Origin: a virus | Virus record (IMG/VR): IMGVR_UViG_3300026078_000063 | Coordinates: 1 to 34,825 of that record | DNA: 34,825 bases | Strand: one strand, 5' to 3' | Shown here: in pieces, positions 1-34,825 of the stretch | How the letters are laid out: every line of letters begins with the position of its first letter | Position numbering within the stretch: the first letter of the stretch is position 1 | Program-made: the position numbers and the translations under genes | The notes under the pieces: generated by a model | Told to the model about the DNA's origin: nothing | Databases searched by the model: none | What the model saw: only the letters and a program-made list of their open reading frames with translations

Positions 1-297
1 CCGGAGTTGCCCGAGGCCGTGGCAGCGCCGTAGTCGCCCGAGGCCGTGGCAGCGCCGGAGTTGCCCGAGGCCGTGGCAGCGCCGGAGTAGCCCGAGGCCG
101 TGGCAGCGCCGTAGTCGCCCGAGGCCGTGGCAGCGCCGGAGTTGCCCGAGGCCGTGGCAGCGCCGTAGTCGCCCGAGGCCGTGGCAGCGCCGGAGTCGCC
201 CGAGGCCGTGGCAGCGCCGGAGTTGCCCGAGGCCGTGGCAGCGCCGGAGTTGCCCGAGGCCGTGGCAGCGCCGTAGTCGCCCGAGGCCGTGGCAGCG
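1..297. repeat. 27-bp tandem repeat, 11 units
   Basis: Eleven exact 27-bp units run from the first base and all lie in frame within the minus-strand repeat protein. Each unit encodes AATASG, two variable residues, then G. In coding order the variable pairs are DY, NS, NS, DS, DY, NS, DY, YS, NS, DY, NS. Eighteen framework bases are identical in every unit and all changes fall in the two variable codons. There are no unique spacers, so this is not a CRISPR array. Confidence 0.97.
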
Positions 298-728
298 CCG
301 TTCTTCTCCGATGTATTGCAACCAGCCTGAGGCTTGGCGCGGCTCGTGGTGTATTCGATAGCCGCCTTGATGAGGCCGGCGAGATTGATCTCCGCCTTGA
401 CCTTGATCTTGGAGCTGGCGATCTTCGAATCGTCACCGTGGCGCGAGATCTCGCCGCCCTGCTCGACGATGGCGAAGCGCGACGTGCCGGGCTTGTAGTA
501 GCGCAGCACGTGCAACGGGTATTCGCAGGCGTGGAAGCCGCTTTCGCATGCCTTGACGAGGCCGTCATGCTCGTAACTCTTGCCGACCTCGTACTGGAAG
601 TCGCGGCACTTGAGGCTCTTGTCGAAGCCCTTGTAGGCGATCTGAACGGGTTCTTGCGGCGCAGAGACCTTCGGCTTGACGGTCTTGCTCGACTTCGGCG
701 CTTCGGTCTTGGTCTTTCGGGTTGCCAT
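1..728 (-). CDS. DUF7666-type tandem-repeat protein, N-terminal part (continues at 34825)
   Basis: This is the first half of a 401-aa protein whose other half lies at 34348-34825. It starts with ATG at 728-726. Residues 1-143 form a globular head that includes YKGFDKSLKCRDFQYEVG, an EHDG motif, ESGFHACEYPL and a run ending in AAIEYT. I recognise these as the conserved N-terminus of the phage and bacterial family now called DUF7666. The repeats follow, each AATASGxxG. The gene begins three bases after the stop of the 732-944 gene and should be read from the leftward promoter near 1007. The function is unknown. I see no signal peptide or membrane segment. The family assignment rests on remembered consensus, but the frame continuity across the window ends is directly visible. 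Confidence 0.85.
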   Translation of the reverse strand, partial: MATRKTKTEAPKSSKTVKPKVSAPQEPVQIAYKGFDKSLKCRDFQYEVGKSYEHDGLVKACESGFHACEYPLHVLRYYKPGTSRFAIVEQGGEISRHGDDSKIASSKIKVKAEINLAGLIKAAIEYTTSRAKPQAGCNTSEKNGAATASGDYGAATASGNSGAATASGNSGAATASGDSGAATASGDYGAATASGNSGAATASGDYGAATASGYSGAATASGNSGAATASGDYGAATASGNS

Positions 729-731
729 GGC

Positions 732-944
732 TCAGGCCTCCATCGCTTCGGTCAGCGACGAGACGCGCGTCAGACCGTTGTGGGGCACGAACCGGTAGAA
801 AGCGCTGCCTGCCGCGTTGGACAGGGCGTAGGCATCCGGCATGAAATCGCCAGGCGTGGCGACCTTGGCGCAGACGATCAGGGTGAGGAAACCAACCTTG
901 ACGGCCTCACCGACTTCCCAAGACTGCTTGCTGTTCTTGACCAT
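732..944 (-). CDS. small conserved phage protein
   Basis: This 70-aa protein is the first gene of the leftward operon. The chosen ATG at 944 has a good upstream site (GAGGAAGG); a longer frame up to 1043 would read back through the promoter and lacks such a site. The sequence contains WEVGEAVKVGFLTL, TPGDFMPDAY and YRFVPHNGL, a pattern I recall in small uncharacterised proteins of many phages. It has no membrane segment and no recognisable catalytic motif. It ends three bases before the start of the repeat-protein gene, so the two are probably co-translated. The function is unknown. Confidence 0.8.
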   Translation of the reverse strand: MVKNSKQSWEVGEAVKVGFLTLIVCAKVATPGDFMPDAYALSNAAGSAFYRFVPHNGLTRVSSLTEAMEA

Positions 945-984
945 GTCCTTCCTCTCCCTTCCCGGGGTGGCCGGGGATGGGAGT

Positions 985-1012
985 AGATTACCGCAAAGGT
1001 TATGGATGTCAA
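985..1012 (-). promoter_or_regulatory. leftward early promoter with operator OL
   Basis: On the minus strand a perfect -35 TTGACA (1012-1007) is followed after 16 bp by the -10 TAATCT (990-985). The inverted repeat ATTACC-N5-GGTTAT (987-1003) fills the spacer and overlaps the -10. A bound repressor would therefore block RNA polymerase. Transcription would start near 978, leaving a short leader before the ATG at 944. The whole leftward operon could be read from here. Confidence 0.75.
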
Positions 1013-1076
1013 CACCCAAACGGTAAATATTTGGAAACGACATGGTTCAGTAATTCGGATCGCGACCGGAAGGGTG

Positions 1077-1105
1077 TTGACATAGCATAACCGTGAAGGT
1101 AATGT
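1077..1105 (+). promoter_or_regulatory. rightward early promoter with operator OR
   Basis: A perfect -35 TTGACA (1077-1082) is followed after 17 bp by the -10 TAATGT (1100-1105). The operator ATAACC-N5-GGTAAT occupies 1087-1103, in the same place relative to the promoter as the leftward copy. The predicted transcription start falls at or within a few bases of the ATG at 1112, so the regulator message may have almost no leader. The likely ligand is the product of the 1112 gene. Confidence 0.75.
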
Positions 1106-1111
1106 AAGCCT

Positions 1112-1360
1112 ATGAACCTACGATCCTACTGCCTTACCCATGGCGGAACTGCGAAGCGGGGCTGCCCAGTCATCGAACAGCTGGCCGTGAAAGCCGAATG
1201 CAGCGCCGGCACGCTCTACATGATCACCACGGACAACAAGAAGGCCGGTCCGAAACTCGCCAACGCCATCGAACGCGTCACCGAAGGCGCCGTCACGCGC
1301 TACGAGCTGCGCGAGGACATCTTCGGCACGGATCCCGCGAAGCAGGGCGAGGCCGCGTGA
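1112..1360 (+). CDS. YdaS/Cro-like HTH regulator
   Basis: This 82-aa DNA-binding protein is the likely repressor acting on the two operators just upstream. It opens with MNLRSYC and has a helix-turn-helix around residues 20-45 (EQLAVKAECSAGTLYMIT). It ends with the AIERVTEGAVTRYELREDIFG signature of the YdaS-type Cro family, in which an acidic DIFG-like tail follows the last helix. It is the first gene of the rightward operon and overlaps the next gene by GTGA. No YdaT-like partner is recognisable, so a toxin-antitoxin role is not supported. No separate CI repressor is visible in the window, so this may be the only control-region regulator. Confidence 0.82.
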   Translation: MNLRSYCLTHGGTAKRGCPVIEQLAVKAECSAGTLYMITTDNKKAGPKLANAIERVTEGAVTRYELREDIFGTDPAKQGEAA

Positions 1361-1638
1361 TCGAATCCATCGGCAAAGTCCGCCGTCTCGGCGGCATCGC
1401 CAAGGCCGCACGCAAGGCCGCGGGCATCGTGCACAAGTACGGCGAGGCCGCGATCTTCTTCCGCGTGGACACCGACGTCTGCGCCGCGCTGAGCCGCACC
1501 GACCCGACGTGGGATGCGCAGATGCGCAAGCACGCGTCGCACCTCGTCGGCGTCTACAGCACGAACCACAGCGGCTACCGCCTCGCGCAGTGGATCAGCG
1601 CGGACATGCAGGTGCATGAAAGGGGAGCGACGGCATGA
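1357..1638 (+). CDS. hypothetical early protein
   Basis: This is a 93-aa protein of unknown function. I chose the GTG at 1357 because it overlaps the upstream stop codon (GTGA), the coupling used throughout this operon. A longer frame from 1198 would overlap the regulator almost entirely. The N-terminus is basic (RRLGGIAKAARKAAG) and the rest is a mixed globular sequence with DPTWDAQMRKHASHL and YRLAQWISADMQ. There is no signal peptide or membrane segment. Its position second in the early operon suggests takeover or regulation, but nothing in the sequence defines a role. Confidence 0.65.
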   Translation: MIESIGKVRRLGGIAKAARKAAGIVHKYGEAAIFFRVDTDVCAALSRTDPTWDAQMRKHASHLVGVYSTNHSGYRLAQWISADMQVHERGATA

Positions 1639-1790
1639 AACCCACCCTCCCGCCCACGCAGTGGCTCGTCTTCACGCCGCGCGCCGTCAACGGCACGCAC
1701 TGGCACCGACTCCCATCCCGCAAGGCGCAGCGCGACTTCGCTGATGCCCATGGCGGCTACCGCTACGACCTGCGCAGGAGCAAGCACTGA
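1635..1790 (+). CDS. small hypothetical protein
   Basis: This 51-aa basic protein starts at an ATGA overlap with the upstream gene and ends at a TGATG overlap with the downstream gene. Those junctions are the main reason to accept it. It contains TQWLVFTPRAVNGTHWHRL and a C-terminus rich in arginine and lysine. I do not recognise a family. Confidence 0.6.
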   Translation: MKPTLPPTQWLVFTPRAVNGTHWHRLPSRKAQRDFADAHGGYRYDLRRSKH

Positions 1791-1972
1791 TGCAGAGCAT
1801 CTCCGACAACGGCGACCTGGACCCGATCCCGTTCGAGAACGACCCTGAACTGGTCAAGTGGGCGCAGTACGGCATCGATCAGCTCAAGCGCGAGAACGCA
1901 GCCCGGAACGCCTACGAACAGGCGGAACGCGACTACCACAAGCACAACCGCACACTGGACGGGCAGGCATGA
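1790..1972 (+). CDS. small hypothetical protein
   Basis: This 60-aa acidic, probably helical protein has the charged stretch DPELVKWAQYGIDQLKREN followed by an EQAERDYHKHNR helix. It overlaps both neighbours (TGATG upstream, ATGA downstream). No family is recognised. Its place between the regulator and the replication genes is typical of small early phage proteins. Confidence 0.65.
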   Translation: MQSISDNGDLDPIPFENDPELVKWAQYGIDQLKRENAARNAYEQAERDYHKHNRTLDGQA

Positions 1973-2136
1973 AGCATTCGGATGCCTGGTTCGATCGCCA
2001 GCTTGCGCACGTGCGAGCCTGCATCGCGGAGGCCGACAAGCGCCATACCACGGAGGAGATCGCTGCAGCCGAGGCCGCGCTGGCGATCCTCCCCAAGCCC
2101 ATTCAACCGGAACTTCCATTGAGCATCGCAGCATGA
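1969..2136 (+). CDS. small hypothetical protein
   Basis: This 55-aa protein begins at the ATGA overlap at 1969. A longer upstream frame in the same phase is a shadow of the previous gene. The sequence is helical and charged (WFDRQLAHVRACIAEADKRH) and ends in a proline-rich tail (KPIQPELPLSIAA). It has no recognisable domain and is coupled to the next gene by another ATGA. Confidence 0.62.
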   Translation: MKHSDAWFDRQLAHVRACIAEADKRHTTEEIAAAEAALAILPKPIQPELPLSIAA

Positions 2137-2408
2137 ATTCTGAAGGTTTGCGGAGCGCCTCCGATTGCATGGAGGCGCTTTTCGAAGAACAGCGTAGGCC
2201 GAAGCTTGTCACGATCGGTGACGGCCATTTCGATGTGCATGACCCGGAACTGTACGGAAGCGTCTACAGCATCCCGATCAGCCACTGCTCCACGCGCGAC
2301 GACATCCTGCTGTGGCTTCGGCAGCTCTCCGAGAAAACCTGGGTGACGCCGCTCGTCATCGAGGACTTCGCCCATGCGCTGATCGCGTACTTCAACGTGA
2401 AGGGATGA
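2133..2408 (+). CDS. hypothetical protein
   Basis: This 91-aa protein starts at an ATGA overlap. It contains the run DGHFDVHDPELYGSVYSIP, then HCSTRDDILLWLRQLSEKTW and a C-terminal helix. The layout looks like a small alpha/beta fold with no membrane segment. I recognise no family. It ends five bases before the replication protein gene, so a role near replication is possible but unproven. Confidence 0.65.
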   Translation: MNSEGLRSASDCMEALFEEQRRPKLVTIGDGHFDVHDPELYGSVYSIPISHCSTRDDILLWLRQLSEKTWVTPLVIEDFAHALIAYFNVKG

Positions 2409-2412
2409 TCCG

Positions 2413-3426
2413 ATGCATCCGCTTGTCCCTGACAACGTGGATCTGCGCGACTTCGCCTTTATGCCAATAGACGTGCAGCGGTTATTGACCTCCGAGACCT
2501 GGGTTCTCGGAAACGGTGATGAGCGCGCCGCGGCGATGACTCTTTGGCTTGTGAGCTGGCATCAGGTTCCAGCCGGATCACTGCCAGACAACGACCGCAT
2601 GCTCGCGCATCTATCGCAAGCAAAAAACTGGTCGAAGATCAAAATGCATGTGATGCGTGGCTGGCTCTTGGCAGAGGACGGCCGGTACTACCACCCAGTG
2701 GTTGCCGAAAAAGCGCTTGAGGCGTGGCTAGAGAAGCTGGCACAGCGCCTGAGCAGTGGGGCAGGGAACGCCAAACGGTGGGGACTGGAGTTCAATCCTG
2801 CGCCGATTGAAGCTGAGATCGTCGAGACGCGCAGCCTTCTGGCCAACCTCAACCCGCAATCCCGACAGCTATCCAAGCGCAGGTTGTCGGGAATCCCGTC
2901 GGGATCGAAAAAGAATCCCGTCGGTAATCCCGAAGATATCCCGTCGGGAATCCCGTCGGGATCGCAAGAGACAGGGACAGGGACAGGGATTAAAGATCAA
3001 GAGCAGCAAGGTGGCTCAGCTCCCGCTGAACCACCCCAACCCGACGACGACGAATCCGGCTCACCAACCGCCGATCCTGTCCCGTACCAGGCCATCGTCC
3101 AGGCCTACCACGACCGCCTGCCGCAGTTGGCCAGGGTTCGGTTGGTCACTGCACAGCGCCGAACCTCGATCCGCCGAGCGTGGCAGTCCCTGCCGATCGA
3201 GCACCGTCGCATCGGCGCATTTCGGGCGATCTTCGCCGAATGCGCGATGGATGATTTCCTGAACGGAAACGGCCCGTATTCCGACGAGCATGCCAACTGG
3301 CGCCCCGATTTCGATCACCTGATCAAGCTCAAGACCCTGACCCGGGTTTACGAAAAAGCGATGGATCGCCGCGAGCGCCTGCGGCAGGAATCGCCTGCAC
3401 AATCCACCCTTGGAGCCGCCGCATGA
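2413..3426 (+). CDS. DUF1376/YdaU-like replication protein
   Basis: This 337-aa protein probably helps start DNA replication. Residues 1-100 match the DUF1376 winged-helix type found in YdaU and similar phage replication proteins: DVQRLL, AAAMTLWLVSWHQVPAGSLPDN and GWLLAEDGRYYHP. A low-complexity linker follows at about 155-225, rich in GIPSGS, TGTG and acidic residues. The C-terminal 110 residues form a basic helical domain. The DnaB gene overlaps its end, which is the usual initiator-helicase arrangement. The linker DNA carries four ATCCCGTCGG copies that may double as an origin. DUF1376 proteins are linked to replication mainly by context, so the exact activity is inferred. Confidence 0.78.
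   Translation: MHPLVPDNVDLRDFAFMPIDVQRLLTSETWVLGNGDERAAAMTLWLVSWHQVPAGSLPDNDRMLAHLSQAKNWSKIKMHVMRGWLLAEDGRYYHPVVAEKALEAWLEKLAQRLSSGAGNAKRWGLEFNPAPIEAEIVETRSLLANLNPQSRQLSKRRLSGIPSGSKKNPVGNPEDIPSGIPSGSQETGTGTGIKDQEQQGGSAPAEPPQPDDDESGSPTADPVPYQAIVQAYHDRLPQLARVRLVTAQRRTSIRRAWQSLPIEHRRIGAFRAIFAECAMDDFLNGNGPYSDEHANWRPDFDHLIKLKTLTRVYEKAMDRRERLRQESPAQSTLGAAA
2886..2964 (+). repeat. iteron-like repeat cluster, candidate origin
   Basis: Four copies of ATCCCGTCGG begin at 2893, 2915, 2938 and 2950. A 22-bp direct repeat occurs at 2886-2907 and again at 2943-2964. The units contain overlapping inverted repeats (ATCCCG-T-CGGGAT). A 6-bp tandem repeat (acaggg) follows at about 2970-2988. The cluster sits inside a replication-protein gene, as the lambda origin does inside gene O. 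An origin role is inferred. Confidence 0.45.
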
Positions 3427-4727
3427 ACTTCAACCCGCACGCGGAAACTGCGGTGATCGGCTGCTGTTTGGTCGATCCGAAGTGTTACTGGAAAATCGCC
3501 GATACCCTCGATCCGGCGGATTTTGCCAAACGCGACCACCATCGTCTGTTTGCCGAAATCGCTCGCCGAGCCCGGGAAGGTGATGAGTTCGATTCCGTCA
3601 CAGTGGGCGACGCCATCCCTGATCTCGCTCAGCTCGCTTATGCCTGCGCCACGGACGAAGGATGGCGTGCATCGAATGTGGTTTCCTATGCGAAGCTCGT
3701 CGCAGACGCGGCAATCAGCCGTCGGATCAAAGCCGCGGGTCTGCAGATCGCCCATCTGGACGGCGACGACGTGGGCGCCGAAGCCCAGCGCATCCTGGCC
3801 GCATGCGCACCTCGCAATGCCGGCGCGATCAAGCACATCAGCGAATTCCTCCGGCTATCCACCGACGACATCATGCGGCGGCATGCCTCCACGGAACGCC
3901 TGACCGGCATCCGCACCGGTATAGCGGCCTTGGACGCGATGACCGAAGGCTGGCAACCCGCCGACCTTATCATCCTCGCCGCACGCCCTGCCGTGGGCAA
4001 GACTGCTTTCGCCATGCAGTGCGTGCTTTCTGCGGCGCGCGATCGCAAGGCCGCCCTGGTGTTCTCGTTGGAAATGAGCGGAAAGCAACTCAACGACCGT
4101 TTCACCTCGGCCGTTAGTCGCGTCAATGGCCAATATCTGCGCAACCCCAAACAAATGCCGGAGGAGGACTGGTCGAAGTGGGGTGCGGCATGCACGGAGA
4201 TCCGCGACCTCCCGATCTACATCGACGAAAGCTCCGGTGTCACCGTCGAAACTTTGTGTGCTCGCGCTCGTCAGCAGCACGCCGTCACCCCGCTATCGAT
4301 GATCGTGATCGACTACCTAACGATGATTGCGCCACCCAAAGCGCAGACCGTCAACGAAGGCTTGCAGATCATCACGCGGGCGCTCAAGGGTCTAGCCAAG
4401 GATCTGAATCTTCCAGTGATCTGCCTTTCGCAGCTCAATCGCGGCGGCGATGGTACGCGGCCCACGTTCAAGACCCTGCGCGATTCCGGGGCGATCGAGC
4501 AAGACGCCGATGTGATCATCTTCCTGCATCGACCCAGCGAATCGCATCGCGACTATCTGGAGCTGATCCTGGCCAAGCAGCGCAACGGCCCAACGGGCGA
4601 CCTGGCGCTTAACGCCGACATGCGCGTCATGGCGATGCGCCAAGCGGATCATCGTCCCGAAGGGGTGGAATCCCATGCCGTAACGATGGCTGATGCGGAG
4701 TGGGACAGCTTGGAGGGGATGCGATGA
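3423..4727 (+). CDS. dnaB: replicative DnaB-family DNA helicase
   Basis: This 434-aa protein is the hexameric helicase that unwinds the phage replication fork. The N-terminal primase-interacting domain begins with HAETAVIGCCLVDP. The RecA-like core holds every expected motif: Walker A in RPAVGKTAF (about 190), VFSLEMS after it, Walker B in IVIDYLTMI (about 296), VICLSQLNR, and the LRDSGAIEQDADVIIFLHR segment near 358-376. The length fits the family. It overlaps the DUF1376 gene upstream and RusA downstream by ATGA. The neighbouring DUF1376 protein is the natural candidate to load it. Confidence 0.95.
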   Translation: MNFNPHAETAVIGCCLVDPKCYWKIADTLDPADFAKRDHHRLFAEIARRAREGDEFDSVTVGDAIPDLAQLAYACATDEGWRASNVVSYAKLVADAAISRRIKAAGLQIAHLDGDDVGAEAQRILAACAPRNAGAIKHISEFLRLSTDDIMRRHASTERLTGIRTGIAALDAMTEGWQPADLIILAARPAVGKTAFAMQCVLSAARDRKAALVFSLEMSGKQLNDRFTSAVSRVNGQYLRNPKQMPEEDWSKWGAACTEIRDLPIYIDESSGVTVETLCARARQQHAVTPLSMIVIDYLTMIAPPKAQTVNEGLQIITRALKGLAKDLNLPVICLSQLNRGGDGTRPTFKTLRDSGAIEQDADVIIFLHRPSESHRDYLELILAKQRNGPTGDLALNADMRVMAMRQADHRPEGVESHAVTMADAEWDSLEGMR

Positions 4728-5242
4728 CCACCCAAGCCGCCCACATCGCGCGCGTGACGGAGCGTGACGACAGCGATTCGCGGAACGAAGCCCATGCCGA
4801 AAGCCTGCCGTGGGTGATGACCATCAAGGTCTATGGCATCCCGGGTCCGCAGGGCTCCAAGCGCTTCATGGGCGTCAAGGGCGGCCGCGGCGTCATGGTC
4901 GAATCGAGCAAGAAGGTCAAGCCCTGGCGCGAGGACGTGAAGGCTGCGGCGGAGATCGTGCGCGGTCTGCGTGCGCCGCTGGATTGCCCGCTGCGGCTGC
5001 ACATGGTGTTCACCCTCCCGAAGCCGTCGAGCGCGCCGAAGCGCCGGCAGACGTGGCCGATGCGGACGCCTGACCTGTCGAAGCTGGCACGCAGCACGGA
5101 AGACGCGCTGACCGCCGCAGGGGTCTGGAAGGACGATGCGCGAGTCGTGGAATACGGGTTGCTGGCGAAGCGCTACCCGAACGAGGGTCGTGGTGCGCTG
5201 GAGGCTCCGGGTGTATGGATCGAGATCGAGGTGATGGGATGA
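4724..5242 (+). CDS. rusA: RusA-type Holliday junction resolvase
   Basis: This 172-aa protein should cut four-way DNA junctions made during recombination-dependent replication. The RusA core starts at about residue 34 with YGIPGPQGSKRF. It carries the diagnostic PDLSKLARSTEDALTAAG and VWKDDARVVEY segments, whose acidic residues form the active site. I start at 4724, which gives the ATGA overlap with dnaB; an upstream ATG at 4700 lies inside the helicase gene. The first 33 residues are extra compared with E. coli RusA (120 aa) and look disordered. With ERF and YqaJ on the other strand it completes a recombination set. Confidence 0.9.
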   Translation: MTTQAAHIARVTERDDSDSRNEAHAESLPWVMTIKVYGIPGPQGSKRFMGVKGGRGVMVESSKKVKPWREDVKAAAEIVRGLRAPLDCPLRLHMVFTLPKPSSAPKRRQTWPMRTPDLSKLARSTEDALTAAGVWKDDARVVEYGLLAKRYPNEGRGALEAPGVWIEIEVMG

Positions 5243-5427
5243 CCCTACCCACCAAGCCCGAGGTAACCATCATCGGCGACCGGCTGGCGGTGTTCATTGG
5301 CGCCGACTACAAGGCCATGCCGCTGGACGTGGCCGACAAGTTCGTGCGTCGCTTACAAGGCGAACTGGCACGGCTCAAGCGGCAGGTCAAGCGCGAGGAA
5401 CGGACGCAGCGGAAGGCTCAGGCATGA
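5239..5427 (+). CDS. small hypothetical protein
   Basis: This 62-aa protein starts at the ATGA overlap with the resolvase gene. A start at 5215 in the same frame is a shadow. The sequence has a short beta-rich part (EVTIIGDRLAVFIGADYKAM) and then a strongly basic helix (RRLQGELARLKRQVKREERTQ) able to form a coiled coil or bind nucleic acid. I do not recognise the family. An 11-codon frame (5424-5459) overlaps its stop, but it is too short to call. Confidence 0.65.
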   Translation: MTLPTKPEVTIIGDRLAVFIGADYKAMPLDVADKFVRRLQGELARLKRQVKREERTQRKAQA

Positions 5428-5465
5428 CCTGGCACACCGACCCGCCGAAGTCAAGGTGAAATCTC

Positions 5466-5660
5466 ATGTTGGGATCTGTCACTGATCAATCACATACCCA
5501 ATCCCGCGTCGAGCTATTCGTTCGTTTCGTGCGATGGGCGGATTCGTTGCCTGCATCCCGCTTGACGCTGGATCACACCGTCGCGGTATGGGAGATCAGC
5601 TATTCCACAGCGACGCGTTGGCTTCGGGCTTATCACCGATCCATGGATGCTCCCGCATGA
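5466..5660 (+). CDS. small HTH protein, copy 1
   Basis: This 64-aa protein has a helix-turn-helix in its second half (VWEISYSTATRWLRAYH). A good ribosome site (AAGGTGA) lies seven bases before its ATG. It is a paralogue of the next gene: both share a F-V/I-R-F-x-R-W-A helix, a T-x(6-8) spacer and a S-x-S-T-A-x-R-W-x-x-A-Y recognition-helix pattern. Its place at the junction of replication and packaging genes makes a late-gene regulator or a DNA-recognition role in packaging possible. Neither can be proven from sequence. Confidence 0.72.
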   Translation: MLGSVTDQSHTQSRVELFVRFVRWADSLPASRLTLDHTVAVWEISYSTATRWLRAYHRSMDAPA

Positions 5661-5688
5661 CGGAGTGACCGGCATCTAGCCTCACTCC

Positions 5689-5892
5689 ATGCATCCGTCC
5701 ACTGCCGCCATCGCACGCGCCTCCGGTTCCGAGTCTTACACGGAAACCCTGATTCGCTTTGCCCGATGGGCAGCCAACCGTGATCGGCTTGTCTCCACGG
5801 ACATCATGCATGCCTTCCGTGTCTCTCGATCCACCGCTTGTCGGTGGCGTACGGCGTACCTCGACGCATCTTCCACCGGAGCCAAGTCATGA
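5689..5892 (+). CDS. small HTH protein, copy 2
   Basis: This 67-aa protein is a diverged tandem copy of the previous gene. Matching parts are LIRFARWAANRDRL and FRVSRSTACRWRTAYLDA. The ATG at 5689 lacks a clear ribosome site, unlike copy 1, and lies 28 bases after its stop. The gene overlaps the next one by ATGA. The HTH implies DNA binding; the target is unknown. Having two copies suggests a heterodimer or two related DNA sites. Confidence 0.7.
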   Translation: MHPSTAAIARASGSESYTETLIRFARWAANRDRLVSTDIMHAFRVSRSTACRWRTAYLDASSTGAKS

Positions 5893-6038
5893 AGTACCGC
5901 AGCAACGACAACCGCAAGTCCGCCCCGCAGCACACCGCCACCGGTTCCGGATCGCGACCGAATGGCGGTAAGTACAAGATCCCGTCCAGCGCCCCCAGCG
6001 ATCCGAAACATCTGGGTCGCAAGGGTTCGCCGCGGTGA
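5889..6038 (+). CDS. small basic hypothetical protein
   Basis: This 49-aa protein starts at an ATGA overlap. It is rich in lysine, arginine, serine and glycine (GSRPNGGKYKIPSS, HLGRKGSPR) and is probably disordered. Many phages have small basic proteins of this kind ahead of the terminase. No function can be assigned. It overlaps the next gene by GTGA. Confidence 0.6.
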   Translation: MKYRSNDNRKSAPQHTATGSGSRPNGGKYKIPSSAPSDPKHLGRKGSPR

Positions 6039-6244
6039 GCAAGCTCACGTCCAAGCATCGTGCTGCGCTCCCGAAGTCGGAGTTCGGTCTTCCGGGTTCG
6101 CGGAAGTATCCGATGCCGGATCGCGCCCATGCGGCCAACGCCAAGGCGCGTGCTACCCAGCAGGTCAAGGCCGGTCACCTCAGCAAGTCCAGCGCGGCGA
6201 AGATCGAGGCCAAGGCCGACCGCATCTTGGGCAAGCGGCGCTGA
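6035..6244 (+). CDS. small basic protein, DUF6582-like
   Basis: This 69-aa protein begins with GTG at a GTGA overlap. It contains KHRAALPKSEFGLPG, RKYPMPDRAHAANAKARA and a C-terminal lysine-rich helix. I recall the LP-x-S-x-F-x-LPG-x-RKYP-x-x-D-x-AHA pattern from proteins encoded near phage terminase or head genes (DUF6582-like). The high lysine content suggests DNA binding or a virion-internal role. That is inference from composition and position. Confidence 0.7.
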   Translation: MSKLTSKHRAALPKSEFGLPGSRKYPMPDRAHAANAKARATQQVKAGHLSKSSAAKIEAKADRILGKRR

Positions 6245-6266
6245 TCGCAGACTGAGAATCTCTGCG

Positions 6267-6566
6267 ATGGCGAAGGGAAAAAAAACGGGAGGCGGATCAC
6301 GCGAAGGGAAGCCGAACGTCGCAACGAAGAACGCACGTGAGGCCATCGCCCGCCTTGTCGATGACAACGCCCAGCGCATGCAGGGATGGCTTGACGAGAT
6401 CGCGAGGGATCAAGGTGCACAAGCCGCGTGGAAGTGCCTGATGGACGTTGTGGAGTACCACATCCCCAAGCTGCAGCGCACGGAGCATGCCGGCGACCCG
6501 AATGCTCCGGTTGAGCATCGTCACGTGGTGATCGAGCATGTCAGCTCTCCGCGTACAGTGTCCTGA
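6267..6566 (+). CDS. terS: probable small terminase subunit
   Basis: This 99-aa protein probably recognises the packaging site for the motor. It sits directly before the large terminase and overlaps it by 29 bases. It has a basic start (AKGKKTGGGSREGKPN), a central helix (AREAIARLVDDNAQRMQGW) and a second helix pair ending at HIPKLQRTEH. This basic-plus-helical layout with a short disordered tail is common for small terminases, but no clear HTH is visible. The call rests mainly on position. It is shorter than P22 gp3 (162 aa). The ATG at 6267 was chosen because the longer frame overlaps the preceding gene. Confidence 0.55.
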   Translation: MAKGKKTGGGSREGKPNVATKNAREAIARLVDDNAQRMQGWLDEIARDQGAQAAWKCLMDVVEYHIPKLQRTEHAGDPNAPVEHRHVVIEHVSSPRTVS

Positions 6567-7815
6567 CAAGCTTGGGTTCCTGTACCAGCCGTCGCGCTAC
6601 AAAGTGGCGTATGGCGGCCGTGGTGGAGCGAAGTCCTGGGCGTTTGCCGATGCGCTCCTGGTCACATCGCACGCCTCCATGTTGCGCACGCTCTGTGCGC
6701 GCGAACATATGGACAGCATCCGTGAATCCGTGCATCAACTCTTGAGCGATCGCATCGAGGCGTTGGGCTTGGGCGTCACGTACGAGGTGCAAGCGACAGT
6801 CATCAAACATCGCTTCACCGGATCGTTGTTTCGCTTTTCCGGGCTACGCATCAACCCGAGCGACTTGAAGTCTTTCGAGGGTGTGGACCGATGCTGGGTC
6901 GAGGAAGCCAGGAACGTCTCAAAGAAGTCCTGGGACATCCTCACGCCGACGATCCGCAAGCCTGACAGTGAGATATGGGTGAGCTTCAACCCGGAGCTTG
7001 AGACAGACGAGACGTACCAACGTTTTGTCGTGTCACCTCCCGCCAACTCCGTCGTGCGTGAGATCAACTGGCGCGACAACCCGTGGTTCACCAAAGAGCT
7101 TGAAGCGGAGCGCGTAGACTGCGAGCAGCGCGATCCGGACGGCTACCTGACCATCTGGGAAGGCAAGTGCCGCATCGCGCTGTCCGGCGCCGTGTATGCG
7201 GCTCAGATGCGCGACCTGGTGATGCGCGGTGGTGTGACGCGCGTTCCTTACGACCCAAGCAAGCCAGTCCATACGGCGTGGGACTTGGGTTGGGGCGATC
7301 AGATGGCGATCGTGCTGTTCCAGCAGATCGGCTACGAGTACCGCATCTTGGGATACATTGAGGATCGCCACCGCACCGTTTCCGACTACGTGCGTGAGCT
7401 GAAGCTGCTGCCCTATGTCTATGGCCATCACTACCTGCCTCACGACGGAGCCAATCACAACATCGTGAGCGGCACGTCTGCGGAGGAAAACCTGCGAGAA
7501 CTGTTCGCCACGCCGCATGTGCATGTCGTTCCTGCCAGCGACGAGGATACGCAGATCGCGGCAGTGCGAAACGTCTTCGGCAAGTGCGCCTTCGACGAGC
7601 GAGGCACGATGGAGCTGCGCAATCGCCTGGCGAGCTATCGCTACGGCGAGCATATGGACGGTAGCAGCACGCGTGCACCGATCCATGACCAATCCAGCCA
7701 CGGCGCCAAAGCGTTCGCGACGATGGCGTGCGGGTACGACGCGGGGCATGTACGACCAAGGGTGCAGGTGACGGCAGGCAAGGCAACGGGAGCAGGGTCG
7801 TGGATGGCGGCGTGA
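6538..7815 (+). CDS. terL: large terminase subunit
   Basis: This 425-aa protein is the ATPase-nuclease that cuts and pumps DNA into the procapsid. The ATPase part has Walker A in YGGRGGAKSW (about 27-36), Walker B in CWVEEA (about 120) and the coupling motif SFNP (about 150). The RNase H-like nuclease part starts with HTAWDLGWGDQMAI (about 245), whose first Asp binds metal, and continues with LPHDGANH and an aspartate-bearing SDEDTQIAAV segment. It belongs to the Terminase_3-like group. The start lies within the preceding gene; no other Met is available before the Walker A motif. Headful packaging, and hence a permuted genome, would fit this family and the P22-type portal. Confidence 0.95.
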   Translation: MSALRVQCPDKLGFLYQPSRYKVAYGGRGGAKSWAFADALLVTSHASMLRTLCAREHMDSIRESVHQLLSDRIEALGLGVTYEVQATVIKHRFTGSLFRFSGLRINPSDLKSFEGVDRCWVEEARNVSKKSWDILTPTIRKPDSEIWVSFNPELETDETYQRFVVSPPANSVVREINWRDNPWFTKELEAERVDCEQRDPDGYLTIWEGKCRIALSGAVYAAQMRDLVMRGGVTRVPYDPSKPVHTAWDLGWGDQMAIVLFQQIGYEYRILGYIEDRHRTVSDYVRELKLLPYVYGHHYLPHDGANHNIVSGTSAEENLRELFATPHVHVVPASDEDTQIAAVRNVFGKCAFDERGTMELRNRLASYRYGEHMDGSSTRAPIHDQSSHGAKAFATMACGYDAGHVRPRVQVTAGKATGAGSWMAA

Positions 7816-8027
7816 TCACGATTCGGATGCATGAGTACTTCTTCTGGTCGCCCACACTGGGAGCCGACGCAGTCCGCTTTAGCGTCCCCGATGACCATGG
7901 CCGCGAGTACTACGCCATTCGACCCATCCATGGAGCGGGCAAGTCCCTACGCGAGATGCGCGAACACATCGCGCTGCGCATTCACGATGCGATTGAGTCC
8001 GGCGAAGATCCCGGCGAGGTGATGTGA
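7812..8027 (+). CDS. small hypothetical protein
   Basis: This 71-aa protein lies between terminase and portal. GTG at 7812 gives a GTGA overlap with the terminase stop; an in-frame ATG at 7827 is the alternative. The sequence contains HEYFFWSPTLGADAVRFSVP, REYYAIRPIHG and a C-terminal helix (LREMREHIALRIHDAI). No family is recognised. It overlaps the portal gene by TGATG. Confidence 0.62.
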   Translation: MITIRMHEYFFWSPTLGADAVRFSVPDDHGREYYAIRPIHGAGKSLREMREHIALRIHDAIESGEDPGEVM

Positions 8028-10201
8028 TGGCCCAAGACCCGAACAAGCCTCGCGACGACGGCAAGATCAAGATGCCGAAGGTCGATTCGGCCATGAACAA
8101 GCTGCCACCTACTGATCGTGGTGGTGGGCGTGGCGCGGAGAGCGACGACAAACGCGACCATGACGCTGACCAAGAGCTGTTGCTGAACGCTCGCAAGCGG
8201 TTCGAGCGATGCTCGTCGGCAGAGTCCGCCAACCGCAAGAACGCCGAGGATGACTTGCGTTTCCTCAATGGCGACCAGTGGCCGGCTGACGTGGCCGCGC
8301 AGCGCAATACCGAACGCCGTCCGTGCCTGACCTTCAACAAGCTCAAGACGTTCGTGCACCAGATTACGAACGACCAGCGGCAGAACCGACCCGGCATCAA
8401 CATCAGCCCCATTGGCGACCAGACGGACGTCGAGGCCGCGAAGATGTACAGCGGTCTGATTCGTGCCATTGAGCGCGACAGTGAGGCGGATATCGCTTAT
8501 GACACCGGGTTCTGGAACGCGGCTAGCAACGGGTTCGGCTATTGGCGCGTGCTGACGGATTACACCGACGACACGACGTTCAACCAAACGTTGTTTATCC
8601 GTCGTGTGCGCAACCCCTTCACGGTCTACCTCGATCCCGACCACATGGAGCCGGACGGTTCCGATGCGCGGTTCGCTTTCGTGACGGAGATGATGCCGCG
8701 CGAGGAGTTCAAGGAACGGTGGCCGCATGCTCAACCGGTGGCATGGGATCCCTATGGCAACGGTGACACCTTCAAGGAATGGGTGGAGAAGGATCGCGTG
8801 CGCGTGGCTGAGTACTACGAGGTCGAGCACGACATGGCCGACCTGGTGCAACTCAGCAACGGGCATGTGGGTTACAAGGACGAGCTGAGCGAAAACGTTC
8901 AGGAACAGATCAAAGCCGGCACGCTGGAAATCCTCAACGAACGCAAGAGCGAGCGTGCGCGCTGCATGTGGCGCAAGATCACGGCGCTGGAAGTGCTGGA
9001 AGAAACCGAGGTGCCTAGCGGCGGCATGATCCCCATCGTCAAGGTCATTGGCGACGAGGTGGACGTCAATGGCAAGGTGTCGTATTCCGGCATCGTGCGC
9101 GATGCGAAAGACCCTCAGCGCATGTACAACTACTGGCGCACTACCGAGGCCGAAGTGGTGGCTCTGCAGCCCAAGGCGCCGTTCATCCTTGAAGAAGGCC
9201 AGGTCGAGGGACACGAGCCGCAATGGCAGCAGGCCAACACCAAGAGCTTCCCGTACCTTCTGTACAAGGGGACGTCGATCGGCGGGAAGCCCGCTCCACC
9301 TCCGCAGCGTCAGCCGATGATCCAGGCGCCCACGGCGATCCTGCAGGCGATTCAGGGCGCTGCTCAGGACATGCAGGCGACCACGGGTATCCGGTTCGAT
9401 GCCACGATGCAGGAGCGTCTCTACGACGAGTCTGGGAAGGCATTACGCGAGATTCGCCGCGTTGGCGACGTGGGAAATTTCCACTACATCGACAACTTCG
9501 GACGGTCGCTCAAGTACACCGGAAAGCTGCTTCTACGCATGATCCCGAAGGTGTATGACACCAAGCGGGTTCTGAACATCCTGCGCGAGGATGGCAAGGA
9601 GCAGGCCGTCATGATCGACCCGAATGCCGGCAAGTCCGTGCAGCGCGGCCAGTCGCCGTCCGGTTCACCATTGCCCATCTTCAACCCGAACATCGGCAAG
9701 TACGGCGTGACGGTAACCATCGGCCCGAGCTTTGCGACGAAGCGCGTTGAAGCGGCGGAGCAGATGATGGACTTCGCAACGAAGATGCCGAATCTGGCGC
9801 CATCGGTGGCCGACTTGATCGCCAAGAACATGGACTGGCCCGAAGCTGACCAGTTCGCCGCGCGGCTTGCCAAGACGTTGCCGCCGAACCTGCTGACGCC
9901 GGACATGAAAGACGTGCCGCCGCAGGTGCAAGCGTTGGTGGCTTCGCAGAAGCAGCAGATCATGCAGCTGATGCAGCAGGGCCAAGCGATGCAGAAGCAG
10001 CTTCAGGACATGACGGCGGATCGTATGATCATGGCCGACAAGAACCAGAAGGACTTCGAGGCCAAGGTGCTGGCTGTCCTGCAGAAGGCCATGGCGGCGG
10101 ATGCCAAGGCGCAGTCCGATACGTTCGATCGCACCATGGAAGCCTTCCGATACCTGGATGAAAGTCAGCGGCAGCCCGAAAATCCGGAGCAGCCGCAATA
10201 A
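8027..10201 (+). CDS. P22-type portal protein
   Basis: This 724-aa protein forms the dodecameric ring through which DNA enters and leaves the head. Its length almost equals P22 gp1 (725 aa). Family-like segments include DLRFLNGDQWP, RPCLTFNKLKTFVHQI (about 100-115), NDQRQNRPGI, NAASNGFGYWRV and VYLDPDHMEPDGSDA. The C-terminus (about 640-724) is rich in Gln, Met and Lys and is a long helix, matching the barrel helix of P22 portals. A GTG at 8024 is one codon upstream; the ATG at 8027 overlaps the preceding stop and is preferred. Terminase, portal, scaffold and coat follow in the usual order. Confidence 0.93.
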   Translation: MAQDPNKPRDDGKIKMPKVDSAMNKLPPTDRGGGRGAESDDKRDHDADQELLLNARKRFERCSSAESANRKNAEDDLRFLNGDQWPADVAAQRNTERRPCLTFNKLKTFVHQITNDQRQNRPGINISPIGDQTDVEAAKMYSGLIRAIERDSEADIAYDTGFWNAASNGFGYWRVLTDYTDDTTFNQTLFIRRVRNPFTVYLDPDHMEPDGSDARFAFVTEMMPREEFKERWPHAQPVAWDPYGNGDTFKEWVEKDRVRVAEYYEVEHDMADLVQLSNGHVGYKDELSENVQEQIKAGTLEILNERKSERARCMWRKITALEVLEETEVPSGGMIPIVKVIGDEVDVNGKVSYSGIVRDAKDPQRMYNYWRTTEAEVVALQPKAPFILEEGQVEGHEPQWQQANTKSFPYLLYKGTSIGGKPAPPPQRQPMIQAPTAILQAIQGAAQDMQATTGIRFDATMQERLYDESGKALREIRRVGDVGNFHYIDNFGRSLKYTGKLLLRMIPKVYDTKRVLNILREDGKEQAVMIDPNAGKSVQRGQSPSGSPLPIFNPNIGKYGVTVTIGPSFATKRVEAAEQMMDFATKMPNLAPSVADLIAKNMDWPEADQFAARLAKTLPPNLLTPDMKDVPPQVQALVASQKQQIMQLMQQGQAMQKQLQDMTADRMIMADKNQKDFEAKVLAVLQKAMAADAKAQSDTFDRTMEAFRYLDESQRQPENPEQPQ

Positions 10202-10233
10202 CTCCCGTATGACGGAGAACTGACGGGCAACCA

Positions 10234-10263
10234 TTCCCGCGTCCTTTTTCAGAGACGCGGGAA
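10234..10263 (+). promoter_or_regulatory. hairpin abutting the scaffold start codon
   Basis: A perfect 10-bp stem (TTCCCGCGTC at 10234-10243 with GACGCGGGAA at 10254-10263) has a 10-base loop. It ends on the base before the scaffold ATG. There is no following T-run, so it is not a standard terminator. It covers the place where a ribosome site would be, so control of scaffold translation is likely. A processing site is another option. Confidence 0.6.
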
Positions 10264-11169
10264 ATGCCGGATAGCAGCGCACTCGACATGGCGGCCGGTC
10301 AGAAGACCGGACCTTCACTTTCCGCCACTAGTGACATGCCGGCCATTCCGGCAACTCCCGAACCCGAGACTGCGGACGGTCATCCGCAGGATGAAGCCGC
10401 GCCACAAGGCGAAACACCGGACGCATCGGCCGCGCCCGAAACTGACGGCAGCGACACCGCCGCGAACCCCGAGAAGGTCAAGCCTCCGAAGGGCGTTCAG
10501 AAGCGTATCGATGAGCTGACTCGTGAGAAGCGAGAAGCGGAACGCAAGGCGACCGAGGAAGCCCAGAAACGGGCCGAATTGGAGCGTCAACTTGCCGAGC
10601 GTCAACGCGCAGACGTCCAGCCCGTACAGGATGACCGCCCCAACCGGGACGAGTTCGATGATCCCGATGCCTACACCCAGGCCCTGACCGAATGGTCAGC
10701 GCGCAAAGCGGTGCAGGAGGATCGCATCCAACGGGCCGAGTCCGAGCAGAAGGCGCGTGTCCAGGAGAGTTACGCGAAGGTCACCAAGGACTGGAACGAG
10801 GGCCGGGAAAAGGCGCTCGAAAAGTACCCCGATTATGTTGAGGTGGCGGAAAACGATCAGTTGCCGATTGCGCAACACGTCGGTTTCGCGCTGCTGAGCC
10901 ATGAGAACGGGCATGACATCGCGTACTATCTTGGCAAGCATCCCGACGAAGCTGCGCGTCTTTCCGCCTTATCCCCCTTGCAGTCAGCGCTCGCAATCGG
11001 AGCGCTTGGTATGCGGCTTTCCCAGCAGGAAAAGCCCGAAGTTTCCCGAGCACCCGCGCCGGCAAAACCGATCGGTGCGCGTGGTTCGGTGACCAAAACC
11101 CCCGAAAGCGAGTCGATGGCCGAGTACGCCGCACGCCGCAATGCGGAACTCCGCAAGGCCGCGCGCTAA
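10264..11169 (+). CDS. scaffolding protein
   Basis: This 301-aa protein probably guides coat assembly and then leaves the procapsid. It lies between portal and coat. Residues 1-75 are acidic and disordered (many E, D, P, A). Residues 75-125 form a charged coiled coil (LTREKREAERKATEEAQKR). More helices follow, then a basic C-terminus (YAARRNAELRKAAR). In P22-like phages the basic C-terminal helix-turn-helix of scaffold binds coat, which fits. The length matches P22 gp8 (303 aa). The start is uncertain because a hairpin occupies the ribosome-site region; alternative in-frame Met codons at 10288 and 10333 lack better sites. Confidence 0.82.
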   Translation: MPDSSALDMAAGQKTGPSLSATSDMPAIPATPEPETADGHPQDEAAPQGETPDASAAPETDGSDTAANPEKVKPPKGVQKRIDELTREKREAERKATEEAQKRAELERQLAERQRADVQPVQDDRPNRDEFDDPDAYTQALTEWSARKAVQEDRIQRAESEQKARVQESYAKVTKDWNEGREKALEKYPDYVEVAENDQLPIAQHVGFALLSHENGHDIAYYLGKHPDEAARLSALSPLQSALAIGALGMRLSQQEKPEVSRAPAPAKPIGARGSVTKTPESESMAEYAARRNAELRKAAR

Positions 11170-11194
11170 CGACCCTTTTTCGGAGTGAATGACC

Positions 11195-12388
11195 ATGACT
11201 GACGTCGCCACCAACACCCTGCTTACCCCGTCCATCATCTCCAAGGAAACCTTGGTGATGCTGGAGAACAACCTCGTCGCCGCCGGCAAGGTGAATCGCC
11301 AGTTCGAGAACCAGTTCGTCAAGATCGGTTCGTCGCTGACGGTTCGCAAACCGAACCAGTTCGCCGTGTCCAGCGGTCCTGCACTGAACGTGCAGAACGT
11401 GGTGGAACCGTCCACCAGCATCACGATCAGCAACCAGAAGCACGTCGATTTCTCGTTCTCCAGCGTGGAACTGACGCTGACCATCGAGGAATTCAGCGAG
11501 CGATACCTGAAGCCGGGTGCATCGCAGCTCGCCAATCAGCTTGATTACGACGTGATCGGCAACTGGTCGCAGATCAACAACGAAGTCGGGACGCCCGGCA
11601 CCGTGCCGGCCAACTTCGCCGCGCTCGCCGCGGTGGGTCAGCGCATGGATGAAGGGGCGGTCCCGCAGGACGGGCGATGCTTGATCCTGAACCCCGCTGC
11701 GTACTGGTCGATGGCGAACGGCCTGACCACGCTATATGTGAACAAGGTCGCGGAGCCGGCGCTGAAGGGCTACCTCGCCAACATCGCCAACTTCGAAATC
11801 TACATGGATCAGAATATCCAGGCGCAGACGGTGGGCGCCTATGCGGGCACGCCGACGGTGAACGGTGCGAGCCAGACAGGATCGAGCCTGGTCACGGCGG
11901 GTTGGACGGCCAGCATTGCCGACCTGCTGAACGTGGGCGACACTTTCACCATCGCGGGCGTGTTCGCGGTGAACCCGCGCAGCAAGCAGTCCACCACGCA
12001 CCTGCAGCAATTCGTGGTGACCGCTCAAGCGTCGTCCAGTGCGGGTGGTGCGTCCACTCTGTCGATTTACCCGGCCATCACCCCGACCGGCGCCTACCAG
12101 AACGTCACGGCGTCGCCGGCCAATGGTGCGGCCATCACGGTCGTGGGTACGGCGAACACGTCGTATGCGCAGAACCTCGCGTTCACGCGCGACTGTATCG
12201 GTCTGGTGACCGTGCCGCTGGAGCTTCCGGAAGGCGTGGATTTCAAGGCGCGCGAGACCTACAAAAACATCTCGATGCGCATCATTCGTGCCTACGACAT
12301 CAACAACGATGTGTTCCCGTGCCGCATGGACATCCTCTACGGCACCACCTGCTTCTACCCGGAGTTGGGCTGCCGCCTGACGAACTAA
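11195..12388 (+). CDS. major capsid protein, P22 coat family
   Basis: This 397-aa protein builds the icosahedral shell. The N-arm (NTLLTPSIISKETLVMLENN) and the following FVKIGSSLTVRKPNQF segment are typical of P22-family coats. An inserted domain at about 215-335, rich in Gly, Thr and Ser (TPTVNGASQTG, GDTFTIAGVFAVNPRSKQS), corresponds to the region where P22 coat carries its I-domain. The C-terminus (ISMRIIRAYDINNDVFPCRMDILYG) closes the fold. GGAG at 11182-11185 is nine bases before the ATG at 11195, so I prefer it over the ATG at 11189, which is only three bases away. A strong terminator follows the gene. Confidence 0.9.
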   Translation: MTDVATNTLLTPSIISKETLVMLENNLVAAGKVNRQFENQFVKIGSSLTVRKPNQFAVSSGPALNVQNVVEPSTSITISNQKHVDFSFSSVELTLTIEEFSERYLKPGASQLANQLDYDVIGNWSQINNEVGTPGTVPANFAALAAVGQRMDEGAVPQDGRCLILNPAAYWSMANGLTTLYVNKVAEPALKGYLANIANFEIYMDQNIQAQTVGAYAGTPTVNGASQTGSSLVTAGWTASIADLLNVGDTFTIAGVFAVNPRSKQSTTHLQQFVVTAQASSSAGGASTLSIYPAITPTGAYQNVTASPANGAAITVVGTANTSYAQNLAFTRDCIGLVTVPLELPEGVDFKARETYKNISMRIIRAYDINNDVFPCRMDILYGTTCFYPELGCRLTN

Positions 12389-12399
12389 ATGCAGTGGTT

Positions 12400-12435
12400 G
12401 AGGCTGGCGGTTACCTCGGCCGCCAGCCTCTTTTT
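12400..12435 (+). terminator. rho-independent terminator after the coat gene
   Basis: A perfect 11-bp stem (GAGGCTGGCGG at 12400-12410 with CCGCCAGCCTC at 12420-12430) has a nine-base loop and is followed directly by TTTTT. No new promoter is obvious downstream, so it is probably partial and sets a higher coat message level than the tail genes. Confidence 0.9.
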
Positions 12436-12446
12436 CGAGGTGAGCC

Positions 12447-12620
12447 ATGCGGCAAGCGCTGTATCAGGTTTGGGTTTTGGATCGGAAGAACCGACAGCTT
12501 CCGGTGGGTCCGCGTGTGCTTAAACCGGCGGCGGAAAGGTTCGCCGATGCCATCGCCATGCAGATCCGCGCGGGCAGGGAAAAGGACTGGCACGACCCGA
12601 TAGTGTTGGAGGCGATCTGA
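12447..12620 (+). CDS. small hypothetical protein
   Basis: This 57-aa protein follows the coat terminator. A strong ribosome site (GAGGTGA) lies three bases before the ATG at 12447. The sequence runs MRQALYQVWVLDRKNRQL, then a helix (AAERFADAIAMQIRAGRE) and an acidic end. It looks like a small beta-alpha fold with no membrane segment. The family is not recognised. Its stop overlaps the next start (TGATG). Confidence 0.68.
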   Translation: MRQALYQVWVLDRKNRQLPVGPRVLKPAAERFADAIAMQIRAGREKDWHDPIVLEAI

Positions 12621-12973
12621 TGTTTTCCGAATACCCGAAGATGATGGTTCATCCTGGCTCACAGAATGCCGTGCTGGGTTTTGGACCGCGCGAGGGCCAT
12701 CCGACGACGTTCCCGCCCGTGTTCGTGAATACGGCGGACCAGGAAGCTCAATACGAGGCCAAGGGGTACATCGCGAAGGGCGGCAATGTCGATCATTCGT
12801 CGCACGAGCCACGAGGCTACAAGTTCCACGAATATCCAAAATGGGTAAACGGCACGCTGGTGCGGAGCGTGGATGAAGAATCGGCGTTGCATGGCGCATC
12901 CTCTAAGGTGAATGCCGAAGCCGCGTCGATTGCCCCGAAGCGTCGCGGACGTCCGCCCAAGGTGCACGCATGA
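12620..12973 (+). CDS. hypothetical head-region protein
   Basis: This 117-aa protein is encoded just after the coat. It begins MFSEYPKMMVHPGSQ, has FPPVFVNTADQEAQYEAKGYI in the middle, and ends in a basic tail with RRGRPPK, an AT-hook-like sequence. The VNT-x-x-x-E-x-x-x-x-x-KGY pattern is common in small proteins of phage head modules. A minor capsid or decoration role is possible. It overlaps the next gene by ATGA. Confidence 0.68.
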   Translation: MFSEYPKMMVHPGSQNAVLGFGPREGHPTTFPPVFVNTADQEAQYEAKGYIAKGGNVDHSSHEPRGYKFHEYPKWVNGTLVRSVDEESALHGASSKVNAEAASIAPKRRGRPPKVHA

Positions 12974-13257
12974 CGCTGCGCCCACTCGGACAACGCATCG
13001 TCGTCCGTCCGGTGGCGATGGAGACAATGACGGGCTTTGGATTCCTGCTTCCCGAAGGTGTCGATGAAGGATTCGATTCGGGCGTGGTGATTGCCAAGGG
13101 CGACAAGGTAGGCGACTACCTGCGCGAAGGAACGCGTGTTCTGCACAGCCGCAACGGCGTCCAGCACATTCATCACAACGGGGAGGCGCTAGTGGCTCTC
13201 TCCGAAATGAGCGTGCTGTGCGCCATCGACGACTTCAACGTGATGGACGACTCCTGA
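12970..13257 (+). CDS. GroES-like co-chaperonin
   Basis: This 95-aa protein resembles the 10-kDa co-chaperonin GroES (97 aa in E. coli). It starts MTLRPLGQRIVVRPV, matching the conserved GroES first strand (RPL-x-DR-hydrophobic-V). A loop with GFGFLLPEG stands where GroES has its GroEL-binding mobile loop. Then come DSGVVIAKGDKVGDYLREGTRV, in place of the GEV-x-AVG and VGD-x-V segments, and EALVALSEMSVLCAID, matching the EEVLIMSESDILAI end. GroES caps GroEL during folding; T4 gp31 does this for its capsid protein. Encoded two genes after the coat, this protein probably redirects host GroEL toward coat folding. The role is inferred; the fold call is strong. Confidence 0.82.
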   Translation: MTLRPLGQRIVVRPVAMETMTGFGFLLPEGVDEGFDSGVVIAKGDKVGDYLREGTRVLHSRNGVQHIHHNGEALVALSEMSVLCAIDDFNVMDDS

Positions 13258-13258
13258 C

Positions 13259-13990
13259 ATGTCTACCGCGCGCGACCTGATTCAGGCTGCACTGGAAGAA
13301 CTCGGTGTCTACGCGCCCGGAGAAACGCTCACGGAAGCCGACGCAGCGCGTGGCCTATGGTCACTTAATGCCATGCTGGACTCGTGGTCGAACGAGAACC
13401 TGTTCTGCTACGCGATCCAGGAATTCACGGTTCCACTGGTCATCGGCCAGAACCAGTACACCATCGGACCTAGCGGGCAGGTCAATGGTGTACGACCCCT
13501 GCGTGCCATCACTGGACTCGGCGCCGCCTATGTGGTGGACGGGAGCCAGAACCGCTATCCGGTCGATGTCATCGAGCGCGATCAGTGGAACCGCATCGGA
13601 TTGCTGACGGCGAACAGCCAGATCCCCACGCGCATCTTCTACGACCCGCAATTCCCGTTGGGCATTCTCAACGTGTTTCCGATGCCTGCAGCTTCCTACA
13701 ACCTGTATTTCGATGCCTACCTACAGCTTTCTGACTTCGGTTCGTTGACGACAGTCTTGACACTTCCCCCGGGTTATCAAGATGCGATCCAACACAATCT
13801 GGCGATTCGCCTGAAGCCGTTCTTCGTCACCGGCCAGATCGATCCGATCATCATCGAGCTTGCGAGCCAGACGAAAGCGGCGGTCAAGCGCACGAACATC
13901 AAGCAGTCGCCGGCATCGTATGACGCCAGCATCATTTCGCGCGCCACGCCGACGTACAACATCTTCCGCGATTCGAGTAACTCGACCTGA
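13259..13990 (+). CDS. gp4-like head-tail adaptor
   Basis: This 243-aa protein likely binds below the portal and extends the tail tube. It starts TARDLIQAALEELGVYAPGE and continues ADAARGLWSLNAMLDSWSNE, the helical opening of the P22 gp4-like tail accessory family. A beta-rich middle follows (FTVPLVIGQNQYTIGPSGQV; RIFYDPQFPLGILNVFPMPA). It then has a helix (PPGYQDAIQHNLAIRLKP) and a disordered tail. P22 gp4 is shorter (166 aa), so this is a longer family member. It lies one base after the GroES-like gene and overlaps the gp10-like gene by TGATG. Confidence 0.82.
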   Translation: MSTARDLIQAALEELGVYAPGETLTEADAARGLWSLNAMLDSWSNENLFCYAIQEFTVPLVIGQNQYTIGPSGQVNGVRPLRAITGLGAAYVVDGSQNRYPVDVIERDQWNRIGLLTANSQIPTRIFYDPQFPLGILNVFPMPAASYNLYFDAYLQLSDFGSLTTVLTLPPGYQDAIQHNLAIRLKPFFVTGQIDPIIIELASQTKAAVKRTNIKQSPASYDASIISRATPTYNIFRDSSNST

Positions 13991-15216
13991 TGGACACGCC
14001 TTTCTTCGGAGGCAGCTCGGAAGGCTGGTCATCGAACCTGTCGAACAGCCGATGCATGAACCTGTACCCGGAACTCGTGGAGACGAAGGACGGGAAGCAA
14101 GTCGGCGGCTTCTATTCAACCCCGGGTTTGAAACAGTGGGCGACCGTCGCCAATGGCGGGAAAGGCATCGTCCGGGGCCTGCATTACGTTTCGGCCAAAA
14201 ACATCCTGCTGGTGGTCTGCGGCAACACCCTGACATCGATCACGCAGAACGGCGTGCAGACCGTTCTTGGCACGATCAAGTCAGTGGTGGGCGCCGTCTC
14301 CATCATCGACAACGGCACGCAGTACTTCCTTTCGGATGGGGTGAACGCCTACGTCTACGCATCGGGTGCGCTGACGATCATCAACACGCTTCCTCCGAAT
14401 CCTGGCATTACCACGTATCAGGACAACTTGGGCTTGGTGGCGATTCGAGGGACGAACCAGTTCTATCAGTCGAACATCGGCGATCTCTCGACGTGGGATG
14501 CCTTGAGCTTCAGCTCGGCAGACTCCGAGCCGTCGCCGATCATGGCGATCATCAGCCTGTTCCGGCAAGTCTGGGTGTTCAAGCAGCAGTCGGTGGAGAT
14601 CTGGAACAACGCCGGTTTGAACGGCTTTGCCTTCCAGCGCATGGAAGGTGCCTATTTGGAAATCGGCTGCATCTCACCCTATTCGGTATGCCAAGTGGGC
14701 GACCGTCTGATCTGGCTGGGTCAGGACGATCAAGGTCAAGGCGTCATCTACATCACGAACGGCTATGCCGGTCAGCGCATCTCCACGCACCCCGTGGAAT
14801 ACGCCATGCGTTCCTACGGGAAGATCAGTGATGCGGTGGCCTACAGCTACCAGCAAGCCGGCCACCTGTTCTACGTCATCAGCTTCCCGACCGGGAACGC
14901 AACATGGGTATACGACCGTACGACGGGCCTATGGCACGAACGCGGCGAGTACATCAATGGCGACTATGCCATGCACGATTCGAGCAGGCACGCCCTGTTT
15001 GCCGGACTGAACATCGTCGGTTCCGCATCGAGCACGAAGCTGTACAGCATGGACATGTCATATGCGAAGGATGACCTGACGCCCACGCCGCCGAGCAATC
15101 CGAAGCGTTGGGTTCGTCGTTGGCGAGCCTCGCAGAAAGCGTCCAATCAGCCCGTTCGATTGCAATCGCTCCATGTCGATATGCAGACGGGAAAAGCATT
15201 GGAGTTCATGCCATGA
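13990..15216 (+). CDS. gp10-like packaged-DNA stabilisation protein, main part
   Basis: This 408-aa protein should form the tail hub that plugs the portal after packaging. Family features include FFGGSSEGWSSNLSNSRCMNLYPEL at the start, YSTPGLKQW, then beta-propeller-like repeats (YFLSDGVNAYVY; WVFKQQSVEIWNNAG; WLGQDDQGQGVIYITNGY; WVYDRTTGLWHERG). P22 gp10 is 472 aa. This frame stops just after LQSLHVDMQTGKALEFMP, where homologues as I remember them continue into a WSDDGGH domain. That domain is found in a separate frame at 15614. The stop overlaps the next start (ATGA). The protein may therefore be a truncated or split gp10. Confidence 0.85.
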   Translation: MDTPFFGGSSEGWSSNLSNSRCMNLYPELVETKDGKQVGGFYSTPGLKQWATVANGGKGIVRGLHYVSAKNILLVVCGNTLTSITQNGVQTVLGTIKSVVGAVSIIDNGTQYFLSDGVNAYVYASGALTIINTLPPNPGITTYQDNLGLVAIRGTNQFYQSNIGDLSTWDALSFSSADSEPSPIMAIISLFRQVWVFKQQSVEIWNNAGLNGFAFQRMEGAYLEIGCISPYSVCQVGDRLIWLGQDDQGQGVIYITNGYAGQRISTHPVEYAMRSYGKISDAVAYSYQQAGHLFYVISFPTGNATWVYDRTTGLWHERGEYINGDYAMHDSSRHALFAGLNIVGSASSTKLYSMDMSYAKDDLTPTPPSNPKRWVRRWRASQKASNQPVRLQSLHVDMQTGKALEFMP

Positions 15217-15611
15217 CGTGGACCAATGCTCTCACCATCGGGCCGTGCACGGTCAACGCCTATATCAACCCGTCCTATCCGATCAATCCGGCAAATGCCG
15301 CGACCCAGGCGCAATTAACCGCCGCTGGGCTGACTCTTGCGGTGGGTATGGTTCCTGGTCAAATCACGCTGACATGGGATGGCGTTACGGGATCGAACCC
15401 GGACGTAGCTATTCAGGTTGTGCCTTCCTATGCGATCAATGGCATGTCTGCACGACTCGCCAACGCGAGCGCGAACAGCCCCGCGGCAGGCATGGGTCAA
15501 GTAGCGAACGCCAATTCGGTCGGCTCGACTTACAACCCCATTCCGCAACCGTGGACCATGATCCGGCAGCCGCTTACGGATTTCGGAGCTGCGACGTACT
15601 ACGGAAGCTGA
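15213..15611 (+). CDS. hypothetical tail-region protein (possible insertion)
   Basis: This 132-aa protein sits between the two parts of the apparent gp10 homologue. The ATG at 15213 overlaps the upstream stop by ATGA; a longer in-frame start at 15108 lies inside gp10. The sequence is rich in Ala, Asn, Ser, Thr and Pro, with beta-like strands (QITLTWDGVTGSNPDVAIQVV). It ends in TDFGAATYYGS. There are no charged helices and no signal peptide. The composition suits a virion surface or decoration protein, but I recognise no family. Confidence 0.65.
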   Translation: MTWTNALTIGPCTVNAYINPSYPINPANAATQAQLTAAGLTLAVGMVPGQITLTWDGVTGSNPDVAIQVVPSYAINGMSARLANASANSPAAGMGQVANANSVGSTYNPIPQPWTMIRQPLTDFGAATYYGS

Positions 15612-15613
15612 CG

Positions 15614-15907
15614 ATGACTGCCTCAATCATCCTGCAGTTCACGCCACAACTGGATTACACGGCGCCACCTATCCCCACTTATCCGCCTACGACGGAAGTC
15701 ATGCTTTCGTGGTCCGACGATGGCGGTCACAACTTCGCCAATCGCCAAGTGCAGGACATGGGCGAGACCGGACAGACGGCGCAACGCGTCATCTTCCGAC
15801 GCATTGGATCGACACGACGGAATTCGGGTCTGGATCGCGTGTTTGAACTATCGAGCGAGGCGCCGGTTCAGGTGTGCTTGGTTGGAGCGTCGCTCAATGA
15901 AAGCTGA
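15614..15907 (+). CDS. gp10-like C-terminal domain protein
   Basis: This 97-aa protein carries the C-terminal domain usually fused to gp10-like stabilisation proteins of podoviruses. The hallmarks are VMLSWSDDGGHNFANRQ (about 30-46), RVIFRRIGSTRRNSGLDRVFEL and PVQVCLVGA. The first 25 residues are a new proline-rich leader. It starts two bases after the previous stop. It probably assembles with the 13990 protein in the tail hub. The alternative is that the family naturally encodes the domain separately in this phage lineage. Confidence 0.72.
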   Translation: MTASIILQFTPQLDYTAPPIPTYPPTTEVMLSWSDDGGHNFANRQVQDMGETGQTAQRVIFRRIGSTRRNSGLDRVFELSSEAPVQVCLVGASLNES

Positions 15908-16457
15908 GCCGATCCGCTTCCTGCCGCACACCTTCGACGTTTCGGAACTGTCGAAGCAGTTGGACGCATCGAAGGCATGGAACTGCTACCGACCACGCCG
16001 CGACACCTATGCGCACGATGCCATCGACGACATTTGGGCGCGCTACAACCCTTGGCGGAATTTCACAGGTGACATTGCCGCGTTCAACGAGCCTCACGAA
16101 TCGGAATGGTATCCAGAGATTTCGGACGTTCCTGCGCTCAAACCTGCCGTGTTCGACGTGATGCGCGCCGTGGAAGGCGAGCGATTGGGCGGCGTTCTGA
16201 TTACCCGGATACCGCCGCACGGGTGCGTGAAGCCACACGTCGATGGCGGATGGCATGCCACCTATTACGGAAAGTTCGCCTTGCAAGTGAAGGGGAACGA
16301 GGGTCAGGCGTTCCATTTTCAACACGCTCACCTTTCGGCGTTGCCGGGTGAGTTGTACACCTTCGACAATTCGAAAATGCATTGGGTCACCAACGACAGC
16401 GACGAAGAGCGCATCACGCTCATCATCTGTATCCGGGGAAGCCGCTATGCCGCATGA
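15897..16457 (+). CDS. 2-oxoglutarate/Fe(II) oxygenase, aspartyl beta-hydroxylase-like
   Basis: This 186-aa enzyme is predicted to hydroxylate a protein or small substrate using 2-oxoglutarate, O2 and Fe(II). The double-stranded beta-helix core is visible: HVD at 114-116 and His162 give the HxD...H metal triad, and Arg172 in ERITLIICIR is placed to bind 2-oxoglutarate. Preceding RIPPHGCVKPH and following ALPGELYTFDNS are typical of the Asp/Asn beta-hydroxylase type. It overlaps the preceding gene by 11 bases and the next by 11, so it is embedded in the virion operon. That suggests a virion protein as substrate, but a host target is equally possible. No signal peptide is present. Confidence 0.82.
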   Translation: MKAEPIRFLPHTFDVSELSKQLDASKAWNCYRPRRDTYAHDAIDDIWARYNPWRNFTGDIAAFNEPHESEWYPEISDVPALKPAVFDVMRAVEGERLGGVLITRIPPHGCVKPHVDGGWHATYYGKFALQVKGNEGQAFHFQHAHLSALPGELYTFDNSKMHWVTNDSDEERITLIICIRGSRYAA

Positions 16458-16659
16458 AGAAACGCGACTTTCGCATCCTAAGCCACAAAACGGGGTGGAA
16501 CTGGTGGCGTTCGATATCTATTTCGCATCGATTCGATCAATGCAGTTTCATCCCGGGGCGGGAACGAGAGATCACACCGTCCTGGATGCCGAAGCCTGCC
16601 GTGACGCCGCACTGGAAATGCTGGCGGTGCGACGAGCCATGATGAATAGCGGAGACTGA
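16447..16659 (+). CDS. small hypothetical protein
   Basis: This 70-aa protein overlaps the oxygenase gene by 11 bases and ends two bases before the next gene. It contains VELVAFDIYFASIRSMQFHPG and a C-terminal helix (DAEACRDAALEMLAVRRAMM). I chose the ATG at 16447 because earlier starts run through the oxygenase catalytic region. No family is recognised. It could assist the oxygenase or the ejection proteins by position only. Confidence 0.62.
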   Translation: MPHEETRLSHPKPQNGVELVAFDIYFASIRSMQFHPGAGTRDHTVLDAEACRDAALEMLAVRRAMMNSGD

Positions 16660-16661
16660 CC

Positions 16662-17423
16662 ATGCCATGGGGTGCAGCAATCGCAGCAGGTGGTGCCATC
16701 CTTGGGAGCGTCATCTCTTCCAATGGCGCGCAGGACGCCGCTCAGACGCAAGCCGATGCCGCCAACAACGCCAGTGCGCAGCAGATGGCGATGTACAACC
16801 AGAACGTCCAGAGGCTTGCGCCGTGGACGGTCGCGGGTCAGACGGCACTTGGCAACCTCCAAAGCCTGGTCGGTAACGGGGCGAACGGCATCGCCACGTC
16901 GCCGTTCAGCGCGGCCATGTATCAGCAATCGCCCGGTTATCAGTGGCAGATGGATCAGGGTACGCAGGCGATCATGAGCCATGCGGGGGCATTGGGTGGA
17001 TTGAACTCGGGCAACACGCTGAAGGCCTTGCAGACCTACGGACAGGGGCTGGCGAACCAGGACTACTACCAGGCGGCGAACCAGTACGCCAACTGGCAGA
17101 ACCAGATCTACAACATGACCTCAGGACTGTCGAACACGGGCGCGAATGCGGCGGGCATGACGGCAGGGTTGGGTGCGAACACGGCAACGCAGATCGGCAG
17201 CAACATGATGGGTGCGGGCAATGCGATTTCCGCAGGACAAGTAGCCGGCGCCAACGCCATCGGCAACGGTTTGAGCGGTCTTGGAAATCTCGCCATGTAC
17301 GGTCAGATGAACGGCATGTTCGGCGGATCGAGCGGCGGATTACCCGCAATCGACACCAGCGGAACCTACGACCCGTATGCGAGCGCAGCCATTTCCCCGG
17401 CCTCGATGCAAATGCAATTTTGA
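16662..17423 (+). CDS. DNA-ejection/internal virion protein (gp7-like position)
   Basis: This 253-aa protein probably leaves the virion with the DNA. It begins with a hydrophobic glycine-rich segment (AAIAAGGAILGSVISS) and continues with an Ala/Gln/Asn-rich helix (ADAANNASAQQMAMYNQN). It then has PGYQWQMDQGTQAI, a motif common in podovirus DNA-transfer proteins, followed by low-complexity Gly-Ala-Asn sequence. It is the first of three such proteins in a row, as P22 has gp7, gp20 and gp16. There are few charged residues and no cysteine. Confidence 0.75.
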   Translation: MPWGAAIAAGGAILGSVISSNGAQDAAQTQADAANNASAQQMAMYNQNVQRLAPWTVAGQTALGNLQSLVGNGANGIATSPFSAAMYQQSPGYQWQMDQGTQAIMSHAGALGGLNSGNTLKALQTYGQGLANQDYYQAANQYANWQNQIYNMTSGLSNTGANAAGMTAGLGANTATQIGSNMMGAGNAISAGQVAGANAIGNGLSGLGNLAMYGQMNGMFGGSSGGLPAIDTSGTYDPYASAAISPASMQMQF

Positions 17424-17431
17424 GGTGAGTG

Positions 17432-18811
17432 ATGGCGACCGATCCGAACATCATCCTCGCTGGCGCGCAACCTGCACCGCAACCCTTCACCCTGGGTTCG
17501 CTGTCGCAGATGATGCAGATGAAGCAAAAGATCCAACAGCAGCGTATGCAGAACGCGTTGCTGTCGATCACGCGGCAACCTGGCGCCTTTGGCGACGACG
17601 GCATGCCCACGGCCAACACGCTGCGGCAGATTAGCGGGATCAATCCGCAAGCGGGGATGCAGATGGCTGGCCAGATGGCGACGGTACGTGCGCGTGAGGC
17701 TACCCAGCAGAAAGAAGCCTTGGGAGCCATGCAGACGCGGCGCAAGTTGGCTGCAGGCCCTTCCGATGCGGGCGTGTCGGCGTACTACGGCGCGATTTCG
17801 TCGGGCGCCACGCCGCAGCAGGCGATGCAGGCTGGCAACGACGCGTATATCAAGGCTCGTAGCGAACTGGCGGCCGGTGGCGATCTAGGCGACGCCTTGG
17901 ACACGATGGTGCCAAAGGCCTTCAATCTCGCTTCGGCCTACGGCCAGGCGGTGACGGCGAAGGACGCGCAGGCGAACTATCAGAAGAACCTTACGGACCA
18001 GCGTGCGGATGCCCGCGAAAGTCGCATGGACAGGTATCAACAGGCGGAGTTGGGCATTCAGAACGCACGCTTGGGCTTGGAAGGAGCGCGTCTCGCGAGG
18101 CAGAGCGAACAGGACGCCGCAGGCGCTCAAGCGGTAGGTTCATTGAGCGATGCCGCGATAGACGAAGCCGCGGAACGCTATCGCATGTTCGGCGTCATGC
18201 CATCTTTCGGCATGAGCAAGCAATCGGCAGCGCTCAAGGTGAAGATCATGCAGCGCGCCGCACAGCTTGATTCCGGCGCGGGTGTAAGTGCATCCGATGC
18301 GGCCATTCAGCAGTCCGAAGGCAAAGCCAACCAACAAGCCTTGGGCGCCTTGCAGAAGCAGTCTGCGATGGTGGGAAACTTCGAAAAGACGGCGATGAAG
18401 AACGCCGACCTCGCGCTGGGCGCTTCGGAGGCCATGGACCGTACCGGCGTGCCGGCGTTCAACAAATGGTTGCAGGCGGGAAAGACGGCGACCGGCAGTG
18501 TCGAAGCCGCAAAGTTCGACGCGGCGAACAACTCGTTCGTGGAGGAATACGCCAAGGTCATGTCGGGCGCATCGGGCGGCGGCGCGGCGGCGACCGATTC
18601 GGCCCGCGCCCGCGCCCATGAAATCCTCAATACCTCGCATACCAAAGAGCAGTATCGAGCGAACGTCGACCTTCTGAAAAAGGAGATGGCGAACCGCACC
18701 GCCGCGCTTGATGAACAGCGTGAAGAAATCCAATCGCAGATGCGCGGCAAGTCTGCGGGATCATCCGGGAAAACGCTGACCTACGACCCCGCCACGGGAA
18801 CGTTCAAATGA
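17432..18811 (+). CDS. DNA-ejection/internal virion protein (gp20-like position)
   Basis: This 459-aa, Gln-, Ala- and Met-rich, largely helical protein matches the style of P22 gp20 ejection proteins (471 aa). The start region has FTLGSLSQMMQMKQKIQQQ. Coiled-coil segments are at about 80-100, 180-230 and 405-440. The ATG at 17432 has GAGG six bases upstream; a GTG at 17429 is possible but too close to that site. It overlaps the next ejection gene by ATGA. The assignment rests on composition, size and position. Confidence 0.72.
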   Translation: MATDPNIILAGAQPAPQPFTLGSLSQMMQMKQKIQQQRMQNALLSITRQPGAFGDDGMPTANTLRQISGINPQAGMQMAGQMATVRAREATQQKEALGAMQTRRKLAAGPSDAGVSAYYGAISSGATPQQAMQAGNDAYIKARSELAAGGDLGDALDTMVPKAFNLASAYGQAVTAKDAQANYQKNLTDQRADARESRMDRYQQAELGIQNARLGLEGARLARQSEQDAAGAQAVGSLSDAAIDEAAERYRMFGVMPSFGMSKQSAALKVKIMQRAAQLDSGAGVSASDAAIQQSEGKANQQALGALQKQSAMVGNFEKTAMKNADLALGASEAMDRTGVPAFNKWLQAGKTATGSVEAAKFDAANNSFVEEYAKVMSGASGGGAAATDSARARAHEILNTSHTKEQYRANVDLLKKEMANRTAALDEQREEIQSQMRGKSAGSSGKTLTYDPATGTFK

Positions 18812-20508
18812 GTCAGACCGTCCAAGTCCCCGGCGTCGGCACGCTGCAGTTCCCCGATGGCATGTCGCAGGCCGACATGGCGGCAGCGATCAAGAAGAAC
18901 TTCCCCGAGATCCACGCGCCCGCTCCGCGCATGTCGCCGGCTGACATGAAGGCATCCCGAGAAGCTCGATACCAGCAGTTGCAAGATCAGATGGTCTCGG
19001 AGATGCCCTGGTATCAGAAGCTCGCCGTTGGGGCAGGCAAGGCCGTGTATGACACTGGGCGCGGCATCGGTGAATTGATCGGCAAAGTAAGTCCGCAGGA
19101 CATCGCACAGGCGCGTTCTCAAGATGCTGCACTGATGCGCACGGGAGCCGGCAAGACGGGTAATGCACTGGGTTACGTAGGCATGGCCGTTCCCGCCATG
19201 CTGGCAGGCCCGGAAGTGGCGGCGCTAGGGGTGGGTAGTCGCATGGCCTTGGGTGGCGCTGCGGGCGCTGCGCAGGGCTATGCCGCGCCTTATGCCTCGC
19301 AAGGTGAGCACATCACGAATGCGCTCGTCGGAGGCGGGTTAGGCGCACTGATTCCTGGTGCCGGCGCGGTGGCGGGGAAGGTCGTTCGCGGTCTGGCCAC
19401 GCCGGAAGCTCGTCAATTGGCCCAAGCGGGGGTTCGCTTGACGCCCGGCCAGATGCTAGGCGGAACAGCCAAGACGGTAGAGGACAAGCTGACCAGTCTC
19501 CCGGTTGTCGGATCGGCTATCCGTCGCGGGCAGCAGCGCGCGCTGGACGATTTCAATCTAGCGACCGTACAAAAGGCTCTGGAGCCCGCTGGCATCAAGC
19601 TCGGGAAAGGCGTGCAAGCGGGCTATGACGCCATCGAGTCAGGACGCAATGCCATCTCCAAGGCCTACGACAACGTGCTTGGTCAAATGCGCGGCAAGGT
19701 GGACAGCGCGTTCACCAACAAGCTTGCGTCCACGCTGAATCAACACTTGAACACGTTGCCCGAGTTCCTATCAAACAAGTTCGTGAAAGTGGTCGATGAA
19801 GATGTGATGCAGAAGCTGGGGAAGGGCGGATGGGTGGGTGGACAGGAAATCAAGAAAGTCGTTTCCAGCCTTGGGAATGAGATTCGCGCATCCCTGCGTT
19901 CGCAAGACCCGGCAGCGCGACAGCTTGGGCAAGCCTTGCAGGAAGTTCAGGACAATGTGAAGGACATGCTCAAACGCCACAACTCGTCGGCGCTAGGGAA
20001 GGAATTGAGCAGTGTCGATGCGGCGCACGCTCGCATGTTGCGCGTGGAGAATGCCGCCTCTCGCGTCGGCACGGACGAAGGAAAGTTCACGCCCGCGCAA
20101 TTGAAGTCGGCGGTGAAGGCCGAGGACTCGTCCTACAAGCATCGTGCTTTCTCTCAGGGTAATGCCTTGATGCAGGATTGGGCAGATGCGGCGAAATCGT
20201 CGCTTCCTTCCAAGGTTCCGGATTCAGGCACAGCGGGGCGCTTGATGCTGGCTGATCTAGCGACTGGTGGTGGCGCGGCCGCGGCCGGTCATCTTCCTGC
20301 CGCGTTGGCCCTGGGTGCAGCAGCACACGGTTTCTACAGTCGCCCCGGTCAGTTCCTGATGGAGCGCGCCCTCGCGCCGCGCCCGAATCCCGTTACGAAC
20401 TACCTCGCTCAGATCGCACAAAGCCGGCTTGTCAATTCACCGGCCAATTCATTGCTAACGCGTCCTCTTTTGCCGCAAGGAACGCCAGTTCAGGGGATTC
20501 AGCAGTAA
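18808..20508 (+). CDS. DNA-ejection/internal virion protein (gp16-like position)
   Basis: This 566-aa protein starts with VQVPGVGTLQFPDGMSQAD, a short domain (FPDxM...AI) seen at the N-terminus of many phage internal virion proteins. Residues 100-200 are hydrophobic and rich in Gly and Ala (ALGYVGMAVPAMLAGPEVAA) and could insert into the host membrane. A long helical section follows. A second Ala/Gly hydrophobic patch lies at about 475-505. P22 gp16 (609 aa) is the positional counterpart and helps move DNA across the inner membrane. It is the last of the three ejection genes. Confidence 0.74.
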   Translation: MSQTVQVPGVGTLQFPDGMSQADMAAAIKKNFPEIHAPAPRMSPADMKASREARYQQLQDQMVSEMPWYQKLAVGAGKAVYDTGRGIGELIGKVSPQDIAQARSQDAALMRTGAGKTGNALGYVGMAVPAMLAGPEVAALGVGSRMALGGAAGAAQGYAAPYASQGEHITNALVGGGLGALIPGAGAVAGKVVRGLATPEARQLAQAGVRLTPGQMLGGTAKTVEDKLTSLPVVGSAIRRGQQRALDDFNLATVQKALEPAGIKLGKGVQAGYDAIESGRNAISKAYDNVLGQMRGKVDSAFTNKLASTLNQHLNTLPEFLSNKFVKVVDEDVMQKLGKGGWVGGQEIKKVVSSLGNEIRASLRSQDPAARQLGQALQEVQDNVKDMLKRHNSSALGKELSSVDAAHARMLRVENAASRVGTDEGKFTPAQLKSAVKAEDSSYKHRAFSQGNALMQDWADAAKSSLPSKVPDSGTAGRLMLADLATGGGAAAAGHLPAALALGAAAHGFYSRPGQFLMERALAPRPNPVTNYLAQIAQSRLVNSPANSLLTRPLLPQGTPVQGIQQ

Positions 20509-20616
20509 TCGCTTCAGTTTCGAATCCTTCATGTGCGTCCAAAGATGGATCTGGAACAAACGGATGCACACGACGAACACCATCGCGCCTAACCATCCCA
20601 ACACTTGATAGAGCAC
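20455..20616 (-). CDS. antisense small membrane protein (candidate)
   Basis: This 53-aa frame runs on the strand opposite the late genes. It starts with GTG at 20616, four bases after a perfect GGGAGG ribosome site. It encodes a strong membrane helix (LGWLGAMVFVVCIRLFQIHLW), then a basic cytoplasmic tail (KDSKLKRLLLNPLNWRSLRQK). It fills the only sizeable gap among the late genes (20509-20626), and its last 54 bases overlap the end of the ejection gene. No clear promoter is visible upstream. It could be an exclusion or lysis-modulating moron. An ATG at 20628 is an alternative start. Confidence 0.45.
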   Translation of the reverse strand: MLYQVLGWLGAMVFVVCIRLFQIHLWTHMKDSKLKRLLLNPLNWRSLRQKRTR

Positions 20617-20626
20617 AAGACCTCCC

Positions 20627-21958
20627 ATGCGCGTACTTCTGATCGACACCGATCGATGCGGACTCGACTTCGCCTACCGGTGCGTGCAGGCGGGCCACGA
20701 CGTGCGATGGTACAACCGATCGGTGGACGGCGAGGCCTTCAAGGATGGACAGGGCTTCCCTGGCATCTCCATGGTGAAGGACTGGCGCGAAAGCATGAAA
20801 TGGGCCAAGGATGGGCTTGTCTGGACATCCAGCAATGGGAAATTCCTAAAGGAACTGGATCAGTGGAAGCAGCACGGCTTTCCCGTGTTCGCGCCGTCGT
20901 TCGAGTCTGCCCAGCTGGAGATCAGCCGCAGCAAGGGCATGGATCTGCTGAAGCAATGCGGGATGTCGATCCCGAAGTACACCATGTTCAACTCGCTGGA
21001 CGAGGCGCTCAAGTTCGCATGGAAGGCCACTCAGCCCTATGTGTTCAAGACCATGGGCGACTGCGAGGACAAGAGCCTGTCGTACGTCTCCAAGACGCCC
21101 GCTGACCTCGTGGGGCGCATTCAGCGATGGATCAAGGATGGCCTCAAGGTCAAGGGTCCGTGCATGCTTCAAGAGCGCGTGGACGGCGTGGAATTCGCCG
21201 TGTCGTGCTGGTTCGGGCCCGACGGACCATTGCCCGACAAGTGGAACATCAACTTCGAACACAAGAAACTGATGCCGGGCAACTACGGACCGAACACTGG
21301 CGAGATGGGCACGGTCATCCAATACGCGAAGCAATCGAAGCTCGCGGATGCCGTCTTTACTCCCAAGCTCGTTGCTGCGCTACGCAAGCTCCGGCATCTC
21401 GGCGATGTGGACGTCAATTGCATCGTGGACAAGGAGGGCACACCGTGGCCCCTAGAGTTCACCTGCCGACCGGGCTGGCCGTTCGATTGGATCGTGGATG
21501 AAACCCATCCTGAAGATCCAGCGGAATGGAAGCGAGATCTCTTGCTTGGTAAAGATTCGCTGAAAGTTTCCTATGACGTCGCAATCGGCAATGTGATCGC
21601 CACGCCGCCCTTTCCGTATGACGAGCATGACGACGGCCAATGTATGGGCCTGCCGGTGCAGACGCCGAAAAACTGGCGAGGTATTCACCCCGTCAACATG
21701 ATGTTGGACAAAGGTCCGGCCATGGAGGGCGAGAAGGTCGTGGAGAAGGACATCTTCAAGACGACGGGCGATTACGTGATGGTTTGTGTTGGCATCGGAA
21801 AGACGGTCATGGCCGCGAAGAAGGCGACCGACAAGATCATCGGCCAGATACAGGTGCCCAACATGATTGTTCGCAACGACATCGGCATGGGACTGGAAAA
21901 GGTGCTGCCTACGCTGCACAAACTGGGCTATGCCGAGAACATGGAGTTTGACGCATGA
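20627..21958 (+). CDS. PurD-like ATP-grasp ligase
   Basis: This 443-aa protein has the layout of phosphoribosylamine-glycine ligase (PurD, about 430 aa) and other ATP-grasp enzymes that join a carboxylate to an amine using ATP. The N-terminal pre-ATP-grasp domain begins MRVLLIDTDRCGLDFAY. FAPSFESAQLEISRSKGMDLL (about 88-108) matches the GARS linker in which a glycine-proline-Q-L-E-x-S-K pattern is conserved. PYVFKTMGDC holds the ATP-binding lysine. DVDVNCIVD and WPLEFTCRPG (about 260-285) hold the metal-binding acidic residues. Key PurD residues are altered, so the substrate may differ. No ribosome site is obvious. It overlaps the tail-fibre gene by ATGA, and no other purine gene is present. 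Confidence 0.78.
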   Translation: MRVLLIDTDRCGLDFAYRCVQAGHDVRWYNRSVDGEAFKDGQGFPGISMVKDWRESMKWAKDGLVWTSSNGKFLKELDQWKQHGFPVFAPSFESAQLEISRSKGMDLLKQCGMSIPKYTMFNSLDEALKFAWKATQPYVFKTMGDCEDKSLSYVSKTPADLVGRIQRWIKDGLKVKGPCMLQERVDGVEFAVSCWFGPDGPLPDKWNINFEHKKLMPGNYGPNTGEMGTVIQYAKQSKLADAVFTPKLVAALRKLRHLGDVDVNCIVDKEGTPWPLEFTCRPGWPFDWIVDETHPEDPAEWKRDLLLGKDSLKVSYDVAIGNVIATPPFPYDEHDDGQCMGLPVQTPKNWRGIHPVNMMLDKGPAMEGEKVVEKDIFKTTGDYVMVCVGIGKTVMAAKKATDKIIGQIQVPNMIVRNDIGMGLEKVLPTLHKLGYAENMEFDA

Positions 21959-23061
21959 CGACTGTCGCCGCCTCCCAAGTCCCGAAGCTTCAGTTCTTCA
22001 ACCCGAGCACCGGCGCGCCACTAGCTGGCGGCTTGTTGTTCACTTACGCCGCAGGGACCACCACCAAACAGGTCACCTATAGCAATCCGGATACCCTGAC
22101 TCCGAACACGAACCCCATCGTGTTGGATTCGACGGGTTCGTGCGTGTGCTTCCTGGATGCCACGCTGCAATACGAATTCACGCTATCACCTTCGGGCGAC
22201 ACCGACCCGCCCACGAATCCGATCTACAGCGTGGATCAAGTGGGTTATGCGGACATCTTGCAAGGGTATGCGCCGCTTGCGAGTCCTGCCTTTACAGGCA
22301 ACCCCACGGCGCCGACACCGACCGCCGGAGACAACAGCACCAGCATCGCTACCACGCAATTCGTGGATCAGGCGATTACGGCGGGTCAGAACAATTCCAA
22401 CTTGATCGGGACGCCCACTGCACCCACGGCGGCTGCAGGAACCTACACCACGCAGATTGCCACCACAGCTTTTGTCGGGAACGAAATCAACAAAGCGGGA
22501 CAAATGGCGGTGTTCGCCAACTCGGGGACATGGAACATCCCGACCAACGTCAAGTGGGCCAAGTTCAGGATCTGGGGCGCTGGCGGCGGCGGTGGTGGCG
22601 GCAATGCCGGTGGAAATCCGGGATCGGGCGGTGGCGGCGGCGGTTATTCAGAAGGATGGATATCCCTGGGTGCCAACACTTCACTTGCCATCGTCATCGG
22701 CTCAGGAGGTGGCGGGGGCGCAGCCGGCAACGCGGGCACTGCGGGTGGAAGCTCCACCATTGCCGCATTGGGCGTCACGGTCGCAGGTGGTGCAGGTGGC
22801 GCGGGTAGTGGCGGCACACCTGGCGCTGGCGGTTCGGCTAGTGGCTTGACGCTGAACTGGACAGGCGGATCGGGCGGCATCTCGGAGAACGAAACGGCAG
22901 GTATCCCGGGCTGGGGCGGATCGGCGTGGGGTGGTGGCCGAATGACGGGAGCGGGTCCCGGTTCGGGTGGTGACGGCCGCGGAGGTGGCACGGGGGGTGT
23001 TTCGGCGCCTGGTGATTCCGGCATGGCCGGCTTGTGCATCATCGAATGGCTCGCTCCTTGA
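21955..23061 (+). CDS. tail fibre with glycine-rich C-terminal domain
   Basis: This 368-aa structural protein likely contacts the host. The N-terminus (VPKLQFFNPSTGAPLAGGLLFTYAAGT) is a common virion-attachment domain of phage fibres. Two tandem segments follow (SPAFTGNPTAPTPTAGDN...IATTQFV and IGTPTAPTAAAGTYTTQIATTAFV). The C-terminal half (about 190-365) is a polyglycine-rich domain with WGAGGGGGGG and GGGGGGYSEGW. It resembles the glycine-rich adhesin folds of phage receptor-binding proteins. The final segment (GDSGMAGLCIIEW) caps the domain. The following gene encodes a second fibre. Confidence 0.85.
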   Translation: MTTVAASQVPKLQFFNPSTGAPLAGGLLFTYAAGTTTKQVTYSNPDTLTPNTNPIVLDSTGSCVCFLDATLQYEFTLSPSGDTDPPTNPIYSVDQVGYADILQGYAPLASPAFTGNPTAPTPTAGDNSTSIATTQFVDQAITAGQNNSNLIGTPTAPTAAAGTYTTQIATTAFVGNEINKAGQMAVFANSGTWNIPTNVKWAKFRIWGAGGGGGGGNAGGNPGSGGGGGGYSEGWISLGANTSLAIVIGSGGGGGAAGNAGTAGGSSTIAALGVTVAGGAGGAGSGGTPGAGGSASGLTLNWTGGSGGISENETAGIPGWGGSAWGGGRMTGAGPGSGGDGRGGGTGGVSAPGDSGMAGLCIIEWLAP

Positions 23062-24560
23062 TGGATGCGTCACTTCCTAATGTCCGCATGCCCTTGATCG
23101 ATGCGCAGGGGTGCATGACGTCTCCGTTTTACCGGTATTTCCAGAACGCGAGTCAGTCAATCGGACCCAGCACGACAACCTTGCAGGATGAGATCAACAC
23201 CATAGCGACGATCTTGGGTTCGCCGGACGGCTCGGTGTCGGATATCCCACCGATTGACCTCAATGCATTCCTGCTGAAAACGACGCTCGTCACGGGGCTT
23301 GATTCCGTCTTCGTGTCGGGATCCTTGGCAAATGGTCAAGTAACGGTTTCATTGCTCAACGACAACCCCGTACCTCCATCTCTTTCGTTCTACGGATGCA
23401 CGCAAGGGCAGAGGGGGTGGCAGACATTCTCGCCTAACTTCGTCAATGCATCCGGGGAACTCGACCTCTCCCAGCCAGGAAACTCCAACGCTGGCACTCT
23501 CCAAGCTGTCACAGTGGATGCGTACGGCCGTATCACTGGCACGCGCGCCGCGACGATCACGGGGACAGCTGGGCGCGTCACGGTCGCCAACGGAGACGCC
23601 TCTGCGGGCCTCCCGACCCTTGATCTTGCCACGGTTGCGGATGCCGGCGGCGGCGCACTGTTGCGCTTCGTGCGAGACGCGTGGGGACGCATCAGTGGAA
23701 CCAGCGCGGCAACAACCACTGATCTGACCGAAGGCAGCAACCTCTACTTCACTGCCGCTCGTGTGCTGGCATCGGTCCTCACGGGTCTGTCCACTGCCAC
23801 GAATGCCGTCATCACGGCGACCGATACTGTGCTATCCGCGCTCGGCAAACTTCAGGCGCAGATCACCGGCAATGCAGCCATCCCTGCGGGCTACATCGAT
23901 GGCCTGAAGATGGTGTGGAACAGCGCGACCTCAATCAGCGTGACAAGCGGCACCTGCTACATCCAAGCGTCAAGTGCGGTCATTTCGTTTCCGTCGCTGC
24001 TGACGCTATCTGGACTTAGCCTGAGCGCATCGACTTGGTATCACTTGTATGGATATTTGAACTCTGGTACGCCAGCGATTGAGCTTGTGACGACTGCTCC
24101 GGCAGCAGCATATAGCGGAACGGCTCGTTCGAAGACTGGCGACACGTCCCGTCGATATTTGGGAAGCATACTTACCGACTCAAGCGGTAATATTTACAAT
24201 TTCATCCATTCAAATGGGTCAATAACCTATCTTCAGGCCACAACAGCTGCATTGCCTTTTCGTGTTCTTTCTGGAGGATCAGCAACATCGTCCACTTCTG
24301 TTTCATTATCGGGAATTGTTCCTGTTACAGCAGCAATATCCTTAGTTAAGGTATCAAATACTGCGGTAACTGGGAATATTATTATTCAGTCAATTACAGG
24401 ATTTACCACAGGTGTTGGAACTGTACCTGCTACTACTTCCGGACTAATTTACGTGGTTAATTTTTCTATACCATCTCCATCACAAGCTATTGCATATATG
24501 AATGGAGCCGCCGGTGGAAACACAACCTTTGATGTAATGGGATATATCTACGAGCGGTGA
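23061..24560 (+). CDS. second tail fibre/receptor-binding protein
   Basis: This 499-aa protein starts at a TGATG overlap; a GTG at 23034 in the same frame is the alternative. N-terminal PLIDAQGCMTSPFYRYFQN is an attachment motif seen in many tail proteins. The middle has repeated beta segments, including VTVDAYGRITGTRAATITG and FVRDAWGRISGTSAATTTDL, then TEGSNLYFTAARV. The C-terminal part (about residues 365-499, bases 24150-24560) is much richer in A and T than the rest. It uses Ile, Ser and Asn codons ending in A or T, suggesting a horizontally acquired receptor-binding tip. A chaperone-like gene follows. Confidence 0.83.
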   Translation: MDASLPNVRMPLIDAQGCMTSPFYRYFQNASQSIGPSTTTLQDEINTIATILGSPDGSVSDIPPIDLNAFLLKTTLVTGLDSVFVSGSLANGQVTVSLLNDNPVPPSLSFYGCTQGQRGWQTFSPNFVNASGELDLSQPGNSNAGTLQAVTVDAYGRITGTRAATITGTAGRVTVANGDASAGLPTLDLATVADAGGGALLRFVRDAWGRISGTSAATTTDLTEGSNLYFTAARVLASVLTGLSTATNAVITATDTVLSALGKLQAQITGNAAIPAGYIDGLKMVWNSATSISVTSGTCYIQASSAVISFPSLLTLSGLSLSASTWYHLYGYLNSGTPAIELVTTAPAAAYSGTARSKTGDTSRRYLGSILTDSSGNIYNFIHSNGSITYLQATTAALPFRVLSGGSATSSTSVSLSGIVPVTAAISLVKVSNTAVTGNIIIQSITGFTTGVGTVPATTSGLIYVVNFSIPSPSQAIAYMNGAAGGNTTFDVMGYIYER

Positions 24561-24562
24561 CC

Positions 24563-24853
24563 ATGTACGCCATCACCACCACCAGTTATCGCACCATCGC
24601 CGATGTCTCCGATGTTCAAGCGGGTGAATCCGTCGTTGATGCCATCCCGTCATCGTTGCTTGCCACGCTGGAAGCTGCCGATCAGCGCCGACAGCGCGAC
24701 GCCATGCTATCGGCCTGCGACTGGACGCAGAGCGCCGACTCGCCGCTGGACGCCACCAAGAAGGCCGCATGGGCGTCCTACCGTACGGCGCTGCGCAACC
24801 TGCCACAACAGGCAGGCTTTCCAGATTCCATCATTTGGCCCATGACACCATGA
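24563..24853 (+). CDS. tail fibre assembly chaperone (Phage_tail_APC-like)
   Basis: This 96-aa protein probably helps fold or trimerise the upstream fibre. Its C-terminal half has RRQRDAMLSACDWTQSADSP, KAAWASYRTALRNLP and FPDSIIWP, the signature of the phage tail assembly chaperone domain. The first 40 residues are variable. A GTG at 24557 would overlap the fibre stop; I prefer the ATG at 24563 with the upstream GAGCGGTGA. It sits directly after the fibre, as is usual. Confidence 0.82.
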   Translation: MYAITTTSYRTIADVSDVQAGESVVDAIPSSLLATLEAADQRRQRDAMLSACDWTQSADSPLDATKKAAWASYRTALRNLPQQAGFPDSIIWPMTP

Positions 24854-25125
24854 CCGAAGCCACGCACCGACTCCGAGATTCCGTGCGCGTCGTTGCCGAA
24901 GTGCTGGCTTCGGCATCCATCGTATGGTTGGGGCACACCGTCACCACACAGACCACAGCGATCGCGCTGTTGGCCCAACAGGTGACGCAACTGCAGACAT
25001 CCCTGGTCAGCATGCCGGAAATTTCCCGCGAGCTGGCTCAAGTGCAGGTGGAGCAAAGCGAACACGAACGCCGCATCACGCGGCTGGAAGACGGCAGTAC
25101 AAAGGCGCAGAGGTGGACTCGATGA
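24850..25125 (+). CDS. membrane-anchored coiled-coil protein, lysis cassette
   Basis: This 91-aa protein begins at an ATGA overlap. It has a moderately hydrophobic helix at about 13-45 (VVAEVLASASIVWLGHTV), then a coiled coil (LAQQVTQLQTSL; ISRELAQVQVEQSEHERRI). It lies just before the holin. It could be a holin partner or antiholin, or a small virion protein. No conserved catalytic motif is seen. Confidence 0.6.
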   Translation: MTEATHRLRDSVRVVAEVLASASIVWLGHTVTTQTTAIALLAQQVTQLQTSLVSMPEISRELAQVQVEQSEHERRITRLEDGSTKAQRWTR

Positions 25126-25343
25126 AGCTCATTCCTAATTGGAAACAGGCCTACAAGTTGTTTTCTGCGCAGGCCCATGCGTTTCAGGCGGCGATTGTCG
25201 GTACGTGGCTGTCGCTTCCCGATAGCATGCGCGCTTACGTCCCCGCAAAATGGGTTGTCGTCGCCGTTGGCATTGCCGGCGTTCTCGGCCTTGCAGGCCG
25301 ACTCATCGACCAGAGCAAATCCGATGCCTCGAATCAGCTCTGA
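25122..25343 (+). CDS. holin
   Basis: This 73-aa protein likely forms the membrane holes that release the endolysin. It opens MKLIPNWKQAYKLFSAQAHAF, a pattern common to small holins of many proteobacterial phages. A hydrophobic segment lies near 22-33 and a clear membrane helix at about 45-62 (WVVVAVGIAGVLGLAGRL). The charged tail is short. It overlaps the upstream gene by ATGA and the endolysin gene by 20 bases, so levels of the two are linked. Confidence 0.82.
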   Translation: MKLIPNWKQAYKLFSAQAHAFQAAIVGTWLSLPDSMRAYVPAKWVVVAVGIAGVLGLAGRLIDQSKSDASNQL

Positions 25344-25809
25344 CCAAGCCGGTGGTGTGAACCGCTGCGCCTTCCTCGATGCCATCGCTTACAGCGAGAT
25401 AGGGCCGGCACTGCTCGCGGTTTCGGATGACGGCTACAACGTGATGGTGGGTTCCACTTCGCAACAACCGTACCTGTTCGATGGTTATGCCACGCATCCG
25501 AACGTCTACAGCGCACGATTCAACTCGACAGCCGCGGGGCGCTATCAACTGCTTTACCGCTACTGGATCGCATACAAGGAACTTTTGGGCCTCGCGGACT
25601 TCTCGCCCGAGTCTCAGGATAGAATCGCCATGCAGCAGATCAAGGAATCGAACGCAATCCCATTGATCGATGCAGGAAAATTCGTTGATGCCGTCGCAGC
25701 CGTAGCGCACCTGTGGGCCAGTCTTCCCGGATCTCCGTACGGACAACACACTCAATCCATGTCCGACCTGGAAACGGCCTACACGCGCTCAGGAGGTTCC
25801 CTATGTTGA
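25324..25809 (+). CDS. endolysin, lambda R-type lytic transglycosylase
   Basis: This 161-aa enzyme cleaves peptidoglycan between the sugars without hydrolysis. It matches lambda R (158 aa) along its length: FLDAIAYSE with Glu25 at the place of lambda Glu19; GYNVMVGS; YATHPNVY; STAAGRYQLLYRYW; FSPESQDRIAMQQIKE; LWASLPGSPYGQ. No signal peptide is present, so release needs the holin. The start at 25324 lies inside the holin gene. I prefer it because earlier in-frame codons read through the holin membrane helix. Confidence 0.94.
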   Translation: MPRISSDQAGGVNRCAFLDAIAYSEIGPALLAVSDDGYNVMVGSTSQQPYLFDGYATHPNVYSARFNSTAAGRYQLLYRYWIAYKELLGLADFSPESQDRIAMQQIKESNAIPLIDAGKFVDAVAAVAHLWASLPGSPYGQHTQSMSDLETAYTRSGGSLC

Positions 25810-26141
25810 CGTCATTAGCTGCATTCCTCGCCAACCTAGGGTCCAAGATATGGGCATGGATTGTCCTGATCGGAGGATCCTTGCTCGTTATCGTCTCGCT
25901 AGGAGCCTACGAGCGGCGCAAGGGCGAGTCCAAGGTCACGCAGCAGGTACAGGTCGAACAGGCCCAAGAAGTCGCGCAGGCGGCCCAGCAGCAAGCCAAA
26001 GTCGTGGAGGTGTCCAGTGAAACTCAGGTTCAGGTATCGCAACTCCCTCCCGCTCCGCCGCAGCCGGTGGTTACTCCTGCTGCTCCTGGCACTGCCGTGC
26101 AGCAGCTGCAAGACAACTGGAACGATCCCAACGGTAGTTAA
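25803..26141 (+). CDS. i-spanin (Rz-like)
   Basis: This 112-aa inner-membrane protein has one N-terminal membrane helix at about 14-35 (SKIWAWIVLIGGSLLVIVSL). A Gln-, Val- and Glu-rich periplasmic coiled coil follows, then a proline-rich end. A strong ribosome site (AGGAGG) precedes the ATG. It would pair with the lipoprotein encoded in the overlapping frame to fuse inner and outer membranes. It overlaps the endolysin gene by seven bases. Confidence 0.85.
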   Translation: MLTSLAAFLANLGSKIWAWIVLIGGSLLVIVSLGAYERRKGESKVTQQVQVEQAQEVAQAAQQQAKVVEVSSETQVQVSQLPPAPPQPVVTPAAPGTAVQQLQDNWNDPNGS

Positions 26142-26292
26142 GGTCAACCCATGCACGGGCTGGAAACCGATCTACGTTCATAAGGGCGACGTGCTGACAG
26201 ATGCAACGGCTAAGGCCATTTTGTCGCACGATGAGACTGGGGTGGCGCTACGGTGTTGGAATGCGCCGAATCGGTCAGCTCGTCTGGAATGA
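26017..26292 (+). CDS. o-spanin lipoprotein (Rz1-like) with C-terminal extension
   Basis: This 91-aa protein begins with GTG, preceded by GGAGGTG, inside the i-spanin gene in another frame. It has a basic start, a long hydrophobic stretch (WLLLLLLALPCSSC) and a lipobox, so it should be exported and lipidated at a cysteine (position 28 or 31). This nested arrangement is that of lambda Rz/Rz1. Unusually, it runs 151 bases past the i-spanin stop. There it encodes WKPIYVHKGDVLTDATAKAI and HDETGVALRCW, a module I recall from small phage lipoproteins of the lysis region. It is the last rightward gene. Confidence 0.83.
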   Translation: MKLRFRYRNSLPLRRSRWLLLLLLALPCSSCKTTGTIPTVVKVNPCTGWKPIYVHKGDVLTDATAKAILSHDETGVALRCWNAPNRSARLE

Positions 26293-26347
26293 GCCAAGCG
26301 CTCATGCCATCGCCTCCTCGTAGGCCTTGGTGATGCGGTGGAACTGC
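26293..26347. other. convergent operon junction
   Basis: The two operons meet here. A small inverted repeat (ATGAGC-N5-GCTCAT, 26289-26305) is present without a T-run, so no convincing terminator is visible. On the minus strand, a 17-codon frame (26355-26302) and a 31-codon frame (26305-26210) overlap each other by ATGA and continue the leftward chain. The second runs antisense into the o-spanin gene. Both are too short to call as genes. Confidence 0.4.
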
Positions 26348-26524
26348 TCAGCCATTGCGCCGCTCCTCCGCATTCAGTTTGTCGGCGTGAATCTGCGCAT
26401 CTGCTGGCGACTTGAACCAGATGATTCGGCCGCTTGGATCACGCGCCAGGTCTTGTTGGATGCCACGCTGCCGACGAACGACGAGGGTGGTATGCGGGCC
26501 GCTCGACTCTACCTGCCACATCAT
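26348..26524 (-). CDS. small hypothetical protein
   Basis: This 58-aa protein is the last confident gene of the leftward operon. It starts at an ATGA overlap (26524) with the gene before it. The sequence MMWQVESSGPHTTLVVRR followed by GRIIWFKSPADAQIHADKLN looks like a small beta-beta-alpha fold. The charged C-terminus is short. The family is not recognised; small single-domain proteins of this kind are common in phage accessory operons. Confidence 0.62.
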   Translation of the reverse strand: MMWQVESSGPHTTLVVRRQRGIQQDLARDPSGRIIWFKSPADAQIHADKLNAEERRNG

Positions 26525-26865
26525 TCCCCATCCTCCACGACCAGGCGCACGCGCTTGCCCTCGAACAGAGATGGAGGCGGCGCATCTAGATAGACCACCA
26601 GGCCAAGCAGGCGGCCTCCCGGCGCTCCTTCGATCAGCCTTCGAAGTTCGTCTCGCTCGGCAATAACTGCCTGCGCCAGTCTGGGCAAGTCGGCGAGGTT
26701 ATGTCGGCCATTGCCACACATGCTTTTCAACGCGGACGCCACGCCGCGCAGCAGTTCTGACTGTCGCTCGATCAGCCGCGATTGTTCCTCGGCTTCGCAC
26801 TCGAGCGCGGCAAACTGCGCCTCGCGGCAATCGCAGGCGTGGTGATGAGTGGTGCACTCAGACAT
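26521..26865 (-). CDS. hypothetical protein with Cys/His N-terminus
   Basis: This 114-aa protein opens MSECTTHHHACDCREAQF, a Cys/His cluster able to bind metal that I recall in small phage accessory proteins. A helix-rich stretch follows (ECEAEEQSRLIERQSELL), able to form a coiled coil. It then has a second helix (LAQAVIAERDELRRLIEG) and a beta-rich end. It overlaps both neighbours. The function is unknown. Confidence 0.68.
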   Translation of the reverse strand: MSECTTHHHACDCREAQFAALECEAEEQSRLIERQSELLRGVASALKSMCGNGRHNLADLPRLAQAVIAERDELRRLIEGAPGGRLLGLVVYLDAPPPSLFEGKRVRLVVEDGE

Positions 26866-27244
26866 TGCCGTACTCCTCCGTCATGGCGTCGTCGATGATC
26901 TCTCGGAAGTAACCGATGACGTTGCCGACAGAGATGAAGTCTTCCCCACAGACTATCGCAGTAACGTTGTCGTCCATCCACTCAATGCGCTCCGCATCCC
27001 TTGCGTCCTGCTCGATTTGGGCGGCGTGGGTGCGAAACCAATTGACCAGTGCGACGACGAATTCAGCATTTTCAATGCCGTCCATGTTCGGGTGCCGATC
27101 GTGGTCAATCCTTGGAACGAGAAAGGGTCGCCCTCTATCGGCCATGATTCGACGCCATGAACAGCTCGTATGCAGCTCAACGCGTCCAGGCGTTGCAAGA
27201 TCAGCAAGCCGCTCAACCTCCCGCAGGTCATCAATCATGCTCAT
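26858..27244 (-). CDS. hypothetical phage accessory protein
   Basis: This 128-aa protein starts with ATG at 27244, overlapping the upstream stop. The opening (MIDDLREVERLADLATPGRVEL) and the later ENAEFVVALVNWFRTHAAQI form a pattern common in phage accessory proteins of the Ead/Ea22 kind: a region with A-T-P-G, then D/N-A-x-F-V. The C-terminus has acidic loops (DDNVTAIVCGEDFISVGN). No catalytic motif is recognised. Confidence 0.68.
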   Translation of the reverse strand: MSMIDDLREVERLADLATPGRVELHTSCSWRRIMADRGRPFLVPRIDHDRHPNMDGIENAEFVVALVNWFRTHAAQIEQDARDAERIEWMDDNVTAIVCGEDFISVGNVIGYFREIIDDAMTEEYGNV

Positions 27245-27438
27245 GGCAAAATCCCTACTCGGCGCAGATTGTCTGCCGGAAAGCCACACTTTGGCAGCAA
27301 ATAAGTCAAACCAGACACGAGTTTTAACTCGTAATCCCCGGAATAACCTCTAACAGTCATTACGTGGTCGGGATTAATCCAAATGTTTTCATTGCCCGAA
27401 CCTTCGAAACACTTGACCAGGATTTGCACAAGTTTCAT
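27241..27438 (-). CDS. small hypothetical protein
   Basis: This 65-aa protein is bounded by ATGA overlaps on both sides. It reads MKLVQILVKCFEGSGNENIW, then INPDHVMTVRGYSG and a beta-rich rest (YELKLVSGLTYLLP). The pattern of a strand, a loop and INPD-x-V resembles small phage proteins that fold as beta barrels. The function is unknown. Confidence 0.65.
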   Translation of the reverse strand: MKLVQILVKCFEGSGNENIWINPDHVMTVRGYSGDYELKLVSGLTYLLPKCGFPADNLRRVGILP

Positions 27439-27710
27439 TTCGCGTCCCCTATGGCGGCGGCGAGTTTGTTGGCCAACTCCTTGTCATTAATTCCCATAAC
27501 CTTTCGATTGACTGGAAGGATGCGTAGAAGCTCAATTACCTCCCGCACCTTCTCCACCATCTGCGCGTGGGCGGTGAGGTGGGCGTCGATGGCATTCTCA
27601 ACGATCCGCTCGAACGCACCGCTATACATCACAACAGTGCCGTTGCGATAAAGCCCCTCGTGGATCGCTTTAGCAACAGCCTTTTTCTGCTCCAACGTCA
27701 TCGCGCTCAT
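27435..27710 (-). CDS. hypothetical protein
   Basis: This 91-aa, almost fully helical protein starts with ATG at 27710 at an ATGA overlap. An upstream in-frame Met lies inside the previous gene. Segments include LEQKKAVAKAIHEGLYRNG, AFERIVENAIDAHLTAHAQM and VEKVREVIELLRILPVN. No DNA-binding or membrane motif is evident. The family is not recognised. Confidence 0.65.
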   Translation of the reverse strand: MSAMTLEQKKAVAKAIHEGLYRNGTVVMYSGAFERIVENAIDAHLTAHAQMVEKVREVIELLRILPVNRKVMGINDKELANKLAAAIGDAK

Positions 27711-28264
27711 TTCGTCACCTCGGGCGCGGCGGCGAGCATGGCTTGGTAAATTGCAACGCAATCAACATCCGAAAGCGCAGGCGCGCCGTACCAAGGGTCT
27801 CCCTGCGCGCATTCATGTTTAGAAGTTCCCACATCCATCATCGCATCGGTCGGCTCAACCGGCACTAGCTTCCACCCATTCGGCACAGCTGCACGGTGCG
27901 CGGCGAAGGATTCGAGGGCGGCGTGCATGGTTCCGGCGTATGGCTTTTGTCGCCCATGTTCAAAAAACACGTTCAACGCGCGCTCCACATCCTCATCCGT
28001 CACCTTCACCGCTTCCCGCTCGCGCTGTTTACCCCAAAACGCGTGAGTGGATACATCGATTGAAGGCTCACGCTCGCGCATCATCTGCGCGGCTTGTCGT
28101 GCTTCCAGAAGCTCGTCAAATAGGGCAGCGACTAGATTGTCACCGGCTAGATCACGCCAGACTTCGCCATAGAGTAATACTTCTAAGCTGCCGTTCGCTT
28201 TCTTACGAACGGTGTATTTTCCATCCACTAAGCTAATCTGCTCCCCCGTGTATTTGTCAGTCAT
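27707..28264 (-). CDS. hypothetical phage protein
   Basis: This 185-aa protein has a short beta-rich N-terminus (YTGEQISLVDGKYTVRKKAN), a helical middle, and the C-terminal motif PNGWKLVPVEPTDAMMDVG, ending IYQAMLAAAPE. I recall this C-terminal module (W-K-L-V-P-V-E-P-T-x-x-M, then Y-x-A-M-x-A-A-x-P) from many phage early proteins, where it is shuffled onto different N-terminal parts. The function is unknown. Confidence 0.72.
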   Translation of the reverse strand: MTDKYTGEQISLVDGKYTVRKKANGSLEVLLYGEVWRDLAGDNLVAALFDELLEARQAAQMMREREPSIDVSTHAFWGKQREREAVKVTDEDVERALNVFFEHGRQKPYAGTMHAALESFAAHRAAVPNGWKLVPVEPTDAMMDVGTSKHECAQGDPWYGAPALSDVDCVAIYQAMLAAAPEVTK

Positions 28265-28267
28265 GGG

Positions 28268-28432
28268 TCAGTCCTTCAGAAATTCGTCGGTGCGCACACC
28301 GGCTTGGCTTTCCAGAAGTTCGGCCGAGTTACTTGTCACGATGGCATAGTGATGAGGATGGACGTTCTCCGCCAGCCACACAATAAGCGGCGCAGAGGCC
28401 AGTTCAAATGCTTGACGTTGCTCGTTAGTCAT
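28268..28432 (-). CDS. small hypothetical protein
   Basis: This 54-aa protein overlaps the upstream gene by eight bases and ends three bases before the next start. The sequence runs MTNEQRQAFELASAPLIVWL, then ENVHPHHYAIVTSNSAELLE and VRTDEFLKD. The helix followed by a strand with HPHHYAIVTS resembles small accessory proteins that occur in many phages. No function is known. Confidence 0.65.
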   Translation of the reverse strand: MTNEQRQAFELASAPLIVWLAENVHPHHYAIVTSNSAELLESQAGVRTDEFLKD

Positions 28433-28613
28433 GACCTTTCTCCAGTTCGTCGCGGTAGCGCATGCCCTGTTGGAATGCGCACCAAGCTACATGAGCTTCA
28501 AAATCGGTATACGTGTTCTTTTGCTTCGACCATTCTGGCCATTCGCACATACCAAGGTAGAAATCTAGCGAATACCACTTCTCAAACGCCTCGCGGTGGT
28601 CTTGGGTGGTCAT
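28425..28613 (-). CDS. small hypothetical protein
   Basis: This 62-aa protein opens MTTQDHREAFEKWYSLDFYL and continues with an aromatic-rich part (CEWPEWSKQKNTYTDFEAHV) and AWCAFQQGMRYRDEL. The F-E-x-W-Y...A-W-x-A-F-x-x-G pattern is frequent in phage accessory proteins. It starts at an ATGA overlap. The function is unknown. Confidence 0.68.
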   Translation of the reverse strand: MTTQDHREAFEKWYSLDFYLGMCEWPEWSKQKNTYTDFEAHVAWCAFQQGMRYRDELEKGHD

Positions 28614-28783
28614 GTGGTTTCCTTCGGATGCTTAGGAAGTTTTGCCCATTCTTTCAGGCTCAAAACGAAAGGTACGCAGTGCGGGCGTTTTACCATCACG
28701 TAGCCGCCTGACGTAACCATGTGAACGATTTTCCCGTGCTCGTCATATGCCGGTCGTGTATCCACACGCTCGAAAGACTTCAT
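28610..28783 (-). CDS. small hypothetical protein
   Basis: This 57-aa protein is taken from the ATG at 28783 because a strong ribosome site (GGAGAAGG) lies just upstream. Longer frames reach back into the previous gene. It reads MKSFERVDTRPAYDEHGKIV, then VTSGGYVMVKRPHCVPFVLS. It has one or two strands and a short helix. The family is not recognised. Confidence 0.62.
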   Translation of the reverse strand: MKSFERVDTRPAYDEHGKIVHMVTSGGYVMVKRPHCVPFVLSLKEWAKLPKHPKETT

Positions 28784-28820
28784 ACCTTCTCCAACCTGGA
28801 TACGCCGGGGCTTAATGGTT

Positions 28821-29162
28821 TCAAAGTTCGCCAATAAACCAACCGTTGCCGTCCCATAAATACCGGTATGCTTCATCTCCATGTAGATGGGCCTCGGAAA
28901 CATCAGGCAGAGTTTCGCCAAAAGTAGGTTTAACATCTTCCCACTCCTCGCCATCACGTCCAAAAAATGGTTCGCATTTGCTGATTTCTGGAGAGATGCT
29001 AAGAAGATCGCCAAGATCTATTAGCTTGTCGATTTTCTGCTGATCAGAATAGTTCTCTTGAAGCACCTTCAGCGCATACGAAGGATAGCCATCGCAATGC
29101 ACGTAAATGCATCCACAAGAACCATTGGAAAGTTTTGCTGCAATCTGCCATCTGGTGCTCAT
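28821..29162 (-). CDS. conserved phage hypothetical protein
   Basis: This 113-aa protein begins MSTRWQIAAKLSNGSCGCIYVHCDGYPSYALKVL in two blocks (STRWQIAAKLSNGSCG, then IYVHCDGYPSYA). I recall the S-T-R...I-Y-x-H-x-D-G-Y-P pattern from a widespread family of uncharacterised phage proteins. The central part refers to a short helix (QQKIDKLIDLGDLLSI) and the end is acidic and aromatic. The gene is more A/T-rich than the average here. A GGGGATAG ribosome site precedes it. Confidence 0.73.
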   Translation of the reverse strand: MSTRWQIAAKLSNGSCGCIYVHCDGYPSYALKVLQENYSDQQKIDKLIDLGDLLSISPEISKCEPFFGRDGEEWEDVKPTFGETLPDVSEAHLHGDEAYRYLWDGNGWFIGEL

Positions 29163-29203
29163 GTCTATCCCCGGTATCGTTTAATGGTGGAGGTGGCCGG
29201 TGG

Positions 29204-29644
29204 TTACACGCCATTTCTTGATCCGCGAAGTTTTCGCATTCCAGCTTTTGACCTTTCCCTAGCGCAAGTTATGCAGACCCGATGATTTCCTCGTATGATC
29301 TTAGTGTTTGATTCCGTAAACTCATGCCCATGAGGACAGTGTGTTTTCGATAACTGATTGCCAATTCTTCCCTTTCTTGAGCAATCGATCATATTTTCCT
29401 TTTGTGTTCCAACAAAGAGGTGATCAGGATTTACACACGACGGAGTGTCACATTTGTGGCAAACATTCATGCCTGCAGGTATTTTTGATTTGAAAGCCTC
29501 ATATGAAACACGATGAGCTGATCTTTTATAGCGCCTCTGGTTGGCTAGGCCATATCCATTTTCATTACATGAAAGAAGCCAGATCCAACAGCCGGATTCA
29601 GTAACAGGCACGCTATTATGTTCTATGTATTCTTTTGCCAGCAT
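29204..29644 (-). CDS. HNH homing-type endonuclease, copy 3
   Basis: This 146-aa nuclease has GCWIWLLSCNENGYG, AHRVSYEAFKSKIPAG and CHKCDTPSCVNPDHLFVG, the treble-clef HNH core with metal-binding Cys and His residues. CPHGHEF and CITCARERSK near the C-terminus form a second Cys/His cluster. It closely resembles the HNH gene at 33602. The ATG at 29644 has AAGGAG ten bases upstream; an ATG at 29671 is possible. Its A/T-rich codons differ from neighbours, suggesting recent arrival as a free-standing mobile gene. It follows the inverted-repeat segment at 29682-29780. Confidence 0.87.
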   Translation of the reverse strand: MLAKEYIEHNSVPVTESGCWIWLLSCNENGYGLANQRRYKRSAHRVSYEAFKSKIPAGMNVCHKCDTPSCVNPDHLFVGTQKENMIDCSRKGRIGNQLSKTHCPHGHEFTESNTKIIRGNHRVCITCARERSKAGMRKLRGSRNGV

Positions 29645-29681
29645 GGGTAATAACTCCTTCTTGATTCGCATTCACCACCAT

Positions 29682-29758
29682 ACACAAAGCAAGCCGGATC
29701 AGCCTACCGTTCTGACTCGATATGAACGCGTCCAACACGCGCCCGGCTTGCTTTGTGT
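29682..29758. repeat. 16-bp perfect inverted repeat with structured loop
   Basis: The arm ACACAAAGCAAGCCGG (29682-29697) is repeated exactly inverted at 29743-29758, with 45 bases between. The loop contains a smaller hairpin (CGCGT-N5-ACGCG). A second 7-bp hairpin (29759-29780, GCGCTCT...AGAGCGC) abuts the right arm. No gene covers 29645-29786. It may be a structured leader or an element end linked to the HNH gene. Confidence 0.7.
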
Positions 29759-29786
29759 GCGCTCTGTTGACCGAGAGCGCGGCGGG

Positions 29787-29978
29787 TTATGCGGCCATCA
29801 CCTGCGGCAGATCCGGGTATTCGCCCCACTTCCTCCGCAGCACGCTCCAGCTCGTATCCGTGTCGCCACAGCAGTTGCGCATCGCGTACCTGCACAAGCG
29901 TCCGTCCTTCCACACTTCGCGCCTTCCGGTGGCCTGGTTGTCGTACACGCCATCGGGCCAGAAGTCGGTTTGGGTCAT
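29787..29978 (-). CDS. small hypothetical protein
   Basis: This 63-aa protein starts at an ATGA overlap (29978). It has MTQTDFWPDGVYDNQATGRR, then LCRYAMRNCCGDTDTSWSVL and WGEYPDLPQV. It has three cysteines and several tryptophans but no clear metal site. The family is not recognised. Downstream lies the non-coding inverted-repeat segment, so this may be the end of one transcription block. Confidence 0.62.
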   Translation of the reverse strand: MTQTDFWPDGVYDNQATGRREVWKDGRLCRYAMRNCCGDTDTSWSVLRRKWGEYPDLPQVMAA

Positions 29979-30634
29979 GGCGTCACCCGCTTGAACTCGA
30001 CCACCCACACCCACGGGTTGGCGTCCCAGTTGCCGGCGCCGTTGATCGACTCCCATAGCAGTTGGAATGCGCGGACTGGGTGCTGGGCAACGGCCACGCT
30101 AGGGATGACGTAGTCGATATGCTCGGAAGTGCTGAGGTTGGCGATGCCTTCAGCCATGGCGTCAGTTGAGTCGATCTCCCGCAGCCGCTCCACACGCACG
30201 CCGGTGATCTCTAGCGTGATGCGGCTGGCCCAGCGTGGCATGTGGATGGATGGGCGCCCTTTTTCTACTGGTCCGCGATAGACGCCTGCACCGGTCGAGC
30301 GGTTGCCTTGGATTCGGTGAGTGGCGCCATCGGCAAGGTAGCGAATGGTTGGCGAGATCAGCTCCTGCCAGTCTCGCTCGTGCTCAAGGCATGGCTCGGA
30401 GCGCTGCACCAACCACGATTCACGCACCCACAGCCGGTCGCCTGGCCGGCCGTAGGGGCTACGCATTGCCTCTCCAAGTCGCCCAAGCCGCATATCGTCA
30501 GGTGTGAACCGAGCCGGGACACCATTCGCCACGAAATCCGGCTGCGGCTTCACCACCCGCCGCGTCACCGTCTTGCGGCCATCGAGGATGGCGAGAACCA
30601 TCGGGCCGTTGAACAAAATCGGTCGTTCTTTCAC
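29975..30634 (-). CDS. ASCH-like (PUA-fold) phage protein
   Basis: This 219-aa protein begins with GTG and KERPILFNGPMVLAILDGRK, then TVTRRVVKPQP, the typical start of ASCH-type proteins in phages. Later segments are RPGDRLWVRESWLV, IHMPRWASRITLEITGVRVE and INGAGNWDANPWVWVVEFKRV. ASCH and PUA-like folds bind RNA or modified nucleotides, so RNA binding is a reasonable guess, not shown here. It overlaps both neighbours. Confidence 0.75.
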   Translation of the reverse strand: MKERPILFNGPMVLAILDGRKTVTRRVVKPQPDFVANGVPARFTPDDMRLGRLGEAMRSPYGRPGDRLWVRESWLVQRSEPCLEHERDWQELISPTIRYLADGATHRIQGNRSTGAGVYRGPVEKGRPSIHMPRWASRITLEITGVRVERLREIDSTDAMAEGIANLSTSEHIDYVIPSVAVAQHPVRAFQLLWESINGAGNWDANPWVWVVEFKRVTP

Positions 30635-31074
30635 GCTGCACTCCTCTCATTCCAAAGCGGATCGGGGTCAGGCACGTAGATCCCGGCCTCAGCCCCGACC
30701 TGCTGCACCATGTCGTAGAACCGCGCGAACTCCGCCGTTCCCAGCACGTCGCGCCTACCATCCGGCCCCGTCGTCGTCGTGCGATAGGGCTTGCTCACAA
30801 GCTGCCCAGCGAACTCCTTTTCGACCGTGCCGAAGAACCGCTTGCAGAACGCCTCGTGCAACTCGTCCTTCGTGAAGCCGGTCTCGCGCTCCAAAGCTGG
30901 GTAGGCCACGCCGAATAGCGCATGGTTCTGCGGGTCCGTCCGCTCGCGCCGGTACTCCTTCACCTCGACCTGGTACGACCGCGACACCGGCAGCTTGTCG
31001 AGGAACGCATGTAGGTTCGACGCGACCAACGCGCGTCCCGGATGGTTCTTGTGCAGGACGAAGGTGGAGGGCAT
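30631..31074 (-). CDS. NinB-like recombination protein
   Basis: This 147-aa protein has RERTDPQNHALFGVAYPALE, GFTKDELHEAFCKRFFG and a C-terminal FARFYDMVQQVGAEAGIYVP. The R-x-x-x-Q-N...L-W/F pattern, plus a helix with E-L-H-E/D, resembles NinB/YbcN-type proteins, which in lambda help the recombination genes. The likeness is remembered and moderate. Placement directly after ERF and YqaJ supports a recombination role. It starts three bases past the exonuclease stop. Confidence 0.55.
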   Translation of the reverse strand: MPSTFVLHKNHPGRALVASNLHAFLDKLPVSRSYQVEVKEYRRERTDPQNHALFGVAYPALERETGFTKDELHEAFCKRFFGTVEKEFAGQLVSKPYRTTTTGPDGRRDVLGTAEFARFYDMVQQVGAEAGIYVPDPDPLWNERSAA

Positions 31075-31076
31075 GG

Positions 31077-31685
31077 CTAGGCGGCCTTCGATCCGAAGCG
31101 GGCGATGTAGCTGTCCAATTCGCCAATGAAATCGTCCACTGCTTGCTGGAGACTGGCCATGTAAGCCTCGTCACGCTCGACGCGGATGCAGAACAAAGGA
31201 AGGCGTGGCCAGTAGCTCACGAAGTCGCACCAGGCACGACCGCTTATCCATAGTTGCCCTTGTACCTGCGCGACGTGTTCGGATGGCAGCTTGCCCTTGT
31301 CCAACACGTCCAGTTGCAAGTGCGGGAGCTTGGTCTTGATTTCCAGCAGACCATCGTCGCCAACCAGACTGTCAGGACTTGCGCCAACGCGACCACGACG
31401 CATGAAGCCAACCGACAGCGGCTCTACATCATTCGTGAAGGCGTACATATCGCGCGCTTCCGATTCCATGATGTGGCCGCGCTCGGTGTGCGCGTTGCTG
31501 AAGCTCTCCGCACATTCACCAGTGATAGCTTCACCGGCAAGCGTCAGCATGTATTTCCGTCGCGTGATGCCCTGGCCCTTCGCCAGAACATCCGCGAACC
31601 GCGATGCGGTAACGATGCCGCGCCGAGCCTCGAACCATTCAGGTGTGTTTTGGAGGCATTCGAAGATTTCCAGAGCGTCAGTCAC
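31077..31685 (-). CDS. YqaJ-family recombination exonuclease
   Basis: This 202-aa exonuclease likely resects double-stranded ends for single-strand annealing. It has WFEARRGIVTASRFADVLAKG (in place of the RRxGIGGSD opening), HTERGHIMESEARDMYAF, GASPDSLV and LLEIKTK, which carry the PD-(D/E)xK catalytic residues, and AQVQGQLWISGRAWCDFVSY. It belongs to the YqaJ/lambda-exo group. The GTG start at 31685 gives a GTGA overlap with the ERF gene. ERF and exonuclease together form a two-component recombination system. Confidence 0.93.
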   Translation of the reverse strand: MTDALEIFECLQNTPEWFEARRGIVTASRFADVLAKGQGITRRKYMLTLAGEAITGECAESFSNAHTERGHIMESEARDMYAFTNDVEPLSVGFMRRGRVGASPDSLVGDDGLLEIKTKLPHLQLDVLDKGKLPSEHVAQVQGQLWISGRAWCDFVSYWPRLPLFCIRVERDEAYMASLQQAVDDFIGELDSYIARFGSKAA

Positions 31686-32413
31686 TTTGCTGACTCCCTG
31701 CGCAATTCCTCGATGCGCCGATTGAAAGCCGCCATCAGCGTCTTGGGCACTTTCTGCGGCTCGCCCCATTCCGAAAGCATCTCGGCCTTCACGGCATCGC
31801 GCGACACTTTGTCGGTCATGTCGGCGATCTTGTCGATCCATGCTTGGTCGAATTCCGGCTCCTGAACGGATGCGTACGCATCGTCGTCCTCGCCGTGACT
31901 GGTGAGATTGAGGAGCGCGCCGGCCGTGTAGCGCTTGCCATAGCTCACGGTGGAGGCGACAGCCTGCACGGCGTTCTTGCTGCCACTGGCGTCAGCCGGA
32001 AGCGTGATGCTGGTTTCCTCGCGATGGCCCGCTGCGTGCGACAGGACGCCCGTGACCGTAATGCCGTTCGCGAAGTCCGTGCGGAAGGTGAGGGCGAAGC
32101 CGTGCTTCATAAGCACCGGCTTGATTGCGGTGTTGATGTCCTCCCACAACGCGAAGGTATAGCGAACCTGGCCCTGCACAACGGCCTTGCCACGTTCGCC
32201 GATAGCCGGCAATTCCGGTTGCAACGCTGACATGGCTGCATCAAAAGCCGCTTTCGCCTCACGCGCAATGGCGCGCTCCTGCATCTGCATCAGGCGTTCC
32301 ATCTTGTCGATATCGACGGACGGATCCCGTGCTGCGCGCTCGATCATGGAATACATCGGATCGGCGACAGCCATTGCCTGCGAAGGCTGATCGATCTTGG
32401 CTACGTTGCTCAC
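31682..32413 (-). CDS. erf: ERF-family single-strand annealing protein
   Basis: This 243-aa protein likely coats and anneals complementary single strands, as P22 Erf does. The core has FDAAMSALQPELPAIG, YTFALWEDINTAIKPVLMKHG (about 85-105), SHAAGHREETSITLP and VSYGKRYTAGALLNL, all typical of the ERF superfamily. A linker and a basic C-terminal helix follow (NRRIEELRRESAK). It starts with GTG at 32413 with AGAGGA upstream; a short hairpin lies immediately before that site. It is coupled to the exonuclease by GTGA. Confidence 0.94.
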   Translation of the reverse strand: MSNVAKIDQPSQAMAVADPMYSMIERAARDPSVDIDKMERLMQMQERAIAREAKAAFDAAMSALQPELPAIGERGKAVVQGQVRYTFALWEDINTAIKPVLMKHGFALTFRTDFANGITVTGVLSHAAGHREETSITLPADASGSKNAVQAVASTVSYGKRYTAGALLNLTSHGEDDDAYASVQEPEFDQAWIDKIADMTDKVSRDAVKAEMLSEWGEPQKVPKTLMAAFNRRIEELRRESAK

Positions 32414-32423
32414 AAAATCCTCT

Positions 32424-32440
32424 GCCGGCTACGGGCCGGC
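32424..32440 (-). promoter_or_regulatory. hairpin beside the ERF ribosome site
   Basis: A perfect 6-bp stem (GCCGGC-N5-GCCGGC) lies directly upstream of the AGAGGA ribosome site of the ERF gene. It is within the 43-base gap after the 32457 gene. It could tune ERF translation or stabilise the message. There is no T-run, so termination is unlikely. Confidence 0.45.
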
Positions 32441-32456
32441 GCCGTGTGGAATGGGT

Positions 32457-32600
32457 TCAGACGATGCGGATCCGCGGCTTCACGCGGAGGCGTGGCTTGC
32501 GCTGGATGTGGTGGCAGCCCGACGCGTAGAAGCGGTAGTACCAGCGCGCAAGGCGCTCGTCGGCGGTCGGGACGCGGGTTGAGCGGGTGAGGATGGTCAT
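32457..32600 (-). CDS. small basic hypothetical protein
   Basis: This 47-aa protein starts at an ATGA overlap with the HNH gene. It is strongly basic (MTILTRSTRVPTADERLARW, then HIQRKPRLRVKPRIRIV) with two aromatic residues. It may bind nucleic acid. No family is recognised. Overlap and reading-frame continuity are the evidence that it is real. Confidence 0.58.
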   Translation of the reverse strand: MTILTRSTRVPTADERLARWYYRFYASGCHHIQRKPRLRVKPRIRIV

Positions 32601-33163
32601 GCGGAAACTCCGTCAGCAAAGGAATCGCTGACCACCGCCATCGACAGGGAGGGGCGATCTGGTAGCTGTTTCCAAGTTAGACGTTCAACGATTTGGGTTA
32701 TGGTTTTCCGACAGACAGAGAATTCGCGTGCTAGTTTTCTCTTATTCATTCCAGATGCATGCTTATCGCGGATAGCGAGTACAGTTTCAGCGGAGAGTCG
32801 ACGCGTCTTGATGCCTTTATTGATATTGCGAAGACCAGTTTTTATCGAGTGCTGAATGTTCTGTTTCGCAGTTACGATCTCAAGATTCTGAATGCGGTTA
32901 TCTGTCTTAATGCCGTTGATATGGTTGATCTGCATTCCATCCGGGATGGGCCCGTGCACACTTTCCCATATCAATCGATGTGCGGCGCCTAGATACTGTC
33001 CATTGGAATGGATAGCTAAATAGCCGTAGCGATCAATTCGCCGCAAAGGTTTTCCTTTTGTTCCACGGATGATTCCGCTTGCCGGGTCAAAGGAAAGCCT
33101 TGAGATAGCTCGCTCTTTGCGCAGCTCGGCGATGTATGCGGTGGACTCGGTGAACTCGCACAT
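32597..33163 (-). CDS. HNH endonuclease with C-terminal HTH, copy 2
   Basis: This 188-aa nuclease has a NUMOD-like start (FDPASGIIRGTKGKPLRRID; YGYLAIHSNGQYLGAAHRL), then the HNH core (PDGMQINHINGIKTDNRIQNLE, with the H-N-H residues). The C-terminal HTH is LSAETVLAIRDKHASGMNKR...LAREFSVCRKTITQI. The gene is clearly A/T-richer than its flanks, a sign of transfer. It starts at a TGATG overlap (33163). It shares the HTH tail type with the copy at 33602. Confidence 0.88.
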   Translation of the reverse strand: MCEFTESTAYIAELRKERAISRLSFDPASGIIRGTKGKPLRRIDRYGYLAIHSNGQYLGAAHRLIWESVHGPIPDGMQINHINGIKTDNRIQNLEIVTAKQNIQHSIKTGLRNINKGIKTRRLSAETVLAIRDKHASGMNKRKLAREFSVCRKTITQIVERLTWKQLPDRPSLSMAVVSDSFADGVSA

Positions 33164-33276
33164 CACGGCACCCATCCCTTTGCATGCGCAACCAGGTAGC
33201 CGATGGAAGTGGCCCACATCGCGGCGTAAGCGATGGCGCCGAGCCAGAATTGGCGGCGGGAGGGGCGCGTGGTCAT
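33163..33276 (-). CDS. small single-pass membrane protein
   Basis: This 37-aa protein begins at an ATGA overlap and ends at a TGATG overlap. A basic start (MTTRPSRRQF) precedes a membrane helix (WLGAIAYAAMWATSIGYLVA), with a short basic end. This is a typical tiny phage membrane protein. The role is unknown; host membrane protection or exclusion is possible. Confidence 0.6.
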   Translation of the reverse strand: MTTRPSRRQFWLGAIAYAAMWATSIGYLVAHAKGWVP

Positions 33277-33605
33277 GCCTGCCTCTCCAGCTCGTCCACC
33301 TTGGCTTCCAGTTCGTGCATGTACTTGTCGATCAGCCAGTCGATCGCCTTCAGCACGTTCTCGTCACTCGCGGTGCGTGTGGTGTACTCGGCCTCGCAGC
33401 CAGACGGACCCCACGAAATCACCGCCGGCTTCGTGCACACCTCGTACTCGAAGGGCTCGCGCAGTACGGCGGGGCGCATGTCAGCTTCGGCACGCGTGCG
33501 CAGACGGCGGCACTCGTCCTCAAGGAACTGGATGCGGTCGGCTTCAGTAGGCGGTTGGCAGACGCCGCGAATGGCGGCTTGCAGAGGGGCAGGGAGCGCG
33601 CTCAT
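33273..33605 (-). CDS. hypothetical coiled-coil protein
   Basis: This 110-aa protein is taken from the ATG at 33605 (ATGA overlap); a start at 33620 lies in the HNH gene. It has RIQFLEDECRRLRTRAEADM, a beta-rich middle (EYEVCTKPAVISWGPSG) and a C-terminal coiled coil (IDWLIDKYMHELEAKVDELE). No catalytic motif is seen. The family is not recognised. Confidence 0.63.
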   Translation of the reverse strand: MSALPAPLQAAIRGVCQPPTEADRIQFLEDECRRLRTRAEADMRPAVLREPFEYEVCTKPAVISWGPSGCEAEYTTRTASDENVLKAIDWLIDKYMHELEAKVDELERQA

Positions 33606-34144
33606 GCCCGCATCCCCCATGCCGTCTGCAGCTCACGCTCATCCGCGTCAACCCAGCTCCAAGTCCTTCCTATCCAAACATCATGTATTACGCCACGACC
33701 AACGCCAAAGCGGCGCCCTATCTCAGTCATAGTCAAGCCATTCCCTTCTAGTCTGCGAATGGCCCTAACATCGTCCGGTGTGATCTTGTTGGCGACAGGT
33801 GAATTGCCGCGACCTGGCCGAAACCTTCCGCTTGAGGGAGGCGGCTTCAATCGCCCTTTGCGTAGCGCATCCTGAATGTTGTCCTTTGGTGTGCCGAGGA
33901 ACAGATGATCTGGGTTTACACAGGATCGTGTATCGCATCTATGGCAGACAAGCATTCCCGCAGGAATATCTCCCTTAAATGCCGCATAGCTTGCGCGATG
34001 AGCACGGGCAGTAATATGTCCAGAAACAGTACAGTTGCCATATCCAGATTTAGTAACTGATCCAGTCCAAAGCCAGCATCCGGCCTCAGGAACAGGCATG
34101 GAAAGCGCAATAATTCGCGCTTGCATTTTTGCTGATTCATTCAT
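33602..34144 (-). CDS. HNH endonuclease with C-terminal HTH, copy 1
   Basis: This 180-aa nuclease has the same N-terminal half as copy 3: GCWLWTGSVTKSGYG, AHRASYAAFKGDIPAG and CHRCDTRSCVNPDHLFLG. Its C-terminal half has an HTH (TPDDVRAIRRLEGNGLTMTE, then IGRRFGVGRGVIHDVW) of the kind found in copy 2. It overlaps the neighbours by ATGA. It could cut related phage DNA lacking the gene, giving homing or competitor exclusion. The domain mix suggests shuffling among the three genes. Confidence 0.88.
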   Translation of the reverse strand: MNESAKMQARIIALSMPVPEAGCWLWTGSVTKSGYGNCTVSGHITARAHRASYAAFKGDIPAGMLVCHRCDTRSCVNPDHLFLGTPKDNIQDALRKGRLKPPPSSGRFRPGRGNSPVANKITPDDVRAIRRLEGNGLTMTEIGRRFGVGRGVIHDVWIGRTWSWVDADERELQTAWGMRA

Positions 34145-34344
34145 GCCGCACTCCTTGTTGCCGCATGGAGCATTTGCTGGCGGGAAAGCCACTTCACACG
34201 CGCCCCGAAGTGCGCCTCGTCGCTGGTGTCGTACGTCAGGCCCGTGCGCGTCAGGACACGGCCGCACTCGTCCATCACGACGCCGATCCACTGGCCCGGC
34301 GCGGTGGCCGATCGCTCGGCCTGGAATTCGACTTGCTGGTGCAT
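34141..34344 (-). CDS. small hypothetical protein
   Basis: This 67-aa protein starts three bases after the stop of the repeat protein. It has MHQQVEFQAERSATAPGQWIG, VVMDECGRVLTRTGLTYDTS and a basic end (ARVKWLSRQQMLHAATRSAA). The beta-rich first part followed by a helix is unremarkable. The family is not recognised. Confidence 0.62.
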   Translation of the reverse strand: MHQQVEFQAERSATAPGQWIGVVMDECGRVLTRTGLTYDTSDEAHFGARVKWLSRQQMLHAATRSAA

Positions 34345-34347
34345 GGC

Positions 34348-34825
34348 TCAGGCCTCCACCGGCTTGCCGCCGCGCAGCGAATACCAGGTGTCGGCTTTGA
34401 TGCCGTCGCGTCCGGCAATGCCAGCCCAAACGGCAACGATCGTCCTGCTTGAATCACGCTCTACGAGGAAAAGAGCGCACCCTTCTTTGCCGCGAACCTT
34501 GCCGGAGTAGCCCGAGGCCATGGCAGCGCCGTAGTCGCCCGAGGCCGTGGCAGCGCCGGAGTTGCCCGAGGCCGTGGCAGCGCCGTAGTCGCCCGAGGCC
34601 GTGGCAGCGCCGGAGTTGCCCGAGGCCGTGGCAGCGCCGTAGTCGCCCGAGGCCGTGGCAGCGCCGGAGTTGCCCGAGGCCGTGGCAGCGCCGGAGTTGC
34701 CCGAGGCCGTGGCAGCGCCGTAGTCGCCCGAGGCCGTGGCAGCGCCGGAGTTGCCCGAGGCCGTGGCAGCGCCGGAGTAGCCCGAGGCCGTGGCAGCGCC
34801 GTAGTGGCCCGAGGCCGTGGCAGCG
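34348..34825 (-). CDS. DUF7666-type tandem-repeat protein, C-terminal part (continues from 1-728)
   Basis: This is the second half of the 401-aa protein that starts at 728. Twelve more repeat units are followed by a 50-residue cap ([18 protein letters not shown], then [20 protein letters not shown] and [12 protein letters not shown]). This cap is characteristic of the family. The stop is at 34350-34348. The frame agrees with the N-terminal part only if base 34825 is joined to base 1. In total the protein has 143 head residues, one Gly, 23 nine-residue repeats and the cap. Confidence 0.85.
34502..34825. repeat. 27-bp tandem repeat, 12 units
   Basis: Twelve units in the same phase as those at 1-297. 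In coding order the variable pairs are HY, YS, NS, DY, NS, NS, DY, NS, DY, NS, DY, YS. The last unit (34502-34528) also has a framework change, Thr to Met. Joined through the window ends, the array has 23 units, though read assembly may have changed the true number. Confidence 0.97.

Follow-up and report, generated by a model that had tools for sequence, protein, structure and literature searches.

An early gene encoding near-identical nine-residue repeats occurs in many phages that are unrelated to each other, and the way in which these repeats change suggests a fast-changing binding surface. The example analysed here lies across the two ends of the IMG/VR record IMGVR_UViG_3300026078_000063, whose 34,825 bases are referred to below as the window. 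The pattern of the array is held with much higher confidence than its functional reading; the reading preferred here, a recombination-shuffled binding surface on an accessory early protein, is given about an even chance of being correct.

Joining positions 728 to 1 of the minus strand to positions 34825 to 34348 produces a single unbroken open reading frame of 401 amino acids (Table 1). Judged from the sequence, the join is probably real, because the two parts are in register and together give back both ends of a protein that is unbroken in its relatives; that the join brings back the N-terminal domain as well as the conserved C-terminal cap gives it further support. The N-terminal domain, or head, matches DUF7666 (PF24703) with an E value of 1.6e-36 and 125.1 bits, against a Pfam gathering cut-off of 27 (128.8 bits in the whole-record search). 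The protein also matches PHROG 4433 (E 1.6e-100), and has the head, nine-residue array and cap that characterize this subgroup. The cap is common to the window protein, gp53 of phage ES18, the Acinetobacter phage proteins and YdhT of E. coli. PADLOC returned no match. Collagen-like matches in the Pfam, NCBIfam and PDB searches were rejected as compositional: no stretch of the Pfam Collagen match passes alone, and GAATASGxy does not have Gly-X-Y spacing.

Table 1. Positions in the window of the repeat-protein gene, its parts and neighbouring genes.
Feature	Position	Strand	Basis
5' part of repeat-protein gene: basic leader, DUF7666 head, units 1-11; ATG at 728	1..728	-	Pfam DUF7666
3' part of repeat-protein gene, across record ends: 12 further units, C-terminal cap, stop	34348..34825	-	in-register join
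DUF7666 domain, residues 30-121; predicted ADP-ribosyltransferase-like fold	366..641	-	Pfam; modelled relatives
Repeat array, units 1-11, 9 aa each, GAATASG-x-y	1..299	-	TRF, joined ORF
Repeat array, units 12-23; last unit has the sole framework change, Thr to Met	34504..34825	-	TRF, joined ORF
Conserved C-terminal cap, residues 351-401 (51 residues)	34351..34503	-	ORF, relatives, model
YqaJ-type exonuclease	31077-31841	-	PF09588 E 1.2e-19
ERF annealing protein	31682-32413	-	PF04404 E 1e-15
YdaS/Cro-like HTH gene, divergent from array gene; marks lysogeny/early switch	1112..1360	+	PF15943 E 7.2e-8

The array comprises residues 144-350 of the joined protein, and both of its halves are detected by TRF. 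The initial annotation had described 23 units with a common framework and one Thr-to-Met change, and this is what is found: 23 in-register units of 27 nt, in which the framework departs from identity only by ACG to ATG in unit 23. The variable codons are likewise as it had them, the first (x) being AAC, GAC, TAC or CAC (NAC) and the second (y) TCC or TAC. The array does lie at both record ends as claimed, although its exact limits are 1-299 and 34504-34825 rather than 1-297 and 34502-34825. From unit 1 to unit 23 the variable pairs read DY NS NS DS DY NS DY YS NS DY NS HY YS NS DY NS NS DY NS DY NS DY YS. Like units show no preferred spacing at lags 1-8, which was the test for two units per solenoid turn; in the window, DY-DY neighbours are weakly avoided (P 0.025, one of several looks).

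Relatives were drawn from phage records, IMG/VR and GTDB genomes; the closest GTDB locus is in Rhodanobacter glycinis, where the best segment is 79% identical. In nearly all of them a locus-specific framework is repeated almost unchanged and is followed by a variable pair. The frameworks include GAATASG, SAATNTG, SAASNTG, GAASATG, AQIGSSG, SKLAASG and others. In 44 of 52 arrays no columns vary more than the pair after the conserved Gly, a result obtained without fixing the position beforehand. Eight loci (L050, L065, L072, L073, L078, L080, L090 and L106) have an eight-residue period, AATAG-x-y-G, with the same variable pair, and L026 has a two-residue x-G period. In CP1-type Xanthomonas phages (L155:1261-2237, L157:1261-3055) a short gene has the same cap and 9-mers that have diverged; it adjoins genes with GNAxVW hexapeptide-like repeats that are likewise length-variable.

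Selection at the variable pair was assessed by counting distinct codons per column in each array, excluding the last (boundary) unit, in 52 arrays, or 34 after thinning by framework. Across the 52 arrays the x,y codons show 182 extra types that change the amino acid and 5 that are synonymous, compared with 43 and 29 for the seven framework codons. Expressed per opportunity (kappa 2, 34 frameworks), the amino-acid and synonymous rates are 0.215 and 0.023 at x,y, and 0.018 and 0.025 in the framework. The amino-acid rate at x,y is about nine times the framework synonymous rate, while the synonymous rate at x,y is that of the framework background. Neutral opportunity at kappa 2 is rejected with P 1.2e-14 (2.9e-10 after thinning to 34 frameworks; in isolates and genomes only, the test is weaker, P 2.6e-4), values that are approximate, as types in one array share history and the thinning is a rough correction. 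The residues used are mostly D, Y and N at x and Y, S, R and Q at y, with aliphatics making up 3.5% and 1.4%, respectively. Of the 21 framework nucleotides, a mean of 0.30 differ within an array and 4.49 between GAATASG arrays. The earlier suggestion of a homogenised framework combined with diversifying selection is thus supported: an amino-acid rate raised about ninefold over a synonymous rate equal to that of the framework argues for diversifying selection atop homogenisation, and against hypermutation or neutral slack.

Two other explanations bear directly on these rates. In the first, the solenoid would be a passive spacer or stalk that sets a distance only, its turn positions being unconstrained while recombination homogenises the rest. 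The array does vary across the family from 3 to 28 units while the head changes little, as this would allow, and beta-solenoid turn positions tolerate change. However, under relaxed constraint about 18-27% of the types at x,y should be synonymous, whereas 5 of 187 were, and the residues come from a small set (D, N, Y, H at x; Y, S, R, Q at y) instead of varying freely. The spacer explanation is therefore already disfavoured, and we consider it unlikely. In the second, the variants would be made by targeted mutagenesis, through a diversity-generating retroelement or other local hypermutation, and a NAC codon with all four first bases resembles a mutated template at first sight. Yet hypermutation should lift synonymous change at x,y above that of the framework, which is not the case, and the A at the second base of codon x is for the most part retained, whereas adenine-directed mutagenesis would give NNC. 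In addition, the record, which may be incomplete, contains no RVT_1 reverse transcriptase in a search that detected its controls. This origin appears very improbable.

Within a single phage the units are homogenised; between phages the array changes faster than the sequence that flanks it. L031 and L043 have no flank mismatch in 3000 nt, with 15 and 5 units, respectively; L037 and the Dyella genome L122, again with no mismatch in 3000, differ by one gained unit; and L055 and L056, with one mismatch in 2310, have arrays of equal length in which the units are reordered. The Pseudomonas phages YA3 and Flu_PA14_4 have four flank mismatches in 2711 and arrays of 28 and 27 units that differ in both order and types, and the arrays of fLi-Aba02 and fLi-Aba03 are six units (162 bp) apart. 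Four near-identical pairs (5399/5371, Flu_PA14_4/Komp_PA14_gP, S135/S137 and S107/S135) have identical arrays. The rapid change in repeat number and order expected by the initial annotation is therefore supported by five pairs with near-identical flanks (0-4 mismatches), as against four identical pairs, with the caveat that short reads underlie several of them and that bases at variable sites are ambiguous in two. Its proposal that unit order could serve as a strain marker fails beyond very recent divergence, the order changing too fast and assembling too poorly to be reliable. Variation in repeat number is already published for Acinetobacter phages, where three variants of 27-bp repeats occur in 6-13 copies that differ between phages (PMC7354433, RoD-07), on the basis of 150-bp Illumina reads (PMC7354433); that report does not contain the selection test or the family view. 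It was the sole find of our literature search to mention such repeats, and the search returned nothing on DUF7666, SAATNTG or ES18 gp53.

Assembly deserves particular attention in an array of this kind. The longest exact repeat inside the window array is 134 bp, 127-mers are not all unique, and a contig end cuts the repeat-protein gene in 50 of 91 related viral loci. A sister contig closes within its own array by exactly 127 shared bases, in the manner of a k-mer assembler, and ambiguous N bases sit exactly at the variable positions in L010 and L043. With the record itself ending in the array, the unit count of the window and the order near the join are insecure for these reasons (the internal repeat, the contig-end cuts and the 127-bp closure), and the count of 23 and that order may be wrong. 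Two further virus contigs that start and end inside the same array were also seen, L044 with L087 (127-bp exact end overlap) and L053 with L074 (43-bp); these end repeats may be an assembly effect and not true terminal repeats. The same observations could be taken to mean that array length and order are altogether a product of repeat collapse. The unit architecture recurs, however, in dozens of contigs, isolates and genomes that are independent of one another, and arrays whose flanks nearly match differ in the unit types present as well as in order (YA3 is without DR), so we judge a pure artefact to be improbable. A practical warning follows for short-read phage genomes, which often break or collapse at exactly this gene.

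AlphaFold2 models were made for L031, with 27 relatives, and for L082, which has a different framework. In the L031 model the pLDDT is above 90 for the head, 60-76 for the array and above 80 for the cap; each unit contributes one four-residue strand (AATA), with S-G-x-y-G in a loop. The L082 model repeats this arrangement, its array being predicted with less confidence (pLDDT of about 50). The array is accordingly predicted to be a beta-solenoid to which every unit adds a single short strand, x and y lying in a Gly-x-y-Gly turn, and the location in the solenoid turn, together with the near-absence of aliphatics, suggests that x and y are exposed. The arrays of both models align best to the trimeric-autotransporter head CbpF, and in the second also to UspA1, with Z of 10.2-12.6 and rmsd of 6.6-7.7; for both heads the matches are to the folds of Arr and PARP, and in the first model also of KptA, with Z of about 5-8, which lies within the tool's range for common arrangements. 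These alignment scores are statements on shape only. The head is predicted to have an ADP-ribosyltransferase-like fold. Foldseek against the PDB found nothing significant for the whole model (best E 0.93), and a PDB sequence search with the head alone gave no match. In a viral structure library, the head of the L031 model is similar to portions of T4-type RIIB proteins and of ankyrin proteins from giant viruses.

The window record has P22-like structural genes (portal, head closure and DNA ejection). Recombination genes of the ERF and YqaJ types are present as well, together with a YdaS/Cro-like gene and one for a DnaB-type helicase. An ATP-grasp/GARS-like protein (20627-21958, plus strand; PF01071, E 1.3e-9) lies between genes of the DNA-ejection and tail-fibre types, and a short degenerate tandem repeat with periods of 12 and 22-23 bp lies at 2891-2959, inside a DUF1376 replication gene. 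In the PL early-left operon of ES18, gp53 is the first gene after gene 24, the N-type antiterminator, with cIII, kil and erf further along. In S107, S135 and S137 the gene is likewise between N and erf, and in the Acinetobacter phages it is between repressor and integrase. From this early or lysogeny-region position in annotated phages, the repeat protein is unlikely to be part of the virion. The gene is truncated in several phages: in fEg-Aba01 a deletion has shifted the frame, in Emek a frameshift is annotated, and TC7 likewise has a shortened copy. These phages propagate nonetheless, which indicates that the gene is dispensable on laboratory hosts; for fEg-Aba01 the authors saw no gross difference from its sister phages (PMC7354433).

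The resemblance of the array to the autotransporter heads CbpF and UspA1, and the presence of the gene in the lysogeny region of several phages, would also fit a surface or secreted YadA-like adhesin of the lysogen, undergoing antigenic variation through repeat shuffling. The window protein, however, has no hydrophobic signal or leader and no long hydrophobic or membrane segment (maximum 19-residue hydropathy 0.85), nor does the Pfam scan find a membrane-anchor family in it, and the ES18 gene sits within the lytic early-left operon. We regard an adhesin of the lysogen as improbable.

Under the preferred reading, a recombination-shuffled binding surface, units would be exchanged by unequal recombination or single-strand annealing, in which steps of 27 bp keep the frame. 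The phage's own ERF-type annealing protein and exonuclease may assist the exchange; encoded on the same strand as the array gene, within 31077..32413, they are candidates for the shuffling machinery. The solenoid turns would form a recognition surface on which partners from the host or from rival phages force continual change, variants of the turn pair being retained because those partners change, and the DUF7666 head would carry out or anchor the activity. The protein would act as an optional early accessory factor in host take-over, counter-defence or exclusion. If this is right, a widespread phage gene family keeps a surface of two residues per module diverse by repeat shuffling, without reverse transcriptase, which would point to a strong continuing conflict over a partner and offer a ready route to finding that partner.

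Among known systems, the repeat-variable di-residues of TALE proteins also place diversity in two adjacent residues of near-identical tandem repeats. By analogy, x and y might be a module code, in which side-chain pairs (DY, NS, YQ, NR and so on) along the solenoid form a re-writable recognition string for a linear or repetitive ligand; the candidates would be nucleic acid, a glycan or a repeat protein, and the array an independent beta-solenoid counterpart to the TALE di-residues. We put forward both the code and these ligands as long shots. The units have 9 rather than about 34 residues and are predicted to form a beta-solenoid rather than an alpha superhelix, so the likeness is an analogy only; a TALE-type modular nucleic-acid reader was rejected on the nine-residue units and predicted beta strands. 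Trimeric autotransporters are alike in array shape, and the window protein differs from CbpF and UspA1 in its nine-residue period and in having no secretion or anchor domain; assignment as a trimeric autotransporter adhesin was rejected on hydropathy and Pfam, which gave neither a signal peptide nor a membrane anchor. In the models the head aligns with Arr, KptA and PARP, yet has no PDB sequence match; K, F, C, G, H, Y and K are invariant when relatives are aligned, with no evident H-Y-E/D triad to accompany the invariant Lys, His and Lys.

The closest counterparts are the members of DUF7666 and PHROG 4433 exemplified by ES18 gp53, which share the head, nine-residue array, cap and early or lysogeny-region position, and differ in the framework, SAATNTG with DQ/NW/YQ in ES18 as opposed to GAATASG with NS/DY/YS in the window. 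A DNA-level search of 5426 E. coli genomes found no homologue of ES18 gp53. The gene g28c/g30c of the Acinetobacter phages fEg-Aba01, fLi-Aba02 and fLi-Aba03 likewise has 27-bp repeats in three variants, which the authors list among the regions of difference and place in a gene that is not essential (PMC7354433). YdhT of E. coli has related nine-residue repeats and the same cap, and differs in its N-terminus and in having degenerate, fully diverged repeats; the family link is seen in NCBIfam (E 2.6e-22 with a Pseudomonas phage protein) and BLAST. The ydhT gene (L149:6748-7560 in the K-12 chromosome) is a core E. coli gene with stable repeats: of 5426 complete genomes, 5362 have 80% or more of the 813-bp gene at a single site, nearly every listed example being full length. 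Since these degenerate repeats are kept in nearly all genomes, the fold seems not to need identical units, and homogenised, shifting arrays seem to be a trait of the phage copies.
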